DNA of 51,147 nucleotides from a virus. Below, piece by piece: positions 1-51,147 of this stretch (within the stretch, counting starts at the first letter, position 1; every line of letters begins with the position of its first letter). The position numbers and the translations under genes are program-made. Under the pieces are notes generated by a model that worked only from the letters and a program-made list of their open reading frames with translations, ran no database searches and was not told the origin of the DNA. Where the stretch lies: positions 1-51,147 of the IMG/VR virus record IMGVR_UViG_3300001373_000005; one strand, 5' to 3'.

Positions 1-62
1 ACAAGATATCAATCAATGGTCATACAGGTTACGTACATAGCAGTTATGTAAAACGTACATAA
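1..62 (+). CDS. Endolysin, 3' end (continuation of the gene at 49923-51110)
   Basis: The last 20 codons and TAA stop of the endolysin appear here because the circular genome was opened inside that gene. The residues match the end of the C-terminal SH3b-like domain at 51049-51110. It is not a separate gene. Confidence 0.95.
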   Translation, partial: KISINGHTGYVHSSYVKRT

Positions 63-99
63 CAAACAACAGGAGGTAATACACACATGAGTACAAAGA
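1..99. repeat. Terminal direct repeat (circular assembly overlap)
   Basis: These 99 bases are identical to 51049-51147 at the other end of the window. A single exact overlap of this size cutting through a gene (the endolysin) is what an assembler leaves on a circular contig. The unique genome length is therefore about 51,048 bp. It is not evidence for a physical terminal repeat on the virion DNA. Confidence 0.95.
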
Positions 100-3092
100 C
101 AACAACAAGCAACGTAACACAGCTAACACTAGAAACAGCAGTTTACAATAGCATAGTGTTTAGTGATACGTTTCCATACTTTTGTATTAAGAACACAACA
201 GAGGGTAATATATATGTAAGTACTAATAACAACTTTGCGAATACAGATGATGACGTAACAATCATTGCAGGTGGTTCTAGTGCTGTAATTCTTAACAACA
301 ACAAATCAACACTTTATATTAAAGCAAGCAACACAGGAGTAATAAACGTAATTGGTTTAAACTCTTTCATGATGCTTTTTAGTGGTGGCTCGCAAGGAGG
401 TGGAACAGGATTGGACGGAGCAGATGGTAAAGACGGAAGTCAAATATACTACGGTACAACGATTACAGGAACAACAGCAACAGGAACGATATTTGTAGAC
501 AGTGGCGTGTTAAGTGCTAATGTTGGCGATTACTACATGAATACAAACGCAGGCAATGTAAACGAGGGTAACATGTACTATTGTGTAACAGCAGGTGCAA
601 GCGATGTAGCAGAGTGGGTTTACATTATATGTTTAAAAGGTAATGCAGGTACTGACGGAGAAGATGGGGTAGGAACAGAAACAGCAACTAAAACAACAGC
701 AGGTGTTATCAAGGTATCAGACGATTTTACATTGACAGGAGCAGGAAGTGATACATTAGAACTACCAAAAAGAGATAAGTTGCGTAACATGTTAGTCGAT
801 GATAAATTTAAGAGTATGTTTATACAGTGGAATGTTGCGTATTCATACGATGCGTTAAAAGTACAGGTAAATGACACATATACAAAACTACATTCTACAA
901 GTACAGGTAATAAGCAGGCGTGGGATGGTGTAACCTTAGAAAACGGACACACATACATTGCAATGGTAAACGCTAGATGTAACAGCAGTGGCACAGATGC
1001 GTGTAGAATGAAAATAAATCTTGCCAATTCACCATTTACAGAATATGGACTAGTAACAATTCCTATTAGTGCAAATTTCGGTAACTACGGATTTAGGTAT
1101 ACAAACAACACAGGAACAAACAACTATTGCCAGTTCTCTATACAAGAACCCACAACACACGCTTTAGATGTAGACCTTGTTTATTGCGTACTTATTGACA
1201 TTACAGATACAGACATGATTGATATGACCTATGCAGAGATTAGAGATAGATACTTAAACGATTACGACTGTACATATAAAGGTTACGTATACTTTGATAT
1301 ACAAAAGAAATTAGAATACGCCTTGACAGACATACGAGAAGACGAAGAAGAAGTTATTTATCCACGTATGAATACAAGCAGGTACACAAAGAACTTTTGG
1401 CGTACAAATGGTACTAAGTTTGTAGATGGTGCAGGTAACGAAGTAATTTTCAGAGCAAACAACGTAGGTAATGACTGTACTAACATTAACAGTATTGCAG
1501 GTAGTGACTTAATCGAAAGTACAAACGGATACAGCGAAGACCACAATGAAGACAGCTACAGAGAGTTAAAAGAATTAGGTTTTAATGGTATGCGTTTTGA
1601 ACTTAACTATATCTTTTTTGAGGGTGCAGGAAACAGGGTAATAGATAACACACTAGCAGGCAACCCAAGTGATTACAATCCTAATGCATGGGCGTGGTTA
1701 GATAGAGAAATAGCACTTGCTAGAAAGTACGATATAAAGCTACTCCTTAACATGCATGTATACAGTGGTATGGGTGGATGGGAAATAGCAACGCATAACA
1801 TATGGACAACAGCAGACAGTAGAACAAGATTTGTAAACCTATGGAAAGCAATAGCAACACGCTACAAGAACGAAGATATTATTATTGGTTACGGTTTAAT
1901 GAATGAACCTGTAATAACAGCACAAGTTGACAACGCTACTACGATAGCAATATATCAAAACTTAATGAATCTTACATGTACAGAAATACGTAAGGTAGAC
2001 ACAAATCATATCTTGTTTGTAGAACAAGCATTAAGAGATACAAACAACGACAGTACACTAAACAGTAATAACAATTTTGTGGATGTGTTAAATAACGGTG
2101 TACCTGATGATAAATATTGTTGGGAAGCACACATTTACCATGATATGTCCATAACTCACGAAATGAGTGCAAGTAAACACTTAAGCATAAACTACCCTAA
2201 CGAATTCGCTACGTTCAATACTGGCAGTCAATACGATTGGGTAGACAACACAGCAGTATTTGTAAATATACCAGTAGACACACCAAATCAAACAGAGTGG
2301 ACAACATTTGAAACGGTATTAAAAATACCCCACGCAAATTGTAAACTGATATCACCATTCATTCGAATCAGGGATGCATTTGGTGGTGAAGTATGGCAGT
2401 TCTGTGATTACAAAATAAGTATATATGATTCCAATAATAACTTTGTAGAAGACATTTTTATTGACAACGCTCAATACGGTGCAATCTTCAACGGTGGCGT
2501 GTTAGGTACAATGACAAACCCACAATTGCAAGGTGCAACAGAATTGGGATACATGCAATTAGTATCCAACGCCTTAAGTGGTAACACAACAACAGTAATG
2601 ATGAACGAAACACCTGCGTCAGCACGTTGGAGAATCCCAGCAGGTTATAAGTACAAGATTAGTGCAAAGTACAGAGTTCAAAATATTTCTTCAAGTGTTA
2701 TTTTCAGGTTCTATATTGGTGCTGACGAAATTAATAGTGCGAATGTAACGAACACAGCAGAACGATTTGAGTATTATGTAGACACATACAAAACATCATG
2801 TGATGCCAAGAACATCCCTTTACACATAGGTGAGTTCGGGGCAAATTATAAATCAATCACACAGTTCGAACGTGGTGGAGATTTATGGGTAAGGGATGCC
2901 TTTTCAGTGTTACGTAAGAAACAAATCAACTATAGCTACTTTAGTTATAGTGGTTCTGATTTTTCTATGTATCGAGGGATGCCAAAATATTACTTAAGAG
3001 AACAAAAGCTTTATGACGTGGTGCATAACCATTTCAGAGAAATTACAAACGCAGAAATAGACGCTATAGTAACAGAGACATTACAATCATAA
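87..3092 (+). CDS. Tail fibre/tailspike-like protein with a split GH5 glycoside hydrolase
   Basis: A 1001-residue protein with RBS AGGAGG just upstream. The N-terminal ~105 residues are beta-rich and may be the virion-attachment part (inference). Two short collagen-like Gly-X-Y stretches follow (about residues 109-118 and 191-201). From about residue 427 the sequence reads as a GH5 (cellulase-like) TIM barrel: LMNEP gives the acid/base Glu607, AHIYHD the conserved His/Tyr, and HIGEFG the nucleophile Glu916. The two catalytic Glu are 309 residues apart, whereas GH5 enzymes usually have roughly 100-130. The extra ~180 residues (about 706-890) are a beta-rich insert resembling a carbohydrate-binding domain. 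The likely role is binding and cutting a host surface beta-glycan during adsorption. The gene sits between the endolysin and other appendage genes. GH5 is well supported; the substrate is unknown. Confidence 0.85.
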   Translation: MSTKTTTSNVTQLTLETAVYNSIVFSDTFPYFCIKNTTEGNIYVSTNNNFANTDDDVTIIAGGSSAVILNNNKSTLYIKASNTGVINVIGLNSFMMLFSGGSQGGGTGLDGADGKDGSQIYYGTTITGTTATGTIFVDSGVLSANVGDYYMNTNAGNVNEGNMYYCVTAGASDVAEWVYIICLKGNAGTDGEDGVGTETATKTTAGVIKVSDDFTLTGAGSDTLELPKRDKLRNMLVDDKFKSMFIQWNVAYSYDALKVQVNDTYTKLHSTSTGNKQAWDGVTLENGHTYIAMVNARCNSSGTDACRMKINLANSPFTEYGLVTIPISANFGNYGFRYTNNTGTNNYCQFSIQEPTTHALDVDLVYCVLIDITDTDMIDMTYAEIRDRYLNDYDCTYKGYVYFDIQKKLEYALTDIREDEEEVIYPRMNTSRYTKNFWRTNGTKFVDGAGNEVIFRANNVGNDCTNINSIAGSDLIESTNGYSEDHNEDSYRELKELGFNGMRFELNYIFFEGAGNRVIDNTLAGNPSDYNPNAWAWLDREIALARKYDIKLLLNMHVYSGMGGWEIATHNIWTTADSRTRFVNLWKAIATRYKNEDIIIGYGLMNEPVITAQVDNATTIAIYQNLMNLTCTEIRKVDTNHILFVEQALRDTNNDSTLNSNNNFVDVLNNGVPDDKYCWEAHIYHDMSITHEMSASKHLSINYPNEFATFNTGSQYDWVDNTAVFVNIPVDTPNQTEWTTFETVLKIPHANCKLISPFIRIRDAFGGEVWQFCDYKISIYDSNNNFVEDIFIDNAQYGAIFNGGVLGTMTNPQLQGATELGYMQLVSNALSGNTTTVMMNETPASARWRIPAGYKYKISAKYRVQNISSSVIFRFYIGADEINSANVTNTAERFEYYVDTYKTSCDAKNIPLHIGEFGANYKSITQFERGGDLWVRDAFSVLRKKQINYSYFSYSGSDFSMYRGMPKYYLREQKLYDVVHNHFREITNAEIDAIVTETLQS

Positions 3093-3108
3093 GGAGAGGT
3101 GAAAAACA

Positions 3109-4071
3109 ATGCATATAATACATAATTTAGAAGATATAATCAAAAGAATCACATTGAGTGTAAAAGCGTTTGCAAACATTTCAAACGGTGCAACATTTTC
3201 ATCGCCTTTGTACTTGTCTAACAGTGCCGATGATGTAATTGCAACGTATAACAAGTTAAGCTATTCGAATGATTCAGCTTTAGTTACAGGAACAACAACA
3301 GTCAAAAACAGTGATGGGGAAAAGATATATGATAACTACCTATTTCCTAACGCAATTGACACTGTACAAATACCAGCAGGTACATGGACGTTCGGGATAA
3401 GTGCTAGTTTATCGGCTGTAGTGGGTATAACGAAGTTTAAAGCAACTGTATTTGTACGCCATATAGGGGGAACAGAAACCGACTTATTTAGTGCGTATTC
3501 TAACCAAATTACAGACCCAACAGCAAACGGAATACAGTTACAATCATTTACTTCTACACAACCACAATATACTGTTTTAACGACCGATAGATTAGGCATT
3601 AGATTATATGTAATGTCAACACATACAGTAAACATTACCGTTTCCATTGGAATAGGTGGAGCGACTACAAGTTACTTTTCGACACCATTAGCATTGTCAC
3701 ACACTAACCTAAGAAACTTAAACGCAGATACAAGCAATGTACACGTAACACAAGCACAGAAAGACGTACTAGCAAAGTACCCAGCTGAATTGATAGAGAA
3801 TGGAACAAGTAACTTAGTGTCTACAATATCACCAAATAAAATGTATACATGGGGAACGTTAACAAGTGCTAACACCTTATCATTAACGCTAGGTAGTACA
3901 ACGTCAGGTGTTTTAAATGAATTTATGTTTGAATTCAAAACAGGGGCAAGCGTACCAGTGTTTTCTGCAATCAGTGGAGTTACATGGGTAGGTTCTAATC
4001 CAACATTAGCAATTAACAAGACCTACCAATTTTCGATTGTCAATGGGATAGGGGCGTGGGCTTATGCTTAG
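3109..4071 (+). CDS. Putative tail appendage/receptor-binding protein
   Basis: A 320-residue, Thr/Ser/Asn-rich, mostly beta protein with RBS AGGAG. No catalytic motif is visible. The region around residues 200-225 (LRNLNADTSNVHVTQAQKDV) resembles the linkers seen in phage tail fibre and baseplate proteins, where a helix precedes a C-terminal beta domain. It lies between the GH5 tail protein and a LamG-like protein and overlaps the latter by 8 bp, so a virion appendage role is inferred from context and composition. A specific family was not recognised. Confidence 0.6.
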   Translation: MHIIHNLEDIIKRITLSVKAFANISNGATFSSPLYLSNSADDVIATYNKLSYSNDSALVTGTTTVKNSDGEKIYDNYLFPNAIDTVQIPAGTWTFGISASLSAVVGITKFKATVFVRHIGGTETDLFSAYSNQITDPTANGIQLQSFTSTQPQYTVLTTDRLGIRLYVMSTHTVNITVSIGIGGATTSYFSTPLALSHTNLRNLNADTSNVHVTQAQKDVLAKYPAELIENGTSNLVSTISPNKMYTWGTLTSANTLSLTLGSTTSGVLNEFMFEFKTGASVPVFSAISGVTWVGSNPTLAINKTYQFSIVNGIGAWAYA

Positions 4072-4783
4072 AAGACACATGATGCTATCTAAATCAAAGA
4101 TAGATGCAAACACTGTATTACTTTTACATTGTAACGGTTCGAACAACTCCACCACTTTTGTTGATGAAGCAGGCAAAACGATTTCAAGGGGTGGGGATGC
4201 AAAGTTAAACAAAGATATATACAAGTTCGGTGGTTCTTCTTTGATGCTTAATGGCAGTACGGATTACGTAACCACTCCTGATAGCTCCGATTTTGATTTT
4301 GGTAATGGAGATTTTACAATTGACTTTTGGTGCTACTTCAACGCATTTAACAGTACGACAGCTACAGGAATTTTTTCACAGCGTTCATCTTCAACAAGCA
4401 ATGTTGCGTTATACTGTTACATAGCCCAAAATGCAGATAGAAAGATGTATTTATATTATACTACCAACGGAAATACAACCGTTGGTGGTGGCTTTAATAC
4501 GGTGTTTACAGCAGGGCAATGGTATCATGTGGCGATAGTTAGAAATGGTACAGAAATAGGAATGTATGTAAATGGTGTAAAAGAAGCAAATACGATTAAC
4601 GTAGGAACATCCACTTTCTACAGTAGTGCTGAAAACATTTCTATTGGTGCAATGAAAACAGGTGTAAGCACTTATTCACATTGGTGCAACGGCTACCTTG
4701 ACGAGTTTTGTGTGAGAAAAGGCATAGCCAAATACACAGCTAATTTTACACCACCAACAAGAGAATACTATGGAGGTGCTTAA
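4064..4783 (+). CDS. LamG/concanavalin A-like lectin domain protein
   Basis: 239 residues. Nearly the whole protein reads as a LamG-type jelly roll: LLLHCNGSNNSTTFVDEAGK near the N terminus, GNGDFTIDFWCYF (about residues 82-94), QWYHVAIVRNG (about 152-162), YVNGVKE and a final GYLDEFCVRKG strand. LamG-like domains bind glycans, so this is probably a small carbohydrate-binding virion or appendage protein. The start overlaps the previous gene by 8 bp, suggesting translational coupling. The LamG assignment is firm; its location on the particle is inferred from neighbours. Confidence 0.75.
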   Translation: MLRRHMMLSKSKIDANTVLLLHCNGSNNSTTFVDEAGKTISRGGDAKLNKDIYKFGGSSLMLNGSTDYVTTPDSSDFDFGNGDFTIDFWCYFNAFNSTTATGIFSQRSSSTSNVALYCYIAQNADRKMYLYYTTNGNTTVGGGFNTVFTAGQWYHVAIVRNGTEIGMYVNGVKEANTINVGTSTFYSSAENISIGAMKTGVSTYSHWCNGYLDEFCVRKGIAKYTANFTPPTREYYGGA

Positions 4784-4786
4784 ACA

Positions 4787-6430
4787 ATGTTACACACAAG
4801 ATTAACAACAGAACAAGAACGGTATGAAGTACTAAGAGCCTACAAATGTATACCATATGCCCTATTTTCTAACGAGTACACAGGTAAGACGGATGAACTC
4901 ATGCACGAGTTAAATGACATATACGAACTGTATCATATATATAAAAAAGGTATGTCATTCTTAACAGAGGGAACAAATGGCGATTACATACCAAGTAAGG
5001 TAAGATATAAAAAGATAGCTACATTGATTAATAAAGAAGCTAGATTTATGTTCGGTCAATACCCTGACTTTAATGTGTTATCACAAGCCGACAGAAGCTT
5101 ACAAACAGAAGCAACACGAAACAACATTGATGCGATGCAAACGCTTGTTAATACAGTGCTAACAGAAAACAATTTTGAAAGCATGTTAATGAAAGCAGGT
5201 AAAGATTGTTTAATTGGAAAGCGTGTGGCGTTCGCTGTAAACTTTTCAGAATACGATGGTGTTACGATACAAGCGTTTACAAGTAAAGATTTTGTATTTG
5301 AATGTAAAGGTAACAACACGAACGCATTAACAAAGTTTGTTTCTTTTACAATCATAGAAGAGAACACACAGAACACACAAAAGAGAATATTCAAAAAGAA
5401 ATACAAACTAGAGGTTGTAAACAACAAAGATGTGTGTTTTGTGGAGGAATCTATCCACGATGGTAATGGTGTTCTTATAAGTACAGTAACAGAGTATCAA
5501 GAGACCTTGCTCGATAGAATACCTGTAGCAATTGTATTAAATGACGGATTGACAGGTGATATCAAAGGGCTGTCAGAAATAGAGCAAATCGGTGAAGATG
5601 TAGAGCGTGCATACTCCAAGCTTTCCAACGCCGATACTGACAGCTTAAGAAAGTCAATGAATCCAATCAAATACACTGTAGACATGAGTACAGAAACCAC
5701 AAAAGGATTAAGTACGTCAGCAGGTGCTTACTGGGATTTATTAAGCGACCAAAATATAGATAGACCTAATCCATCCATTGGAACGTTAGAAAGTAATATA
5801 GGCTATTCTAGTGCGTTAGAAACTACATTGAAAAGAATGAAAAGTGAGATGTACGAAGCTATAGACATGCCCGACATTTCACCCGACACGCTAGCAGGGA
5901 TGATAACAAGTGGTAAATCCTTAAAGGCAATCTATTGGGGTCTAACTGTTAGATGTAACGAGAAAATGAAAGAATGGCATCCAGCTTTACAACGTTTAGT
6001 AAGTATAATTATTGACGGTGCTATAATTTACAGTAACACAATAGCAATGTACAATATAGATGTACCGTATGCATCACAGTACAAAATTGAGATAGTAACA
6101 AACTATCCGATACAGGACGATGAAAACGAAGAAAAGACAATTGACCTATCAGAAATTTCTAATAATGCAATGTCACGCTTATCTTACATTAAAAAGTGGC
6201 GTAAGATGACAGACAAGGAAGCACAGGAAGAGTTGTTACAAATTGCAAAAGAACAAGCGTTATTTGAAAATGCTACAGGTAGTTTAAACGATACAACACA
6301 ACTAGATAACATAAATGACAGTACACAAGATAATGAAGATTTAGAATACAACACAGAAGACGCAGAAGACACAGAACAACAAACAACAGAAGATAACTTA
6401 CAACAAATGAATGATAGTATACAAGAGTAA
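4787..6430 (+). CDS. Portal protein (SPP1 gp6-like)
   Basis: 547 residues, the usual size for SPP1-type portals. The N-terminal part has the family pattern (TNGDYIPSKVRYKKIATLIN, then EARFMFGQYPDF), and a long central region includes SNADTDSLRKSMNPI and the helical crown and stem segments. The C-terminal ~60 residues are a Gln/Asp/Glu/Asn-rich tail. Portals form the dodecameric ring at one capsid vertex through which terminase pumps DNA. A MuF protein follows directly, as in SPP1. RBS GGAGGT. In this genome the portal is separated from terminase by the lysis and tail-fibre genes. Confidence 0.88.
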   Translation: MLHTRLTTEQERYEVLRAYKCIPYALFSNEYTGKTDELMHELNDIYELYHIYKKGMSFLTEGTNGDYIPSKVRYKKIATLINKEARFMFGQYPDFNVLSQADRSLQTEATRNNIDAMQTLVNTVLTENNFESMLMKAGKDCLIGKRVAFAVNFSEYDGVTIQAFTSKDFVFECKGNNTNALTKFVSFTIIEENTQNTQKRIFKKKYKLEVVNNKDVCFVEESIHDGNGVLISTVTEYQETLLDRIPVAIVLNDGLTGDIKGLSEIEQIGEDVERAYSKLSNADTDSLRKSMNPIKYTVDMSTETTKGLSTSAGAYWDLLSDQNIDRPNPSIGTLESNIGYSSALETTLKRMKSEMYEAIDMPDISPDTLAGMITSGKSLKAIYWGLTVRCNEKMKEWHPALQRLVSIIIDGAIIYSNTIAMYNIDVPYASQYKIEIVTNYPIQDDENEEKTIDLSEISNNAMSRLSYIKKWRKMTDKEAQEELLQIAKEQALFENATGSLNDTTQLDNINDSTQDNEDLEYNTEDAEDTEQQTTEDNLQQMNDSIQE

Positions 6431-6444
6431 AGGAAGTGACGTAA

Positions 6445-7374
6445 ATGAACATATTACGATTGGCAACAGCTGACGCAATTAGAAAACGAGTAACAGTACA
6501 ACAACAAACAAAAATAAAAGAAGTATACACAACAGCACTAACAAGTACAAGAAAAGAAATAGAAAAGTTAAAGTTTAATAATAGCGTTACTAGTGCCATT
6601 CGTACACGTCAGTTGTATTTACTAGAACAACAACTAACAAAAGCTTTAACTACAGCAAACGGAGAACTAGAAAATATTATAAAAAGTAATATGGGTATAG
6701 TCGTTAATGGTGCTGTAGATGAAGCGAATAAGTTTCTCACACATGTACGTTTTAAAGGACAGGTAAATTACTCATACGTAAATGAACAAGTTGTAAAAAG
6801 CATTACAACAGGTCAAGTATATGATACTGGGTGGAGTCTTTCAAAACGTATATGGGGAAACAACGAAAAGCAATTGCAGGATATACACAAAATAATTGCA
6901 ATAGGTACAGCACAAAATAAGGGTTCTTACGATATAGCCAAAGACCTAGAAAGATATGTAAACCCAAAAGCAAGGAAAGATTGGAATTGGTCAAAAGTTT
7001 ACCCGAACACAAACAAGGTTATAGATTACAACGCTCAAAGACTAGCAAGGACACTAGTATCTCATGCATACCAGCAAAGCACACAGGTAGCCCATAATGA
7101 TAACCCTTTTGTAACAGGCTATATATGGTATAGTGCTTTAATTCATGGGCGTACGTGCGAAATCTGTACGAATCGGAACGAGGTTGTATATTCAAAGAAT
7201 GAAGTACCACTTGACCACCCAAACGGATTATGTACAATAGCACCTGTATTAAGTAAATCACTAAAAGAGATATCAAGCGATGTAGCCGATTGGTACAATG
7301 GAAACAGTAACGAAGAGCTTGACACATGGAGCGAAAAACTACAAGAACAGAAACAAGATAAATTTTACAAATAA
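6445..7374 (+). CDS. Minor head protein, MuF-like (SPP1 gp7 family)
   Basis: 309 residues. The C-terminal third carries the MuF signature: GRTCEICTNRNEVVY (from about residue 235), then PLDHPNGLCTIAP. The paired Cys/His residues are those usually conserved in the family. The N-terminal two thirds is helical and charged. MuF proteins bind the portal and are packaged inside the head, where some help DNA ejection. It directly follows the portal gene and ends the first head block before an inserted cassette with its own promoter. Confidence 0.85.
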   Translation: MNILRLATADAIRKRVTVQQQTKIKEVYTTALTSTRKEIEKLKFNNSVTSAIRTRQLYLLEQQLTKALTTANGELENIIKSNMGIVVNGAVDEANKFLTHVRFKGQVNYSYVNEQVVKSITTGQVYDTGWSLSKRIWGNNEKQLQDIHKIIAIGTAQNKGSYDIAKDLERYVNPKARKDWNWSKVYPNTNKVIDYNAQRLARTLVSHAYQQSTQVAHNDNPFVTGYIWYSALIHGRTCEICTNRNEVVYSKNEVPLDHPNGLCTIAPVLSKSLKEISSDVADWYNGNSNEELDTWSEKLQEQKQDKFYK

Positions 7375-7387
7375 TTTCATAAAAGTG

Positions 7388-7437
7388 TTGACACACATAT
7401 TAATATGTGATATTATATAAGAGTACCAAACAGGTAC
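7388..7437 (+). promoter_or_regulatory. Sigma-A promoter with palindromic spacer and +1 hairpin
   Basis: -35 TTGACA (7388-7393), 17-bp spacer, TGA-extended -10 TATTAT (7411-7416). The spacer contains the perfect palindrome CACATATTAATATGTG (7394-7409), a possible operator. A hairpin GTACC-aaaca-GGTAC (7423-7437) starts at the predicted +1. It drives the gene at 7469 and perhaps those that follow. Confidence 0.85.
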
Positions 7438-7440
7438 ACA

Positions 7441-7452
7441 TTTCAGTTGAAA
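7441..7452 (+). promoter_or_regulatory. RRUN-loop leader hairpin 1
   Basis: TTTC-AGTT-GAAA: 4-bp stem, AGUU loop, 16 nt before the ATG at 7469 and directly before its SD (GAGG). Confidence 0.75.
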
Positions 7453-7468
7453 GAATGAGGAAAAGAAA

Positions 7469-7765
7469 ATGAATACTAGAGAATTTAATAAATTGTTAGA
7501 AATGAATGAAACAAAGAAAAACCAGTTCATGAAAGTGTACGACATAACAATGAACTACACAAGTGATACAGGTTGCACAATTACACAAGAATGTTACCCG
7601 AACGAAACTCTTATAAGAATAATAATTGAGGGTGTGAAAAGTAAGTTTACAATTACTTTTAATCCTATAACGATGGAGTTAGGAAGAAAGCCAAGAAATG
7701 TAAAACCTTATTTCACAAAAGAAGAGACAGGGTACATGAGTGACATACTACAAAATAGAATGTAA
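7469..7765 (+). CDS. Hypothetical protein, first gene of inserted cassette
   Basis: 98 residues with no recognised domain. The middle is beta-strand-like (KFTITFNPITMELG) and the ends are helical. It has its own strong promoter and a two-hairpin leader although it sits inside the head operon, so it is probably expressed on a different schedule from portal and capsid. SD GAGG lies at 7457. Function unknown. Confidence 0.8.
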   Translation: MNTREFNKLLEMNETKKNQFMKVYDITMNYTSDTGCTITQECYPNETLIRIIIEGVKSKFTITFNPITMELGRKPRNVKPYFTKEETGYMSDILQNRM

Positions 7766-7778
7766 CATTTTTAAATAA

Positions 7779-7788
7779 GTCAGTAGAC
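7779..7788 (+). promoter_or_regulatory. RRUN-loop leader hairpin 2
   Basis: GTC-AGTA-GAC, only 3 bp. This copy is exceptional: it lies 57 nt before the start at 7846, with a second, terminator-like hairpin (7804-7819) in between. Confidence 0.6.
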
Positions 7789-7803
7789 AAAGAAAAACAA
7801 TAA

Positions 7804-7832
7804 CCACGCAAATGCGTGGCTTTATTGCGTTT
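7804..7832 (+). terminator. Terminator/attenuator-like hairpin
   Basis: CCACGC-AAAT-GCGTGG (7804-7819) followed by CTTTATTGCGTTT. The stem is GC-rich for this genome and the U-tract is interrupted. It sits between the promoter at 7388 and the gene at 7846, so it could reduce read-through to the downstream genes. Confidence 0.6.
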
Positions 7833-7845
7833 AAAGGAGAAGAAA

Positions 7846-8271
7846 ATGGAATTAAAATTAAATAATCGTTGTGCACGTTGTGGAGCAGATGAAACGCTAG
7901 ACGGTACAAACGTATACAAGGTATATGCAACACACGTGAATACAAACAAACAATTTACATTGATGTATAACAAGTGTGCAAAATGTGGTGAAACAAAGGT
8001 GTTACAAATAGATAACAATGAATCACTTGCGTTACTACAAGAAATGACTAAGACAATAATGAAAAAGGCAGTTACAAACTGTAAGACTACAAAGAAACAA
8101 CGTAAGGCATTTGATGACACACGTACCAAATTACGTCTTACAAGAGCAAGCTTGTTATGTGAATATGACATGCAGGTGTTTGTTGAAAAGACAACAGGTG
8201 AATCGTTCACACTAGATAAAAGCATACTTCCTACACAGGACATTCTAGGAGGTGTAAACAATGATAGGTAA
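7846..8271 (+). CDS. Zinc-ribbon hypothetical protein
   Basis: 141 residues from ATG 7846 (SD AAAGGAG, 6 nt spacing). An in-frame ATG at 7816 lies inside the hairpin and is unlikely. The N-terminal ~50 residues carry two CxxCG knuckles (CARCG, CAKCG), as in a zinc ribbon; the rest is basic and helical. It overlaps the next gene by 11 bp and is the second of two zinc-binding proteins in the cassette. Nucleic-acid binding is plausible but unproven. Confidence 0.75.
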   Translation: MELKLNNRCARCGADETLDGTNVYKVYATHVNTNKQFTLMYNKCAKCGETKVLQIDNNESLALLQEMTKTIMKKAVTNCKTTKKQRKAFDDTRTKLRLTRASLLCEYDMQVFVEKTTGESFTLDKSILPTQDILGGVNNDR

Positions 8272-8650
8272 CCAAGTTTCGTGTGATGATTGTAATAAAG
8301 ATTTTGAAATCAACAAAATGTATGAATCAACAGTAACACTAATAGATGACGTTAATCGTTCGCTTGATATAACATTCTTTACATGCCCACATTGTGGACG
8401 TGTCTACATAGCGTTTATACAAGATAGACTATCAAGAGAGATAACAAGCGAAATGTATGAACAAGCGAAGACCTTAAAGCTTGCAATGATATCGTTCCCT
8501 AAATACAAGCAGGTAAGCAATGACTATGACAAAAATGTGTTAACACGCTTAGAGAGGTCTAAGAAGTTAAAAGCAGAGTACGAAACAAACGCACACATGT
8601 ATACAGATTTAGTAAAAGGAATAACAGACGTTGTTGAAAAAACAGCATAA
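8261..8650 (+). CDS. Zinc-ribbon hypothetical protein
   Basis: 129 residues. The N-terminal half has CDDC (about residues 8-11) and CPHCG (about 42-46), a zinc ribbon separated by a beta-rich stretch, followed by a helical tail with several Lys/Glu runs. SD AGGAGGTG lies inside the end of the previous gene, so translation is probably coupled. It may be a distant relative of its upstream neighbour, since both have an N-terminal double knuckle and a helical C-terminus (inference). Confidence 0.75.
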   Translation: MIGNQVSCDDCNKDFEINKMYESTVTLIDDVNRSLDITFFTCPHCGRVYIAFIQDRLSREITSEMYEQAKTLKLAMISFPKYKQVSNDYDKNVLTRLERSKKLKAEYETNAHMYTDLVKGITDVVEKTA

Positions 8651-8659
8651 TAAATAATA

Positions 8660-8674
8660 CCATTTGTATAATGG
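8660..8674 (+). promoter_or_regulatory. Hairpin before the scaffold gene
   Basis: CCATT-tgtat-AATGG, immediately upstream of the SD GGAGG (8680) of the scaffold gene. It marks the return from the cassette to the head operon. A TATAAT-like string is present, but no -35 at a proper distance. Confidence 0.45.
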
Positions 8675-8692
8675 ACTATGGAGGTAACAAAA

Positions 8693-9493
8693 ATGATTAC
8701 ACAGGAAACAAAAGAAGCACTAAATAAAATCATATCTTACGATAGTAAAAGAGACAGAAAAGAATATAACCTTTTTGACAGTATAAAATTCAATCTTCAA
8801 TTTTTCGCCGATGATGATGAAGACGATGACGAAGAAGAAGACAAAACCACTACAACACAGAACAGTGGAAACAAACCAAAAGATACCGTTAATAACGGAG
8901 AAAAATTATTTACACAAACACAATTAAACCGTTTACTAGCACAAGAAAAGAAAGACGGTAGAAGAAGTGTACTAACACAGTTAGGCGTAAGCGAAGACAA
9001 CGCAACAGACGTGTTAACACAATTCAATGCGTTCATGGACGCAAAACGTAAGAAAGAGCAAGAAGAGAACAAAGGTAACACAGAATCACAAGCACAACAA
9101 AACAGAGAGTTACAAGAGTTAAAACGAGAAATGTTTATTGCTAAGTCACAAACCGAAGCATTAAAGCTAGGAGTTAAAACGGACTATGTAGAAGACGTTG
9201 TTACATTAGCTATTGCGAAGTTTAAAGACGGTGATGACATGAAAACAGTTTTGACAGAAATTAAAGAGAAACACAAAAATTTCTTTGTAGGTAGTTCAGA
9301 GGAATCCGAAGAAGAAAAGGAGAAAAACGTGGGTAAAAAAGGAACAGGAACAAGCGTAAAATCTTCAAAGGTAGATAACGAAGAAACTAAAGATAAGAAA
9401 GACAAAAAGAAACAAACAAGCTCTTTAGGTTCTAGGTTAGCACAAGACAGGAACGAGAAAGTCACAGCAAAAAAATCATACTTTGACAGGTAA
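8693..9493 (+). CDS. Capsid scaffolding protein
   Basis: 266 residues from ATG 8693 (SD GGAGG at 8680). Near residue 30 is FNLQFFA, a phrase typical of scaffold and capsid proteins of Gram-positive phages, followed by a run of Asp/Glu (about 38-58). The centre is a long helical, coiled-coil-like region rich in Gln/Lys/Glu (about 80-170), and the C-terminus is very basic, as expected for the capsid-binding end of a scaffold. It lies two genes before the major capsid protein. The pattern matches the DUF4355/gp20-type scaffold families. Confidence 0.8.
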   Translation: MITQETKEALNKIISYDSKRDRKEYNLFDSIKFNLQFFADDDEDDDEEEDKTTTTQNSGNKPKDTVNNGEKLFTQTQLNRLLAQEKKDGRRSVLTQLGVSEDNATDVLTQFNAFMDAKRKKEQEENKGNTESQAQQNRELQELKREMFIAKSQTEALKLGVKTDYVEDVVTLAIAKFKDGDDMKTVLTEIKEKHKNFFVGSSEESEEEKEKNVGKKGTGTSVKSSKVDNEETKDKKDKKKQTSSLGSRLAQDRNEKVTAKKSYFDR

Positions 9494-9508
9494 AGGAGAA
9501 CATTAAAC

Positions 9509-10489
9509 ATGTATAACAAAAGTGGTATTACAACAGTATCAGCAACGAACGTTAGACAAATACTAAGTAATGTAGAGTTACAAAACAGTGTTGGCGTTGT
9601 TGTAGACGATGCAGGAACAACCGTTAATTCTTACGGTAAAAAGATTGTTAAGGCAGGAACACCATTAGCAGGAAGCCTTGACGCACGTATAACACCATTT
9701 ACAAAAGCGAGTGAAGTGGTAGCAACAGCAGGAACTAAAGGAACTTGGACGTATACATTCCAATCAGCAGTTGCCGACGGTGATATCATTGATGTGGATG
9801 GTGCTACAGTAACAGCAAATAGCACAAGTGACAACAGTGTATCAGCTACAGCCGATTTTGTAGCAGAGGGAATCAAAGGCGTGTGGAGTTACACATTTAC
9901 GTCTGCACCAGCATCAGGAAAAGTGATTACATTGAACGGTATTTCATTGATTGCCAATTCAACAAGTGCTGGCAGTGTATCAGCTACAGCGTTATTAGTG
10001 GCTACAATTTCAGATGCTAATTTCACAATTACAACTTCAAGTGGTCAAGTTATCTTTACACAGAAAACAGCAAATACAAACGGTGTAGCACCTGTATTGG
10101 TTGTAGATGGAACTACTGTTACAATGGTAGCAGGAACTACAGGCGTTAGTCCTCTAATTTCTTCAAATTGGGATATCACAGATAACGGAAGTGGCGAACT
10201 TACATTTACTCAAAAAGTTGCAAATGCGAACGGTACAGCACCAGTTATTAAGCTTGACGGTGTAACAGTTACAGCAGTAGCAGGAACAACACCAGTTACA
10301 ACAGTTTACAATAGTAATGCAATTGGCGTACTACTACATGACGTAGACGTTACACAAGGCGATGCGAACGGAAGTTTATTGACATTCGGATTTGTTAATA
10401 CAAATAGATTAGAAAGTGACGTACAGGCTTTAATCACTACAGCAGTGAAAGAAGCGTTAAATGGTAAAGTCACTTTCATGAGAGCGTAG
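9509..10489 (+). CDS. Head decoration/head fibre-like protein with inserted beta repeats
   Basis: 326 residues, rich in Thr/Val/Ala/Gly. The outer parts (about residues 1-70 and 265-326, with NAIGVLLHDVDVTQGDANGS and a final helix) look like small head decoration proteins placed just before the capsid gene in Firmicute phages. Between them are tandem similar beta units: WTYTF/WSYTF, ATVTANSTS/SLIANSTS, SVSATA twice, FTQKTANTNGVAPV/FTQKVANANGTAPV and VTMVAGTT/VTAVAGTT. The repeats may project from the capsid surface. The decoration role is inferred from position and ends; the repeat pattern is seen directly. Confidence 0.65.
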   Translation: MYNKSGITTVSATNVRQILSNVELQNSVGVVVDDAGTTVNSYGKKIVKAGTPLAGSLDARITPFTKASEVVATAGTKGTWTYTFQSAVADGDIIDVDGATVTANSTSDNSVSATADFVAEGIKGVWSYTFTSAPASGKVITLNGISLIANSTSAGSVSATALLVATISDANFTITTSSGQVIFTQKTANTNGVAPVLVVDGTTVTMVAGTTGVSPLISSNWDITDNGSGELTFTQKVANANGTAPVIKLDGVTVTAVAGTTPVTTVYNSNAIGVLLHDVDVTQGDANGSLLTFGFVNTNRLESDVQALITTAVKEALNGKVTFMRA

Positions 10490-10502
10490 GAGGATAACAG
10501 AC

Positions 10503-11543
10503 ATGACTATTTATGATTTGATTACATCACAAGAATTAAGTGATTACTGGAATACATTGACACAGAATGAACCTCCATATATGGGAGAAGAATTATTTCC
10601 TAACAACAAGAAATTAGGGATTGACCTTAAATGGTTAAAAGGAAGTAAAGGTTTACCTTGTGTATTAAAGTCAAGTGGATTTGATACAAAGGCTATTCCA
10701 AGAGATAGAATTGCGTTCGATAAAGTGTACGCAGAAATGCCATTTTTCAAAGAATCAACATACATTGATGAAGAGTTACGCCAGTCATTAAATATGGTTC
10801 TTGAAACAGGTAACCAAGTTTATATTGACGCAGTACTTACAAGAGTATTTGATGATGAAATGCGTTTGATTCGTTCAGCACGAGTATCAAGAGAAAGAAT
10901 GAGAATGCAATGTATTACAAGTGGTGTTGTGGCTATGGCTAGCAACGGTCAAACATACGTGTATGATTATTCTATGCCTGACGCTCATAAAGGTGAAGCA
11001 AGTACATCTTGGAACACTGTAGCATCAAGTGACCCAATTGAGGACATGAGACAAGCAAAAGAAACAATCTATGATAACACTGGAAACGTAGTTACAAGAG
11101 CAGTATGTAACACAATTACATTCAGACAAATTAGAAACAGTGAAGCAGTAAAGAAAGCATTGTACCCACTTACAAACGGAGTAGGAGCAATCAATGACAA
11201 AATGGTAAAGGATTATATCTTTGACCAGCTTGAAATCACAGTTGCTATAAACGATAAGAAATACAAAGATGAAGCAGACGTTACACAAAAGTTTGTACCT
11301 GATTACGTGTTGTCAATGTTCCCTGATGGAATGTTAGGTACAACATGGTTCGGTACAACACCAGCAGAAAGCGACCTTGCAAATAGTTCTGTTGCAAATG
11401 TAAGTATCATTGACATGGGTGTTGCTGTCGTTACTTCACAAAAAGTTGACCCTGTACAAGTAGAAACAATCGTATCAATGATTTGTTTGCCATCATTCGA
11501 ACAGGCTGACAGCGTATTTATTTTAGACACCAATCCATCTTAA
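10503..11543 (+). CDS. Major capsid protein (gpE-type)
   Basis: 346 residues, typical for lambda gpE-type (phage_cap_E) HK97-fold capsids. Family features include the early segment with LFPNNKKLGIDLKWLKGSKG, an E-loop-like stretch, a long spine helix region around residues 100-140 with FDDEMRLIRSARVSRERMRM, and the C-terminal P-domain strands ending with SMICLPSFEQADSVFILDT. It forms the icosahedral shell with the upstream scaffold and decoration proteins. SD AGGAGG. No terminator follows, only a short AT-rich gap before the connector genes. Confidence 0.88.
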   Translation: MTIYDLITSQELSDYWNTLTQNEPPYMGEELFPNNKKLGIDLKWLKGSKGLPCVLKSSGFDTKAIPRDRIAFDKVYAEMPFFKESTYIDEELRQSLNMVLETGNQVYIDAVLTRVFDDEMRLIRSARVSRERMRMQCITSGVVAMASNGQTYVYDYSMPDAHKGEASTSWNTVASSDPIEDMRQAKETIYDNTGNVVTRAVCNTITFRQIRNSEAVKKALYPLTNGVGAINDKMVKDYIFDQLEITVAINDKKYKDEADVTQKFVPDYVLSMFPDGMLGTTWFGTTPAESDLANSSVANVSIIDMGVAVVTSQKVDPVQVETIVSMICLPSFEQADSVFILDTNPS

Positions 11544-11607
11544 TAAGTGCCCCTTTTTTATATTTAATATATTTATATAAACGAAAAAGAAAGCGAGTGT
11601 AAAACGT

Positions 11608-11991
11608 ATGTATGTAACAATGAAAAACAAGAGTAACAACACACTTTTCAAAGTTCCTCTTACTGTTGCTAAGTCTTACACTAGTATCGGATTCGAGATT
11701 GTAAGCAATGGCGTGTTAGAGCACAACACGTCGGACGCTACAGTCAAAGAAAATATTGTTGTGGGTGTGAATCAGGATGATGAAAAGAAGTCATTTGCAA
11801 GACGTATGGAAAACATTCCTATTGCGTCATGGAGCAAAGAGCAAATAAAAAGATACGCACAAATACAGCAAGTTGATATTAGTGAAAGTAAAACAGTAGG
11901 TGAAGCAAGAGGACTTGTAAAAGCCTATATTGAATCACAGAAAGCGAAACAAGAACAAGAACAGTTACAGGAAGAATCACAAGAGAGCTAA
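11608..11991 (+). CDS. Head-associated protein with small SAP/Rho_N-like module
   Basis: 127 residues. The N-terminal half is beta-like. Residues about 73-115 (WSKEQIKRYAQIQQ and onwards) form a helix-extended loop-helix module of the SAP/HeH/Rho_N type often found in head-completion proteins of Gram-positive phages. The C-terminus is Gln/Glu rich. It lies between major capsid and the first connector, as such proteins usually do. The SD is weak (GCGAG). Assignment rests on position and the helical module. Confidence 0.6.
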   Translation: MYVTMKNKSNNTLFKVPLTVAKSYTSIGFEIVSNGVLEHNTSDATVKENIVVGVNQDDEKKSFARRMENIPIASWSKEQIKRYAQIQQVDISESKTVGEARGLVKAYIESQKAKQEQEQLQEESQES

Positions 11992-12005
11992 CGAGGTGAT
12001 AACAA

Positions 12006-12263
12006 ATGGATGATGTTACACTTAATAATTTAAAAAGAGAAATAAAGGAAACAGAGTACAGGTATTTTACAGATGAAGATATCAACTACTATTACACAAA
12101 AAACAGTGATAATTTTAACGCTACGGTGTACGAATGTTTACTTTTAAAAGCAGAAGAAACCACAATAAATTTAACAGGTATACGTGCACAAGATAATAGT
12201 GCATACTTTAGGCGAATAGCTTCAAGGTATAGACCATGTAACAGTGGTGTATTACCAACATAA
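12006..12263 (+). CDS. Head-tail connector (adaptor-like)
   Basis: 85 residues, mainly helical. TDEDINYYY near residue 22 and the helix bundle pattern match the small adaptor proteins (SPP1 gp15/HK97 gp6 type) that bind below the portal. It is the first of four short genes in the standard connector order between capsid and tail tube. SD AGGTG. Homology is inferred from size, helix pattern and position. Confidence 0.65.
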   Translation: MDDVTLNNLKREIKETEYRYFTDEDINYYYTKNSDNFNATVYECLLLKAEETTINLTGIRAQDNSAYFRRIASRYRPCNSGVLPT

Positions 12264-12284
12264 CAAACAAAGGAGTGGTTACAC

Positions 12285-12692
12285 ATGGAAACATATAGAG
12301 CACTTATACAGCAGAAAAGAACAATAATGTTAACACAGTTACAAAAACAGTTTGACGCTTACGGTGTACATGTTAACATTGTAAACACAATATACAAGTC
12401 AGACGGTGTGAACGGTTACATTGTAGATAGCACAAGAATATACACAGTAAAAGCCATATTACACAACATGACAAGTTCCCCACTAAGAGAAGATATAAAC
12501 GAAGCAGGTAGAAAATACAGAGCACAACCACGTATGATAGTATTGTACACAGATGCACTCACATTTTCTATTAACGATTACTTCACTTATGAGGGGCAAA
12601 CATTTTTTATTAAAAACATTACAAAAGATGAATTGAACATGCATTACACAATAGCGTTAACAAGAGAACAACCAGTGACACCATATGTATAG
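12285..12692 (+). CDS. Head-tail joining/stopper protein
   Basis: 135 residues with an N-terminal helix and a beta-rich body including DYFTYEGQTFFIKNITKDE near the C-terminus, as in stopper proteins (SPP1 gp16/minor capsid type) that close the connector after packaging. SD AGGAGTGG. Position two in the connector cluster supports the call. Confidence 0.6.
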   Translation: METYRALIQQKRTIMLTQLQKQFDAYGVHVNIVNTIYKSDGVNGYIVDSTRIYTVKAILHNMTSSPLREDINEAGRKYRAQPRMIVLYTDALTFSINDYFTYEGQTFFIKNITKDELNMHYTIALTREQPVTPYV

Positions 12693-12703
12693 GTGGTGGC
12701 GTT

Positions 12704-13090
12704 ATGAGTAAAAACATGAAGACACAGTTAGAAATAGATTTAGACGAAGTCACAAAGAAGATGAAGTCATACCACAAGAAAGTAACAAACAAGCAAACAG
12801 GTGCGATTACAATGGTAGTAGCGTCTGCATGTGTGTTAATTAAAAAGTGGATGAAGAAAAACAGATTGTGGACAGATAGAACAAGTGACGCAAGAGACAG
12901 ATTAGATTGTGTTTATGTTTGGGAAGATGTGGAACTAGTTTCAATAGTCGTATTCCATCAAGTTTCTTATGGTGTTTGGTTAGAGTTGGCACATCAAAGA
13001 AAATACGCAATATTAATGGAATCATTAGAGAAACACCAAGATGAAATAATTGACGCTTTACAACACTTGATGGATAACATAAAACCATAA
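12704..13090 (+). CDS. HK97 gp10-like tail-completion/neck protein
   Basis: 128 residues. The motif VSYGVWLELAHQRKYAIL (about residues 86-103) is the hallmark of the HK97 gp10-like family (usually YGxYLExA...KY). The N-terminal part is helical with many Lys. It acts at the head-tail interface or on the tail tube end during assembly. SD GGTGG overlaps the end of the previous gene. Confidence 0.7.
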   Translation: MSKNMKTQLEIDLDEVTKKMKSYHKKVTNKQTGAITMVVASACVLIKKWMKKNRLWTDRTSDARDRLDCVYVWEDVELVSIVVFHQVSYGVWLELAHQRKYAILMESLEKHQDEIIDALQHLMDNIKP

Positions 13091-13102
13091 AGGAGCGATA
13101 AC

Positions 13103-13453
13103 ATGAATAGAGTTTCCTTGATAGAAATATTAAAACCCTTATACCCTACACATAACATAGGACAACACTATCAACATGATGTTAATCCTTACATTGTTTT
13201 ACGTGCAGGTTATCAGAGAAGTGGAACAAATAATATAGGCAGTAAAAAGGGAGCATTACAAACATATGAAATACTTTGTTATGTACCCGACACAAGCATT
13301 ATAGGATTAGATACAATGTTAGAAGAAGTAAGAAAAGAATTATTGAAGTACAAAGACATAGAGGTGTTAAATGAGTTATCAGTGGATTATCATGACACTG
13401 TAATTAATATGTATATGCGTTATATGTCGGTACATGCCCCAAAAGGGGTTTAA
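13103..13453 (+). CDS. Tail terminator/completion protein
   Basis: 116 residues with an alpha/beta pattern: an N-terminal helix, YIVLRAGYQRSG, then YEILCYVPDTS and a helix LDTMLEEVRKELLK, as in small tail terminator proteins that cap the tube. It is the last gene before the tail tube protein, the usual place. SD AGGAG. A CCCC-AAAA-GGGG hairpin overlaps its last codons. Confidence 0.6.
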   Translation: MNRVSLIEILKPLYPTHNIGQHYQHDVNPYIVLRAGYQRSGTNNIGSKKGALQTYEILCYVPDTSIIGLDTMLEEVRKELLKYKDIEVLNELSVDYHDTVINMYMRYMSVHAPKGV

Positions 13454-13456
13454 TTT
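13437..13456 (+). terminator. Terminator-like hairpin before tail tube gene
   Basis: CCCC-AAAA-GGGG (13437-13448) followed by TTTAATTT. The stem is only 4 bp. It sits just upstream of the AGGAGG SD of the tail tube gene, so it may tune expression between connector and tail genes more than end transcription. Confidence 0.45.
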
Positions 13457-13474
13457 AACAGGAGGTATAAAAAC

Positions 13475-14317
13475 ATGAAAGATATTTTATATGGTGTAAA
13501 ATATGCAACGCTCGAAGAAATAAACCCCGACACACAACTACCCCCAGTTGTTGGAGGTGTATATGTTGGAGTTGATACAGCCGAAAGCGTAGAGATGGAA
13601 GCTATCATGTCCGAGGGTGTAGAAGATATTGCAAGAAGTGATTCAAAGATTCTCGCTGTAGTACGTACGCCTGATTTGTTATATGGGTATGATGTTACAT
13701 TAAAAGATAACACTTTTGACCCTGCAATTGCTTCTTTAATTGAGGGTGGTGTGTCTACAATCGTAAACGATGAAGTTACAGGATATAGAGCACCTTTACT
13801 TAGTGAGGGAGCAACAAACCTAAAACCTTTTAGATTAACTTTGTATGTTGCTTCTTATGAGGGTGACAGTATACAACACTATGTTAAAATTGTAATGAAC
13901 AATTGTAGTGGTTCGGCGTTTGCGTTTAGTTCAGGTAAAGAGTTCTATGCACCTGAATTTAAAATCAGAGCGAGGGAAGCAACAAAAGCATCATTGTCAA
14001 TCAAGACTATGAGTTATGTGTCACATATTCCAAGTGACTTGTCAGTAACACCGACAACAGACGCTTTTGACAAGAAGAGTGGAACAGCAGATAATATTGA
14101 TTTACCTTTTACAGTTGCTAACGGAACACCTACAGCAGTGTACAACATGGACACAGCTACAGCGTTAACAGTTACAACACACTACACTATTGTTAATGGA
14201 GTGGTTACAATCTTAAAAGCGTACCTAGGTACACTTGCAAATGGTACACATGAATTATTATTTGTAACGTCTATCGGTAACATTTCAGTAACAATTACAG
14301 TTACAACAACACCATAA
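13475..14317 (+). CDS. Major tail tube protein with C-terminal Ig-like (X2-type) domain
   Basis: 280 residues, SD AGGAGG. The N-terminal ~190 residues have the beta pattern of Gram-positive siphophage tail tube proteins. From about residue 196 to the end a second domain reads like CBM_X2/Ig-like modules: FDKKSGTADNIDLPF, then TALTVTTHYTIVNGVVTILK, then GTLANGTHELLFVTSIGNIS. Such domains decorate the outer tube surface and may bind surface sugars weakly. The position between tail terminator and tail chaperone genes supports the call. Confidence 0.8.
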   Translation: MKDILYGVKYATLEEINPDTQLPPVVGGVYVGVDTAESVEMEAIMSEGVEDIARSDSKILAVVRTPDLLYGYDVTLKDNTFDPAIASLIEGGVSTIVNDEVTGYRAPLLSEGATNLKPFRLTLYVASYEGDSIQHYVKIVMNNCSGSAFAFSSGKEFYAPEFKIRAREATKASLSIKTMSYVSHIPSDLSVTPTTDAFDKKSGTADNIDLPFTVANGTPTAVYNMDTATALTVTTHYTIVNGVVTILKAYLGTLANGTHELLFVTSIGNISVTITVTTTP

Positions 14318-14346
14318 AATAACACTATTCAAGGAGTGAAAAACAA

Positions 14347-14799
14347 ATGGACTTTAATTACAGTAATGAAAACAAAGTAATTTCAATTGAGGATTTAAAA
14401 GCAAAAGCACAACCTATAGTAATGATTAAAGGATACGAAGAGGGAGAGTTTTTACCGTTCCACCTTAAGAGAATTAGAATGTTAGATATGATAAAGTCGG
14501 GTAAGATACCAAATACAGTATTGAACCAAGCGACAACACTATTTGATTCAGATAACAAAAGCAAATCAAAAGACAGCGAATTTTCTGAAAAAGATTTATC
14601 ACAAATGTCTGATTTAATGGATGCCGTTTGTGGTGCATGTATGGTAAATCCGAAATACGAGGATGTAAAAGAATACCTTACAGACGAACAGAGAACAGAA
14701 ATATTTGAGTGGACGCAACAGGGTGTAAAAGCACTAGAATTTTTTCGTAACAACAAAGGAAATACTGGATTGCATATTGATATCAACGAAATTCCATAG
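14347..14799 (+). CDS. Tail assembly chaperone (gpG-like), upstream half of frameshift pair
   Basis: 150 residues, acidic and helical, between tail tube and tape measure where the G/GT chaperones always lie. SD AAGGAG. Near the end the reading frame contains GAA TTT TTT CGT (14737-14748). A +1 slip of the Phe codon TTT to TTC would move ribosomes into the second frame, which stays open to 14965. Without the slip, translation stops at 14799. The chaperone is expected to bind the tape measure before tube assembly. Confidence 0.7.
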   Translation: MDFNYSNENKVISIEDLKAKAQPIVMIKGYEEGEFLPFHLKRIRMLDMIKSGKIPNTVLNQATTLFDSDNKSKSKDSEFSEKDLSQMSDLMDAVCGACMVNPKYEDVKEYLTDEQRTEIFEWTQQGVKALEFFRNNKGNTGLHIDINEIP

Positions 14800-14965
14800 T
14801 CTTCCTAGCGTAGTGTTAAACCTAGATAACGATTATGAAGCATATTGCTTTAATGAGGCATGTGCATACATATTAACTAAACTAGAGAACGAAGAAACAC
14901 CACACTTTGAAGAAGACAAAAAACAAAATAGCCTACTTGCAAAAATGCTTACAAATCAATATTAG
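14738..14965 (+). CDS. Tail assembly chaperone T segment (expressed by frameshift)
   Basis: An open frame +1 to the gpG-like gene, from after TAG 14735-14737 to TAA 14965. The only independent start is TTG 14777 with no SD, so fusion by frameshift is more likely than separate translation. The encoded tail EAYCFNEACAYILTKLENEE followed by an acidic stretch matches the short T domains of Gram-positive phages (a DE..AYI...IENGEEP-like helix). The fused product would be the minor GT chaperone. Confidence 0.55.
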   Translation, partial: NFFVTTKEILDCILISTKFHSLPSVVLNLDNDYEAYCFNEACAYILTKLENEETPHFEEDKKQNSLLAKMLTNQY

Positions 14966-15020
14966 CGTGTTGGTGTGTAAGCTATTTGCATATTACAAGG
15001 CAGAAAGTAAGGTGATTTAA

Positions 15021-17813
15021 TTGTCTGTAGATTTAGGAACTATTATGGCACGCCTATCATTGGACATTACAAATTTTGAAACAAACTTGAAGCGTGCACA
15101 AGAAGAAATGAGAAAAGCGTCAAAATCAGCCACACAATCAGCGAGTGCGTTTGATAGTATCAACAAGGTTGGAGATGGGATGCAGGATGTGGGTAAAAAT
15201 CTCACAAGTGGTATAACCGTTCCTTTGTTAGGTGTTGCAACAGCATCTGTAAAAGTGGCATCCGATTTTGAGGCTGGCATGTCAAGGGTACAAGCGTTAT
15301 CAGATTCATCAAAAGACCAAATGGAGGCACTACGAAAGAAAGCATTACAAATGGGTAAAGATACAAAGTTTAGTGCTGGAGAATCAGCCGAAGCGTTCCA
15401 ATACATGGCATCAGCTGGATGGGATTCACAAGAAATGATTGACGGTATAAGTGGAGTAATGGCGTTAGCGTCAGCCGATAACTTAGACCTTGCAACAACA
15501 ACAGATATTGTTACTAACTCATTGACAGCGTTTGGAAAGACAGCAAAGGATACAAATCATTTCGCTGACGTATTAGCAAAAACAAGTTCAGGAGCGACTA
15601 CAGACGTGCGAACGTTAGGTGAAAGTTTTAAATATGTTGCCCCGTTGGCTGGAGCAGTTGGTTATAGTGTGGAAGATGTATCACTTGCACTAGGTCTAAT
15701 GAGTAACGCAGGTATTAAAGGTTCACAGGCAGGTACATCATTACGTTCTGCATTTGCCAACCTGTACAAACCGACGGATGCGATGGCTGTAGCAATGAAA
15801 CGTTATGGAATAAAAATGACAGATGCAAACGGTCAAATAAAACCTATGCGTGTAACACTAGAAGAGTTACGAACAAAGTTTGCAAAGATGACCAAATCAC
15901 AACAGGTAAGCACGTCAGCGACGCTATTCGGTAAAGAGGCAATGAGTGGTATGCTTGCAATAATAACAGCGTCACCGAAGAAATACGATGAACTTAAGAA
16001 CAGTATAGACAACGCTGACGGTTCAGCCGACAAGATGGCGAAGACATTACAAGATAATTTAAATGGTGACATAGAAGCCTTAAAAGGAAGCGTTGAAACG
16101 ATGGGTATAGCAATTGGAACTGTAATGATACCTTACATGAGAAAAGCAACAAAGGTAACAACAGATTTAGCAAATGCCATGTTAGAATTAAATGAAGAAC
16201 AAATACAGAGTATTATTAAGTGGGGTTTAATTTTGGCTTCAATTGGCCCGATTATTTCGATTATTGGAACACTAGTATCATTCCTAGGTTCGTTCGCTGG
16301 GATGGTAACAACAATATCTACATTTCTTGTGGGTGCAGGTGGATTAATACCAGCCATTGCATCATTAGGAACGGTCATGGCTGTAGCAATATCGGTAATT
16401 GGTATACTGGCAGGCGTGGGGTATTCACTTGTGGCATCTTTTGGTGGTGTAAACGGTACTGTGAAGATGCTACAAGGCACATTTGAAGAGATAAAAGCAA
16501 AAGTAATGGAATTAGCCAAGACGTGGAAACTTGATGAAAAATTTGATATGTTAAAACAGTCTGTAATAGGTCTGTTAGCAAAGTTAGGAAACATGAAAGA
16601 CTTTTGGACGGTTATCATTACAGTACTAAAGGTTGTTGCTGAAATAGTAGCAGGAACAGTCATGGTTGTTTTTTGGGCGTTCTCTGATATGCTAGGAAGC
16701 GTTATAAAGGTTATAGGTGGATTCGTGACTATGTTATCAGGTTTAGGCACTGTACTTGTTGGAGTTTTCACAGGCGATTTTGGTAAAGCTTATGAGGGTG
16801 TAATGACCATAGGTGAGGGAATCAAAGAAGCTTTTGGGGGTATGATAAGTTGGGTAATAAATGGCGTACGTGGTTTTGTGAGTACAATCATAGGATTCTT
16901 TTATACCTTGTGGGATGTGCTAGTAGGTCACTCAATTGTACCTGATTTATGCAAAGCGATAGTAAAATTATTCGGTAACATGATTACGTGGGTTGTGAAC
17001 CATGTGAAAGCGTTTATAAACAATGTTATCACTTTCTTTGTTACGTTGTACACAAAAGTTACACAAACAATTAAGAACCTTTTCAACGGAATATACACAG
17101 TTGTATCAAGTGTAATTTCACGAGTAAAGACAACCGTATCAAGTGGATTCGGAAGTGTAGCAAGTACAATCAAAAGCAAAGTAGACACAGCAGTTACAAA
17201 TGTAAAAACAGGATTTACAAACATGGTAAACTCCATATCTAGTAAATTGACATCAGCGAAAGGAACAATTAAAACAAAGGTGTTAGATGCATTTAAGATA
17301 TTAAAAGAGTTACCAGCAAAAGCAGTACAGTGGGGCGAAGATATTGTACTAGGATTAATCAAAGGTATCAAAGCAAAAGCAAAAGAACTCACAGATAACA
17401 TTGCAAATTTGGCTAGTGAGATATCAGGGTACATTGGCTTTTCAGTGCCCGAAAAAGGAGCTTTGACGGATTTTGAGACTTACATGCCTGATATGATAGA
17501 TGGGTTGTCACAGACGCTATTAAAGGCATCACCGAAGCTATATAAGAGCCTTAAAGGTGTAACACAAAACATTAAGGACAGATTACAAATAACACCCGAC
17601 TTAATGGGTGCGTTAGCAGGTGCAAACGTGAACGCAACAGGAGTTAACAAGTCAGTACCAGTTGACAGAACAAACACTTACAACAGTAACACGCCTACAA
17701 ATATTACAATAGAAAATATAACGGTAAGAAGTGATGCAGACATTGACAAGATATCTAAGGGATTATATCAAAAAGATACAAAGTCAATTCGTGCACTAGG
17801 AAAGCGAGGGTAA
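15021..17813 (+). CDS. Tape measure protein (TP901 core type)
   Basis: 930 residues from TTG 15021 (SD AAGGTGA, good spacing; no better ATG nearby). Residues about 70-350 are the TP901 tape measure core, with FEAGMSRVQALS, KDTKFSAGESAEAFQYM, GIKGSQAGTSLRSAF and TLFGKEAMSGM. Several hydrophobic segments lie between about 395 and 640, and the C-terminal ~250 residues contain repeated helical stretches. Tape measure length sets tail length; at roughly 0.15 nm per residue this suggests about 140 nm (inference). The hydrophobic segments may insert in the host membrane at DNA entry. Confidence 0.9.
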   Translation: MSVDLGTIMARLSLDITNFETNLKRAQEEMRKASKSATQSASAFDSINKVGDGMQDVGKNLTSGITVPLLGVATASVKVASDFEAGMSRVQALSDSSKDQMEALRKKALQMGKDTKFSAGESAEAFQYMASAGWDSQEMIDGISGVMALASADNLDLATTTDIVTNSLTAFGKTAKDTNHFADVLAKTSSGATTDVRTLGESFKYVAPLAGAVGYSVEDVSLALGLMSNAGIKGSQAGTSLRSAFANLYKPTDAMAVAMKRYGIKMTDANGQIKPMRVTLEELRTKFAKMTKSQQVSTSATLFGKEAMSGMLAIITASPKKYDELKNSIDNADGSADKMAKTLQDNLNGDIEALKGSVETMGIAIGTVMIPYMRKATKVTTDLANAMLELNEEQIQSIIKWGLILASIGPIISIIGTLVSFLGSFAGMVTTISTFLVGAGGLIPAIASLGTVMAVAISVIGILAGVGYSLVASFGGVNGTVKMLQGTFEEIKAKVMELAKTWKLDEKFDMLKQSVIGLLAKLGNMKDFWTVIITVLKVVAEIVAGTVMVVFWAFSDMLGSVIKVIGGFVTMLSGLGTVLVGVFTGDFGKAYEGVMTIGEGIKEAFGGMISWVINGVRGFVSTIIGFFYTLWDVLVGHSIVPDLCKAIVKLFGNMITWVVNHVKAFINNVITFFVTLYTKVTQTIKNLFNGIYTVVSSVISRVKTTVSSGFGSVASTIKSKVDTAVTNVKTGFTNMVNSISSKLTSAKGTIKTKVLDAFKILKELPAKAVQWGEDIVLGLIKGIKAKAKELTDNIANLASEISGYIGFSVPEKGALTDFETYMPDMIDGLSQTLLKASPKLYKSLKGVTQNIKDRLQITPDLMGALAGANVNATGVNKSVPVDRTNTYNSNTPTNITIENITVRSDADIDKISKGLYQKDTKSIRALGKRG

Positions 17814-17816
17814 CAC

Positions 17817-18719
17817 ATGGCTGATTTAGGTATAAAGATTGATAGTAACGCAGGTTCGTATACCAATATATCTACAATGGGTTTATTACTAACAGACTAC
17901 AGAGTACCGTCAGCACCTGCAAAGAAAATTGTGGGTGTTGATATGGCAGGGGCACATGGTCTATACCCTGTTAGTGGCGTATACAGTTCGGGAAATGTTG
18001 ACATTGGCGTTACAGTTACAGATACAAGCGTGACAGCAGTACAAACAAAACTAACAACTTTCTTTTCATGGTTGCATACATTAGGCACACGCTTACGCCT
18101 ACAATTTTCTGATACAAGTACATACTTTAGAAAAGTAGTTTTCAGTTCGGCTGACGATATAAAAATTACGGAGGGTGTAGATAGTTGTACCGTAACATTT
18201 AGAATCATATTCGTAATGTACGACCCATTTATATACACATCAGCACTAACATTAGTATCAACAGAAATTTGGAAGTCACCATCTAGTAACACAACGTCAT
18301 ACACGCACAATAATACAGGACTACAAACACCATGCGATATTATAACGTCAAGTGTTGCGATAGACGAAACGAAGTACAACACTATTGTAAGTGGTGGAAC
18401 GTTTCCAGCTGGAATGTACGGTTATAATTTTCCTGTAGTAACCGTTAACGGTGTTTCTTGTGGTATAAGTCAAAATGTACCAGTGGCAACAAATCCGACA
18501 ACATACGAAGATAAATACTACTTGTTTGATAGTACAAACTTTAACACACGCAGATACACAGCAAGATACAATCAATATTTTGAGGGTGAATTTATTAACC
18601 TTGTGTCAGGCAATAACGTTGTTTCATTTTCTTGTCTATCGTGGAAGTTGTTGAACGCTGAACCAATTACAGAGGGCAGGGCGTACGTCACACTTGCATA
18701 TAATCGGAGGTGGTTATAA
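17817..18719 (+). CDS. dit: Distal tail protein (Dit)
   Basis: 300 residues, immediately after the tape measure (3-nt gap) and before Tal, the fixed order of siphophage tail tips. The N-terminal beta region contains LLLTDYRVPSAPAKK and IDIG-like strands (GNVDIGVTVTDTS), as in Dit N domains; MYDPFIYTSAL at about residue 133 is typical of the Dit core (YDPF). The C-terminal ~150 residues form a beta sandwich. Dit makes the hexameric hub linking tail tube and tip. Confidence 0.78.
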   Translation: MADLGIKIDSNAGSYTNISTMGLLLTDYRVPSAPAKKIVGVDMAGAHGLYPVSGVYSSGNVDIGVTVTDTSVTAVQTKLTTFFSWLHTLGTRLRLQFSDTSTYFRKVVFSSADDIKITEGVDSCTVTFRIIFVMYDPFIYTSALTLVSTEIWKSPSSNTTSYTHNNTGLQTPCDIITSSVAIDETKYNTIVSGGTFPAGMYGYNFPVVTVNGVSCGISQNVPVATNPTTYEDKYYLFDSTNFNTRRYTARYNQYFEGEFINLVSGNNVVSFSCLSWKLLNAEPITEGRAYVTLAYNRRWL

Positions 18720-20195
18720 ATGGGGATATATCCAATTTATAGAACAGATTATGACAGCGAAGAAACTATGCGAATGTATGTACTTAACACAGCGTATGAC
18801 ATAAAGATTCCTAGAGAGATAGTAACAGAAACAACAGGATACGAAACACTTTCTTTTGTTTTGCCTGCTGACTATAACGAAACGTGGGAAATAGTAAATC
18901 TTGATGGTGTTACCGTAAGAGATTACATACAAAATGAATGTTTCATAGAAATAGATGATACAGTGTTTATTGTACGTTCAACCACAAAGGATGCAGAATC
19001 AAATACATTTACAGTGTATGCAGAAGCTAGATGGTATTCACTAGCACAACAACGTATTCCCTCTACCCTCGCAGTGCAAAACTACCTAGCACCATCAGAC
19101 TATGTTACGCAGATATTAAGTATAAACATGGATGGGTGGACGTTCGGTTATACCTATCTTACATACAGTGATAATTTTTACATGATATTTGATATTGCAG
19201 AAAATACTTTGTCAGCCTTACGCAAGTTACAAAAGGTTTTAAACTGTGAACTTATATTTGATACCGTAAATTTAACAGTTTCTTTATATAGTCCTACACA
19301 GGATGCAGAGGGCAACTTTAAAGTTCGTTCAAATGATGTGTTTTCTTATAGTCGTAACGTATCCAACATGACTTTGTTAACAGATACAACAGAAATGTAT
19401 ACAGCTGTTACAATCTACGGTAAAAACAACCTGACTATTTCTTCAATCAATCCATCAGGCGAAAAGTTCTTGACTGACACGTCATGGTACACTAACAGAG
19501 GATTGTACCCACGTCTAAGATTTTACGTGGCACATGATGACAGGTTCACGGTTAAAAGTAGTTTGATGGCGTACATACAAACAGTATTAAACAAAGTAAA
19601 AGTTCCTAAGTATACATTAGAAGTAACAGCCCTAGCACTAGACACAGATTTAAAGATAGGTAACTTTGTTTACTTCTTTGACCACGAACAAGGCATACAC
19701 CAAGAAGTTAGGGTTGTCAGGTATGAAAAGGATGTGTTACAACCACATCTAAGCACATTGACATTGGACAACACAACATTAACAAGCACAACAACACAAC
19801 TAAGCAACGAGTTAAGTATAAGTGATATTCAACAACAGATTGCAGACAGTGGATGGATAAACCCGACTTTAAACTCACGTTTCGAACCGTACTATGCAGG
19901 CGTAGAAGTTGAATACAGAATGATTGGTAAAATGGTTGAAATAAGAGGACAAGTAAAACCGACAAGCACAATCGTAGGCAGTGCCACAACATATCCTATT
20001 TTCACATTAGTAAGTGGTTTTAGACCTGTACAGAATGTAGATAGAATCATGCATGGTAGCACTGTTACAAATTGGTTGTTACGTATTACAACAGATGGCG
20101 TTGTTTCATTCTCACGTCTAGTTGAGGGTGGTGTATATGTGGATGCAACAACTACACATTGGTTACCATTTAGCGTCATGTTTATGGTGGACTAG
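18720..20195 (+). CDS. tal: Tail-associated protein Tal (prophage endopeptidase-type tip protein)
   Basis: 491 residues; the ATG directly follows the Dit stop. The first ~350 residues follow the gp27-like hub pattern of Gram-positive Tal proteins: VTETTGYETLSFVLPA, FIEIDDTVFIVRSTTKDAE, TLSALRKLQKVLNCELIFD and TAVTIYGKN. I see no clear peptidase motif. The C-terminal ~120 residues (from WINPTLNSRFEPYYAG) are a beta sandwich resembling tail-tip receptor-binding extensions. It likely closes the tail tube and opens on adsorption. Confidence 0.75.
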   Translation: MGIYPIYRTDYDSEETMRMYVLNTAYDIKIPREIVTETTGYETLSFVLPADYNETWEIVNLDGVTVRDYIQNECFIEIDDTVFIVRSTTKDAESNTFTVYAEARWYSLAQQRIPSTLAVQNYLAPSDYVTQILSINMDGWTFGYTYLTYSDNFYMIFDIAENTLSALRKLQKVLNCELIFDTVNLTVSLYSPTQDAEGNFKVRSNDVFSYSRNVSNMTLLTDTTEMYTAVTIYGKNNLTISSINPSGEKFLTDTSWYTNRGLYPRLRFYVAHDDRFTVKSSLMAYIQTVLNKVKVPKYTLEVTALALDTDLKIGNFVYFFDHEQGIHQEVRVVRYEKDVLQPHLSTLTLDNTTLTSTTTQLSNELSISDIQQQIADSGWINPTLNSRFEPYYAGVEVEYRMIGKMVEIRGQVKPTSTIVGSATTYPIFTLVSGFRPVQNVDRIMHGSTVTNWLLRITTDGVVSFSRLVEGGVYVDATTTHWLPFSVMFMVD

Positions 20196-20243
20196 ATGAA
20201 CACACAAGATAAAAATAAAAACCTTAATAAAGGAGATTCAAGC

Positions 20244-20762
20244 ATGAAAACAATACAAGCATTAAGCAACATTCTATCAATGGTTATGGGTGAAAAATCA
20301 TTGAATTATTGGGCGTTACTGATTGGGATAATTGCAAGCTGTACAACGGAAATATTTGGAGGTTACGACATGCCTTTGAAAACTCTTGTAATACTCGCTG
20401 TAATTGATATAATCACAGGACTATTAAAAGCGTTCTCTACAGGTACATTATCAAGCAAAGTGAATACAAAAGGACTAGCAAAAAAATTCTGCATGTTCTT
20501 AATCGTTGCGTGTTCTGTACAACTAGAAACACTTTACAACGTACCATTGCATGAGGGTGCAGTGTCATTTTATATCTTTAATGAAATACTTTCCATTTTG
20601 GAAAATGTAGATAAGATGGTTGACCTACCACCCCAAATTATGGAGTTCGTTAATAAAATAAGAAATAATAATATTAGTGAAACGAACAGAAAAGAACAAC
20701 AGAAAAAAGAAGAAGAAACAAAAGAAGATATTAGTGATTCTGACGATAGTATTAAAGGATAA
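20244..20762 (+). CDS. Holin (phage_holin_4/toxin-secretion holin type)
   Basis: 172 residues from ATG 20244 (SD AAAGGAG); an in-frame ATG at 20196 has no SD. Hydrophobic segments at about residues 20-45 (NYWALLIGIIASCTTEIFGG), 50-65 (LVILAVIDIITGLL) and 80-95 (FCMFLIVACSVQ) match the three-span class, with the typical DIITGLLKA motif. The C-terminus is hydrophilic and charged. It should permeabilise the membrane so the endolysin can act. It closes the late operon, far from the endolysin in linear order. Confidence 0.8.
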   Translation: MKTIQALSNILSMVMGEKSLNYWALLIGIIASCTTEIFGGYDMPLKTLVILAVIDIITGLLKAFSTGTLSSKVNTKGLAKKFCMFLIVACSVQLETLYNVPLHEGAVSFYIFNEILSILENVDKMVDLPPQIMEFVNKIRNNNISETNRKEQQKKEEETKEDISDSDDSIKG

Positions 20763-20804
20763 TATAAACGTATTGACTGACAGCATGTTGAAACTCACAG
20801 ATTT

Positions 20805-20873
20805 AATTTTAAGCACTTGTAACCTATGCGACGGTATGTAAACCTACCTAGTGTATTTACAGGTGCTTAAATT
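20805..20873 (+). terminator. Long structured stem-loop at the end of the late operon
   Basis: AATTTTAAGCACTTGTAA (20805-20822) pairs with 20856-20873 over 17 bp with one bulged T and one G-U. The 33-nt apical part holds more weak pairing. A T-rich region follows, so it may end late transcription after the holin gene, though it is larger than a simple terminator. Its stem core AAGCACYT/AGGTGCTT recurs at 31142-31215. Confidence 0.6.
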
Positions 20874-20920
20874 TGATTTTAGAGCGTTTTAAACAATTTT
20901 AACTTTTTTTAAAATATATA

Positions 20921-20968
20921 TTTACAAATTAAAACATTTATGATATACTTAAGGAGTGTTAAAAACAC
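20921..20968 (+). promoter_or_regulatory. Sigma-A promoter with +1 hairpin
   Basis: -35 TTTACA (20921-20926), 17-bp spacer, TGA-extended -10 TATACT (20944-20949). Hairpin GTGTT-aaa-AACAC (20956-20968) begins at the predicted +1. It drives the gene at 21003. Confidence 0.8.
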
Positions 20969-20976
20969 AGAGAATA

Positions 20977-20988
20977 TTTCAATTGAAA
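20977..20988 (+). promoter_or_regulatory. RRUN-loop leader hairpin 3
   Basis: TTTC-AATT-GAAA, 14 nt before ATG 21003. The loop is AAUU instead of AGUU. Confidence 0.7.
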
Positions 20989-21002
20989 AGAGGAAAAGAA
21001 AA

Positions 21003-21287
21003 ATGAAAAAATGTCTATGGGTATCATCCCAACCAATCACAAGGGAACAAAAGTCACAAATAATGGAGAGGTTACAATGTAATTTCGTTTGTGACTTATG
21101 CGACAGGGAAATTGATTCTGTCGATGTTCTGTTTGAAATGGCAGAACAAAGCGATACAATTATTGTAGATATGGCAACAGCCCCGAAAGAGGTTGTAAGC
21201 TGGATAGATACAATAATAAACCTTGCACCTATTAAGGGTAAACAGATAATAATCTTACGTGATAGACGTAAGAACAACAGAAGATAA
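21003..21287 (+). CDS. Hypothetical early protein, alpha/beta
   Basis: 94 residues from ATG 21003 (SD GAGG); an upstream in-frame start at 20940 would lie in the promoter. The order strand (CLWVSSQPI), helix (TREQKSQIMERL), strand, helix, strand (TIIVDMATA), helix, strand (KQIIILRDR) suggests a small Rossmann-like fold. The opening resembles small proteins of phages and of some CRISPR-associated families, but I cannot assign one. First gene of an early transcript. Confidence 0.75.
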   Translation: MKKCLWVSSQPITREQKSQIMERLQCNFVCDLCDREIDSVDVLFEMAEQSDTIIVDMATAPKEVVSWIDTIINLAPIKGKQIIILRDRRKNNRR

Positions 21288-21303
21288 GAAAAGGAGTAAA
21301 CAA

Positions 21304-21534
21304 ATGGCGTTACATCAAGAAAATAAATGGTGTTTCGTCATTTGTATTCACAGGAAGATTCTGCGTTTTGCCTGTTGGATTGACAACACAGACGCATTTG
21401 TGAAGTACCTACATGAACAAGGTTATGAGTTCATAAAAGTATTTGAGCCTGTACGTACAGATGACGGACTAGACCACCTTACAGACGAACAAATGAAAGA
21501 AATAATAAAATTAAAGAAAGAGTGCATAGCATAA
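21304..21534 (+). CDS. Hypothetical early protein
   Basis: 76 residues from ATG 21304 (SD AAAGGAG). Strand-rich N-terminus with WCFVICIHRKILRFACW, then a helix (TDAFVKYLHEQGYEF) and an acidic C-terminal helix. No family recognised. Second gene of the promoter-20921 transcript. Confidence 0.7.
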   Translation: MALHQENKWCFVICIHRKILRFACWIDNTDAFVKYLHEQGYEFIKVFEPVRTDDGLDHLTDEQMKEIIKLKKECIA

Positions 21535-21546
21535 GAGGGAAACGAA

Positions 21547-21879
21547 ATGAAAGCAAATTTGAGACTACTAAACGTAAAAGATTCGTGTAAGGTTGCATTA
21601 GATTCACATTGCATCACACACGACAGCATATTGTTAACAAACTTGTGGGATGGTAACACAGTAATTGCAAGTATAGACGGTATAATAACAAAATGCACAA
21701 TTGGGACAGTTGACGATTTTACTACACGTACAAACAAAAACCTAGGTAATAAAATATTTATTACTTTGAGGGTGCAAGCAGATGAAAGCATTGGAATAAC
21801 AAGGGAGTACAAGTTTTCACTTACATGCACAGCATCAAAAGACGGAAAAGATAATTTTGTAGTTCATAGAATACAATAA
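21547..21879 (+). CDS. Hypothetical early protein
   Basis: 110 residues, mostly predicted beta strands with few helices. The SD is weak (GAGGG). There is no recognised motif. Last gene before the promoter at 21888. Confidence 0.7.
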   Translation: MKANLRLLNVKDSCKVALDSHCITHDSILLTNLWDGNTVIASIDGIITKCTIGTVDDFTTRTNKNLGNKIFITLRVQADESIGITREYKFSLTCTASKDGKDNFVVHRIQ

Positions 21880-21887
21880 AAAAACAA

Positions 21888-21939
21888 TTGACTTTTTACC
21901 TGACATATGATATACTTATATAGTCGGACGATATCCGAC
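21888..21939 (+). promoter_or_regulatory. Sigma-A promoter with +1 hairpin
   Basis: -35 TTGACT (21888-21893), 17-bp spacer, TGA-extended -10 TATACT (21911-21916). Strong hairpin GTCGGA-cgata-TCCGAC (21923-21939) starts at the predicted +1. It is followed by a structured leader of about 130 nt. Confidence 0.85.
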
Positions 21940-21940
21940 A

Positions 21941-22038
21941 AGCCTTGTGATATTACCCATGATATCGGTGTACGTGTTTGTCAGTCATGTACATTACACA
22001 GTCAAACGTGTACAAGGCTATTACTGTAATTACAGTAA
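21941..22038 (+). ncRNA. Structured 5' leader RNA (riboswitch-like candidate)
   Basis: AGCCTTGT (21941-21948) pairs with ACAAGGCT (22012-22019), closing a junction that can hold GATAT/ATATC (21949-21953/21962-21966) and GTTTG/CAAAC (21976-21980/22003-22007). The perfect palindrome TTACTGTAATTACAGTAA (22021-22038) follows; it folds as a 7-bp stem with an AATT loop. It lies between promoter 21888 and the gene at 22071, which lacks an RRUN box. Function unknown. Confidence 0.5.
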
Positions 22039-22070
22039 ATAAAATACCTTGATAAAGGAGAGAAAGAACA

Positions 22071-22568
22071 ATGAAAAAAGAATTAATGAAAGAACCTTAT
22101 TTAAAGGCGTCAAAGCGTGTCGATTTGCTAGATATAGCGAAAGAGCTAAATATAAAGGGAAGACACGCACAAAAGAAGCAGGAATTAATTGCTAACATTT
22201 TGCAGGCGTACAGTTTGCAAGAACCAATGATACAAGAAGTAACAGAAGTAACAGAAGAAGATAACAAAGTGGTGGAAAAGCGTGAATACATTGCTAACGC
22301 ACCACTAGGAACACCAGTGGCATTTTCAACACCTAACGGAACGTATACAGGATTTATTGTTAATCGTTCACGCCAACAAGGAAAGTTAATGATACAAGAG
22401 AGTAACAAAGATGGCACGAAAACAAACGTGTGCCACACTGTAAAATTCGATGACGTGTTATGGGTGAAGTACGGTGCACGTTACCCACGCAACATTTATG
22501 CAATGATATTAGAAACGCATAGAAAAAAGGAGCGTGAACAGGGTGGAGCAGACGCACAACAAATATAG
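22071..22568 (+). CDS. Putative nucleic-acid-binding protein (SAP/Rho_N-like N-terminus)
   Basis: 165 residues, SD AAAGGAG. Residues about 12-48 (SKRVDLLDIAKELNIKGRHA and onwards) look like a helix-loop-helix Rho_N/SAP module. Residues about 78-140 are a small beta domain (GTPVAFSTPNGTYTGFIVN, then VCHTVKFDDVLWVKYGARYP) resembling KOW/SH3-like barrels. It begins the operon leading to primase, so a role in replication initiation or transcription is possible (inference). Confidence 0.7.
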   Translation: MKKELMKEPYLKASKRVDLLDIAKELNIKGRHAQKKQELIANILQAYSLQEPMIQEVTEVTEEDNKVVEKREYIANAPLGTPVAFSTPNGTYTGFIVNRSRQQGKLMIQESNKDGTKTNVCHTVKFDDVLWVKYGARYPRNIYAMILETHRKKEREQGGADAQQI

Positions 22569-23091
22569 TGGTGTAGAACTAACCAAACAAATAAACAAAA
22601 TGTACACGTTAAAGCAAGAGTTAAAACGTGTGCAAGAAGAATACGAAACAAAAGTAAATGAAACAAAACATATAATTAAAAACTACATGGACGAAATAAA
22701 AGCAAATACAGTTACATGTAGTATAAATGATATGTCAGCCGATTGGGATGACGTGGAACTTAAGGCAAGTTTAACACAGCACACCAAGATTATTTTTGAC
22801 GCTGACAAGCTACACGAAAGATTAAAAGCTAAACCATTTGTTAACAGTGTAATAAACAAAACATATACCGTTAACGATTGGCAACAGTTAGCAAACACGC
22901 TACAAAAGTATAAAGTACCTGCACACGAGGTAACAAAGTACATAACAGTTACAAAACAAGTGGACACGAAGTTACTAGACCATTATAGTAATTTAGGCGA
23001 TGTTACACTTGAAGAGATACAAGGAACATACACAGTACAAACGAGCGAACCGAGTTTACAAGTTCGCACTGTAAAAATTACTGACAAGTGA
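22543..23091 (+). CDS. Hypothetical coiled-coil protein
   Basis: 182 residues if GTG 22543 is used, which has the better spacing from SD AAAAAGGAG; GTG 22534 is the alternative. It overlaps the preceding gene by about 26 bp. The N-terminal ~50 residues are a heptad-like coiled coil, and the rest mixes helices and strands. No family recognised, though similar coiled-coil proteins often precede phage primases. Confidence 0.65.
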   Translation: MEQTHNKYSGVELTKQINKMYTLKQELKRVQEEYETKVNETKHIIKNYMDEIKANTVTCSINDMSADWDDVELKASLTQHTKIIFDADKLHERLKAKPFVNSVINKTYTVNDWQQLANTLQKYKVPAHEVTKYITVTKQVDTKLLDHYSNLGDVTLEEIQGTYTVQTSEPSLQVRTVKITDK

Positions 23092-23103
23092 GGTAATACA
23101 TTG

Positions 23104-24098
23104 ATGGACTTAAACGGAAGTAAAGAAATGTTAAAAACCCTTTTTATTATGGATTAGCATTTGAATACACGCAGGACAAAATAATTTGCCCTATACATTC
23201 AGATGTTAATCCATCCATGAAAATTGATTATGAATCAGGCAGGTATTTTTGTTTTGGGTGTGGTGCAAGTGGAAACGTGTTACAGTTAATACAAGCTATA
23301 GAAAGTAAACACAATGACAACGTGTTGAATGATTTACAAGCTTGTTTTAAAATGTACGAGATAACACACACAGACAAAACGAAACATATCACAAATGTAG
23401 TGCACACAAAACAAACAAAAGCTTTACCACAATACCTTATTGAAGCAAAACACGATTATCATGGATTGTTAACAAATGACTGGAATGATGTGACGGATGA
23501 ACACACATTACAAGCAAGACAATACATGAATGATAGAGGTTTTGACAACAATGTACTAAACAAAGCAAAAGCCAAATACACATACAACGCCCATTATCCT
23601 ATCATGTTCCCTATAACAGAAAATGATGTGTTTAAAGGGTACGTATGCAGAACAAACTTGAAGCATATAGAACAGAAAAGAAAGTACTTGTACAATAAAG
23701 GGTTTAGCAGAGAAACAACGCTAGCAGGTACATACACAAGTAACAAGCCTGTGTATATTGTGGAGGGGTACATGGACATGTTAAAAATGAAAATGTTTGG
23801 TATAAAGAATGTTGTTGCGATACTAGGTTGGAAGATATCACAGAAACAAATACAAGCGTTAAAAAATGCAGGAGTTACAAAAGTAATATCCTGTTTAGAT
23901 AATGATACGTGTGGTAAAAAGGGGACAGAATACCTTACGAAGTTTTTTAGTGTTATAAGGTTTCGTTTTCTTAAAGGCATAAAAGATATTGGAGAGTGTA
24001 ACCAAATACAATTTTCCAAGATGTTAAATAAAACTAAAACTGACTATAAGGAGAACAAGAATTATGGGATTAATGGACAGAATCAAAGAAGAGAGTAA
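23104..24098 (+). CDS. dnaG: DNA primase (DnaG type) with a -1 frame break near its start
   Basis: ATG 23104 with SD GAGGT opens a frame that reads 17 codons and stops at TAG 23157. The frame -1 to it continues as a complete primase: YYGLAFEYTQDKIICPIHSD, then YFCFGCGASGN (CHC2 zinc finger), then a Toprim domain with VEGYMDMLK (catalytic Glu) and LDNDTCGKKG (Asp-x-Asp) and KDIGECNQ. That frame has no plausible start of its own, since a stop lies just upstream of the finger. The break falls in AAAAACCCTTTTT (23133-23145). Causes could be programmed -1 slippage, a real mutation or a one-base assembly error. It overlaps the SSB gene by 35 bp. Confidence 0.8.
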
Positions 24099-24828
24099 AA
24101 AAGCAGGAACGAACAAAGGTAAAATTCTAATGGTGGGTACAGGCGAAAAGAAACGTATTCGCTTTTTGCAGGAACTAGATGATGGTATGGAATTAAAGTT
24201 TCATGCGTCGTATGAAAAAGGTGTAAACGCTTTATGTGGCGAAGAGTACGGAAAAAGTTGTCCGTATTGTGGTGATGAAGATTACAAAGGAAAAACCATG
24301 TTTGCGTGGAGCGTATACGACACAGACGAAAAGCAAGAGAAAGTAATGTTCTACGGTGTTACACGCTGTACTCCTGTTACGCAACTTGTAGCCTTATCCA
24401 ATGCGTATAAAACAATAATGGATAGAGATTACGTACTATCAGCATCAGGAACAAAAATGGACAAACAATTCCAAGCGATTGGAATGGATAAAGTAAAATT
24501 CAGAAATGATAAAGTTAAAGCAATGTCAAAATCAGCCATATTAAACGTAATCAAAAAAGCTTATCCAATCGATACAGATGATATCGAAGAGGATGACGAT
24601 GATATAGAAGAGAAAGCAACACTAACAAAGAAAAACAAGAGTACAGATACAGATGATAAGTATGATGGATTATCAGCAAAGAAAATTTATGATATCTGTA
24701 TTGAAAAAGGTATTGACGTTCCTATCAGAAAAGAACGTGAGTACTACATACAAGAAATACAAGAGTTCGAAAAGCAACACGAGAAGTGGGGCGAAGACGA
24801 AGATAATGAAGATGAATGGGAACAGTAG
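24064..24828 (+). CDS. Single-stranded DNA-binding protein (phage SSB-like)
   Basis: 254 residues, SD AAGGAG. The N-terminal ~160 residues follow the fold of phage gp32-like SSBs with a zinc site (CGEEYGKSCPYCGDED). An acidic linker comes next. Residues about 198-240 (SAKKIYDICIEKGIDVPIRK) form a small helical module also present in the protein at 38512. The C-terminus is acidic and ends DEDNEDEWEQ, like the partner-binding tails of SSBs. It lies between primase and polymerase. Confidence 0.7.
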   Translation: MGLMDRIKEESKKAGTNKGKILMVGTGEKKRIRFLQELDDGMELKFHASYEKGVNALCGEEYGKSCPYCGDEDYKGKTMFAWSVYDTDEKQEKVMFYGVTRCTPVTQLVALSNAYKTIMDRDYVLSASGTKMDKQFQAIGMDKVKFRNDKVKAMSKSAILNVIKKAYPIDTDDIEEDDDDIEEKATLTKKNKSTDTDDKYDGLSAKKIYDICIEKGIDVPIRKEREYYIQEIQEFEKQHEKWGEDEDNEDEWEQ

Positions 24829-24857
24829 TAATATCATAAAATTAAATTCAGGCGATT

Positions 24858-24883
24858 GAGTGGGTAACACCACTCTTTTGTTT
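24858..24883 (+). terminator. Rho-independent terminator
   Basis: GAGTGG-gtaaca-CCACTC (24858-24875) followed by TTTTGTTT. It lies between the SSB-like gene and the polymerase gene, probably lowering transcription into the polymerase because no promoter is visible after it. Confidence 0.75.
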
Positions 24884-24901
24884 AATATGGGAGGATTTAC
24901 A

Positions 24902-27634
24902 ATGATTGATTTACACAGACATGATGAATACAGTGTATTTGATGGGTTCGGAAAACCTAGCGAGCTTGTCAAGACAGCAAAGAAAAAAGGTTACACAATG
25001 TTATCTATTACAAACCACGGTACAGTGTCGGGATGGGTACAACATTACAAGGCATGTAAGCAGGAGGAAATGGGATGTATATTAGGTGCAGAAGTATACT
25101 TTAAGCCAGTGTTTACAGAAACACGTAGACCATACCACCTGTGCTTATATGCGAAGAACTTCACAGGGTACAAGAATATAAATAAGATACTGACAGAAGC
25201 AGAAAACAACAAGTACTATCAAGCAACGGTTACCTTTGATATCTTAGAAAAGTATAGTGATGGTGTTATATGTTCAACAGCGTGTGTAGGTTCTTATACT
25301 TCACAATGCATTGCAAGTGACAACACACCATTAGCACTTAAATCGTTACAGAAGTTAAAAGAAATATTCAAACAAGACTTGTACGTAGAGATACAACCAT
25401 ATGCATTACATGGTACGGATGGAATGGGTTTACAAGAGAAAGTAAACATAACATTAATTAAGTTAGCGAAGCAATTAAAAATCAAGTGTATTCTTACATC
25501 AGATAGTCACTATGGTGATAAATCAGATTTTGATACATACTTGATTCTTAACGAGATAGCAGGCAAAGACCTAGCACACACTACAGATACCTATAAAGAT
25601 AGATATATGCCTAACATTGACGATTTATACTATAGGTTCATAGAATTGCATCAAGGCGACTTTAAAGACGTTACAACCCTATCAAGGGAAATGTGTAACA
25701 ATACGGACGAACTAGGAAGCAAGATAGAACAAAACATACTTGACAACCTAGTCTTGAAGATGCCAAAAGTAGACAAGGTAGAAAAAGGTAAAACTTCAAA
25801 GGACACAATTATTGAAGCTGTAATTACAGGCTTGAAAAAACGTGGTAAGTATAAAGATAACTATATCAAGCGTTGTAAGGAAGAAATAAAAGTAATTCTT
25901 ACATTAGGTTATGAAGATTACTTTTTGATTGTATCCGATTACGTTAAGTTTGCAAAAGAAAATAAAATTGCTGTTGGTGGTGGGCGTGGTTCATGTTGTA
26001 ATTCACTTGTATGCTATGCGTTGTATATAACAGAAGTCGATAGCTTATTGTATAACTTAGAGTTTAGGCGTTTCTTAAGAGAGGACAGAAAGAAACTACC
26101 TGATATCGATTTAGATTTTGAAACGTTTCGACGTGATGAAGTAATTGAGTATCTTACTAACAAGTACCCCACACAGTCAGCAAAAGTATGTAACTATGGA
26201 TTTTACAGGGTTGACAACCTAGTAAACGATTTAGCGAAAGTATGTAACGTGGATGATAAGAGTACGATTTCAGAAATAAAAGGTTGGATTAAGACAGAAC
26301 TAATGGATGAAGAACAAACAACGGTAAAATCACTTGAACAGATAACAAGTGACAAAGGACTTTACTATCAGTATGAAGCTTACAATAAGTATTATAATAA
26401 CATTATCAAACACTTTCTTAAGTTGAACTTGAAGTTACGTTATATCGGTTCAAATGCGTCAGGTGTTGCCATTACATCAGGTAACATAATTGATTACACA
26501 GCCTTAAGAAAAGATAAGAACGGTAACATGTTCACATACTATGATTTAGCTGACTTGAATGATATCAATGTAATCAAGTTCGATATATTGGGTTTACGCA
26601 CAATGTCAGTTATAAGTGAACTAAGAACGTTAACAGGTAACACAGAGTTCGACGATAAGCATGTAAACGATAAGAAGTTACTACAAGCGTTTACAAATGG
26701 TGAAACAACAGGAGTTTTTCAGTTCGGTACACGCACACCAACAAAGCTATGTGAAGAAATACATGTTGATAGTTTTATGGACGCTGTAGCAATAACAAGT
26801 ATTAACAGACCTGCATCACTTAAAAACAAAATGCACAAACAATATAAGAGTAACAAAGAGGATGCAGAAGCGTGGAAAGATACAATGTACTCACGTTACA
26901 CTAAGGATTCACATGGATGTATTATTTTCCAAGAACAGGTTATGCACATCTGTGTTAACATTGGAGGCCTTACATGGAACGAAGCCGACATTGTAATTAA
27001 GTTAGGTAATAACGCAAAGTCTTCTAGTGCGTGGGAAAAGAACGTTAAGAACTACGAAGAACTTAACACAAAATTTCTAGCAGGTGCGTTGAATTACGGA
27101 ATGACACGTACACAGGCACAAGAACTATTTGATTCTATTACGGAGTACGCCTTTAACAAAGGTCATGCAGTAGGTTACACACTGATATCGTTCGAGGAGA
27201 TGTATTACAAGGTGTACCACCCACTGGAGTATTGGTACACTAAGATTAAGTATGTACAGAAAGAGGAAGAAGTTAGAAAGCTAACAGAAAAAGCTGTGTT
27301 TGGTGGTTGTGTTGTGTTCCTAGCACATGTTAACTATTCACAAGTAGATACACACTTACGAAATGTAAAAGAAGAGGGCAAATGTATTCAAGAGGGTCTA
27401 CGTTCTGTTAAGGGCGTTGGTGATTTAGCATCAAAAGAAATCATGAAAGAACGTATGAAGAACGGTATCTTTACGTCATACGATAATTTCTATGATAGGT
27501 GCTATGGTAGAGTAACAAACAAAAGAGTGGTGAACGCATTACTTGAATCAGGAGCACTAGAATTTAATCACTCAATCTATATACAACGTGTAACACAGTA
27601 CAACAGACACTTATACGGTAGGGGGATGAAATAA
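24902..27634 (+). CDS. dnaE: DNA polymerase III alpha subunit (DnaE type)
   Basis: 910 residues from ATG 24902 (SD GGGAGG); a GTG at 24860 lies within the terminator hairpin. The N-terminal PHP domain starts with IDLHRHDEYSVFDG. Polymerase motifs: GGGRGSCCNS (about residue 359), PDIDLDF with catalytic Asp401 and Asp403, and KFDILGL with Asp561, in close agreement with E. coli DnaE. Toward the end, SVKGVGDLASKE is the tandem helix-hairpin-helix. The protein stops there, so the OB-fold and tau-binding region of host DnaE are missing, as in other phage C-family polymerases. Confidence 0.92.
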   Translation: MIDLHRHDEYSVFDGFGKPSELVKTAKKKGYTMLSITNHGTVSGWVQHYKACKQEEMGCILGAEVYFKPVFTETRRPYHLCLYAKNFTGYKNINKILTEAENNKYYQATVTFDILEKYSDGVICSTACVGSYTSQCIASDNTPLALKSLQKLKEIFKQDLYVEIQPYALHGTDGMGLQEKVNITLIKLAKQLKIKCILTSDSHYGDKSDFDTYLILNEIAGKDLAHTTDTYKDRYMPNIDDLYYRFIELHQGDFKDVTTLSREMCNNTDELGSKIEQNILDNLVLKMPKVDKVEKGKTSKDTIIEAVITGLKKRGKYKDNYIKRCKEEIKVILTLGYEDYFLIVSDYVKFAKENKIAVGGGRGSCCNSLVCYALYITEVDSLLYNLEFRRFLREDRKKLPDIDLDFETFRRDEVIEYLTNKYPTQSAKVCNYGFYRVDNLVNDLAKVCNVDDKSTISEIKGWIKTELMDEEQTTVKSLEQITSDKGLYYQYEAYNKYYNNIIKHFLKLNLKLRYIGSNASGVAITSGNIIDYTALRKDKNGNMFTYYDLADLNDINVIKFDILGLRTMSVISELRTLTGNTEFDDKHVNDKKLLQAFTNGETTGVFQFGTRTPTKLCEEIHVDSFMDAVAITSINRPASLKNKMHKQYKSNKEDAEAWKDTMYSRYTKDSHGCIIFQEQVMHICVNIGGLTWNEADIVIKLGNNAKSSSAWEKNVKNYEELNTKFLAGALNYGMTRTQAQELFDSITEYAFNKGHAVGYTLISFEEMYYKVYHPLEYWYTKIKYVQKEEEVRKLTEKAVFGGCVVFLAHVNYSQVDTHLRNVKEEGKCIQEGLRSVKGVGDLASKEIMKERMKNGIFTSYDNFYDRCYGRVTNKRVVNALLESGALEFNHSIYIQRVTQYNRHLYGRGMK

Positions 27635-27635
27635 C

Positions 27636-27884
27636 ATGGGGATAAAAAGATTACATTCTGCAATTGAGAAATTAAAAGATAAGTATCCACTAGAAACTAT
27701 TGTATACGCCTTTGACACGTATACCACCCAAGGAAGCCTTTTAATCTATAACAGTATAGAAGATGTGGCATGGTTCAAATCAGAGTGGGATGGGGCGTGT
27801 AAGATGTTCACAGGTGATAAGTTCCTACAGTGTAAAGAAAAAATGTATATGAAAGAGGGTTTAACAGATGGCGAAGACCAATAA
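27636..27884 (+). CDS. Hypothetical protein
   Basis: 82 residues; ATG directly follows the polymerase stop (1-nt gap) and the end overlaps recA by 17 bp, so it is co-translated with the replication genes. Mixed helix/strand, no recognised motif. The tight spacing suggests a role in replication or recombination (inference). Confidence 0.75.
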   Translation: MGIKRLHSAIEKLKDKYPLETIVYAFDTYTTQGSLLIYNSIEDVAWFKSEWDGACKMFTGDKFLQCKEKMYMKEGLTDGEDQ

Positions 27885-28908
27885 AGCGAAAATATTGGAG
27901 TTGTGCAACACTATTAACAAAAAGAGTGGTGATGGTACACTTTACCAACTAGGAAGCAAACATGAAGTACTAAACGTTCCTAGATGGAGTACAGGCATAC
28001 AAGACCTAGATAATATAATTGGTGGTGGAATACCCGAGGGAAGAGTTATAGAGATAAGTGGAGCAGAGAGCAGTGGTAAGACAACATTATTACACCATTT
28101 ACACAGCTTGCATGAAATGTGTTTACACATGCCTGTGGAGGGTACGTTTGACGCAAGCAGGGCAAGAGCATTTGGTAACGATAAGAATCTTAATATCTTT
28201 CGTGCTTCCTGTGGTGAAGATGCAATGAATCAAACGTTGTTATTTGCACAAGCAGGAATGCCACTAATAACAATCGATTCTGTACCGTCACTAGTACCAA
28301 GGGATGACATGGAAAAAGTTAATAAGGGTGCAAGTAAGAACACAGTGGAAGAACAACGATTAGGAGGTATCGCACGACTACTCACAAAGATGTTACCATC
28401 CATAGAGGATGCTTGTGCAATTACAGGAACAACAGTAATATTTACCAATCAATTAAGAGATAAAATGAACGCCCAGCCTTTTGGAGAGAAAACACAGACA
28501 ACAGGAGGTCACAAGTTAAAGCACGCTTGTAGTATTCGTTTGCAGATAGCACGTAAGAAGTGGATAGAGATACCAAATAACAACCCTAGCAATTCAGCAC
28601 AAATGGAAAAGGTAGGTTTGATTATGAAAGTAAAGGTTGCTAAGTCCAAAGTATGCAACCCGTTCGGTGAATGTGAGTTGCCTTTATTCTTTCATTGTGG
28701 GTTCGTTTCCTTTGATGAAGTTCCATCTATAAGAGCCGACTTGATGAAGACAAGTAAAGAGTTTTGGAAGAAGAACAAAGTCATCCCAATGAGCACACTA
28801 GAAGAAGAGGAAGCCGATGAATGGGATGGAATGAGCGAAGATGATGACAATGAACGCACAACCTTTTGGAGAGAAGATGAAGAAAATGAAGACGATTGGA
28901 GTGAATAA
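27868..28908 (+). CDS. recA: RecA-like recombinase
   Basis: 346 residues. Walker A GAESSGKTT at about residues 65-73, Walker B region ITIDSVPSLVPR, and TTVIFTNQLRDKM followed by TTGGHKLKHACSIRLQIARKK in the L2/core part, all RecA hallmarks. The N-terminal domain is shorter than in bacterial RecA. The C-terminus is very acidic with repeated Trp (DEWDG, FWREDEENEDDWSE). It promotes homologous strand exchange during replication. Its stop overlaps the next start by 1 nt. Confidence 0.9.
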   Translation: MAKTNKAKILELCNTINKKSGDGTLYQLGSKHEVLNVPRWSTGIQDLDNIIGGGIPEGRVIEISGAESSGKTTLLHHLHSLHEMCLHMPVEGTFDASRARAFGNDKNLNIFRASCGEDAMNQTLLFAQAGMPLITIDSVPSLVPRDDMEKVNKGASKNTVEEQRLGGIARLLTKMLPSIEDACAITGTTVIFTNQLRDKMNAQPFGEKTQTTGGHKLKHACSIRLQIARKKWIEIPNNNPSNSAQMEKVGLIMKVKVAKSKVCNPFGECELPLFFHCGFVSFDEVPSIRADLMKTSKEFWKKNKVIPMSTLEEEEADEWDGMSEDDDNERTTFWREDEENEDDWSE

Positions 28909-29147
28909 TGGGAAAACTAGAACAATCTATATTAGAAGATTTACAGAAACATGATAGTAAAATCACAGCGATAGCATATAGTAGAGTAATACACGCAGTA
29001 GAAAAAGAAATGGAAAAGATGTACATGGGTTCATCCCTGTCACTCCTTAAAAGTGATACATACAAACATTGTATTAAGTTAGTAACAGACCTAGCACAAT
29101 CAGAGAACATAACACTTGTAGATGGGAGGGATAAAGAAAATGAGTAA
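28908..29147 (+). CDS. Hypothetical helical protein
   Basis: 79 residues, all helical by eye, charged. Its start overlaps the recA stop (TAATG) and its end overlaps the next gene by 8 bp. No family recognised; co-expressed with recombination genes. Confidence 0.75.
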   Translation: MGKLEQSILEDLQKHDSKITAIAYSRVIHAVEKEMEKMYMGSSLSLLKSDTYKHCIKLVTDLAQSENITLVDGRDKENE

Positions 29148-29475
29148 CGAACAATTACAACTGTTTTGTAACGTAGCCATAGCAATAAGTAAAACAGTTA
29201 CACCAGTCACAGACTATATAAGTTGTTGCATAGCTATAAAGGATAACACTGTAGTAGCACACTACACAGACACACCAACAACACCAGTATTGATTAACAT
29301 GCTGATGCATGAGCGTATAAAAGACTTACAAGGATGTGATATAATATGCACGTCAGACCACAACCAAAATGGAGAAAATAGGTTTTATGTTCCTTTTGTA
29401 AGCAGGGAGATAGTAGCAGTCCTTGATAGGTACAATATAAGGTTATACAACAGGAATGGATTGATAAGCCTATGA
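29140..29475 (+). CDS. Hypothetical protein
   Basis: 111 residues from ATG 29140 (SD GGGAGG); an upstream in-frame start at 29122 lies within the SD. Alpha/beta, with ISCCIAIKDNTVVAHYTD and a C-terminal strand-helix segment. Overlaps the nuclease gene downstream by 4 bp (ATGA). Unknown function. Confidence 0.7.
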   Translation: MSNEQLQLFCNVAIAISKTVTPVTDYISCCIAIKDNTVVAHYTDTPTTPVLINMLMHERIKDLQGCDIICTSDHNQNGENRFYVPFVSREIVAVLDRYNIRLYNRNGLISL

Positions 29476-30329
29476 GCATAACGGATAATATTAAACAGCA
29501 AGCTAAAAGGACGCACACAGCTATACAAACACATGATAGCATACAGTTAAATGGTATAATCAATAAAATGTTTTATTTACCACGTAACGTACAGAAAGAA
29601 ACGGAGTTCATCAAGCACGTAATGACAAGAGGACAGGAACAGACAGAAAGATGGGGTTTACATGCATCTAGTTTAATTACAAGTGAAGCACAGTTTTGTA
29701 TACGTTCCTGCGTGTTATCATTAATCTACAAGCAGTTACAAGGAAGTGAGATAAACATAAACTTAATGCGTATATTCGAAGAGGGTAACGCTTGCCACGA
29801 AAAGTATCAACGTATGTTTATCAGAGCAGGTTATAGCCAGCCTACAGACCTAGATAGAACTTGTTATAATAAAAAGTACATGATACAGTTTTCCCCTGAT
29901 ATAATATGCAACATTCCACAAATACATGATAGTCCTATAGTGGGTGAAATAAAGACGCAGAACTCACATATATACGCCAAACAAACAGTGCATGACAGTG
30001 GTATGAAGCAAGCAAAGTTATATATGCATCTGACAGGATTAACAAAGGCTTTTGTGCTTGTAGAGAGTAAGAATGACCAAGAGTTCAAAACGTACCTATA
30101 CGACTACGATATAAGGGATGTAATGGTGTACATACAGCGAGCAGAAGCAATAATGAAAGCTTATCATCTGTTAATGGATAAAGGTAAGCTAATCAACAGA
30201 AAGAACGATTGTACAGAGTATACATGCAAACGTGCACAAGGGTGTGCAATGAAAGATGTATGCTATAACAGAAGTAAAGAAAAGATTCCTGATAGTTGGT
30301 ATCAGAGTATACAGAAAGACACATTCTAG
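29472..30329 (+). CDS. Cas4/RecB-like PD-(D/E)XK nuclease with probable Fe-S cluster
   Basis: 285 residues. The core has FSPDIIC (Asp about residue 142) and VGEIKTQ (Glu-x-Lys, about 158-161), the PD-(D/E)XK motif, then KQAKLYMHLTG (the conserved Q-rich helix). Cysteines near the N-terminus (FCIRSC) and a C-terminal group (CTEYTCKRAQGCAMKDVC) are placed as in Cas4/AddB-type Fe-S nucleases. Phage Cas4-like proteins act as 5'-3' exonucleases in recombination. It lies between RecA and the RuvC-like gene, consistent with DNA-end processing. No cas1 or CRISPR array is present. Confidence 0.8.
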   Translation: MSITDNIKQQAKRTHTAIQTHDSIQLNGIINKMFYLPRNVQKETEFIKHVMTRGQEQTERWGLHASSLITSEAQFCIRSCVLSLIYKQLQGSEININLMRIFEEGNACHEKYQRMFIRAGYSQPTDLDRTCYNKKYMIQFSPDIICNIPQIHDSPIVGEIKTQNSHIYAKQTVHDSGMKQAKLYMHLTGLTKAFVLVESKNDQEFKTYLYDYDIRDVMVYIQRAEAIMKAYHLLMDKGKLINRKNDCTEYTCKRAQGCAMKDVCYNRSKEKIPDSWYQSIQKDTF

Positions 30330-30339
30330 TTAATAAAAT

Positions 30340-30411
30340 AATAAGCTATATAAGGCGTAAAGTAGGCTATCATGTAAAAGTGGTAGCTTATTTTATTTAA
30401 TCCCTTATATA
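30340..30411 (+). promoter_or_regulatory. Two competing stem-loops (switch-like) before the RuvC-like gene
   Basis: AATAAGCTA (30340-30348) can pair with TAGCTTATT (30384-30392), followed by TTATTT, like a terminator. TATATAAGG (30347-30355) can instead pair with CCTTATATA (30403-30411). The two stems share bases and exclude each other. Whether this is a real switch is unknown. Confidence 0.45.
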
Positions 30412-30437
30412 AGGCAATATGGAGGTTATAGAGGTAT

Positions 30438-31073
30438 ATGGGAACTATAGAACGGTATAATAAAATAGTAATAGGCATTGACCAATCCTTGAAGTGTACA
30501 GGTATAAGCATTGTAGCAGATGGCAAGATAAAGAACGTAGTGTCAGAATCATACAATGAGTGTAAAACAGATACAGATAAACGGTCAACACTATATAAAC
30601 GTGTATACACAGCTATACATACAGCAAAACAAAGAAGTGATAACGTAATAGTCATAATGGAGCGTATACGTTTAAAGTCAGCAGGATTCATTGATATTAA
30701 TGTTATCAAGGCTATGGCAGGATTGTGTTGTACAATAACAGACTGTTGTGTTAATAATGGTATACAAGCCTACACAGTTGATACAGCATCATGGAAAGCA
30801 CAAGTTGTGGGTTCTGCTAAGAAACAGGATAACAGTTATGGTATAGACCCTAAGAAGTGGCTGACAATGAAATATCTTGTAAGCAATGGTTACGAACAGT
30901 ATATACTACAGGAAGTATCACCACGCAAGAAGACAAGTATAGTTAAGGTTGTACATAATAGTAATGGTACAGTCACACGTTATACTTACAATGATAATAA
31001 AGCTGACAGTATGTGTATAGGATTATATGGCTTTATATCGCCTGATTTACAGAAGTTACACCCCGAGAAGTAG
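30438..31073 (+). CDS. RuvC-like Holliday junction resolvase
   Basis: 211 residues, SD GGAGG/GAGG. RNase H-fold motifs in RuvC order: GIDQSLKCTGISI (Asp15), VIMERIRL (Glu about 75) and YNDNKADSMCIG (two Asp near 190). The length and spacing fit phage RuvC-type resolvases, which cut branched DNA before packaging. A second candidate resolvase of another fold is encoded at 37112. Last gene of this operon. Confidence 0.82.
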   Translation: MGTIERYNKIVIGIDQSLKCTGISIVADGKIKNVVSESYNECKTDTDKRSTLYKRVYTAIHTAKQRSDNVIVIMERIRLKSAGFIDINVIKAMAGLCCTITDCCVNNGIQAYTVDTASWKAQVVGSAKKQDNSYGIDPKKWLTMKYLVSNGYEQYILQEVSPRKKTSIVKVVHNSNGTVTRYTYNDNKADSMCIGLYGFISPDLQKLHPEK

Positions 31074-31141
31074 AATAATATACCTAGATATATAGAATGG
31101 CTTTAAGGGGCATATATGAGTATCACAAGGCTATATACAAT

Positions 31142-31220
31142 AAGCACCTACTAGTAATGATGTGTACACAACAGTTAATATGACATGTGTATATACTTGT
31201 TACTAATAGGTGCTTTTATT
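31142..31220 (+). terminator. Long structured terminator-like stem-loop
   Basis: AAGCACCTACTAGTAA (31142-31157) pairs with 31200-31215 at 15 of 16 positions, then TTATT. The 42-nt apical part can form a second helix between GTGTACACA and TGTGTATATAC. It lies after the RuvC-like gene and shares its stem core with the element at 20805. Confidence 0.65.
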
Positions 31221-31702
31221 ATGTACTAATGTAATATGACACATAACAACACGTAATATACTACTAGTAAACAAGTATAACGTAACGTAATCAAGTATGT
31301 GTTGTGTGTTAACTGTTGTGACGTGTTGTGTGTTCATGTGTTACGTTGTATACCTGTTGTCAGATGTGACCTTATATATTTACTTTTATTGTAATAAATC
31401 CACACGTAATTATATGTATTTGTATATAGTAATACATGTGTTTCTATGTAAAAATGACGCATGTGAGCACCTTTAAAAGTATGTATTTTCACAAGGGCGT
31501 ACTTGTAAAAGCATGTAGTTTTACCGTTTTCCACTTTTTTGTCAAGCCCTTTTTGACGATTTAATATTATTTAACATTTATCATATGTGACCACATGTAA
31601 ACCCTATTGTTTCCTACATTTGTTCGTTAATAAGTATGTAACAATACGCTATGTAACCACTGTTAACACTGTGTTGTCACTGTGTGCACACAAAAAAAGT
31701 TG

Positions 31703-31731
31703 TTGACAAAAAAAACTTAAAGTGTTATCAT
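31703..31731 (+). promoter_or_regulatory. Sigma-A promoter of the control region
   Basis: -35 TTGACA (31703-31708), 17-bp spacer, TGT-extended -10 TATCAT (31726-31731). The transcript would have a leader of about 420 nt before the GTG at 32160, beginning with the G-rich patch. It could serve as a regulatory or priming RNA. Confidence 0.75.
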
Positions 31732-32159
31732 ATTTTCAATACGTGGGGAACATGGGGTCAGGGGTGTGAGAGTGCTCCAGTGCGTTTGTGCGTGTACGTG
31801 TCAGTGTCAATTCAATTCTATTCGTTCTATTCTATTCAACTGTCTTTCAGACAGCATTACACATTCTATTCTATTATATACATTCATTACATACATATAC
31901 ATACTATTGTTAATACTATTTACATTCAATGTATAATACTATACATACACTTATAGTTATATACTCATAGTATAATAATAGTACTAATGGTGTATACTAT
32001 CTATTAATAGTTAATAACACTATTCTATTGTTTACAATGTAATACTATATACATGTAGTATAATACACAATGTAATACATATAAATAACTATATGTTAAC
32101 ATTATAATAGTACAGTGGTACAATAATAATATAAAACAAACAAGAAAGAGGTATAAACA

Positions 32160-33212
32160 GTGAACAAACCTAAGTTACTATGTATGAACATGCACGACTA
32201 CACGAAACAAGAACAAACAAAAGTTACAACATTAAATTATTTTAATAACATCAAGAACATGACCGAACATTACAATGTTATAATTGTACTATTTAACAGT
32301 TTACAACACAGCGAAATTACAAAGTACGCACCATCACTATGTAACAGTGAAGATGTAACAATAGTTCACATGTATGAACTAAAATTACTCGAAATGAAAC
32401 AATTCATAAGTAAGTGTCACCTAGTAAGTTGTATCTACATGCTGGGGTTCAACGTTGAATCAGATTTACACACAAGGCAAGGACTCACAGTGTACACATG
32501 CAACGGTAAAGAGTTACGTTATGTCTTTTATAACTTTCTGCTTGATGCATACAGACGCAGACCAAACATTGTAATTTACTTAACAGAAAAAGATGTGGAA
32601 GAAGCGTTAAAAACTTTGAGTGTATTCTCTCTCATAGAAAACAAGAAAGTGAAAGTTCAAACCGACTTTGTTTCTGTAATACGCACAGGCATAGGAAGTA
32701 CACGACAAAACAAAAACTTACTAGAATTTATTAATAAAAAACTATCAGGACAAATAGACGGTTCTAAACCATTTGTAAAAAAAGTGCTACCATTCGCAAG
32801 TGATGTAAATCCAAAATATGATTTAACACTTGAAGACTGTAAACATATAAATGATAACTTTGTTGTATTCTTAGAGTACTACACAACACGTAACTATCCA
32901 ATCAGTTGTACAAGGTTTAACATACAAACACTTTTAACATGTTTCTTATTGGGTCGTATTCCGATAATCGTATGCCAAACAGAAGAGCAGAGAGAATTTA
33001 TAATAGAATTGATAAAGAATACCCTTGACGATAGTTTAAATTTGCCCCTTAACCTGCATAGAGCTTCATGGATGCTTCACATTTCTTTTACAATACTTAA
33101 GAGCGAATATGAGGATTCTAGTGCGTCAGAGCTACATAGCAGATTTACAAAAGCAGGTCACATTGAGTTCATGCGTGTAGCAAAAGATACAATTTTAGAA
33201 ATAATACAGTAA
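32160..33212 (+). CDS. Large hypothetical protein
   Basis: 350 residues from GTG 32160 (SD AAAGAGG). Alternating strands and helices in the first 170 residues (YNVIIVLFNSLQ, HLVSCIYMLGF, RPNIVIYLTEKDVEEAL) suggest an alpha/beta core; the rest is helical. No catalytic motif is evident and I do not recognise the family. It is the first gene after the control region, so it is likely expressed early. Confidence 0.75.
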   Translation: MNKPKLLCMNMHDYTKQEQTKVTTLNYFNNIKNMTEHYNVIIVLFNSLQHSEITKYAPSLCNSEDVTIVHMYELKLLEMKQFISKCHLVSCIYMLGFNVESDLHTRQGLTVYTCNGKELRYVFYNFLLDAYRRRPNIVIYLTEKDVEEALKTLSVFSLIENKKVKVQTDFVSVIRTGIGSTRQNKNLLEFINKKLSGQIDGSKPFVKKVLPFASDVNPKYDLTLEDCKHINDNFVVFLEYYTTRNYPISCTRFNIQTLLTCFLLGRIPIIVCQTEEQREFIIELIKNTLDDSLNLPLNLHRASWMLHISFTILKSEYEDSSASELHSRFTKAGHIEFMRVAKDTILEIIQ

Positions 33213-33218
33213 AAAGAA

Positions 33219-33247
33219 TTGACATACTCTCATAAATGTAGTATAAT
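33219..33247 (+). promoter_or_regulatory. Sigma-A promoter
   Basis: -35 TTGACA (33219-33224), 17-bp spacer, perfect -10 TATAAT (33242-33247). Unlike the other promoters it has no convincing +1 hairpin, only a weak AAT/ATT pairing. It drives the gene at 33289. Confidence 0.85.
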
Positions 33248-33264
33248 AAACAAGTAATTAAATA

Positions 33265-33276
33265 TTTCAGTTGAAA
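33265..33276 (+). promoter_or_regulatory. RRUN-loop leader hairpin 4
   Basis: TTTC-AGTT-GAAA, 12 nt before ATG 33289, abutting the SD GAGG. Confidence 0.75.
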
Positions 33277-33288
33277 GAGGCGAACAAA

Positions 33289-34131
33289 ATGAACAAAGAA
33301 CTTTTGGAATCAGGAAGAATCAAAACAGCTATAACTTATTTCGATAATATACTAGAATTACACGAACACCTAACAAAAGAAAAAGGTTTTAATATGCACT
33401 TCAAAAATGCAAACGATAGAAGTTCAATGAAAAGTGGTTATGACGGTATACGTTTTACAACTACAAAATCTTTCGAAGAAGCACTTGACTTGTTAAAGCA
33501 AGGTGATTCATTCAACACACAAAACATACTCAATCAAATGAGTAAAATAAAAGTAGCTGATACAAGAGAGGTTGTAAAAAAACTAGGTTTAGACATAGCA
33601 GGGTATCAATGTTGTGTGCCTACGTATCTTAACAACCAACCTAATAGCATGTTTAACAAAACACGTACCGTTAAGAAAGACAAAGTAATAACATTAGTAA
33701 AGTTGTCCTCTTATCCTGTTAGGACAACAGCAGACGAAATAATAAAGTATAATGCTCTATTTCTTAATACAGTTAAGATGATTGAGCAACAAGGTTATAG
33801 ATGCAACATAGAGTTGTTGCATGCAAGTATTGGAATGAAAACACATATAATAACAAGAGTTAAAGTAAAAGACGCAAGTGAACGCCTTAATGTGTCAAAG
33901 TTAGCGTTTGTACTTGTTAATCCGTCTTATTCAAGGCGTTGTATGTTTCGCAGGATAGAACTTGATGAACATACAACATCTGAATTTTCCAGTGGCTACG
34001 GTCTTTCATGTTACACAAAAGAAAAACTAAACACTACACTGTACAAGGTGAACTCGAAACATATTATCATAGAATCAATGTTCGGGGAAAAAGAACAAAA
34101 GAAATTGATTGATGACGTACAAAGCAAATAG
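33289..34131 (+). CDS. Conserved phage protein, probable partner of the AAA+ ATPase
   Basis: 280 residues from ATG 33289. Recognisable phrases: YDGIRFTTTKSFEEALDLLKQGD (about residues 43-65), AGYQCCVPTYLNNQPNSMFN (about 103-122) and a C-terminal region SKLAFVLVNPSYSRRCMFRR, a combination I associate with a conserved phage family of unknown function (DUF7192-like; number from memory). It sits directly upstream of a MoxR/CobS-like ATPase, and such ATPases usually work with a VWA-like partner. A VWA-like role here is inference. Confidence 0.65.
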   Translation: MNKELLESGRIKTAITYFDNILELHEHLTKEKGFNMHFKNANDRSSMKSGYDGIRFTTTKSFEEALDLLKQGDSFNTQNILNQMSKIKVADTREVVKKLGLDIAGYQCCVPTYLNNQPNSMFNKTRTVKKDKVITLVKLSSYPVRTTADEIIKYNALFLNTVKMIEQQGYRCNIELLHASIGMKTHIITRVKVKDASERLNVSKLAFVLVNPSYSRRCMFRRIELDEHTTSEFSSGYGLSCYTKEKLNTTLYKVNSKHIIIESMFGEKEQKKLIDDVQSK

Positions 34132-34145
34132 AATAGATAACAATC

Positions 34146-34180
34146 AAGTGACCAATAACAAGGTCACTTTTGTTAGTTTT
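34146..34180 (+). terminator. Rho-independent terminator
   Basis: AAGTGACC-aataacaa-GGTCACTT (34146-34169) followed by TTGTTAGTTTT. It separates the gene at 33289 from the AAA+ gene, which then has its own promoter at 34200. Confidence 0.85.
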
Positions 34181-34199
34181 AAAAGTTATACAAAAAGTG

Positions 34200-34228
34200 T
34201 TGACATGTACACATACATAGTGTATACT
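34200..34228 (+). promoter_or_regulatory. Sigma-A promoter
   Basis: -35 TTGACA (34200-34205), 17-bp spacer, -10 TATACT (34223-34228). A leader hairpin ACATA-aaaaa-TATGT (34246-34260) lies downstream and partly competes with the RRUN box. It drives the AAA+ ATPase gene. Confidence 0.85.
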
Positions 34229-34257
34229 TATACACATGAGATACAACATAAAAAATA

Positions 34258-34269
34258 TGTCAGTTGACA
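34258..34269 (+). promoter_or_regulatory. RRUN-loop leader hairpin 5
   Basis: TGTC-AGTT-GACA, 13 nt before ATG 34283 and touching the SD AAGGAG. Confidence 0.75.
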
Positions 34270-34282
34270 AGGAGATTAAACA

Positions 34283-35398
34283 ATGAACACAATGAAAGTA
34301 AACAGAATCGGAAACAGTAAAGTAAATATTGAATATCAAATAGAAGTTGAAACATATAAAGGAAGAAAATTTAAATCAGAAACTATCAACACATTTGATA
34401 TGAATGGTAACACATGCTTTTATTTCAAAGGACAGTATTACAAGCTTACAAGTAATACAACATTCGAGCCACTTAAAAAAGTGACAACAAAGAAAAAAAG
34501 CAACACAACAAAAGTTACGTTAACAAATACAACATTTGACGTAACACTTACAACAAAAGAAAAGACAGTAACAACCACAACAGAAGAAACACCAACGACA
34601 ACTACAAACAAGGATTATTCAAAGTTTATGAAACACAATAAACACAAAATGATTCTTGAATGTATTAAAAGTAATGTTCCTGTATTCCTTGTAGGTGGTG
34701 CAGGAAGTGGAAAGAACTTCACGCTTGAACAAATTGCACAAGAGTTAAAAATGAGTTTTTATTTTAGTAATTCAGTGCAACATGAATTCAAATTAACAGG
34801 ATTTATTGATGCAGGTGGTAAGTATCACGAAACGGAGTTTTACAAAGCTTGCAAGGATGCGAGTGAGGGGAAAGAAGTAATGTTCTTCCTTGACGAAATA
34901 GACGCTTCAACGCCTGACGTTCTTATCCTGTTAAATAGTGCCATTGCAAACGGATATTTTGAGTTTCCAACTGGAAAGCTTACGTTTAACAAGAATATAA
35001 AGTTTGTATCAGCAGGAAACACAGTTGGTAATGGTGCTGATGATAGCTATACAGGGCGTTGTTGCCTTGATATGTCATCACTTGATAGATTCGCTTTAAT
35101 CAAGTTCGACTATGACATGGAGATTGAATTAGCTATCACAGGGGGTAATACAGACCTTGTGGGAATGGTGGAAATGCTTAGAGCGAGAGCAACGACCAAT
35201 CAAATACGTTGTGTATTCTCATACAGGTGCTTAGAGCAAATCACAGCACTTGAAAAGACAAGTATGAAACTAGAAGATATCTTAACAATTACATTACTAA
35301 AAGGACTTGATAAAGATACAGCAAACACATTGAAGTTTTCGTCAGACGTGACTTGTAAGTATCTAAAAGCTTTTAGTAAAGCAATCAAAGGGATGTAG
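34283..35398 (+). CDS. MoxR/CobS-like AAA+ ATPase
   Basis: 371 residues. The N-terminal ~75 residues are a small beta domain, and a Thr/Lys-rich linker runs to about 110. The AAA+ core starts near 118: Walker A GGAGSGKN (about 137-144), Walker B MFFLDEID (about 200-207), sensor 1 KFVSAGNTVG and an Arg-containing LDRFALI. This matches MoxR/CobS-type AAA+ proteins, which remodel protein complexes with VWA partners. The function in phages is unknown. The upstream gene is the probable partner. Confidence 0.85.
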   Translation: MNTMKVNRIGNSKVNIEYQIEVETYKGRKFKSETINTFDMNGNTCFYFKGQYYKLTSNTTFEPLKKVTTKKKSNTTKVTLTNTTFDVTLTTKEKTVTTTTEETPTTTTNKDYSKFMKHNKHKMILECIKSNVPVFLVGGAGSGKNFTLEQIAQELKMSFYFSNSVQHEFKLTGFIDAGGKYHETEFYKACKDASEGKEVMFFLDEIDASTPDVLILLNSAIANGYFEFPTGKLTFNKNIKFVSAGNTVGNGADDSYTGRCCLDMSSLDRFALIKFDYDMEIELAITGGNTDLVGMVEMLRARATTNQIRCVFSYRCLEQITALEKTSMKLEDILTITLLKGLDKDTANTLKFSSDVTCKYLKAFSKAIKGM

Positions 35399-35416
35399 TA
35401 ACATAGAAAGTTTTGT

Positions 35417-35441
35417 AAGGGGCACAAGTAACACGCCCCTT
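35417..35441 (+). terminator. Terminator-like hairpin
   Basis: AAGGGGC-acaagtaacac-GCCCCTT, with no U-tract after it. It lies between the AAA+ gene and the small membrane protein gene and could be a processing site or 3'-end protector. Confidence 0.5.
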
Positions 35442-35466
35442 GCGTATACAAAGGAACGGTGATAAA

Positions 35467-35634
35467 ATGGTAATAATTACAATAGTAACAGCTTACGTTA
35501 CGTTTACAATCTTATTGTATGCGTTAAACGTAAACAGCAAACACCAAGACAAGAAAATAAAAGAAATGCATACAAGGAGGGTAACACATGTTAGACAGAA
35601 AAAATCTACAAATAGTAGAGGTGAAAGAGATTGA
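35467..35634 (+). CDS. Small single-pass membrane protein
   Basis: 55 residues from ATG 35467. Residues 2-20 (VIITIVTAYVTFTILLYAL) form one transmembrane segment, followed by a strongly basic tail (TRRVTHVRQKK). It overlaps the next gene. Unknown role at the membrane. Confidence 0.65.
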   Translation: MVIITIVTAYVTFTILLYALNVNSKHQDKKIKEMHTRRVTHVRQKKSTNSRGERD

Positions 35635-35974
35635 AGATAAAGACCTTGTTAACAATCTATGTAACGTATGCAACAACAAGAAAAGTAAGTTTGTTTTAAA
35701 AGTAGGTAACAACAACTTTATACATAGCGTGTCTATGTGTAGCAAGTGCCTTGATACCCTGTATTGCAAAATATGGGACGTTAACGCAGAAAGTGAAGAA
35801 GATAAAGTAATAAAGGTAGTACGTCCTACAGTGATGCGTGAACTACCTATGAATTGTTACGATTGTGAATGTAACGATTGCGTGTTACCTGTAGACAGCG
35901 AAAATAAAATGAACAAGGAATACAAGTACAAGCGTCATGAAAAATGTAACTTGAAACTTGTAAAATATACATAA
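35588..35974 (+). CDS. Cysteine-rich putative zinc-binding protein
   Basis: 128 residues, SD AAGGAGGG. Two CxxC knuckles (CNVCNN, CSKC) in the first 60 residues and a second Cys/His group (CYDCECNDC, then RHEKC) near the end suggest two zinc sites. It overlaps the upstream membrane-protein gene by 47 bp and the next start by 1 nt. No family recognised. Confidence 0.7.
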   Translation: MLDRKNLQIVEVKEIEDKDLVNNLCNVCNNKKSKFVLKVGNNNFIHSVSMCSKCLDTLYCKIWDVNAESEEDKVIKVVRPTVMRELPMNCYDCECNDCVLPVDSENKMNKEYKYKRHEKCNLKLVKYT

Positions 35975-36333
35975 TGGACTACAGCAAGAAAGAAACATTT
36001 AATATAACGTTTAAAAATAATATTTACTGGAGTTGTGTAACAAAAGTCGACTACTTACAACGTCTGATTTTAGTTTGTTGTATCTCATACTATGAGCTGA
36101 ATGAAAATTTTGTAACTGACACAAGATTTGACCAAATCGTAAAACAGTACAAACTGATGTATGCAATGTTAACACCTGTACAACAACAAAGTACACGTTA
36201 CTACTATGTACTTAAAGATTTATCAGATGTATCGCTGTTTGAAACAATATACATTTTAACACAGGAAGATAAGCAAGTCATTTATGATAAGGCTGTGGAC
36301 GTGTTAAAGCGTAGAACAGGAGGTAAAGAGTGA
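35974..36333 (+). CDS. Hypothetical protein with ligase Ia-like segment
   Basis: 119 residues. The segment ISYYELNENFVTDTRFDQIV (about residues 37-56) resembles the YY...P.SDxEYDxL stretch of the N-terminal Ia domain of NAD-dependent DNA ligases, a fragment often found alone in phages. No adenylation motif follows, so it is not a ligase. The start overlaps the previous stop (TAATG). Confidence 0.65.
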   Translation: MDYSKKETFNITFKNNIYWSCVTKVDYLQRLILVCCISYYELNENFVTDTRFDQIVKQYKLMYAMLTPVQQQSTRYYYVLKDLSDVSLFETIYILTQEDKQVIYDKAVDVLKRRTGGKE

Positions 36334-36467
36334 TAGGGTATATATTTCTACTATTATTTATTATAGCTTGTCTATACACCTTATGTGAAGCTATAGCAAG
36401 CAATATGAAATGGATAGCACAATTTAGACAATTCAAAAGTTCAATAGAACATCACAATACAAAATAG
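36330..36467 (+). CDS. Small membrane protein
   Basis: 45 residues from GTG 36330, preceded by SD GGAGGT. Residues 4-20 (YIFLLLFIIACLYTLCE) are hydrophobic, one membrane span, followed by a basic/polar tail. It overlaps the upstream stop by 4 nt. The coupling and SD support a real gene despite its size. Confidence 0.55.
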   Translation: MIGYIFLLLFIIACLYTLCEAIASNMKWIAQFRQFKSSIEHHNTK

Positions 36468-36484
36468 TGAAAGAGGTAAGAATA

Positions 36485-36943
36485 ATGAAAACGGAACAAA
36501 TGGAGATATTAAGAAAAGGTAATGTAACACAAGAGAACTTTTTAGATATTATGCTAGAGAGCGTTAGTGATATCTATACAAAGGGATTCCTTGATGTAAG
36601 GATTGATAAAACAGAAGCAGACGTTAAGTGTACATTACGTTACAAGATAGGTACAAAGTATTATTACACTTCTTTTGGGATGCGAGAGGTAACAAGAGAG
36701 TACAACGAAAGAACATGTGATATTATAAAACAAGCAAACAAAGATTTAATTACAGCATTGGAACAAGGAAGCAAGAAAACAGAAGCTGTAATTAATATGG
36801 CTATTGATTTATACATCCTTGACGAAATGATGAAAGTACAAAGAACATTATTGATGAAACTGGATGAAGATATCACCGATTCCATCCATGATACTGACTA
36901 TGTAAGGAGTGTATTAAATGATGGTGGCAAACAAGATGATTAA
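36485..36943 (+). CDS. Hypothetical protein
   Basis: 152 residues from ATG 36485 (SD AAAGAGG); a GTG at 36467 is in frame but covers the SD. Mostly helical with a central strand pair (VKCTLRYKIGTKYYYTSFG). No family recognised. It overlaps the next gene by 26 bp. Confidence 0.7.
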   Translation: MKTEQMEILRKGNVTQENFLDIMLESVSDIYTKGFLDVRIDKTEADVKCTLRYKIGTKYYYTSFGMREVTREYNERTCDIIKQANKDLITALEQGSKKTEAVINMAIDLYILDEMMKVQRTLLMKLDEDITDSIHDTDYVRSVLNDGGKQDD

Positions 36944-37115
36944 AACAATCAAACTTTATATGTGGACTGTAAAAGAGTTACAGCGTATAAAGTACCAACG
37001 CACACAAAAGAAAAATGTATATACATTTATAAGCTCATTGTACGCAGGCGTTACGTTCACAAGATTCTTGAAAGAATATGACTTACTTATACACAAGGTA
37101 GGTGGTGTTAAATGA
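36918..37115 (+). CDS. Small basic hypothetical protein
   Basis: 65 residues, SD AAGGAG, rich in Lys/Arg/Tyr, helical. It overlaps both neighbours, implying translational coupling to the nuclease gene downstream. No domain recognised. Confidence 0.6.
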   Translation: MMVANKMIKTIKLYMWTVKELQRIKYQRTQKKNVYTFISSLYAGVTFTRFLKEYDLLIHKVGGVK

Positions 37116-37585
37116 AAAGAACAGCCAAATTTTACAGAAGAAACGAAAAGGAAGTAATGGAAGCGTTTGGAATGGAAACAGACCCACAAAGTGGAGGGGG
37201 ATGGATTGTAAAAGAGGACGGACAGAACGAACATATTATTTGCCAGTTAAAAAGTACAGATGCGTCTAGTTTTACCGTGAAGAAACTTGACTTAGACAAA
37301 TTAATTTATAACGCCAGCGTGTCACACAAGTTACCTGTTTACATGGTGCAACTGTTAGAGAGTAACGAACTGTACATAATATGTAAACCTGATAACATAC
37401 AGGATTTAGCACGTTATCTTACTACAAACGAAACAAAAGAGATAACACGCCAAACCTATAATCTAGAAACGTACACAGATACAAAACAATCAAACAAAAA
37501 GGTTGTAGTGTCTTCCTTGTCAGCACGTCAAAGATTTGAACAAGAAGAACGTGAAAGACACGACAAAACAAAATATATTAGATAA
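37112..37585 (+). CDS. Hjc-like Holliday junction resolvase/PD-(D/E)XK nuclease
   Basis: 157 residues. RRNEKEVMEAFGM, GSGGG-like PQSGGGWIVKEDGQNE and ICQLKSTDASSF reproduce the E...GSG...D...(E/Q)xK pattern of archaeal Hjc-type resolvases; the last motif reads QLK rather than EVK, as in related phage proteins. VSHKLPVYMVQ follows as the core strand. With the RuvC-like protein at 30438 the phage has two junction-nuclease candidates. It starts within the preceding gene (ATGA overlap). Confidence 0.7.
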   Translation: MKRTAKFYRRNEKEVMEAFGMETDPQSGGGWIVKEDGQNEHIICQLKSTDASSFTVKKLDLDKLIYNASVSHKLPVYMVQLLESNELYIICKPDNIQDLARYLTTNETKEITRQTYNLETYTDTKQSNKKVVVSSLSARQRFEQEERERHDKTKYIR

Positions 37586-37598
37586 AAGAGGAAACGAC

Positions 37599-38033
37599 AT
37601 GGAACAAAAAGTATTAGTTGAAAGCGTAGCATCTTACAACTCACACAGGGTTGCAAAGAATGGCAACGTAAACTTAATGATAGAGATAGATTATAGTGAG
37701 CAGGTAAATGTCGTATACCTGTTACAATTACAAAACTGTAATATAGATATAAAAGTAAAGAAAGTTAATGAGGATTTAATGGAATTAGGAAACTTCACAT
37801 TAAACAACATTAACATTGACCAAAACGGACATACAAAAATAAAACTTAACAGTCTGTCAGATTACGTTGAATTAAACAATCTCAATAAGCTGTTAGCAGA
37901 TAACAAAGAAAAACAGGTGTTCAACGTTTATTTTTCTGCTGACGTTGACACAGAAGAAGCAGAAGAAACACCAACAGATGAATGGAAAGAAGTAGAAGAA
38001 ACGAAAGCAACAGAAGAAATTGAGGAATGGTAA
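37599..38033 (+). CDS. Hypothetical protein with acidic Trp-ended tail
   Basis: 144 residues from ATG 37599 (SD AAGAGG). The first ~115 residues are beta-rich. The last ~30 are acidic with Trp, ending EATEEIEEW-like (TEEIEEW), similar to the tails of the SSB, RecA and terminase small subunit. Possibly a DNA-binding accessory protein (inference from tail and neighbours). Confidence 0.65.
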   Translation: MEQKVLVESVASYNSHRVAKNGNVNLMIEIDYSEQVNVVYLLQLQNCNIDIKVKKVNEDLMELGNFTLNNINIDQNGHTKIKLNSLSDYVELNNLNKLLADNKEKQVFNVYFSADVDTEEAEETPTDEWKEVEETKATEEIEEW

Positions 38034-38034
38034 A

Positions 38035-38388
38035 ATGAAAAGAGAAATAACACAACAACAAAGAACAGGCGTATTAAGTAGATACAGAAGTAAATACGTT
38101 GAAATATCAAAAGCGAGTATCACGCCTACAAGAAACATGGTTATTAGTTCGTCAGAAGATATTACAGGAAAGAAAAGCTACATTTTGTCACAGCAAATCA
38201 CAGTACAAGAGGATGGAAGAACAACACAAGTTTTCTTGAAAGGTTCAGGAATTATCGTTGATGACTTAAAAGGATTATACAATATAAGGGATGCTGTTAA
38301 TTTCGCTGTTAACAAAGCAGAGAAAGAAAAACCTACATTCCAGTATACAGATGTAAATGATGATTCCATTGAGTGGGATGATAATTAA
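38035..38388 (+). CDS. Hypothetical protein with acidic Trp-containing C-terminus
   Basis: 117 residues, start 1 nt after the upstream stop, SD GAGG within the previous gene. A basic N-terminus, a strand-rich middle (TRNMVISSSEDITGKKSYIL) and a tail ending DDSIEWDDN. No recognised family. Last gene of this block before promoter 38397. Confidence 0.65.
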   Translation: MKREITQQQRTGVLSRYRSKYVEISKASITPTRNMVISSSEDITGKKSYILSQQITVQEDGRTTQVFLKGSGIIVDDLKGLYNIRDAVNFAVNKAEKEKPTFQYTDVNDDSIEWDDN

Positions 38389-38396
38389 TAAAAATG

Positions 38397-38452
38397 TTGA
38401 CACATGTGATATTGTGTGCTATACTATAACAGTGAGATAAACACGATATCAC
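38397..38452 (+). promoter_or_regulatory. Sigma-A promoter with +1 hairpin
   Basis: -35 TTGACA (38397-38402), 17-bp spacer with CACATGTG palindrome at its edge, TGC-extended -10 TATACT (38420-38425). Hairpin GTGAGAT-aaacacg-ATATCAC (38432-38452, one mismatch) starts at the predicted +1. Confidence 0.85.
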
Positions 38453-38464
38453 AAATCTTCAACA

Positions 38465-38476
38465 TTTCAGTTGAAA
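38465..38476 (+). promoter_or_regulatory. RRUN-loop leader hairpin 6
   Basis: TTTC-AGTT-GAAA. Here the SD (AAAGAGG) is farther away, 35 nt from box end to ATG 38512. Confidence 0.7.
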
Positions 38477-38511
38477 CAAAATAAAATAAACAATCGAAAG
38501 AGGTAAAACAA

Positions 38512-39498
38512 ATGAGCGTAAATTATACAGTAAGTCAGGCATCAAAAATAGTAGCAGGAAGTACATTGTCAGAAGAGGTAAAAGATTTCGGAAAAAGATT
38601 CCCACTAGCAACTATGCTAGTAACAAAAGCACTAGAGGGAAATCAGGAAGCGTTAATCATGTTGCTAGGTTCATTACCACAAACAGCTACAATGCTTAAA
38701 TTAGAGAGAGATTTGAGAGGGGAAGAAAAAGAAGTTGAAACGTTCGCCCCTTGTGAAGAATTAATCACAGATAAAGAGCCAACAGGCGAAACACCTTTGA
38801 CAGTTGTAGACCCTGTTGAAGTAAAGAAGACATCAGAAGTTAAGAAGCCAACAGACAAGCCAAATCTTGACGATATGAACAGTAAGCAACTAAAAGCTTA
38901 CGGAATGTCAATAGGACTAACAGCAAGAAGCCTTGTAGGTGGTAGGGATGCTGTTGTTGCAATGATAATGGAAAAGTTAAGTAAAGGCGATACAGGAGCT
39001 ATCAAAAAGTTACCAATCGAAAAAGGTGTTACACCAACAAAAGCACCTGCTGAAACAAAGAAATCAACAGCAACAACAACAGTAACAACAGAAACATCAC
39101 TATTGGATGATGTAGAAAATAAGTCAGCTAAACAGGTATATGATATCTGTGTGGCGAATGGGGTTGAAGCAGAGAAACGCCAACCAAAACAGTTCTATGT
39201 AGACCTGTTGATTAAACTAGAAGAAGAAAAGAAGAACGAAAAAGAAACAGATACAATTGATTATTCAGAAATGAAGCCACAAGAGTTATATAAGCTGTGT
39301 AAGGCAAGAGAAATCACAGCAGAAACAAGACAGCCACAAGCATACTACATCGCACTTTTAGAGGATGCAGATGCAAAGGAAAGTGTTGAAGAGGACACAG
39401 AAACATGGACAGAAGAAGATGACACGGTTGAAGCCGACGCAATCGAAGAGCCTGATTATGGTGATATTGAAAAAGAAGCGTCAGCGTGGGAAATCTAA
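38512..39498 (+). CDS. Multi-module acidic protein with three SAP/Rho_N-like repeats
   Basis: 328 residues. An N-terminal helical part, then three ~40-residue modules separated by acidic or Thr/Lys linkers: LDDMNSKQLKAYGMSIGL (about 122), KSAKQVYDICVANGVEAEKR (about 204) and MKPQELYKLCKAREITAETR (about 254). The last two match the module in the SSB-like protein (SAKKIYDICIEKGI). The C-terminus is acidic and ends SAWEI. It is strongly promoted and probably abundant early. A DNA-binding or partner-recruiting role is plausible, unproven. Confidence 0.75.
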   Translation: MSVNYTVSQASKIVAGSTLSEEVKDFGKRFPLATMLVTKALEGNQEALIMLLGSLPQTATMLKLERDLRGEEKEVETFAPCEELITDKEPTGETPLTVVDPVEVKKTSEVKKPTDKPNLDDMNSKQLKAYGMSIGLTARSLVGGRDAVVAMIMEKLSKGDTGAIKKLPIEKGVTPTKAPAETKKSTATTTVTTETSLLDDVENKSAKQVYDICVANGVEAEKRQPKQFYVDLLIKLEEEKKNEKETDTIDYSEMKPQELYKLCKAREITAETRQPQAYYIALLEDADAKESVEEDTETWTEEDDTVEADAIEEPDYGDIEKEASAWEI

Positions 39499-39536
39499 AT
39501 GTTTAGGGTGTATTAAAAATAGAGAATGATTATTGT

Positions 39537-39562
39537 AAGTGGGTACGTAAAAATGCCCACTT
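39537..39562 (+). terminator. Terminator-like hairpin
   Basis: AAGTGGG-tacgtaaaaatg-CCCACTT, without a U-tract, between the gene at 38512 and the SD AGGAGG of the gene at 39588. Similar in design to the hairpins at 35417 and 45577. Confidence 0.5.
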
Positions 39563-39587
39563 GCGAAATTAAAGGAGGTTGCAATGT

Positions 39588-39983
39588 ATGTTAGATAACG
39601 TACACAAGGAACTAGATAGCATACTAAACCTAGTATGCACAACAGAAGAAAATAGGCAAACGCTCAATAGAGCACTTAAACAAATCAAGGTATTTGAAAA
39701 CAACAAATATGTACCTATCGAATTGTTAGAAATATATATAGCAAAGGTCACAAAGAAATATAACGTAAGCATACAAGGAATAACACATGTATGTTACCCT
39801 GATAGGGAAGAAACATACTGGACGGTATCACTTAAGTTGTCAGATACCCATAAGTGGTTAGGTATGGTACATGGTTTAACACTTAGAGAGCTAACAGCAA
39901 AATGCTGTTTTGCACTTAATTACATGATACAGAACAAAATAATTGTACCTTTACCAAAACAGGAGGTACAAAAGAATGAGTAA
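39588..39983 (+). CDS. Hypothetical protein
   Basis: 131 residues from ATG 39588 (SD AAAGGAGG); a TTG at 39579 is in frame but inside the SD. An N-terminal helical half and a C-terminal beta/alpha half (TYWTVSLKLSDTHKWLGMVH). No family recognised. It overlaps the RNase H gene by 8 bp, so the two are coupled. Confidence 0.7.
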   Translation: MLDNVHKELDSILNLVCTTEENRQTLNRALKQIKVFENNKYVPIELLEIYIAKVTKKYNVSIQGITHVCYPDREETYWTVSLKLSDTHKWLGMVHGLTLRELTAKCCFALNYMIQNKIIVPLPKQEVQKNE

Positions 39984-40446
39984 GCTAAGAGTGTACACAG
40001 ATGGAGCGTGTAGCGTTAACATTGGTGCAGGTGGCTATGGTCTTGTACTGTGTTATGACGATAAGATAGAAAAGAAATACGGATATAGCACAAACACAAC
40101 AAACAACCGTATGGAGTTAATACCTGTCATAAAGGCTATACAGTACGCCAAAAAGTTAGGTATCAGTGATGTAGAAATATTGTCAGACAGTGCCTACGTA
40201 GTCAACTGTATAAATCAAAAATGGTACAGTAAGTGGAAAGTCAACAACTGGAAAACATCAAGCAACACAGATGTGAAAAACGTTGACTTATGGAAAATGC
40301 TAATAAACGAACTAGACACAGCAGGGATGAAAGTGACGTTTACAAAAGTAAAAGGACATTCAGGCGACACATTAAACACAGAAGCCGACAGATTGGCAAC
40401 ACATGGCGTATATATGGCTAAACAGTTGTTAGGAGGTGGATTTTAA
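39976..40446 (+). CDS. rnhA: Ribonuclease HI
   Basis: 156 residues, normal for RNase HI. Catalytic set visible: YTDGAC (Asp9), NRMELIPV (Glu), LSDSAYV (Asp) and KGHSGDTLNTEADRLA (His/Asp). It removes RNA from RNA-DNA hybrids, here probably primers or R-loops during phage replication. SD AGGAGG. The next gene starts on its stop codon (TAATG). Confidence 0.9.
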   Translation: MSKLRVYTDGACSVNIGAGGYGLVLCYDDKIEKKYGYSTNTTNNRMELIPVIKAIQYAKKLGISDVEILSDSAYVVNCINQKWYSKWKVNNWKTSSNTDVKNVDLWKMLINELDTAGMKVTFTKVKGHSGDTLNTEADRLATHGVYMAKQLLGGGF

Positions 40447-40835
40447 TGAAAAGGTTCACAAAAGCACTTATGAAGTCTATAAGAAGCGTATACAGGCGTT
40501 CATGGTATGCGTTAGAAAAGAATCTGTTTGGTATAGGATGCATGTTAGAAGTATTATCATTCTTTATAATGTCACTGTTAGTGCAAAGGAATGTTGAACA
40601 GTTCATACTACAAGCGATATTCATTTCTGTGTTGCCTGTAGGAAAGTTACTACAGATGACAGCAAATAATTTAAATGTAGGCTGTACGATGCCTATGCAC
40701 ACAAAGAAGTTCACGTTGTGCGTAGATGACGAAATAACAGCCAATAAGAAAGATTTACAGGAAATACTAATATATTTGTCGCAGGTTGAAGATTACGCAT
40801 TACGACAAGGTCACAAGTATCAAGAAGAAGATTAA
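40446..40835 (+). CDS. Putative membrane-associated hypothetical protein
   Basis: 129 residues; basic N-terminus then hydrophobic segments at about residues 27-47 (LFGIGCMLEVLSFFIMSLLV) and 53-68 (FILQAIFISVLPVGKL), and a polar C-terminal half. Likely two membrane spans. Translationally coupled to RNase H. No family recognised. Followed by two structured RNA candidates. Confidence 0.65.
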   Translation: MKRFTKALMKSIRSVYRRSWYALEKNLFGIGCMLEVLSFFIMSLLVQRNVEQFILQAIFISVLPVGKLLQMTANNLNVGCTMPMHTKKFTLCVDDEITANKKDLQEILIYLSQVEDYALRQGHKYQEED

Positions 40836-40851
40836 ATAAACTAAGTTATTA

Positions 40852-40928
40852 CACATCACACTGTACTAGTCAACATGTCAACAAGTCATGTATCTATTTT
40901 GTTACTTTATTTCAAATGGTGTGATGTG
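40852..40928 (+). ncRNA. Structured RNA candidate, stem-loop A
   Basis: A perfect 10-bp stem CACATCACAC/GTGTGATGTG (40852-40861/40919-40928) encloses 57 nt containing hairpin ACATG-tcaacaagt-CATGT. It lies just after the gene at 40446. No U-tract follows, so it is not a plain terminator. Confidence 0.5.
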
Positions 40929-40945
40929 ATTACATATAACAAAAC

Positions 40946-41051
40946 ATAAAACGCTAGTGGAAACATACTCACGTGTACACGAACTCCCAACGTGTATACA
41001 CTCCACACAATAAATAATACCCCTGATTATAAAATGAAGCTAGCGTTTTAT
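40946..41051 (+). ncRNA. Structured RNA candidate, three-way junction B
   Basis: A perfect 12-bp stem ATAAAACGCTAG/CTAGCGTTTTAT (40946-40957/41040-41051). Inside it are GTGTA-CACG pairing with CGTG-ta-TACAC (40973-40981/40991-41001, loop AACTCCCAA), a short GTGGA/TCCAC helix below it, and hairpin ATAAT-accccTG-ATTAT (41014-41030). The 3' side TTTTATCTTTTA could act as a terminator. A transglycosylase gene follows with no clear promoter, so this RNA may be part of its leader. Confidence 0.55.
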
Positions 41052-41092
41052 CTTTTAAGCATATTAACAAATAATATAAATGTGCTTGCATA

Positions 41093-41104
41093 GTTCAGTT
41101 GAAC
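41093..41104 (+). promoter_or_regulatory. RRUN-loop leader hairpin 7
   Basis: GTTC-AGTT-GAAC, 19 nt before ATG 41124. The first stem pair is G-C instead of T-A, so pairing is preserved by a double change. Confidence 0.75.
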
Positions 41105-41123
41105 AGAAAAAAAGGAGGATATA

Positions 41124-41996
41124 ATGGAAGACACTAAGAAACAAACAAAGGGAAAGAGTAACACGCTAATCTGTGGAACAATGTTGTGTACATTAATGTT
41201 AGTAACATCAAATACATTAATAACAAACGCACATACACAAGAGGTAAACCCAAACATACCAATTGTAAAGACTACAGTACAACCAACACAAGGAACAATA
41301 TGTTATCAGGAACATGGTGACAATTGCATGTGTGATAAGTTCGTGGATAATACAATCCCTGTTGTAACTGTTAAACCCACACACACAGCGACAGCAACAG
41401 CAACTAAAGAAGCCTTGACGGATGTGTTAACTGGCAAAACAACAGTTTACAAAGTAGGAAACACAATAGTTACACCACAACCAACAACCAAGCCAACACT
41501 AAAAGAAGAACAAGCCAATGCAACAACTATACAAATAAACAAAGCAATGGCATCAAGCTACAGTAAAGGGAAACCTTACAACATCCCTTTAAGTGCAGAC
41601 CTACAAAGACACATAATTAACAAATGTAAAAAGTACGGTATCAGTCCAAACATTATCATAGGGATGATTGATACAGAATCCACCTTTGACCACAATGTAA
41701 TGGGTGATTACGGTCATAGCTATGGATTAATGCAAATACAAAAGCGTTACCATTACGACACAATGAAAAGATTAGGATGCTATAACCTTTTAAACTCATA
41801 CGATAATGTAAACGTAGGTATTGATATATTCGCACACCTATATTACAAATATGGTAACTACCATAAAGCCTTGATGGCTTATAATGGTGGGGAGGGATAC
41901 GCAGACTATAGAATCAAAAGGGGTATATTGCGTTCTAAGTATAGTAGAAAAGTAATGAACAAAGCATACCATTATAAAGCCATTCGCAAATATTAA
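41124..41996 (+). CDS. Secreted/anchored lytic transglycosylase (SLT domain)
   Basis: 290 residues, SD GGAGG. Residues about 13-36 form a signal peptide or membrane anchor after a basic start, and a Thr/Pro-rich linker spans to about 145. The C-terminal domain is SLT/goose-lysozyme-like: GMIDTESTFD with catalytic Glu185, then DYGHSYGLMQIQKRYH, GIDIFAHLYYKYG and ALMAYNGGEGYADY. It cuts peptidoglycan glycan strands outside the membrane. Its place in the early region, away from lysis genes, suggests a role other than final lysis, such as wall remodelling or superinfection exclusion (inference). Confidence 0.85.
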   Translation: MEDTKKQTKGKSNTLICGTMLCTLMLVTSNTLITNAHTQEVNPNIPIVKTTVQPTQGTICYQEHGDNCMCDKFVDNTIPVVTVKPTHTATATATKEALTDVLTGKTTVYKVGNTIVTPQPTTKPTLKEEQANATTIQINKAMASSYSKGKPYNIPLSADLQRHIINKCKKYGISPNIIIGMIDTESTFDHNVMGDYGHSYGLMQIQKRYHYDTMKRLGCYNLLNSYDNVNVGIDIFAHLYYKYGNYHKALMAYNGGEGYADYRIKRGILRSKYSRKVMNKAYHYKAIRKY

Positions 41997-42011
41997 TTAA
42001 ATACACACACA

Positions 42012-42107
42012 AAAGCCGATACAAGCCTTGTAGCCACTTAAATACATTATTTTAGAATAATATACCTTAAGATAAAAAGTGACGTTTACAAGCCCTGTAT
42101 CGGCTTT
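42012..42107 (+). ncRNA. Long segmented stem-loop (terminator or structured RNA)
   Basis: Outer stem AAAGCCGATACA/TGTATCGGCTTT (12 bp, 42012-42023/42096-42107), then CTTGTA/TACAAG (42027-42032/42087-42092), CACTT/AAGTG (42035-42039/42077-42081) and an apical ATTATT-TTAG-AATAAT (42046-42061). It ends the transglycosylase transcript just before promoter 42151. Its size and internal loops exceed a simple terminator. Confidence 0.6.
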
Positions 42108-42150
42108 ATAATGCCATAAAATAAATTTCATATTTTTTACAAAAAAAGTA

Positions 42151-42206
42151 TTGACAACCAATTCAACACATGCTATACTATCAAAGTACCAAGTAGTTGA
42201 TTGGTA
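42151..42206 (+). promoter_or_regulatory. Sigma-A promoter with +1 hairpin
   Basis: -35 TTGACA (42151-42156), 17-bp spacer, TGC-extended -10 TATACT (42174-42179). Hairpin TACCAA-gtagttga-TTGGTA (42187-42206) begins next to the predicted +1. It drives the gene at 42245. Confidence 0.85.
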
Positions 42207-42217
42207 ACAACAAAATA

Positions 42218-42229
42218 TTTCAGTAGAGA
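42218..42229 (+). promoter_or_regulatory. RRUN-loop leader hairpin 8
   Basis: TTTC-AGTA-GAGA with one U-G pair, 15 nt before ATG 42245. The 3' arm overlaps the SD (AGAGAGG), so folding could hide the SD in this copy. Confidence 0.65.
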
Positions 42230-42244
42230 GAGGAAACAAAGAAA

Positions 42245-42622
42245 ATGAGTATTATTTACAAATTGTCGACAGACAAAAGGTGTGAACTACAGGCGATACA
42301 AGTAAACGCCAATAACATCTATGACAAAATGAGCGAAGCAATAGGAAACACAATGGAACACGTACACGTTAAAGGACTTGATGAAAACAACATTACAATG
42401 TTTTGTGATGATGAATTTCTTTTGAACAAAAAACAAGAGTTAGAAAACGTGTCAATTTACCTGTTTTACAAGAACCTACCTATATTAGGTAATGTTATCT
42501 TTGCAGGATTCGACAAGGGAACAGGTGATAGCTTGCCACTTACAAGCGAACAAATCACCATCATACAGAAACTAATCAAGAAGACTACAATTGCAGGCAT
42601 TGGCATTGCATACGTAGAGTAA
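42245..42622 (+). CDS. DUF3846-like hypothetical protein
   Basis: 125 residues. The overall order (N-terminal strand, KGLDENNITMFCDDEFLLNK, IYLFYKNLPILGNVIFAGFD, then SLPLTSEQITIIQKL) resembles DUF3846 proteins, which are small, common on phages and plasmids, and of unknown function. The match is by pattern only. Own promoter, hairpin leader and downstream terminator make a one-gene unit. Confidence 0.65.
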   Translation: MSIIYKLSTDKRCELQAIQVNANNIYDKMSEAIGNTMEHVHVKGLDENNITMFCDDEFLLNKKQELENVSIYLFYKNLPILGNVIFAGFDKGTGDSLPLTSEQITIIQKLIKKTTIAGIGIAYVE

Positions 42623-42632
42623 CAACAAAGTA

Positions 42633-42662
42633 TATACGCAGGGTGTAAAAGCCCTGTTGTAT
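42633..42662 (+). terminator. Terminator-like hairpin
   Basis: ATAC-g-CAGGG-tgtaaaag-CCCTG-tt-GTAT, followed by GTAC. It ends the single-gene unit at 42245 before the next promoter at 42702. Confidence 0.55.
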
Positions 42663-42701
42663 GTACAAACAAAAAGAAATAAAAAAAGTTTCAAAAAAGT
42701 G

Positions 42702-42751
42702 TTGACAAGTGTTTCAATACATGTTACACTGTAAAAGTAGCAGATAGCTAC
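42702..42751 (+). promoter_or_regulatory. Sigma-A promoter with +1 hairpin
   Basis: -35 TTGACA (42702-42707), 17-bp spacer, TGT-extended -10 TACACT (42725-42730). Hairpin GTAGC-agata-GCTAC (42737-42751) begins exactly at the predicted +1. It drives the gene at 42783. Confidence 0.85.
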
Positions 42752-42757
42752 AAAATA

Positions 42758-42769
42758 ACTCGATAGAGT
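42758..42769 (+). promoter_or_regulatory. RRUN-loop leader hairpin 9
   Basis: ACTC-GATA-GAGT, 13 nt before ATG 42783. The most diverged loop (GAUA), but stem and position are kept. Confidence 0.65.
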
Positions 42770-42782
42770 AGGAGAGAAAACC

Positions 42783-43049
42783 ATGAAAACAATTTACGAC
42801 GTTAAAACAATATTAAAGAGAGCACACAACATAAAGAAACAAGCAGGATGCACAATGTCAGAAGCTCTAAAGTTTTCATGGGCTATCGAGAAAAAAGAAA
42901 TCGAAATCAGAACGTACAACGCACGTTTTGACGGTGAAGTAGTAACTTGGTCTATATGGACGGGTTACGGTAAAGTAAGAGCATATTACACATGTTCATG
43001 GCGTTCAAAATACGCAGACGCTAAAAAGACAAACTTTGTAAGCATGTAA
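42783..43049 (+). CDS. Small hypothetical protein
   Basis: 88 residues. The N-terminal helix region (ILKRAHNIKKQAG, MSEALKFSWAIEK) resembles small proteins of plasmids and phages with a KRAWEIKK...FSEALKxAW motif, of unknown function. The C-terminus is basic with Trp/Tyr. It heads a run of tiny genes from promoter 42702. Confidence 0.75.
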   Translation: MKTIYDVKTILKRAHNIKKQAGCTMSEALKFSWAIEKKEIEIRTYNARFDGEVVTWSIWTGYGKVRAYYTCSWRSKYADAKKTNFVSM

Positions 43050-43088
43050 AGGATAGGTTAGCATAAACATCAAGATGGAGGGGATAAC

Positions 43089-43247
43089 ATGGTATCATGT
43101 AAAGTCAGAAACACACCTAAAATGAAAAAGGTGTTAAAGAAAGTGTTGTCAAGAAAAAGAAGACATCACACAAAGAAAGTGAACGATATGTCATTCATAG
43201 GTTCACGAAAAGAAAATAACAAGTATGTAAGCAATTACGACTTGTAA
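43089..43247 (+). CDS. Small very basic protein
   Basis: 52 residues, SD GGAGGGG. Over a third of the first 35 residues are Lys/Arg/His (for example KKVLKKVLSRKRRHHTKK), suggesting nucleic-acid binding. Too short for homology judgement; the strong SD supports it. Confidence 0.6.
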   Translation: MVSCKVRNTPKMKKVLKKVLSRKRRHHTKKVNDMSFIGSRKENNKYVSNYDL

Positions 43248-43269
43248 CATAATAAAGGAGGTGTTAACA

Positions 43270-43410
43270 ATGCTATGTAATAGATGTGGTGGTGCGTGCT
43301 GGGAAGAAAGCAACATGTGTTTCGAATGTGGATATCCAGCAGGTGCAGAATGGGAAGAACCTACACAAGAAGAAGCACAGAAAACGACACAAGAAGCAAT
43401 AAACATGTAA
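43270..43410 (+). CDS. Mini zinc-ribbon protein
   Basis: 46 residues, SD AAGGAGG. CNRCGGAC and CFECGYPAG form a complete zinc ribbon in the first 25 residues, followed by an acidic Glu/Gln/Thr tail. No other domain. Confidence 0.65.
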   Translation: MLCNRCGGACWEESNMCFECGYPAGAEWEEPTQEEAQKTTQEAINM

Positions 43411-43427
43411 CTTAAAACATAAATTAA

Positions 43428-43439
43428 GCACAGTAGTGC
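43428..43439 (+). promoter_or_regulatory. RRUN-loop leader hairpin 10
   Basis: GCAC-AGTA-GTGC, 18 nt before ATG 43458, next to SD AAGGAGG. No promoter precedes it directly, so the box also occurs inside an operon. Confidence 0.75.
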
Positions 43440-43457
43440 AACAAGGAGGAAATAAAA

Positions 43458-43916
43458 ATGGAAAGATTTAAAACAAAGGTACAAATAATAAAAATCGGGG
43501 ATATAATGAACACGATTGACGTCGTGTGTAACAATAGATTTTGTTTTACTTACGACCAATGTGCACGTGATGGTACAGACGAATGTCTGTATTGTGCACA
43601 CGGTGACAGTCACGGTAATTGTGGTATACTTGATGTGTCAGAGTGTGTTATAACTAAGGTAAAAAAACGTAACCTAAACGATGGTTACAAAAAGATACGT
43701 TTTGCGAAAGAATCAAAACACCCAAAAGTTAGACTAGGATTATTGAAAATCTTTCAAGAGGTGTATTCTGAAAGTATGGAATGTAATGTTGTTGTGTATC
43801 AAATCGACGAACCAAATAATCGTATTTGGGCACAAAGAAAAAGTTGTAAACCGTCGAAGTGCTTTTTCGTAAAGCATTTAGATATAAACGACATATCAGA
43901 AAAAAGAGAGGTGTAG
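43458..43916 (+). CDS. Cysteine-rich hypothetical protein
   Basis: 152 residues, SD AAGGAGG. The N-terminal half has a Cys/His cluster (CNNRFCF, CARDGTDECLYCAHGD, then NCGILDVSEC) able to bind zinc. The C-terminal half is basic alpha/beta. No family recognised. A 3-nt gap separates it from the next gene. Confidence 0.7.
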   Translation: MERFKTKVQIIKIGDIMNTIDVVCNNRFCFTYDQCARDGTDECLYCAHGDSHGNCGILDVSECVITKVKKRNLNDGYKKIRFAKESKHPKVRLGLLKIFQEVYSESMECNVVVYQIDEPNNRIWAQRKSCKPSKCFFVKHLDINDISEKREV

Positions 43917-43919
43917 CAA

Positions 43920-44426
43920 ATGGAAAATAAATATGTTTTTGAATTTACAGATAACGCAGAGAAAAACGAACACGCACAAAAATGCTTAGATTTTGTTGTA
44001 GAGTGTGTTAAAGATTACTCATACGACAAAAGAGAAGCGAACCTAATAATGCGTGGTTACCTTATCGCACTATTAGGTAACGAAATATCAGCACGTTCTA
44101 TGGAAGCAAACACCTACGCAAAAGAACGTATCAAAAACGCATACGACATGCGTGTTAAGTATAGGTATGGCGTTAGTGATATAACGTTTAAAAATTGTAC
44201 TGTGTCACGTATGCAGGACGCCTATGTCCTTGTAGGTAGAGAGGGAAACAAAGATATAAGGGTAATGCAACCTTTTAACACTCCAATTGGAGATTACACA
44301 GACAGGATTGTGTACATCATATCACCCAATAAAAATGATATGTATGCACACATGGTAAGCGTTCTCGGACTAACGGAAGAAAAAGCACAAGACATTATGC
44401 TTTTTAACTTAGAACACAGACTTTAA
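43920..44426 (+). CDS. Hypothetical protein
   Basis: 168 residues, SD AGAGG overlapping the previous stop. A helical N-terminal ~80 residues, then a beta-rich region (DAYVLVGREGNKDIRVMQPF) and a C-terminal helix. No recognised domain. Last gene before promoter 44447. Confidence 0.7.
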   Translation: MENKYVFEFTDNAEKNEHAQKCLDFVVECVKDYSYDKREANLIMRGYLIALLGNEISARSMEANTYAKERIKNAYDMRVKYRYGVSDITFKNCTVSRMQDAYVLVGREGNKDIRVMQPFNTPIGDYTDRIVYIISPNKNDMYAHMVSVLGLTEEKAQDIMLFNLEHRL

Positions 44427-44446
44427 TATTTTTTAAAAAAAAGTGT

Positions 44447-44494
44447 TGACACGCTTACAAACATGTGTTAACATATAGAAGTAACAAACAGTTA
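44447..44494 (+). promoter_or_regulatory. Sigma-A promoter with +1 hairpin and long leader
   Basis: -35 TTGACA (44447-44452), 16-bp spacer, -10 TAACAT (44469-44474), weaker than the others. Hairpin TAAC-aaaca-GTTA (44482-44494) lies next to the predicted +1. It is followed by a structured leader of about 220 nt. Confidence 0.7.
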
Positions 44495-44516
44495 GTAAAC
44501 AGCAAGACACGAAACA

Positions 44517-44673
44517 CTTGCGAATCTCTAAACCGTTACCACTGTAAAGCGTAACCGTCCGACACATAGGAAGTGATTGTGTGTGCTGTATGTGAAATAG
44601 TGAAACACATGAGCCAAACGCACTCGCAAGGAATGAGCGTTAAAATCCACGCACTTCTCACACAGGGGTGCGT
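44517..44673 (+). ncRNA. Large structured 5' leader (riboswitch-like candidate)
   Basis: CTTGCGA (44517-44523) pairs with TCGCAAG (44624-44630), closing a multibranch region with GTTAC/GTAAC (44535-44539/44551-44555) and ATGTG/CACAT (44590-44594/44606-44610). A separate hairpin ACGCAC/GTGCGT (44649-44654/44668-44673) follows, and then the RRUN box. No match to a known riboswitch class was recognised. Confidence 0.55.
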
Positions 44674-44696
44674 AATGTTAAAAACATAAAAAAATA

Positions 44697-44708
44697 GCAC
44701 AGTGGTGC
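44697..44708 (+). promoter_or_regulatory. RRUN-loop leader hairpin 11
   Basis: GCAC-AGTG-GTGC, 16 nt before ATG 44725, abutting SD AAAGAGG. Confidence 0.75.
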
Positions 44709-44724
44709 ACGAAAGAGGTAAAAA

Positions 44725-45552
44725 ATGATTACATACAAAAATATTAAATTCAATGAGAAAGTTTCAAAGAAAAGAGAAACATTATTTAAAATAGGCATGA
44801 GTGTAATAGAGTGTAAGAGAGTTATGGAAGAAAAAGAAACAAATTTTATTTTAGACATATCAGATACAATTGATTCGGTAAATAATACTCACATAATGTC
44901 AAAGGCAATAAAAACGTCTATGATGATTATTGAAGAATTAGGACTATATAGATACAGTAACAAAATGTTACAAAGTGTTAATGAATTTTTGAGCAATAAA
45001 ACTATAAAAGAGGTATTTACAGTTGTTTTACAGGCTTATGAATTTTTCGCAATTCAAAATGATACAGCAAAAGAAAAGATACTACGTTTTGAAAGTTTTG
45101 AAAAATTCATTGACAGTATATTTAAATTTTCTGTGTATGAGTTAAGAACTATTGTAACACTAGAAGAAATTATATCAAGTGTAAGCTATGTATGTGAGCG
45201 TGTGTACACACAAGTTCAAACAGTTGTAAATTTAACACCACATGATATTGTAATTCTAAATGAAGATGGTACAGAAAAGATTGTGTACAAAAGTGAGGGT
45301 ATCGCTAGAGTATCAGCAACACAAACTTTATCTTACCAATTCACAGACCAAAACTGTTTACAACATGACGTATATAAACCGTCATACGGTGAAGTATCAG
45401 GATTGCCAGCACAACAAGACGGATTCATGTACATAGTATCAGGGATGGTAAAAAGTGCCCTACCTGATAGAAATGATTGCATATGTCCAAATGCACTGTT
45501 AATGGTACGTGAAAACGGTGTACCAAAAGGCACACAAGCATTTCAGGAATAA
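44725..45552 (+). CDS. Hypothetical protein with C-terminal NLTPH domain
   Basis: 275 residues. The first ~165 are helical. Residues about 170-275 form a compact beta domain starting VNLTPHDIVILNEDG, with GEVSGLPAQQDGFMYIVSGMV and RNDCICPN, a widespread bacterial and phage domain of unknown function (often alone as a ~100-residue protein). The fusion to a helical N-terminal part and the long structured leader set this copy apart. No cofactor motif is visible. Confidence 0.7.
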   Translation: MITYKNIKFNEKVSKKRETLFKIGMSVIECKRVMEEKETNFILDISDTIDSVNNTHIMSKAIKTSMMIIEELGLYRYSNKMLQSVNEFLSNKTIKEVFTVVLQAYEFFAIQNDTAKEKILRFESFEKFIDSIFKFSVYELRTIVTLEEIISSVSYVCERVYTQVQTVVNLTPHDIVILNEDGTEKIVYKSEGIARVSATQTLSYQFTDQNCLQHDVYKPSYGEVSGLPAQQDGFMYIVSGMVKSALPDRNDCICPNALLMVRENGVPKGTQAFQE

Positions 45553-45576
45553 CAAAACAAATAACTAAGTATAGTA

Positions 45577-45601
45577 AGGTGGTGCGTAACAAACACCACC
45601 T
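45577..45601 (+). terminator. Strong hairpin after the NLTPH gene
   Basis: AGGTGGTG-cgtaacaaa-CACCACCT, 8 bp. An A-rich stretch follows, not T, so it is more likely a 3'-end protector or processing site than a rho-independent terminator. Confidence 0.5.
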
Positions 45602-45644
45602 AAAAACAAAATAAAACATAATAAGAAAGAATGAGGGTTCACAC

Positions 45645-46016
45645 ATGGAAACAACATTCAAAATGGTATTACCTAGAACAATGAGAGGTAACAGCTGTAT
45701 AGACTTAAATGAAAGCAATATACAAGCCGTGTATAGAAGAAAGAATCAAGAAATCAAGAAACTAGGAAGCGATAGGATAGCACCATTAACAGGTCTTATT
45801 ATCCAAGTGGACAACAAGCCATACAGATTGATTAAGATTCAACGTGAGTATATTGGGACGCACCCATTTACAAACATTCAGCAAGAGACAGCAGACAAAA
45901 ATATCATATATTGGGGCATCATGGCACAATGTAACGATATAAGCGATTTTGTACTATACTACCAAAAGGAGGATGCGACACCATGCCTTTTGACTTCAAG
46001 AAACAACGAATCGTAA
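45645..46016 (+). CDS. Hypothetical protein
   Basis: 123 residues, SD GAGGG. A beta-rich region in the middle (RIAPLTGLIIQVDNKPYRLIK). It overlaps the HTH/NUMOD1 gene by 34 bp. No recognised family. Confidence 0.65.
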   Translation: METTFKMVLPRTMRGNSCIDLNESNIQAVYRRKNQEIKKLGSDRIAPLTGLIIQVDNKPYRLIKIQREYIGTHPFTNIQQETADKNIIYWGIMAQCNDISDFVLYYQKEDATPCLLTSRNNES

Positions 46017-46450
46017 CAGATGAAGAATATCAAAACTTCAACCAGTTAACCATTCAACAAATTGAAAGAATCAGAGAAGTATATAAAGAAGAGTCATCAA
46101 TCGACCGTACAGCAGAAATTACAGGTCATTGTAGAAATACAATAAATAAGTACGTTAAAGATATAAGTGTCCTTAAACGCAACAGCAGGGACTACGAGGG
46201 CAACGAAGTATTAAGGATATGCCCTAACACTGGAAAGATAGAAAGACGCTATAAAACGCAATTACAAGCCTCAAAAGATAACTTCATTTCCCCTGACACG
46301 TTAAACAAGTGCATCAAGGGGCACACAGCAACAGCAGGAGGAAAAGTTTGGGTTTTGGAAAGTGAATATGACCAAAACAAAGATTATACCGTAAAAAGCA
46401 AATTTCACTTTTCAGACATTGCAAAACTCAATAGAATATTATTCATGTAA
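45983..46450 (+). CDS. DNA-binding protein with HTH and NUMOD1-like domains
   Basis: 155 residues, SD AGGAGG. Residues about 20-55 (QIERIREVYKEESSIDRTAE and NTINKYVKDI) form a helix-turn-helix of the homeodomain-like/Hin type. Residues about 88-130 (QLQASKDNFISPDTLNKCIK, GGKVWV) match the NUMOD1 DNA-binding repeat found at the end of HNH/GIY-YIG homing endonucleases. No nuclease domain is present, so it may be a remnant or a domesticated regulator. Confidence 0.7.
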   Translation: MPFDFKKQRIVTDEEYQNFNQLTIQQIERIREVYKEESSIDRTAEITGHCRNTINKYVKDISVLKRNSRDYEGNEVLRICPNTGKIERRYKTQLQASKDNFISPDTLNKCIKGHTATAGGKVWVLESEYDQNKDYTVKSKFHFSDIAKLNRILFM

Positions 46451-46485
46451 ATATAAAATAAAAGCAAATAAAAGGCAAAAAAGTG

Positions 46486-46543
46486 TTGACAATGCCTTTT
46501 ATTTGTTATATAATAAGAGAGTAGTAAGTAATTACTTGCTAAC
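46486..46543 (+). promoter_or_regulatory. Sigma-A promoter with +1 hairpin
   Basis: -35 TTGACA (46486-46491), 17-bp spacer, perfect -10 TATAAT (46509-46514). Hairpin from GTAG to CTAAC (46521-46543) with AATT loop and one bulge, starting exactly at the predicted +1. Confidence 0.88.
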
Positions 46544-46548
46544 ATCAA

Positions 46549-46560
46549 TGTCAGTAGACA
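46549..46560 (+). promoter_or_regulatory. RRUN-loop leader hairpin 12
   Basis: TGTC-AGTA-GACA, 15 nt before ATG 46576, touching SD AAAGGAG. Confidence 0.78.
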
Positions 46561-46575
46561 AAGGAGACAGAAAAA

Positions 46576-46836
46576 ATGATAACATTAGAAATGGTAAAAG
46601 AAAATATGCAATCAATGGTTGCATGTACATTCACAAAAGAAGAATTGGAAGATGTGTGTATAATATCTTTCCAAGATTACGAAGAAAACGACACAAGCGA
46701 AATAATATTTTCGCAACTAGGAAGAAACACATTTACAGCATACGTAAACAGCGAAGATGGAAATGGTTACATCATAGAAACATCAAGCCATGTTGTAAAT
46801 GGTGAAAATGTGTTTTTAGTTGAAGAGATAAGGTAA
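46576..46836 (+). CDS. Small acidic hypothetical protein
   Basis: 86 residues, acidic. A helical start, then beta strands (EIIFSQLGRNTFTAYV, NGYIIETSSHV). It has one of the best promoters of the genome, so it is probably abundant early. No family recognised; small, acidic and highly expressed proteins of this kind are sometimes host-takeover factors (inference). Confidence 0.7.
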   Translation: MITLEMVKENMQSMVACTFTKEELEDVCIISFQDYEENDTSEIIFSQLGRNTFTAYVNSEDGNGYIIETSSHVVNGENVFLVEEIR

Positions 46837-46844
46837 ACAAAGTT

Positions 46845-46916
46845 TCGCACTCTATAACAGGTATAGTAAACGTTTATAACCAACAAACGTGTGTGGTTCA
46901 ACTCCACTAGTGCGAA
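46845..46916 (+). ncRNA. tRNA-like structure
   Basis: 72 nt. Acceptor-like 7-bp stem TCGCACT/AGTGCGA (46845-46851/46909-46915) with A as discriminator. D-arm-like CTATA-ACAGG-TATAG. Anticodon-arm-like CGTTT/AAACG with an irregular 9-nt loop. T-arm with the canonical loop TTCAACT inside TGTGG/CCACT (4 of 5 pairs). CCA is not encoded. The anticodon arm is not standard, so this is probably a degenerate tRNA or a tRNA mimic, not a working tRNA. Confidence 0.5.
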
Positions 46917-46920
46917 TTAA

Positions 46921-46990
46921 CAGGTTACAAGCACAACAAATAATAAACATGCGATTATCCCCTCGATTACTGTATGTAGCTTGTAACCTG
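46921..46990 (+). ncRNA. 70-nt stem-loop after the tRNA-like element
   Basis: A perfect 12-bp stem CAGGTTACAAGC/GCTTGTAACCTG (46921-46932/46979-46990), with an inner ACATGC/GTATGT helix around a CCCC-containing loop. It lies 4 nt after the tRNA-like element and 5 nt before RRUN box 13, so the three may be co-transcribed and processed. Confidence 0.55.
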
Positions 46991-46995
46991 TATTA

Positions 46996-47007
46996 TGTCA
47001 ATAGACA
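46996..47007 (+). promoter_or_regulatory. RRUN-loop leader hairpin 13
   Basis: TGTC-AATA-GACA, 13 nt before ATG 47021, touching SD AAAGGAGGG. Confidence 0.75.
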
Positions 47008-47020
47008 AAGGAGGGAATCA

Positions 47021-47167
47021 ATGTTAGATAAAATAAATGACTTCTTTAGTAAGTCGCAAACAACAGAACAAGACATGAAAAAGCGTGTAAGCACAAAAGA
47101 GGCTACAAGACACATGTCAAAGATTCAACGTGTAGTAATAGACAACACAAAACATACTAAAAAGTAA
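47021..47167 (+). CDS. Small hypothetical protein
   Basis: 48 residues from ATG 47021, SD AAAGGAGGG. Helical, Lys/Thr-rich. The strong SD and RRUN box support translation. No family. Confidence 0.55.
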   Translation: MLDKINDFFSKSQTTEQDMKKRVSTKEATRHMSKIQRVVIDNTKHTKK

Positions 47168-47184
47168 AAGAGGTGATACAGACA

Positions 47185-47388
47185 ATGTTGTCACTAGTAA
47201 GCAGAATAAGACTAAAAATAAAGATATTCAAAAACAGGTTACGCTTAAGGTTGTTACACAACGAGATAACATCATTAGAACTAATATTTAATGATAAGCG
47301 TAAGCAGTTGACAGAAACACAGAAACGCACGTTAAGAAAACGTGCTAGCGAGATATTCGCAGAGATAGAAACAATAACAACACTGTAA
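47185..47388 (+). CDS. Small basic helical protein
   Basis: 67 residues from ATG 47185; GTG 47173 is in frame but lies on the SD (AGAGG). Strongly basic in the first half (RIRLKIKIFKNRLRLRL), then a helical region. Possibly nucleic-acid or membrane-surface binding. No family. Confidence 0.55.
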   Translation: MLSLVSRIRLKIKIFKNRLRLRLLHNEITSLELIFNDKRKQLTETQKRTLRKRASEIFAEIETITTL

Positions 47389-47394
47389 ACACCA

Positions 47395-47513
47395 TGTAAC
47401 ACAGTAATACAATTTCATAGTGTGCACTGACAAGGTTCATTTGTTTGAACACCTTGAAACAGCAAACAATAAAAGGATAACGTGTTACCAATGCATGTAT
47501 ATCCTTATTGCTG
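47395..47513 (+). ncRNA. Structured region upstream of terminase, possible pseudoknot
   Basis: Hairpin CAAGG-TTCA/TGAA-ca-CCTTG (47431-47456), then a segmented stem CAGCAA..AATAA..GGATA/TATCC-TTATT-TTGCTG region (47460-47513). The loop of the second hairpin contains GTGTTAC (47482-47488), complementary to GTAACAC (47396-47402) upstream, which would make a pseudoknot. No promoter was recognised here. A packaging-site or leader role is conceivable. Confidence 0.45.
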
Positions 47514-47553
47514 TATTAAGAGGTAAAATGAAAACATTGGAGGATAAGACAAA

Positions 47554-48351
47554 ATGAAGAAACATTCACCAGCACACACAACAACAGGTGGTATTGTAGC
47601 CGATAGATTTCTATGTAATGACGGTGAATTACTACTAAGTGCGTATTCACGAGACGGAATGACAATGAAAGAGATAGCCGAAAAGATAGGCGTTAACGTG
47701 TCCACGCTGTACTCATGGATGACTGACTTCCCTAACATCAAGAAAGCGTTACAAACAGGAAGAGACATAGTTGATTACAAAGTAGAAAACGCATTGTTAA
47801 AACGTGCACTAGGTTACACGACAAAAGAAAGTAAGATTACAATGGAGTTAAAAGACGGATGCATGACACAAACAAAAGTGGAAACAATCCAAAAAGAAGT
47901 TGACCCAAATGTAACAGCTATCGTTGTATGGTTAAACAACCGTAAACCTGATACATGGAAACGTAACCGAGACAACGTACTAGAAACAACAGACAAAGAT
48001 AGTAACATAACAGTTAACATTTTCCATGATGGTAAGAAGAAAGATTTAAGTCAATCAACAGAAGACGATACACCAATGGATGATACAACAGCAAGCGTAA
48101 CAACACAACAAAGCACAACAGATATTACAGTAGTAAATAATCAAGAAAGTGCAAGCGATGAAATACGCAAACAACACAATAAACATTTAGAAGAAGAATA
48201 CAACAAAAACAATGTAAACACAAAAGTGCAAACAGACCACACTTTAACTCACACAGTTGAATTAACATGGGATGAAGATGAATGGGAAGAAACAACAACA
48301 CCTGTTACCACGCAATCAGACGATTGGGATGATGAAGATGAATGGGGGTAA
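47554..48351 (+). CDS. terS: Terminase small subunit
   Basis: 265 residues. The N-terminal HTH (MTMKEIAEKIGVNVSTLYSW, about residues 36-55) is followed by the helical oligomerisation segment with VENALLKRALGYTT and NRKPDTWKRN, typical of TerS of Gram-positive phages. The C-terminal ~110 residues are a Thr/Gln/Asp-rich extension ending in Trp-containing acidic repeats (WDEDEW, DDWDDEDEWG). It recognises the packaging site and hands DNA to TerL. The extension is longer than usual. Confidence 0.85.
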   Translation: MKKHSPAHTTTGGIVADRFLCNDGELLLSAYSRDGMTMKEIAEKIGVNVSTLYSWMTDFPNIKKALQTGRDIVDYKVENALLKRALGYTTKESKITMELKDGCMTQTKVETIQKEVDPNVTAIVVWLNNRKPDTWKRNRDNVLETTDKDSNITVNIFHDGKKKDLSQSTEDDTPMDDTTASVTTQQSTTDITVVNNQESASDEIRKQHNKHLEEEYNKNNVNTKVQTDHTLTHTVELTWDEDEWEETTTPVTTQSDDWDDEDEWG

Positions 48352-48357
48352 CAACAC

Positions 48358-49689
48358 ATGTTAGTAAACAAAGAAATTAATGAAGCGTTTAAAGATTATA
48401 TCTTTGATTGGGATTACAAAACATACTTATCTCTAGGTGGTTACGGTTCGTCTAAATCATACCACACAGCGTTGAAACTAATACTAAAACTGTTTGCAGA
48501 GAAACGAAAAGCGTTAGTAGTTAGAGAAGTGTATGATACACTAAAGGAATCAACGTTTGACCTTATATTCGAAATACTAGATAGTATGGATATGTTAGAA
48601 GAAGAGAGTAACAAGGGTAGAACAACAAAGGTGCGTTTCAGAGTGTCACCATTACAGTTCGTGTTTCCTAATGGCTCACGTATCATATTTAAAGGAATGG
48701 ACAGTCCTAGTAAAGTAAAGAGTATTAACAATGTATCTATAGTATGGATAGAAGAAGCAAGTGAATTAAAGTATGCAGGTTACAAAGAGTTATTAGGGCG
48801 TGTACGTTGTTACGGTATGTCACTACATTTCATATTAACAACTAATCCTGTAGGTATGGAAACATGGGTCTATACACACTTCTTTAAAAGTGTAAACGAA
48901 CTAGGTGAAGAAACAATTGTACTAGATGATAAAGACTTATACAACAAGAAAGTAATTGTATGTAACAACACATATTACCATCATAGTACAGTGGATGATA
49001 ACAAGTTTATAAACCCTGAATACATACAAACACTTGACGAACTAAGAACATATGATGATACCTTATGGAGGATAGCAAGGTGGGGACGTTTCGGTGTTAA
49101 CGGTTTACGTGTGTTACCACAATTCACAGTTGCAAAGAACCCAACACAGTTTGTTAATGCTATACGTAAGTTACCTATTAGTTCACATTATTTCGGTATG
49201 GATTTTGGATTTGAAACATCATACAATGCAGTGATATCATGTGCTGTAGATATACAAACAAAGACATTATATATATACGATGAAATATACATTAATAACA
49301 TAACAGATGATGTAATGAGTGAACATCCTAAGATGGTGAAACATAAGATAATGGAACACGAACTAGTAGCAGATAACGAAGACCCAAAAGCTATATCGTT
49401 CTATAGAAGATGTGGTTACAAGATGCGTGGTTGTCGTAACAAGTTTGCAGGTTCACGCTTATCTAATACAAGAAAGTTAAAACGTTTCAAACGTATTGTG
49501 TGTAGTCCTACATGTGTAAACGTAATAAGAGAATTAAAGAGTTTAACATATAAGATAAACAGGCAAGGTAAACTAATCTATGATGAATTCAATATTGACC
49601 CTCATACATTCAGTGCCTTGTGGTATGCATTAGATAACGTAACAGTGGCAGACGTAAAACATGAGAAGAGAAACAATAAAAGAGGATGA
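48358..49689 (+). CDS. terL: Terminase large subunit
   Basis: 443 residues, normal for terminase_3-type TerL. ATPase: Walker A-like GGYGSSKSYH (about residues 27-36), Walker B VSIVWIEEASE (about 126-136) and the coupling motif ILTTNPVG. The nuclease starts near 280 with GMDFGFE and has VADNEDPKAI and a final FSALWYALDN. It cuts concatemers and drives DNA through the portal. It directly follows terS. The next head gene, portal, is 6.1 kb away with lysis and tail-fibre genes between. Confidence 0.93.
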   Translation: MLVNKEINEAFKDYIFDWDYKTYLSLGGYGSSKSYHTALKLILKLFAEKRKALVVREVYDTLKESTFDLIFEILDSMDMLEEESNKGRTTKVRFRVSPLQFVFPNGSRIIFKGMDSPSKVKSINNVSIVWIEEASELKYAGYKELLGRVRCYGMSLHFILTTNPVGMETWVYTHFFKSVNELGEETIVLDDKDLYNKKVIVCNNTYYHHSTVDDNKFINPEYIQTLDELRTYDDTLWRIARWGRFGVNGLRVLPQFTVAKNPTQFVNAIRKLPISSHYFGMDFGFETSYNAVISCAVDIQTKTLYIYDEIYINNITDDVMSEHPKMVKHKIMEHELVADNEDPKAISFYRRCGYKMRGCRNKFAGSRLSNTRKLKRFKRIVCSPTCVNVIRELKSLTYKINRQGKLIYDEFNIDPHTFSALWYALDNVTVADVKHEKRNNKRG

Positions 49690-49698
49690 TAAAACATT

Positions 49699-49806
49699 AT
49701 GAGTAAAGCAACCAAATACATACTACTATCTATACTTACAGTAATAGCATGTGAATATATAGCTTGTTTTACGATATTGCTGTATATAGAAAAGATAGGA
49801 GTATGA
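49699..49806 (+). CDS. Tiny transmembrane protein
   Basis: 35 residues: MSKATK, then a hydrophobic span (YILLSILTVIACEYIACFTI) and a short charged end. It sits between terL and the endolysin and is followed directly by a second tiny membrane protein. Possible holin-like or lysis-timing peptide; too short for family assignment. Confidence 0.5.
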   Translation: MSKATKYILLSILTVIACEYIACFTILLYIEKIGV

Positions 49807-49810
49807 AACA

Positions 49811-49906
49811 ATGGACAAAACAATTAGACTACTTAACATCATACATATAACATTAGTTACATTAATACTATTAGCAACCGTATGTACAATACAAGTAATG
49901 TATTAA
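49811..49906 (+). CDS. Tiny transmembrane protein
   Basis: 31 residues with SD AGGAG. A short charged start (MDKTIR) then one long hydrophobic span to the C-terminus. It lies 16 nt before the endolysin gene, so a lysis-related role is suggested by position only. Confidence 0.5.
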   Translation: MDKTIRLLNIIHITLVTLILLATVCTIQVMY

Positions 49907-49922
49907 AGAGAGGGTAAACAAT

Positions 49923-51110
49923 ATGAGTATAAGAAGAAGATTATTAGACATAGCAAGTTCACAAGTAGGAAACACAGAGCCTACAGGTGATGATAAGTAC
50001 ATTGAGTTCTTCAATAAAGAAGTAAACAAAACATGGGCACTAGAAAAGAATGTACCGTGGTGTAGTATTTTTGTAACTTACTGTTTAATTAATGCAGGAG
50101 TAACAAACAAAGAAGCACCTTATACATGTTCCTGTGATGATGGAATGAATTGGTTTAAACAACACAAACAGTTTAATACAAAAGATAGTAAGTATGAGCC
50201 TGTAGTAGGTGATATAGTATACTACAGTAACACAGGAAACCAAATGGACAGCACACACGTTGGCATTGTAATTCAATCAATGCAGAATACAATTAAGACA
50301 ATAGAGGGTAACACTCCACAAGATGGCGTTGATGGTGTACGTGTAAAAGTAAGAGAACGTGCAAGCAACTACATATTAGGTTATGGACATATACTCATGA
50401 GTGATGAAGTAGACCCACAACAAGAGCTATTTGAGAATACACAATATGTAGGTACAGGCAACACGCTAATACAAGTAATATCAACAGAACGTTTACCAGT
50501 GTATGCACAAAACAAAAGTATACTAGGCTATCTATTTAAAGATATGACAGCAGAGGTATTACAAGTAACAGAAGACAGAAAGAGCCTTAAGGTTGTATGG
50601 CGTTCTTCAAAGGATGGTATTGCTTATGTAGATACAAGCAATACACAATATAGAATGATACCTATCAATAAAGAACCTGTATACAAACCTAAGGTACACA
50701 CAGTAGGACGTACAATAAACTTTACAGGTAACAAGTGCTACATGAGTGCAGATGCTGACAACGGTATTGATTGTACAAGTGGAGTGGTAACAATAACACA
50801 GTACGCACAAGGACAAAAGCACCCTTACCATGTAGTACATAAAAGTAACCAGTGTAATGTATATGGTTGGGTAGATGAAAAGTATCTTGTATCTGTATTA
50901 ACATCAAAAGAAATAGTAACATGCACAGTAACAGCCGATGTCTTAAATATAAGAATAGGTGCAGGAACACAATTCAAGAAACTACCACAGTACCCACAAG
51001 TAAGAAAAGGAACAAAACTAATCATATTAGAGAAAGTCGGGGATTGGTACAAGATATCAATCAATGGTCATACAGGTTACGTACATAGCAGTTATGTAAA
51101 ACGTACATAA
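49923..51110 (+). CDS. Endolysin: CHAP-type peptidase/amidase with SH3b domains
   Basis: 395 residues. The N-terminal ~160 residues form a CHAP/NlpC-P60-type domain: VPWCSIFVTY (catalytic Cys47), VVGDIVYYS and STHVGIVI (His about 112). The rest contains SH3b-like wall-binding repeats, the clearest at the C-terminus (TADVLNIRIGAGTQFKKLPQ, then GDWYKISINGHTGYVHSSYV). It degrades host peptidoglycan once the holin acts. The circular genome was opened within its last codons. Confidence 0.88.
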   Translation: MSIRRRLLDIASSQVGNTEPTGDDKYIEFFNKEVNKTWALEKNVPWCSIFVTYCLINAGVTNKEAPYTCSCDDGMNWFKQHKQFNTKDSKYEPVVGDIVYYSNTGNQMDSTHVGIVIQSMQNTIKTIEGNTPQDGVDGVRVKVRERASNYILGYGHILMSDEVDPQQELFENTQYVGTGNTLIQVISTERLPVYAQNKSILGYLFKDMTAEVLQVTEDRKSLKVVWRSSKDGIAYVDTSNTQYRMIPINKEPVYKPKVHTVGRTINFTGNKCYMSADADNGIDCTSGVVTITQYAQGQKHPYHVVHKSNQCNVYGWVDEKYLVSVLTSKEIVTCTVTADVLNIRIGAGTQFKKLPQYPQVRKGTKLIILEKVGDWYKISINGHTGYVHSSYVKRT

Positions 51111-51134
51111 CAAACAACAGGAGGTAATACACAC

Positions 51135-51147
51135 ATGAGTACAAAGA
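51135..51147 (+). CDS. First codons of the GH5 tail protein (circular continuation)
   Basis: Identical to 87-99. The start of the GH5-containing tail protein is repeated by the circular overlap. It is not a separate gene. Confidence 0.95.

Follow-up and report, generated by a model that had tools for sequence, protein, structure and literature searches.

At the primary origin of phage T7, AT-rich intergenic DNA comes after the promoters, and T7 uses its own RNA polymerase. Phage morons are single-gene insertions that carry their own transcription signals (PMC3029335). The T4 origins oriF and oriG need both a promoter and an unwinding element rich in A+T, and phage RNase H probably cuts the RNA made there so that it can prime replication (PMC3016281). 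The locus described here lies in a window of 51,147 nt (the whole stretch of viral DNA that was analysed), the two ends of which have 99 identical bases in common, making the phage genome complete and circular at 51,048 nt. All confidently called genes are on the plus strand, with no certain minus-strand gene in the genome. Gap sizes measured from hand-chosen gene coordinates confirmed that one intergenic region is exceptional in this packed genome, as the original prediction had stated, with 1086 nt (31074–32159) vs 408 nt for the next largest. It is fairly probable, in our view, that a lineage-specific accessory gene, hereafter gene 32160, is controlled from this gap, which would hold a terminator, promoters and an AT-rich leader.

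The phage terminase shares ~50% identity with its counterparts in Bacillus phage PM1, Dulem virus 36 and their relatives. The replication module encodes a Toprim/DnaG-like primase, an SSB-like protein, DnaE, RecA, a Cas4-like nuclease and RuvC, with the ruvC gene closing the replication and recombination genes immediately left of the gap, and its nearest named relatives are Agathobaculum phages AB434P2/P3 and Dulem virus 36. A nucleotide search of phages and plasmids with the region and with the genome gave no match. Two observations were made on these named relatives. In Dulem virus 36, DnaE (34226–35374) and the terminase (1110–1882) are each split by an ORF-bearing insert, that of the terminase encoding an endonuclease, and these splits resemble introns or homing elements. 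In Agathobaculum phage AB434P2, ~400 nt shortly after ruvC (11116–11522) are unannotated and may contain a structured RNA.

Table 1 Features of the junction between ruvC and the DUF7192 gene, in window coordinates.
Feature	Position	Strand	Basis
RuvC-like resolvase gene, left flank	30438..31073	+	PHROG 159, E 7e-11; syntenic in relatives
Terminator-like hairpin, stem 31142-31215, then TTATTAT	31142..31221	+	MFE, shuffles; inverted repeat
T-rich spacer with TG repeats	31236..31540	.	composition
Minus-strand ORF of 42-66 aa, coding value doubtful	31334-31462/31534	-	codon score
Promoter P1, TTGACA-17-TATCAT, TG-extended, A-tract ahead; start estimated at ~31738	31703..31731	+	shuffles
G-rich start of predicted P1 transcript, 43% G, three GGGG	31740..31806	+	composition
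AT-rich low-complexity tract, 22% GC, ATACTAT repeats	31811..32095	.	composition
TTCTATTC copies in the AT-rich tract	31816, 31825, 31830, 31864		
Promoter P2, TTAACA-17-TACAAT, TG-extended	32096..32124	+	shuffles
Ribosome-binding site AAAGAGG	32145..32151	+	sequence reading
Gene 32160, 350 aa, GTG start, no detectable relative	32160..33212	+	searches
Consensus promoter TTGACA-17-TATAAT of the DUF7192 gene	33219..33247	+	relatives have it at the same junction
DUF7192 gene, right flank; start probably ATG 33289	33271..34131	+	Pfam PF23822, E 1e-30; synteny

Relatives of this locus were found in IMG/VR via DnaE and AAA+ alignments, while single-protein queries with ruvC and gene 32160 retrieved none. 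In 43 distinct relatives, ruvC is followed by a junction of 66–2456 nt and then by DUF7192 and an AAA+ gene. The junction is empty of genes in about a dozen relatives and holds differing short accessory genes in the remainder, including one group with a ~300-aa gene; gene 32160 occupies this position in 0 of the 43. Across these junctions, the longest uncovered stretch is 170 nt in the median and at most 574 nt, vs 1086 nt here. Nearly all relatives have a promoter upstream of DUF7192, which is TG-extended in 37 of the 44 listed, each promoter having been picked, without shuffle control, as the top-scoring site within a stretch of at most 300 nt. This junction promoter corresponds to the window's perfect promoter at 33219, seven bases past gene 32160, and the gap and gene 32160 therefore both lie between ruvC and the conserved promoter. 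From the ruvC–DUF7192 layout of the 43 relatives, the relative-less gene 32160 and the position of promoter 33219, we infer, as the simplest account, that the segment 31074–33212 is a moron-like insertion that includes its own regulatory DNA; an insertion would be simpler than loss from all relatives.

Like phage morons, gene 32160 is found in one genome and is missing between the same neighbours in relatives, and it has its own predicted promoter, an AT-rich upstream region and a predicted terminator that separates it from the operon next to it. Unlike morons, it has no terminator behind it, its hairpin preceding the insert instead; its 1.1-kb control region is far longer than usual, and the gene has no known relatives. 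Searches of phages, plasmids, viral contigs, bacterial genomes, Pfam, PHROGs, NCBIfam and PDB returned no relative of gene 32160, the contig searches being single-sequence and reaching close relatives only, and the structure predicted without homologues was unusable (pLDDT 36). Its GC content (0.33) is slightly under that of the genome (0.35), with neither donor nor homologue found, and its GC3 skew is −0.20 vs +0.16 for its left neighbours. No plus-strand terminator was found between 33212 and DUF7192, and gene 32160 is thus not a fully self-contained promoter–gene–terminator cassette.

Within the gap, the terminator-like hairpin, overlooked by the original prediction, starts 69 nt past ruvC and has a T-rich tail (MFE −39.5 kcal/mol, z −4.34, 0 of 200 shuffles as good). 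Palindromes had been proposed as a feature of the region; this hairpin stands out, but no other long palindrome does and the rest are ordinary. The proposed consensus promoter was borne out by P1, a near-consensus site with the best score (13), which none of 500 shuffles reached. P2, also overlooked before, sits 35 nt upstream of the start of gene 32160, with a score matched by 1% of AT-tract shuffles. Both are the predicted promoters of the putatively inserted gene itself. The order of hairpin then promoter recurs at other unit borders (34132–34282, 41997–42244), and P1 has the A-tract and TTGACA layout common to the phage's other promoters. P1, P2, 33219, 34200, 42151 and others match sigma-A promoters with an A-tract upstream element and extended −10, and show nothing unusual in comparison with them, P1 carrying TATCAT instead of TATAAT.

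Elsewhere in the genome, a shared promoter form (AAAAAGTG-TTGACA-N17-TATACT-like) was observed at 7388, 34200, 42151, 42702, 44446 and 46486, in most cases with AGTA ~5 nt further on, and short TTTCAGTTGAAA-type palindromes lie ahead of the ribosome-binding site in several promoter-led genes (~33270, 34260, 38475, 42225). Very long hairpins with AT-rich loops are located at unit borders at 40930–41075 and 41997–42120 (z −5.2 and −6.1, respectively) and are probably terminators.

These parts suggest a course of transcription for the putatively inserted gene. The hairpin would halt transcription of the replication and recombination genes, and host sigma-A polymerase would restart at P1 and probably also at P2, so that gene 32160 would be transcribed through a long, largely unstructured AT-rich leader, with the older conserved promoter 33219 driving DUF7192 and the AAA+ gene. 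The AT-rich tract itself may be spacer or promoter-upstream DNA enlarged by slippage. The locus's most AT-rich 80 nt falls in the junction in 18 of 43 relatives, and in about half of them low-complexity, AT-rich DNA directly precedes the junction promoter, although the effect is small when the remaining promoters of those loci serve as the reference (p 0.04). Here, too, the tract directly precedes P2, so being a leader need not be its primary role. What the DNA itself displays is the set of parts, the order in which they stand, how far they depart from chance, and that gene 32160 is missing between the same neighbours in the relatives. As the control region of an inserted gene, the gap is ordinary in kind and unusual in size and composition: counting against this reading, a simple control region does not need 1.1 kb, G-rich and AT-rich extremes or a T-rich spacer. 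This reading offers a testable account of a gap that had no explanation: an accessory gene, equipped with terminator and promoter signals of its own, would occupy a variable slot adjoining the replication genes in an uncultivated phage group.

The composition of the gap is extreme in several respects. No 30-, 60- or 67-nt window elsewhere in the genome is as rich in G as those at ~31740–31806, directly after P1, and the three GGGG runs noted earlier within 20 nt were seen in 1 of 500 shuffles; the exact G-rich pattern had zero matches in viral contigs. The long AT-rich tract was likewise upheld, with ~31861–32160 holding the lowest-GC 200-, 300- and 400-nt windows of the genome, as were the four TTCTATTC copies, which are every copy in the genome (0.012 expected). 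The T/G-rich repeat fared less well: GTGTTGTGTGTT is present, but in two copies only, which is weak. The gap has three repeated 12-mers vs 0.42 expected (3.6% of shuffles), while 7-mers of the TG block were not significant after multiple-test correction, and an iteron or operator array in this block was rejected on that ground. The claimed strand-composition switch is visible in that 31001–32000 is the sole 1-kb window of the genome with negative AT skew, which is partly plain loss of coding bias, all genes being on one strand. At the scale of 80 nt, the genome is most AT-rich elsewhere (12% GC), at 20867–20946 ahead of gene 20940, with a hairpin upstream.

The alternative that survives best is a transcription-primed (R-loop) origin, which we regard as unlikely but which could coexist with control of gene 32160. 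RNA from P1 would hybridise in the G-rich zone, the AT-rich tract would open, and, in the manner of T4 oriF, phage RNase H would cut the RNA into a primer for the DnaE polymerase of the phage. The gap adjoins the replication module, the phage encodes RNase H, and downstream of the strong promoter come the genome's G-richest 60 nt and, after these, its AT-richest 200–400 nt. When each promoter was scored by G-richness just after it and then AT-richness, P1 had a combined z of 9.2, with 2.7 for the next promoter in the genome and 4.9 for the best in 13 relatives, a score that is descriptive rather than a test, having been designed after the gap was seen. With this order unmatched in the genome and in those 13 relatives, priming of replication, as proposed originally, keeps a low probability. 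However, the arrangement occurs in none of the 13 relatives scored, here or elsewhere, which counts against an essential origin and not against one peculiar to the lineage; in addition, a DnaG-like primase removes the need for a polymerase-made RNA primer, and phage gaps are ordinarily AT-rich.

Skew analysis gave little in favour of an origin. A keto skew turn at 32061 was significant in gene shuffles (p 0.012; 0.042 without the gap), but the raw GC-skew curve climbs almost throughout owing to the all-plus coding, and after detrending its minimum is at 8944 and its maximum in the gap at 31368, the opposite of an origin under the usual rule. The range of GC skew is not significant, being equalled by gene-order shuffles 38% of the time (p ~0.38). 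A skew minimum elsewhere had been named in advance as evidence against an origin in the gap, and this was the outcome, skew being weak evidence in a 51-kb phage. The suggested comparison with relatives pointed the same way: in 12 relatives, most near full length, no skew switch was seen at the junction and the extremes were scattered.

The likeness to T4 oriF/oriG lies in a promoter followed by an A+T-rich stretch, a phage RNase H and adjacent replication genes. The differences are a sigma-A-like rather than MotA promoter, an extra G-rich zone, an arrangement not conserved in relatives, and a phage with a DnaE-type polymerase and DnaG-like primase. Like the T7 primary origin, the gap combines promoters and AT-rich DNA within an intergenic region, and among the scanned window proteins no T7-like RNA polymerase was identified. 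We consider it unlikely that the sigma-A promoter, G-rich zone and AT-rich tract form a lineage-specific transcription-primed origin of a DnaE phage that doubles as the gene leader. Were the series to start replication, a phage with a bacterial-type replicase would have an R-loop origin, and a sequence rule for locating such origins would follow.

It is improbable that the region makes a regulatory RNA or a long structured leader, whether to control gene 32160 in cis or to work in trans. The predicted leader of ~420 nt from ~31738 holds if P1 is used, exceeds those of the other promoters and lies in a region of non-random repeats. Its proposed role as a structured regulatory RNA was not supported, since its fold is no better than chance (z +0.77, 81 of 100 shuffles as good) and no Rfam family matched it; moreover, it contains no plus-strand terminator, is not conserved, and a short leader is available from P2. 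No riboswitch or known RNA was found in the gap. Leaders at two other sites are folded: 21917–22060, after promoter 21888 and ahead of gene 22071 with a Rho N-terminal domain, is strongly so (z −6.0, 0 of 200 shuffles) and is a candidate structured regulatory RNA, and a leader of ~245 nt after the strong promoter at 44446 (44446–44724) is moderately so (z ~−1.6).

Reading frames in the gap add little coding potential to the preferred control region. Plus-strand ORFs have clearly non-coding codon usage, and those of 54 and 90 aa in the leader were rejected as genes on their codon scores, while the minus-strand ORF of 42–66 aa is borderline (−0.06 to +0.01 per codon). It is very improbable that the T-rich half (31236–31540) holds a small minus-strand gene, read from an inverted TTGACA at 31535–31545, or a gene remnant: the minus strand is A-rich there, the 42-aa ORF has AAAGGTG ahead of its ATG and the top codon score of the six frames, and TTGACAAAAAA is present inverted, flanking 31550–31700 on both sides, but that codon score is at or under that of the lowest known short gene, a comparison with 23,505 ORFs of relatives gave no homologue for any frame of the gap, no minus-strand promoter exceeds chance and the genome has no certain minus-strand gene elsewhere. 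The second-largest gap of the genome (43050–43457), in turn, looks coding in part, with an apparent missed ORF of ~45 aa that has paired cysteines (MLCNRCGGACWEE-like) and lies behind AAGGAGG.
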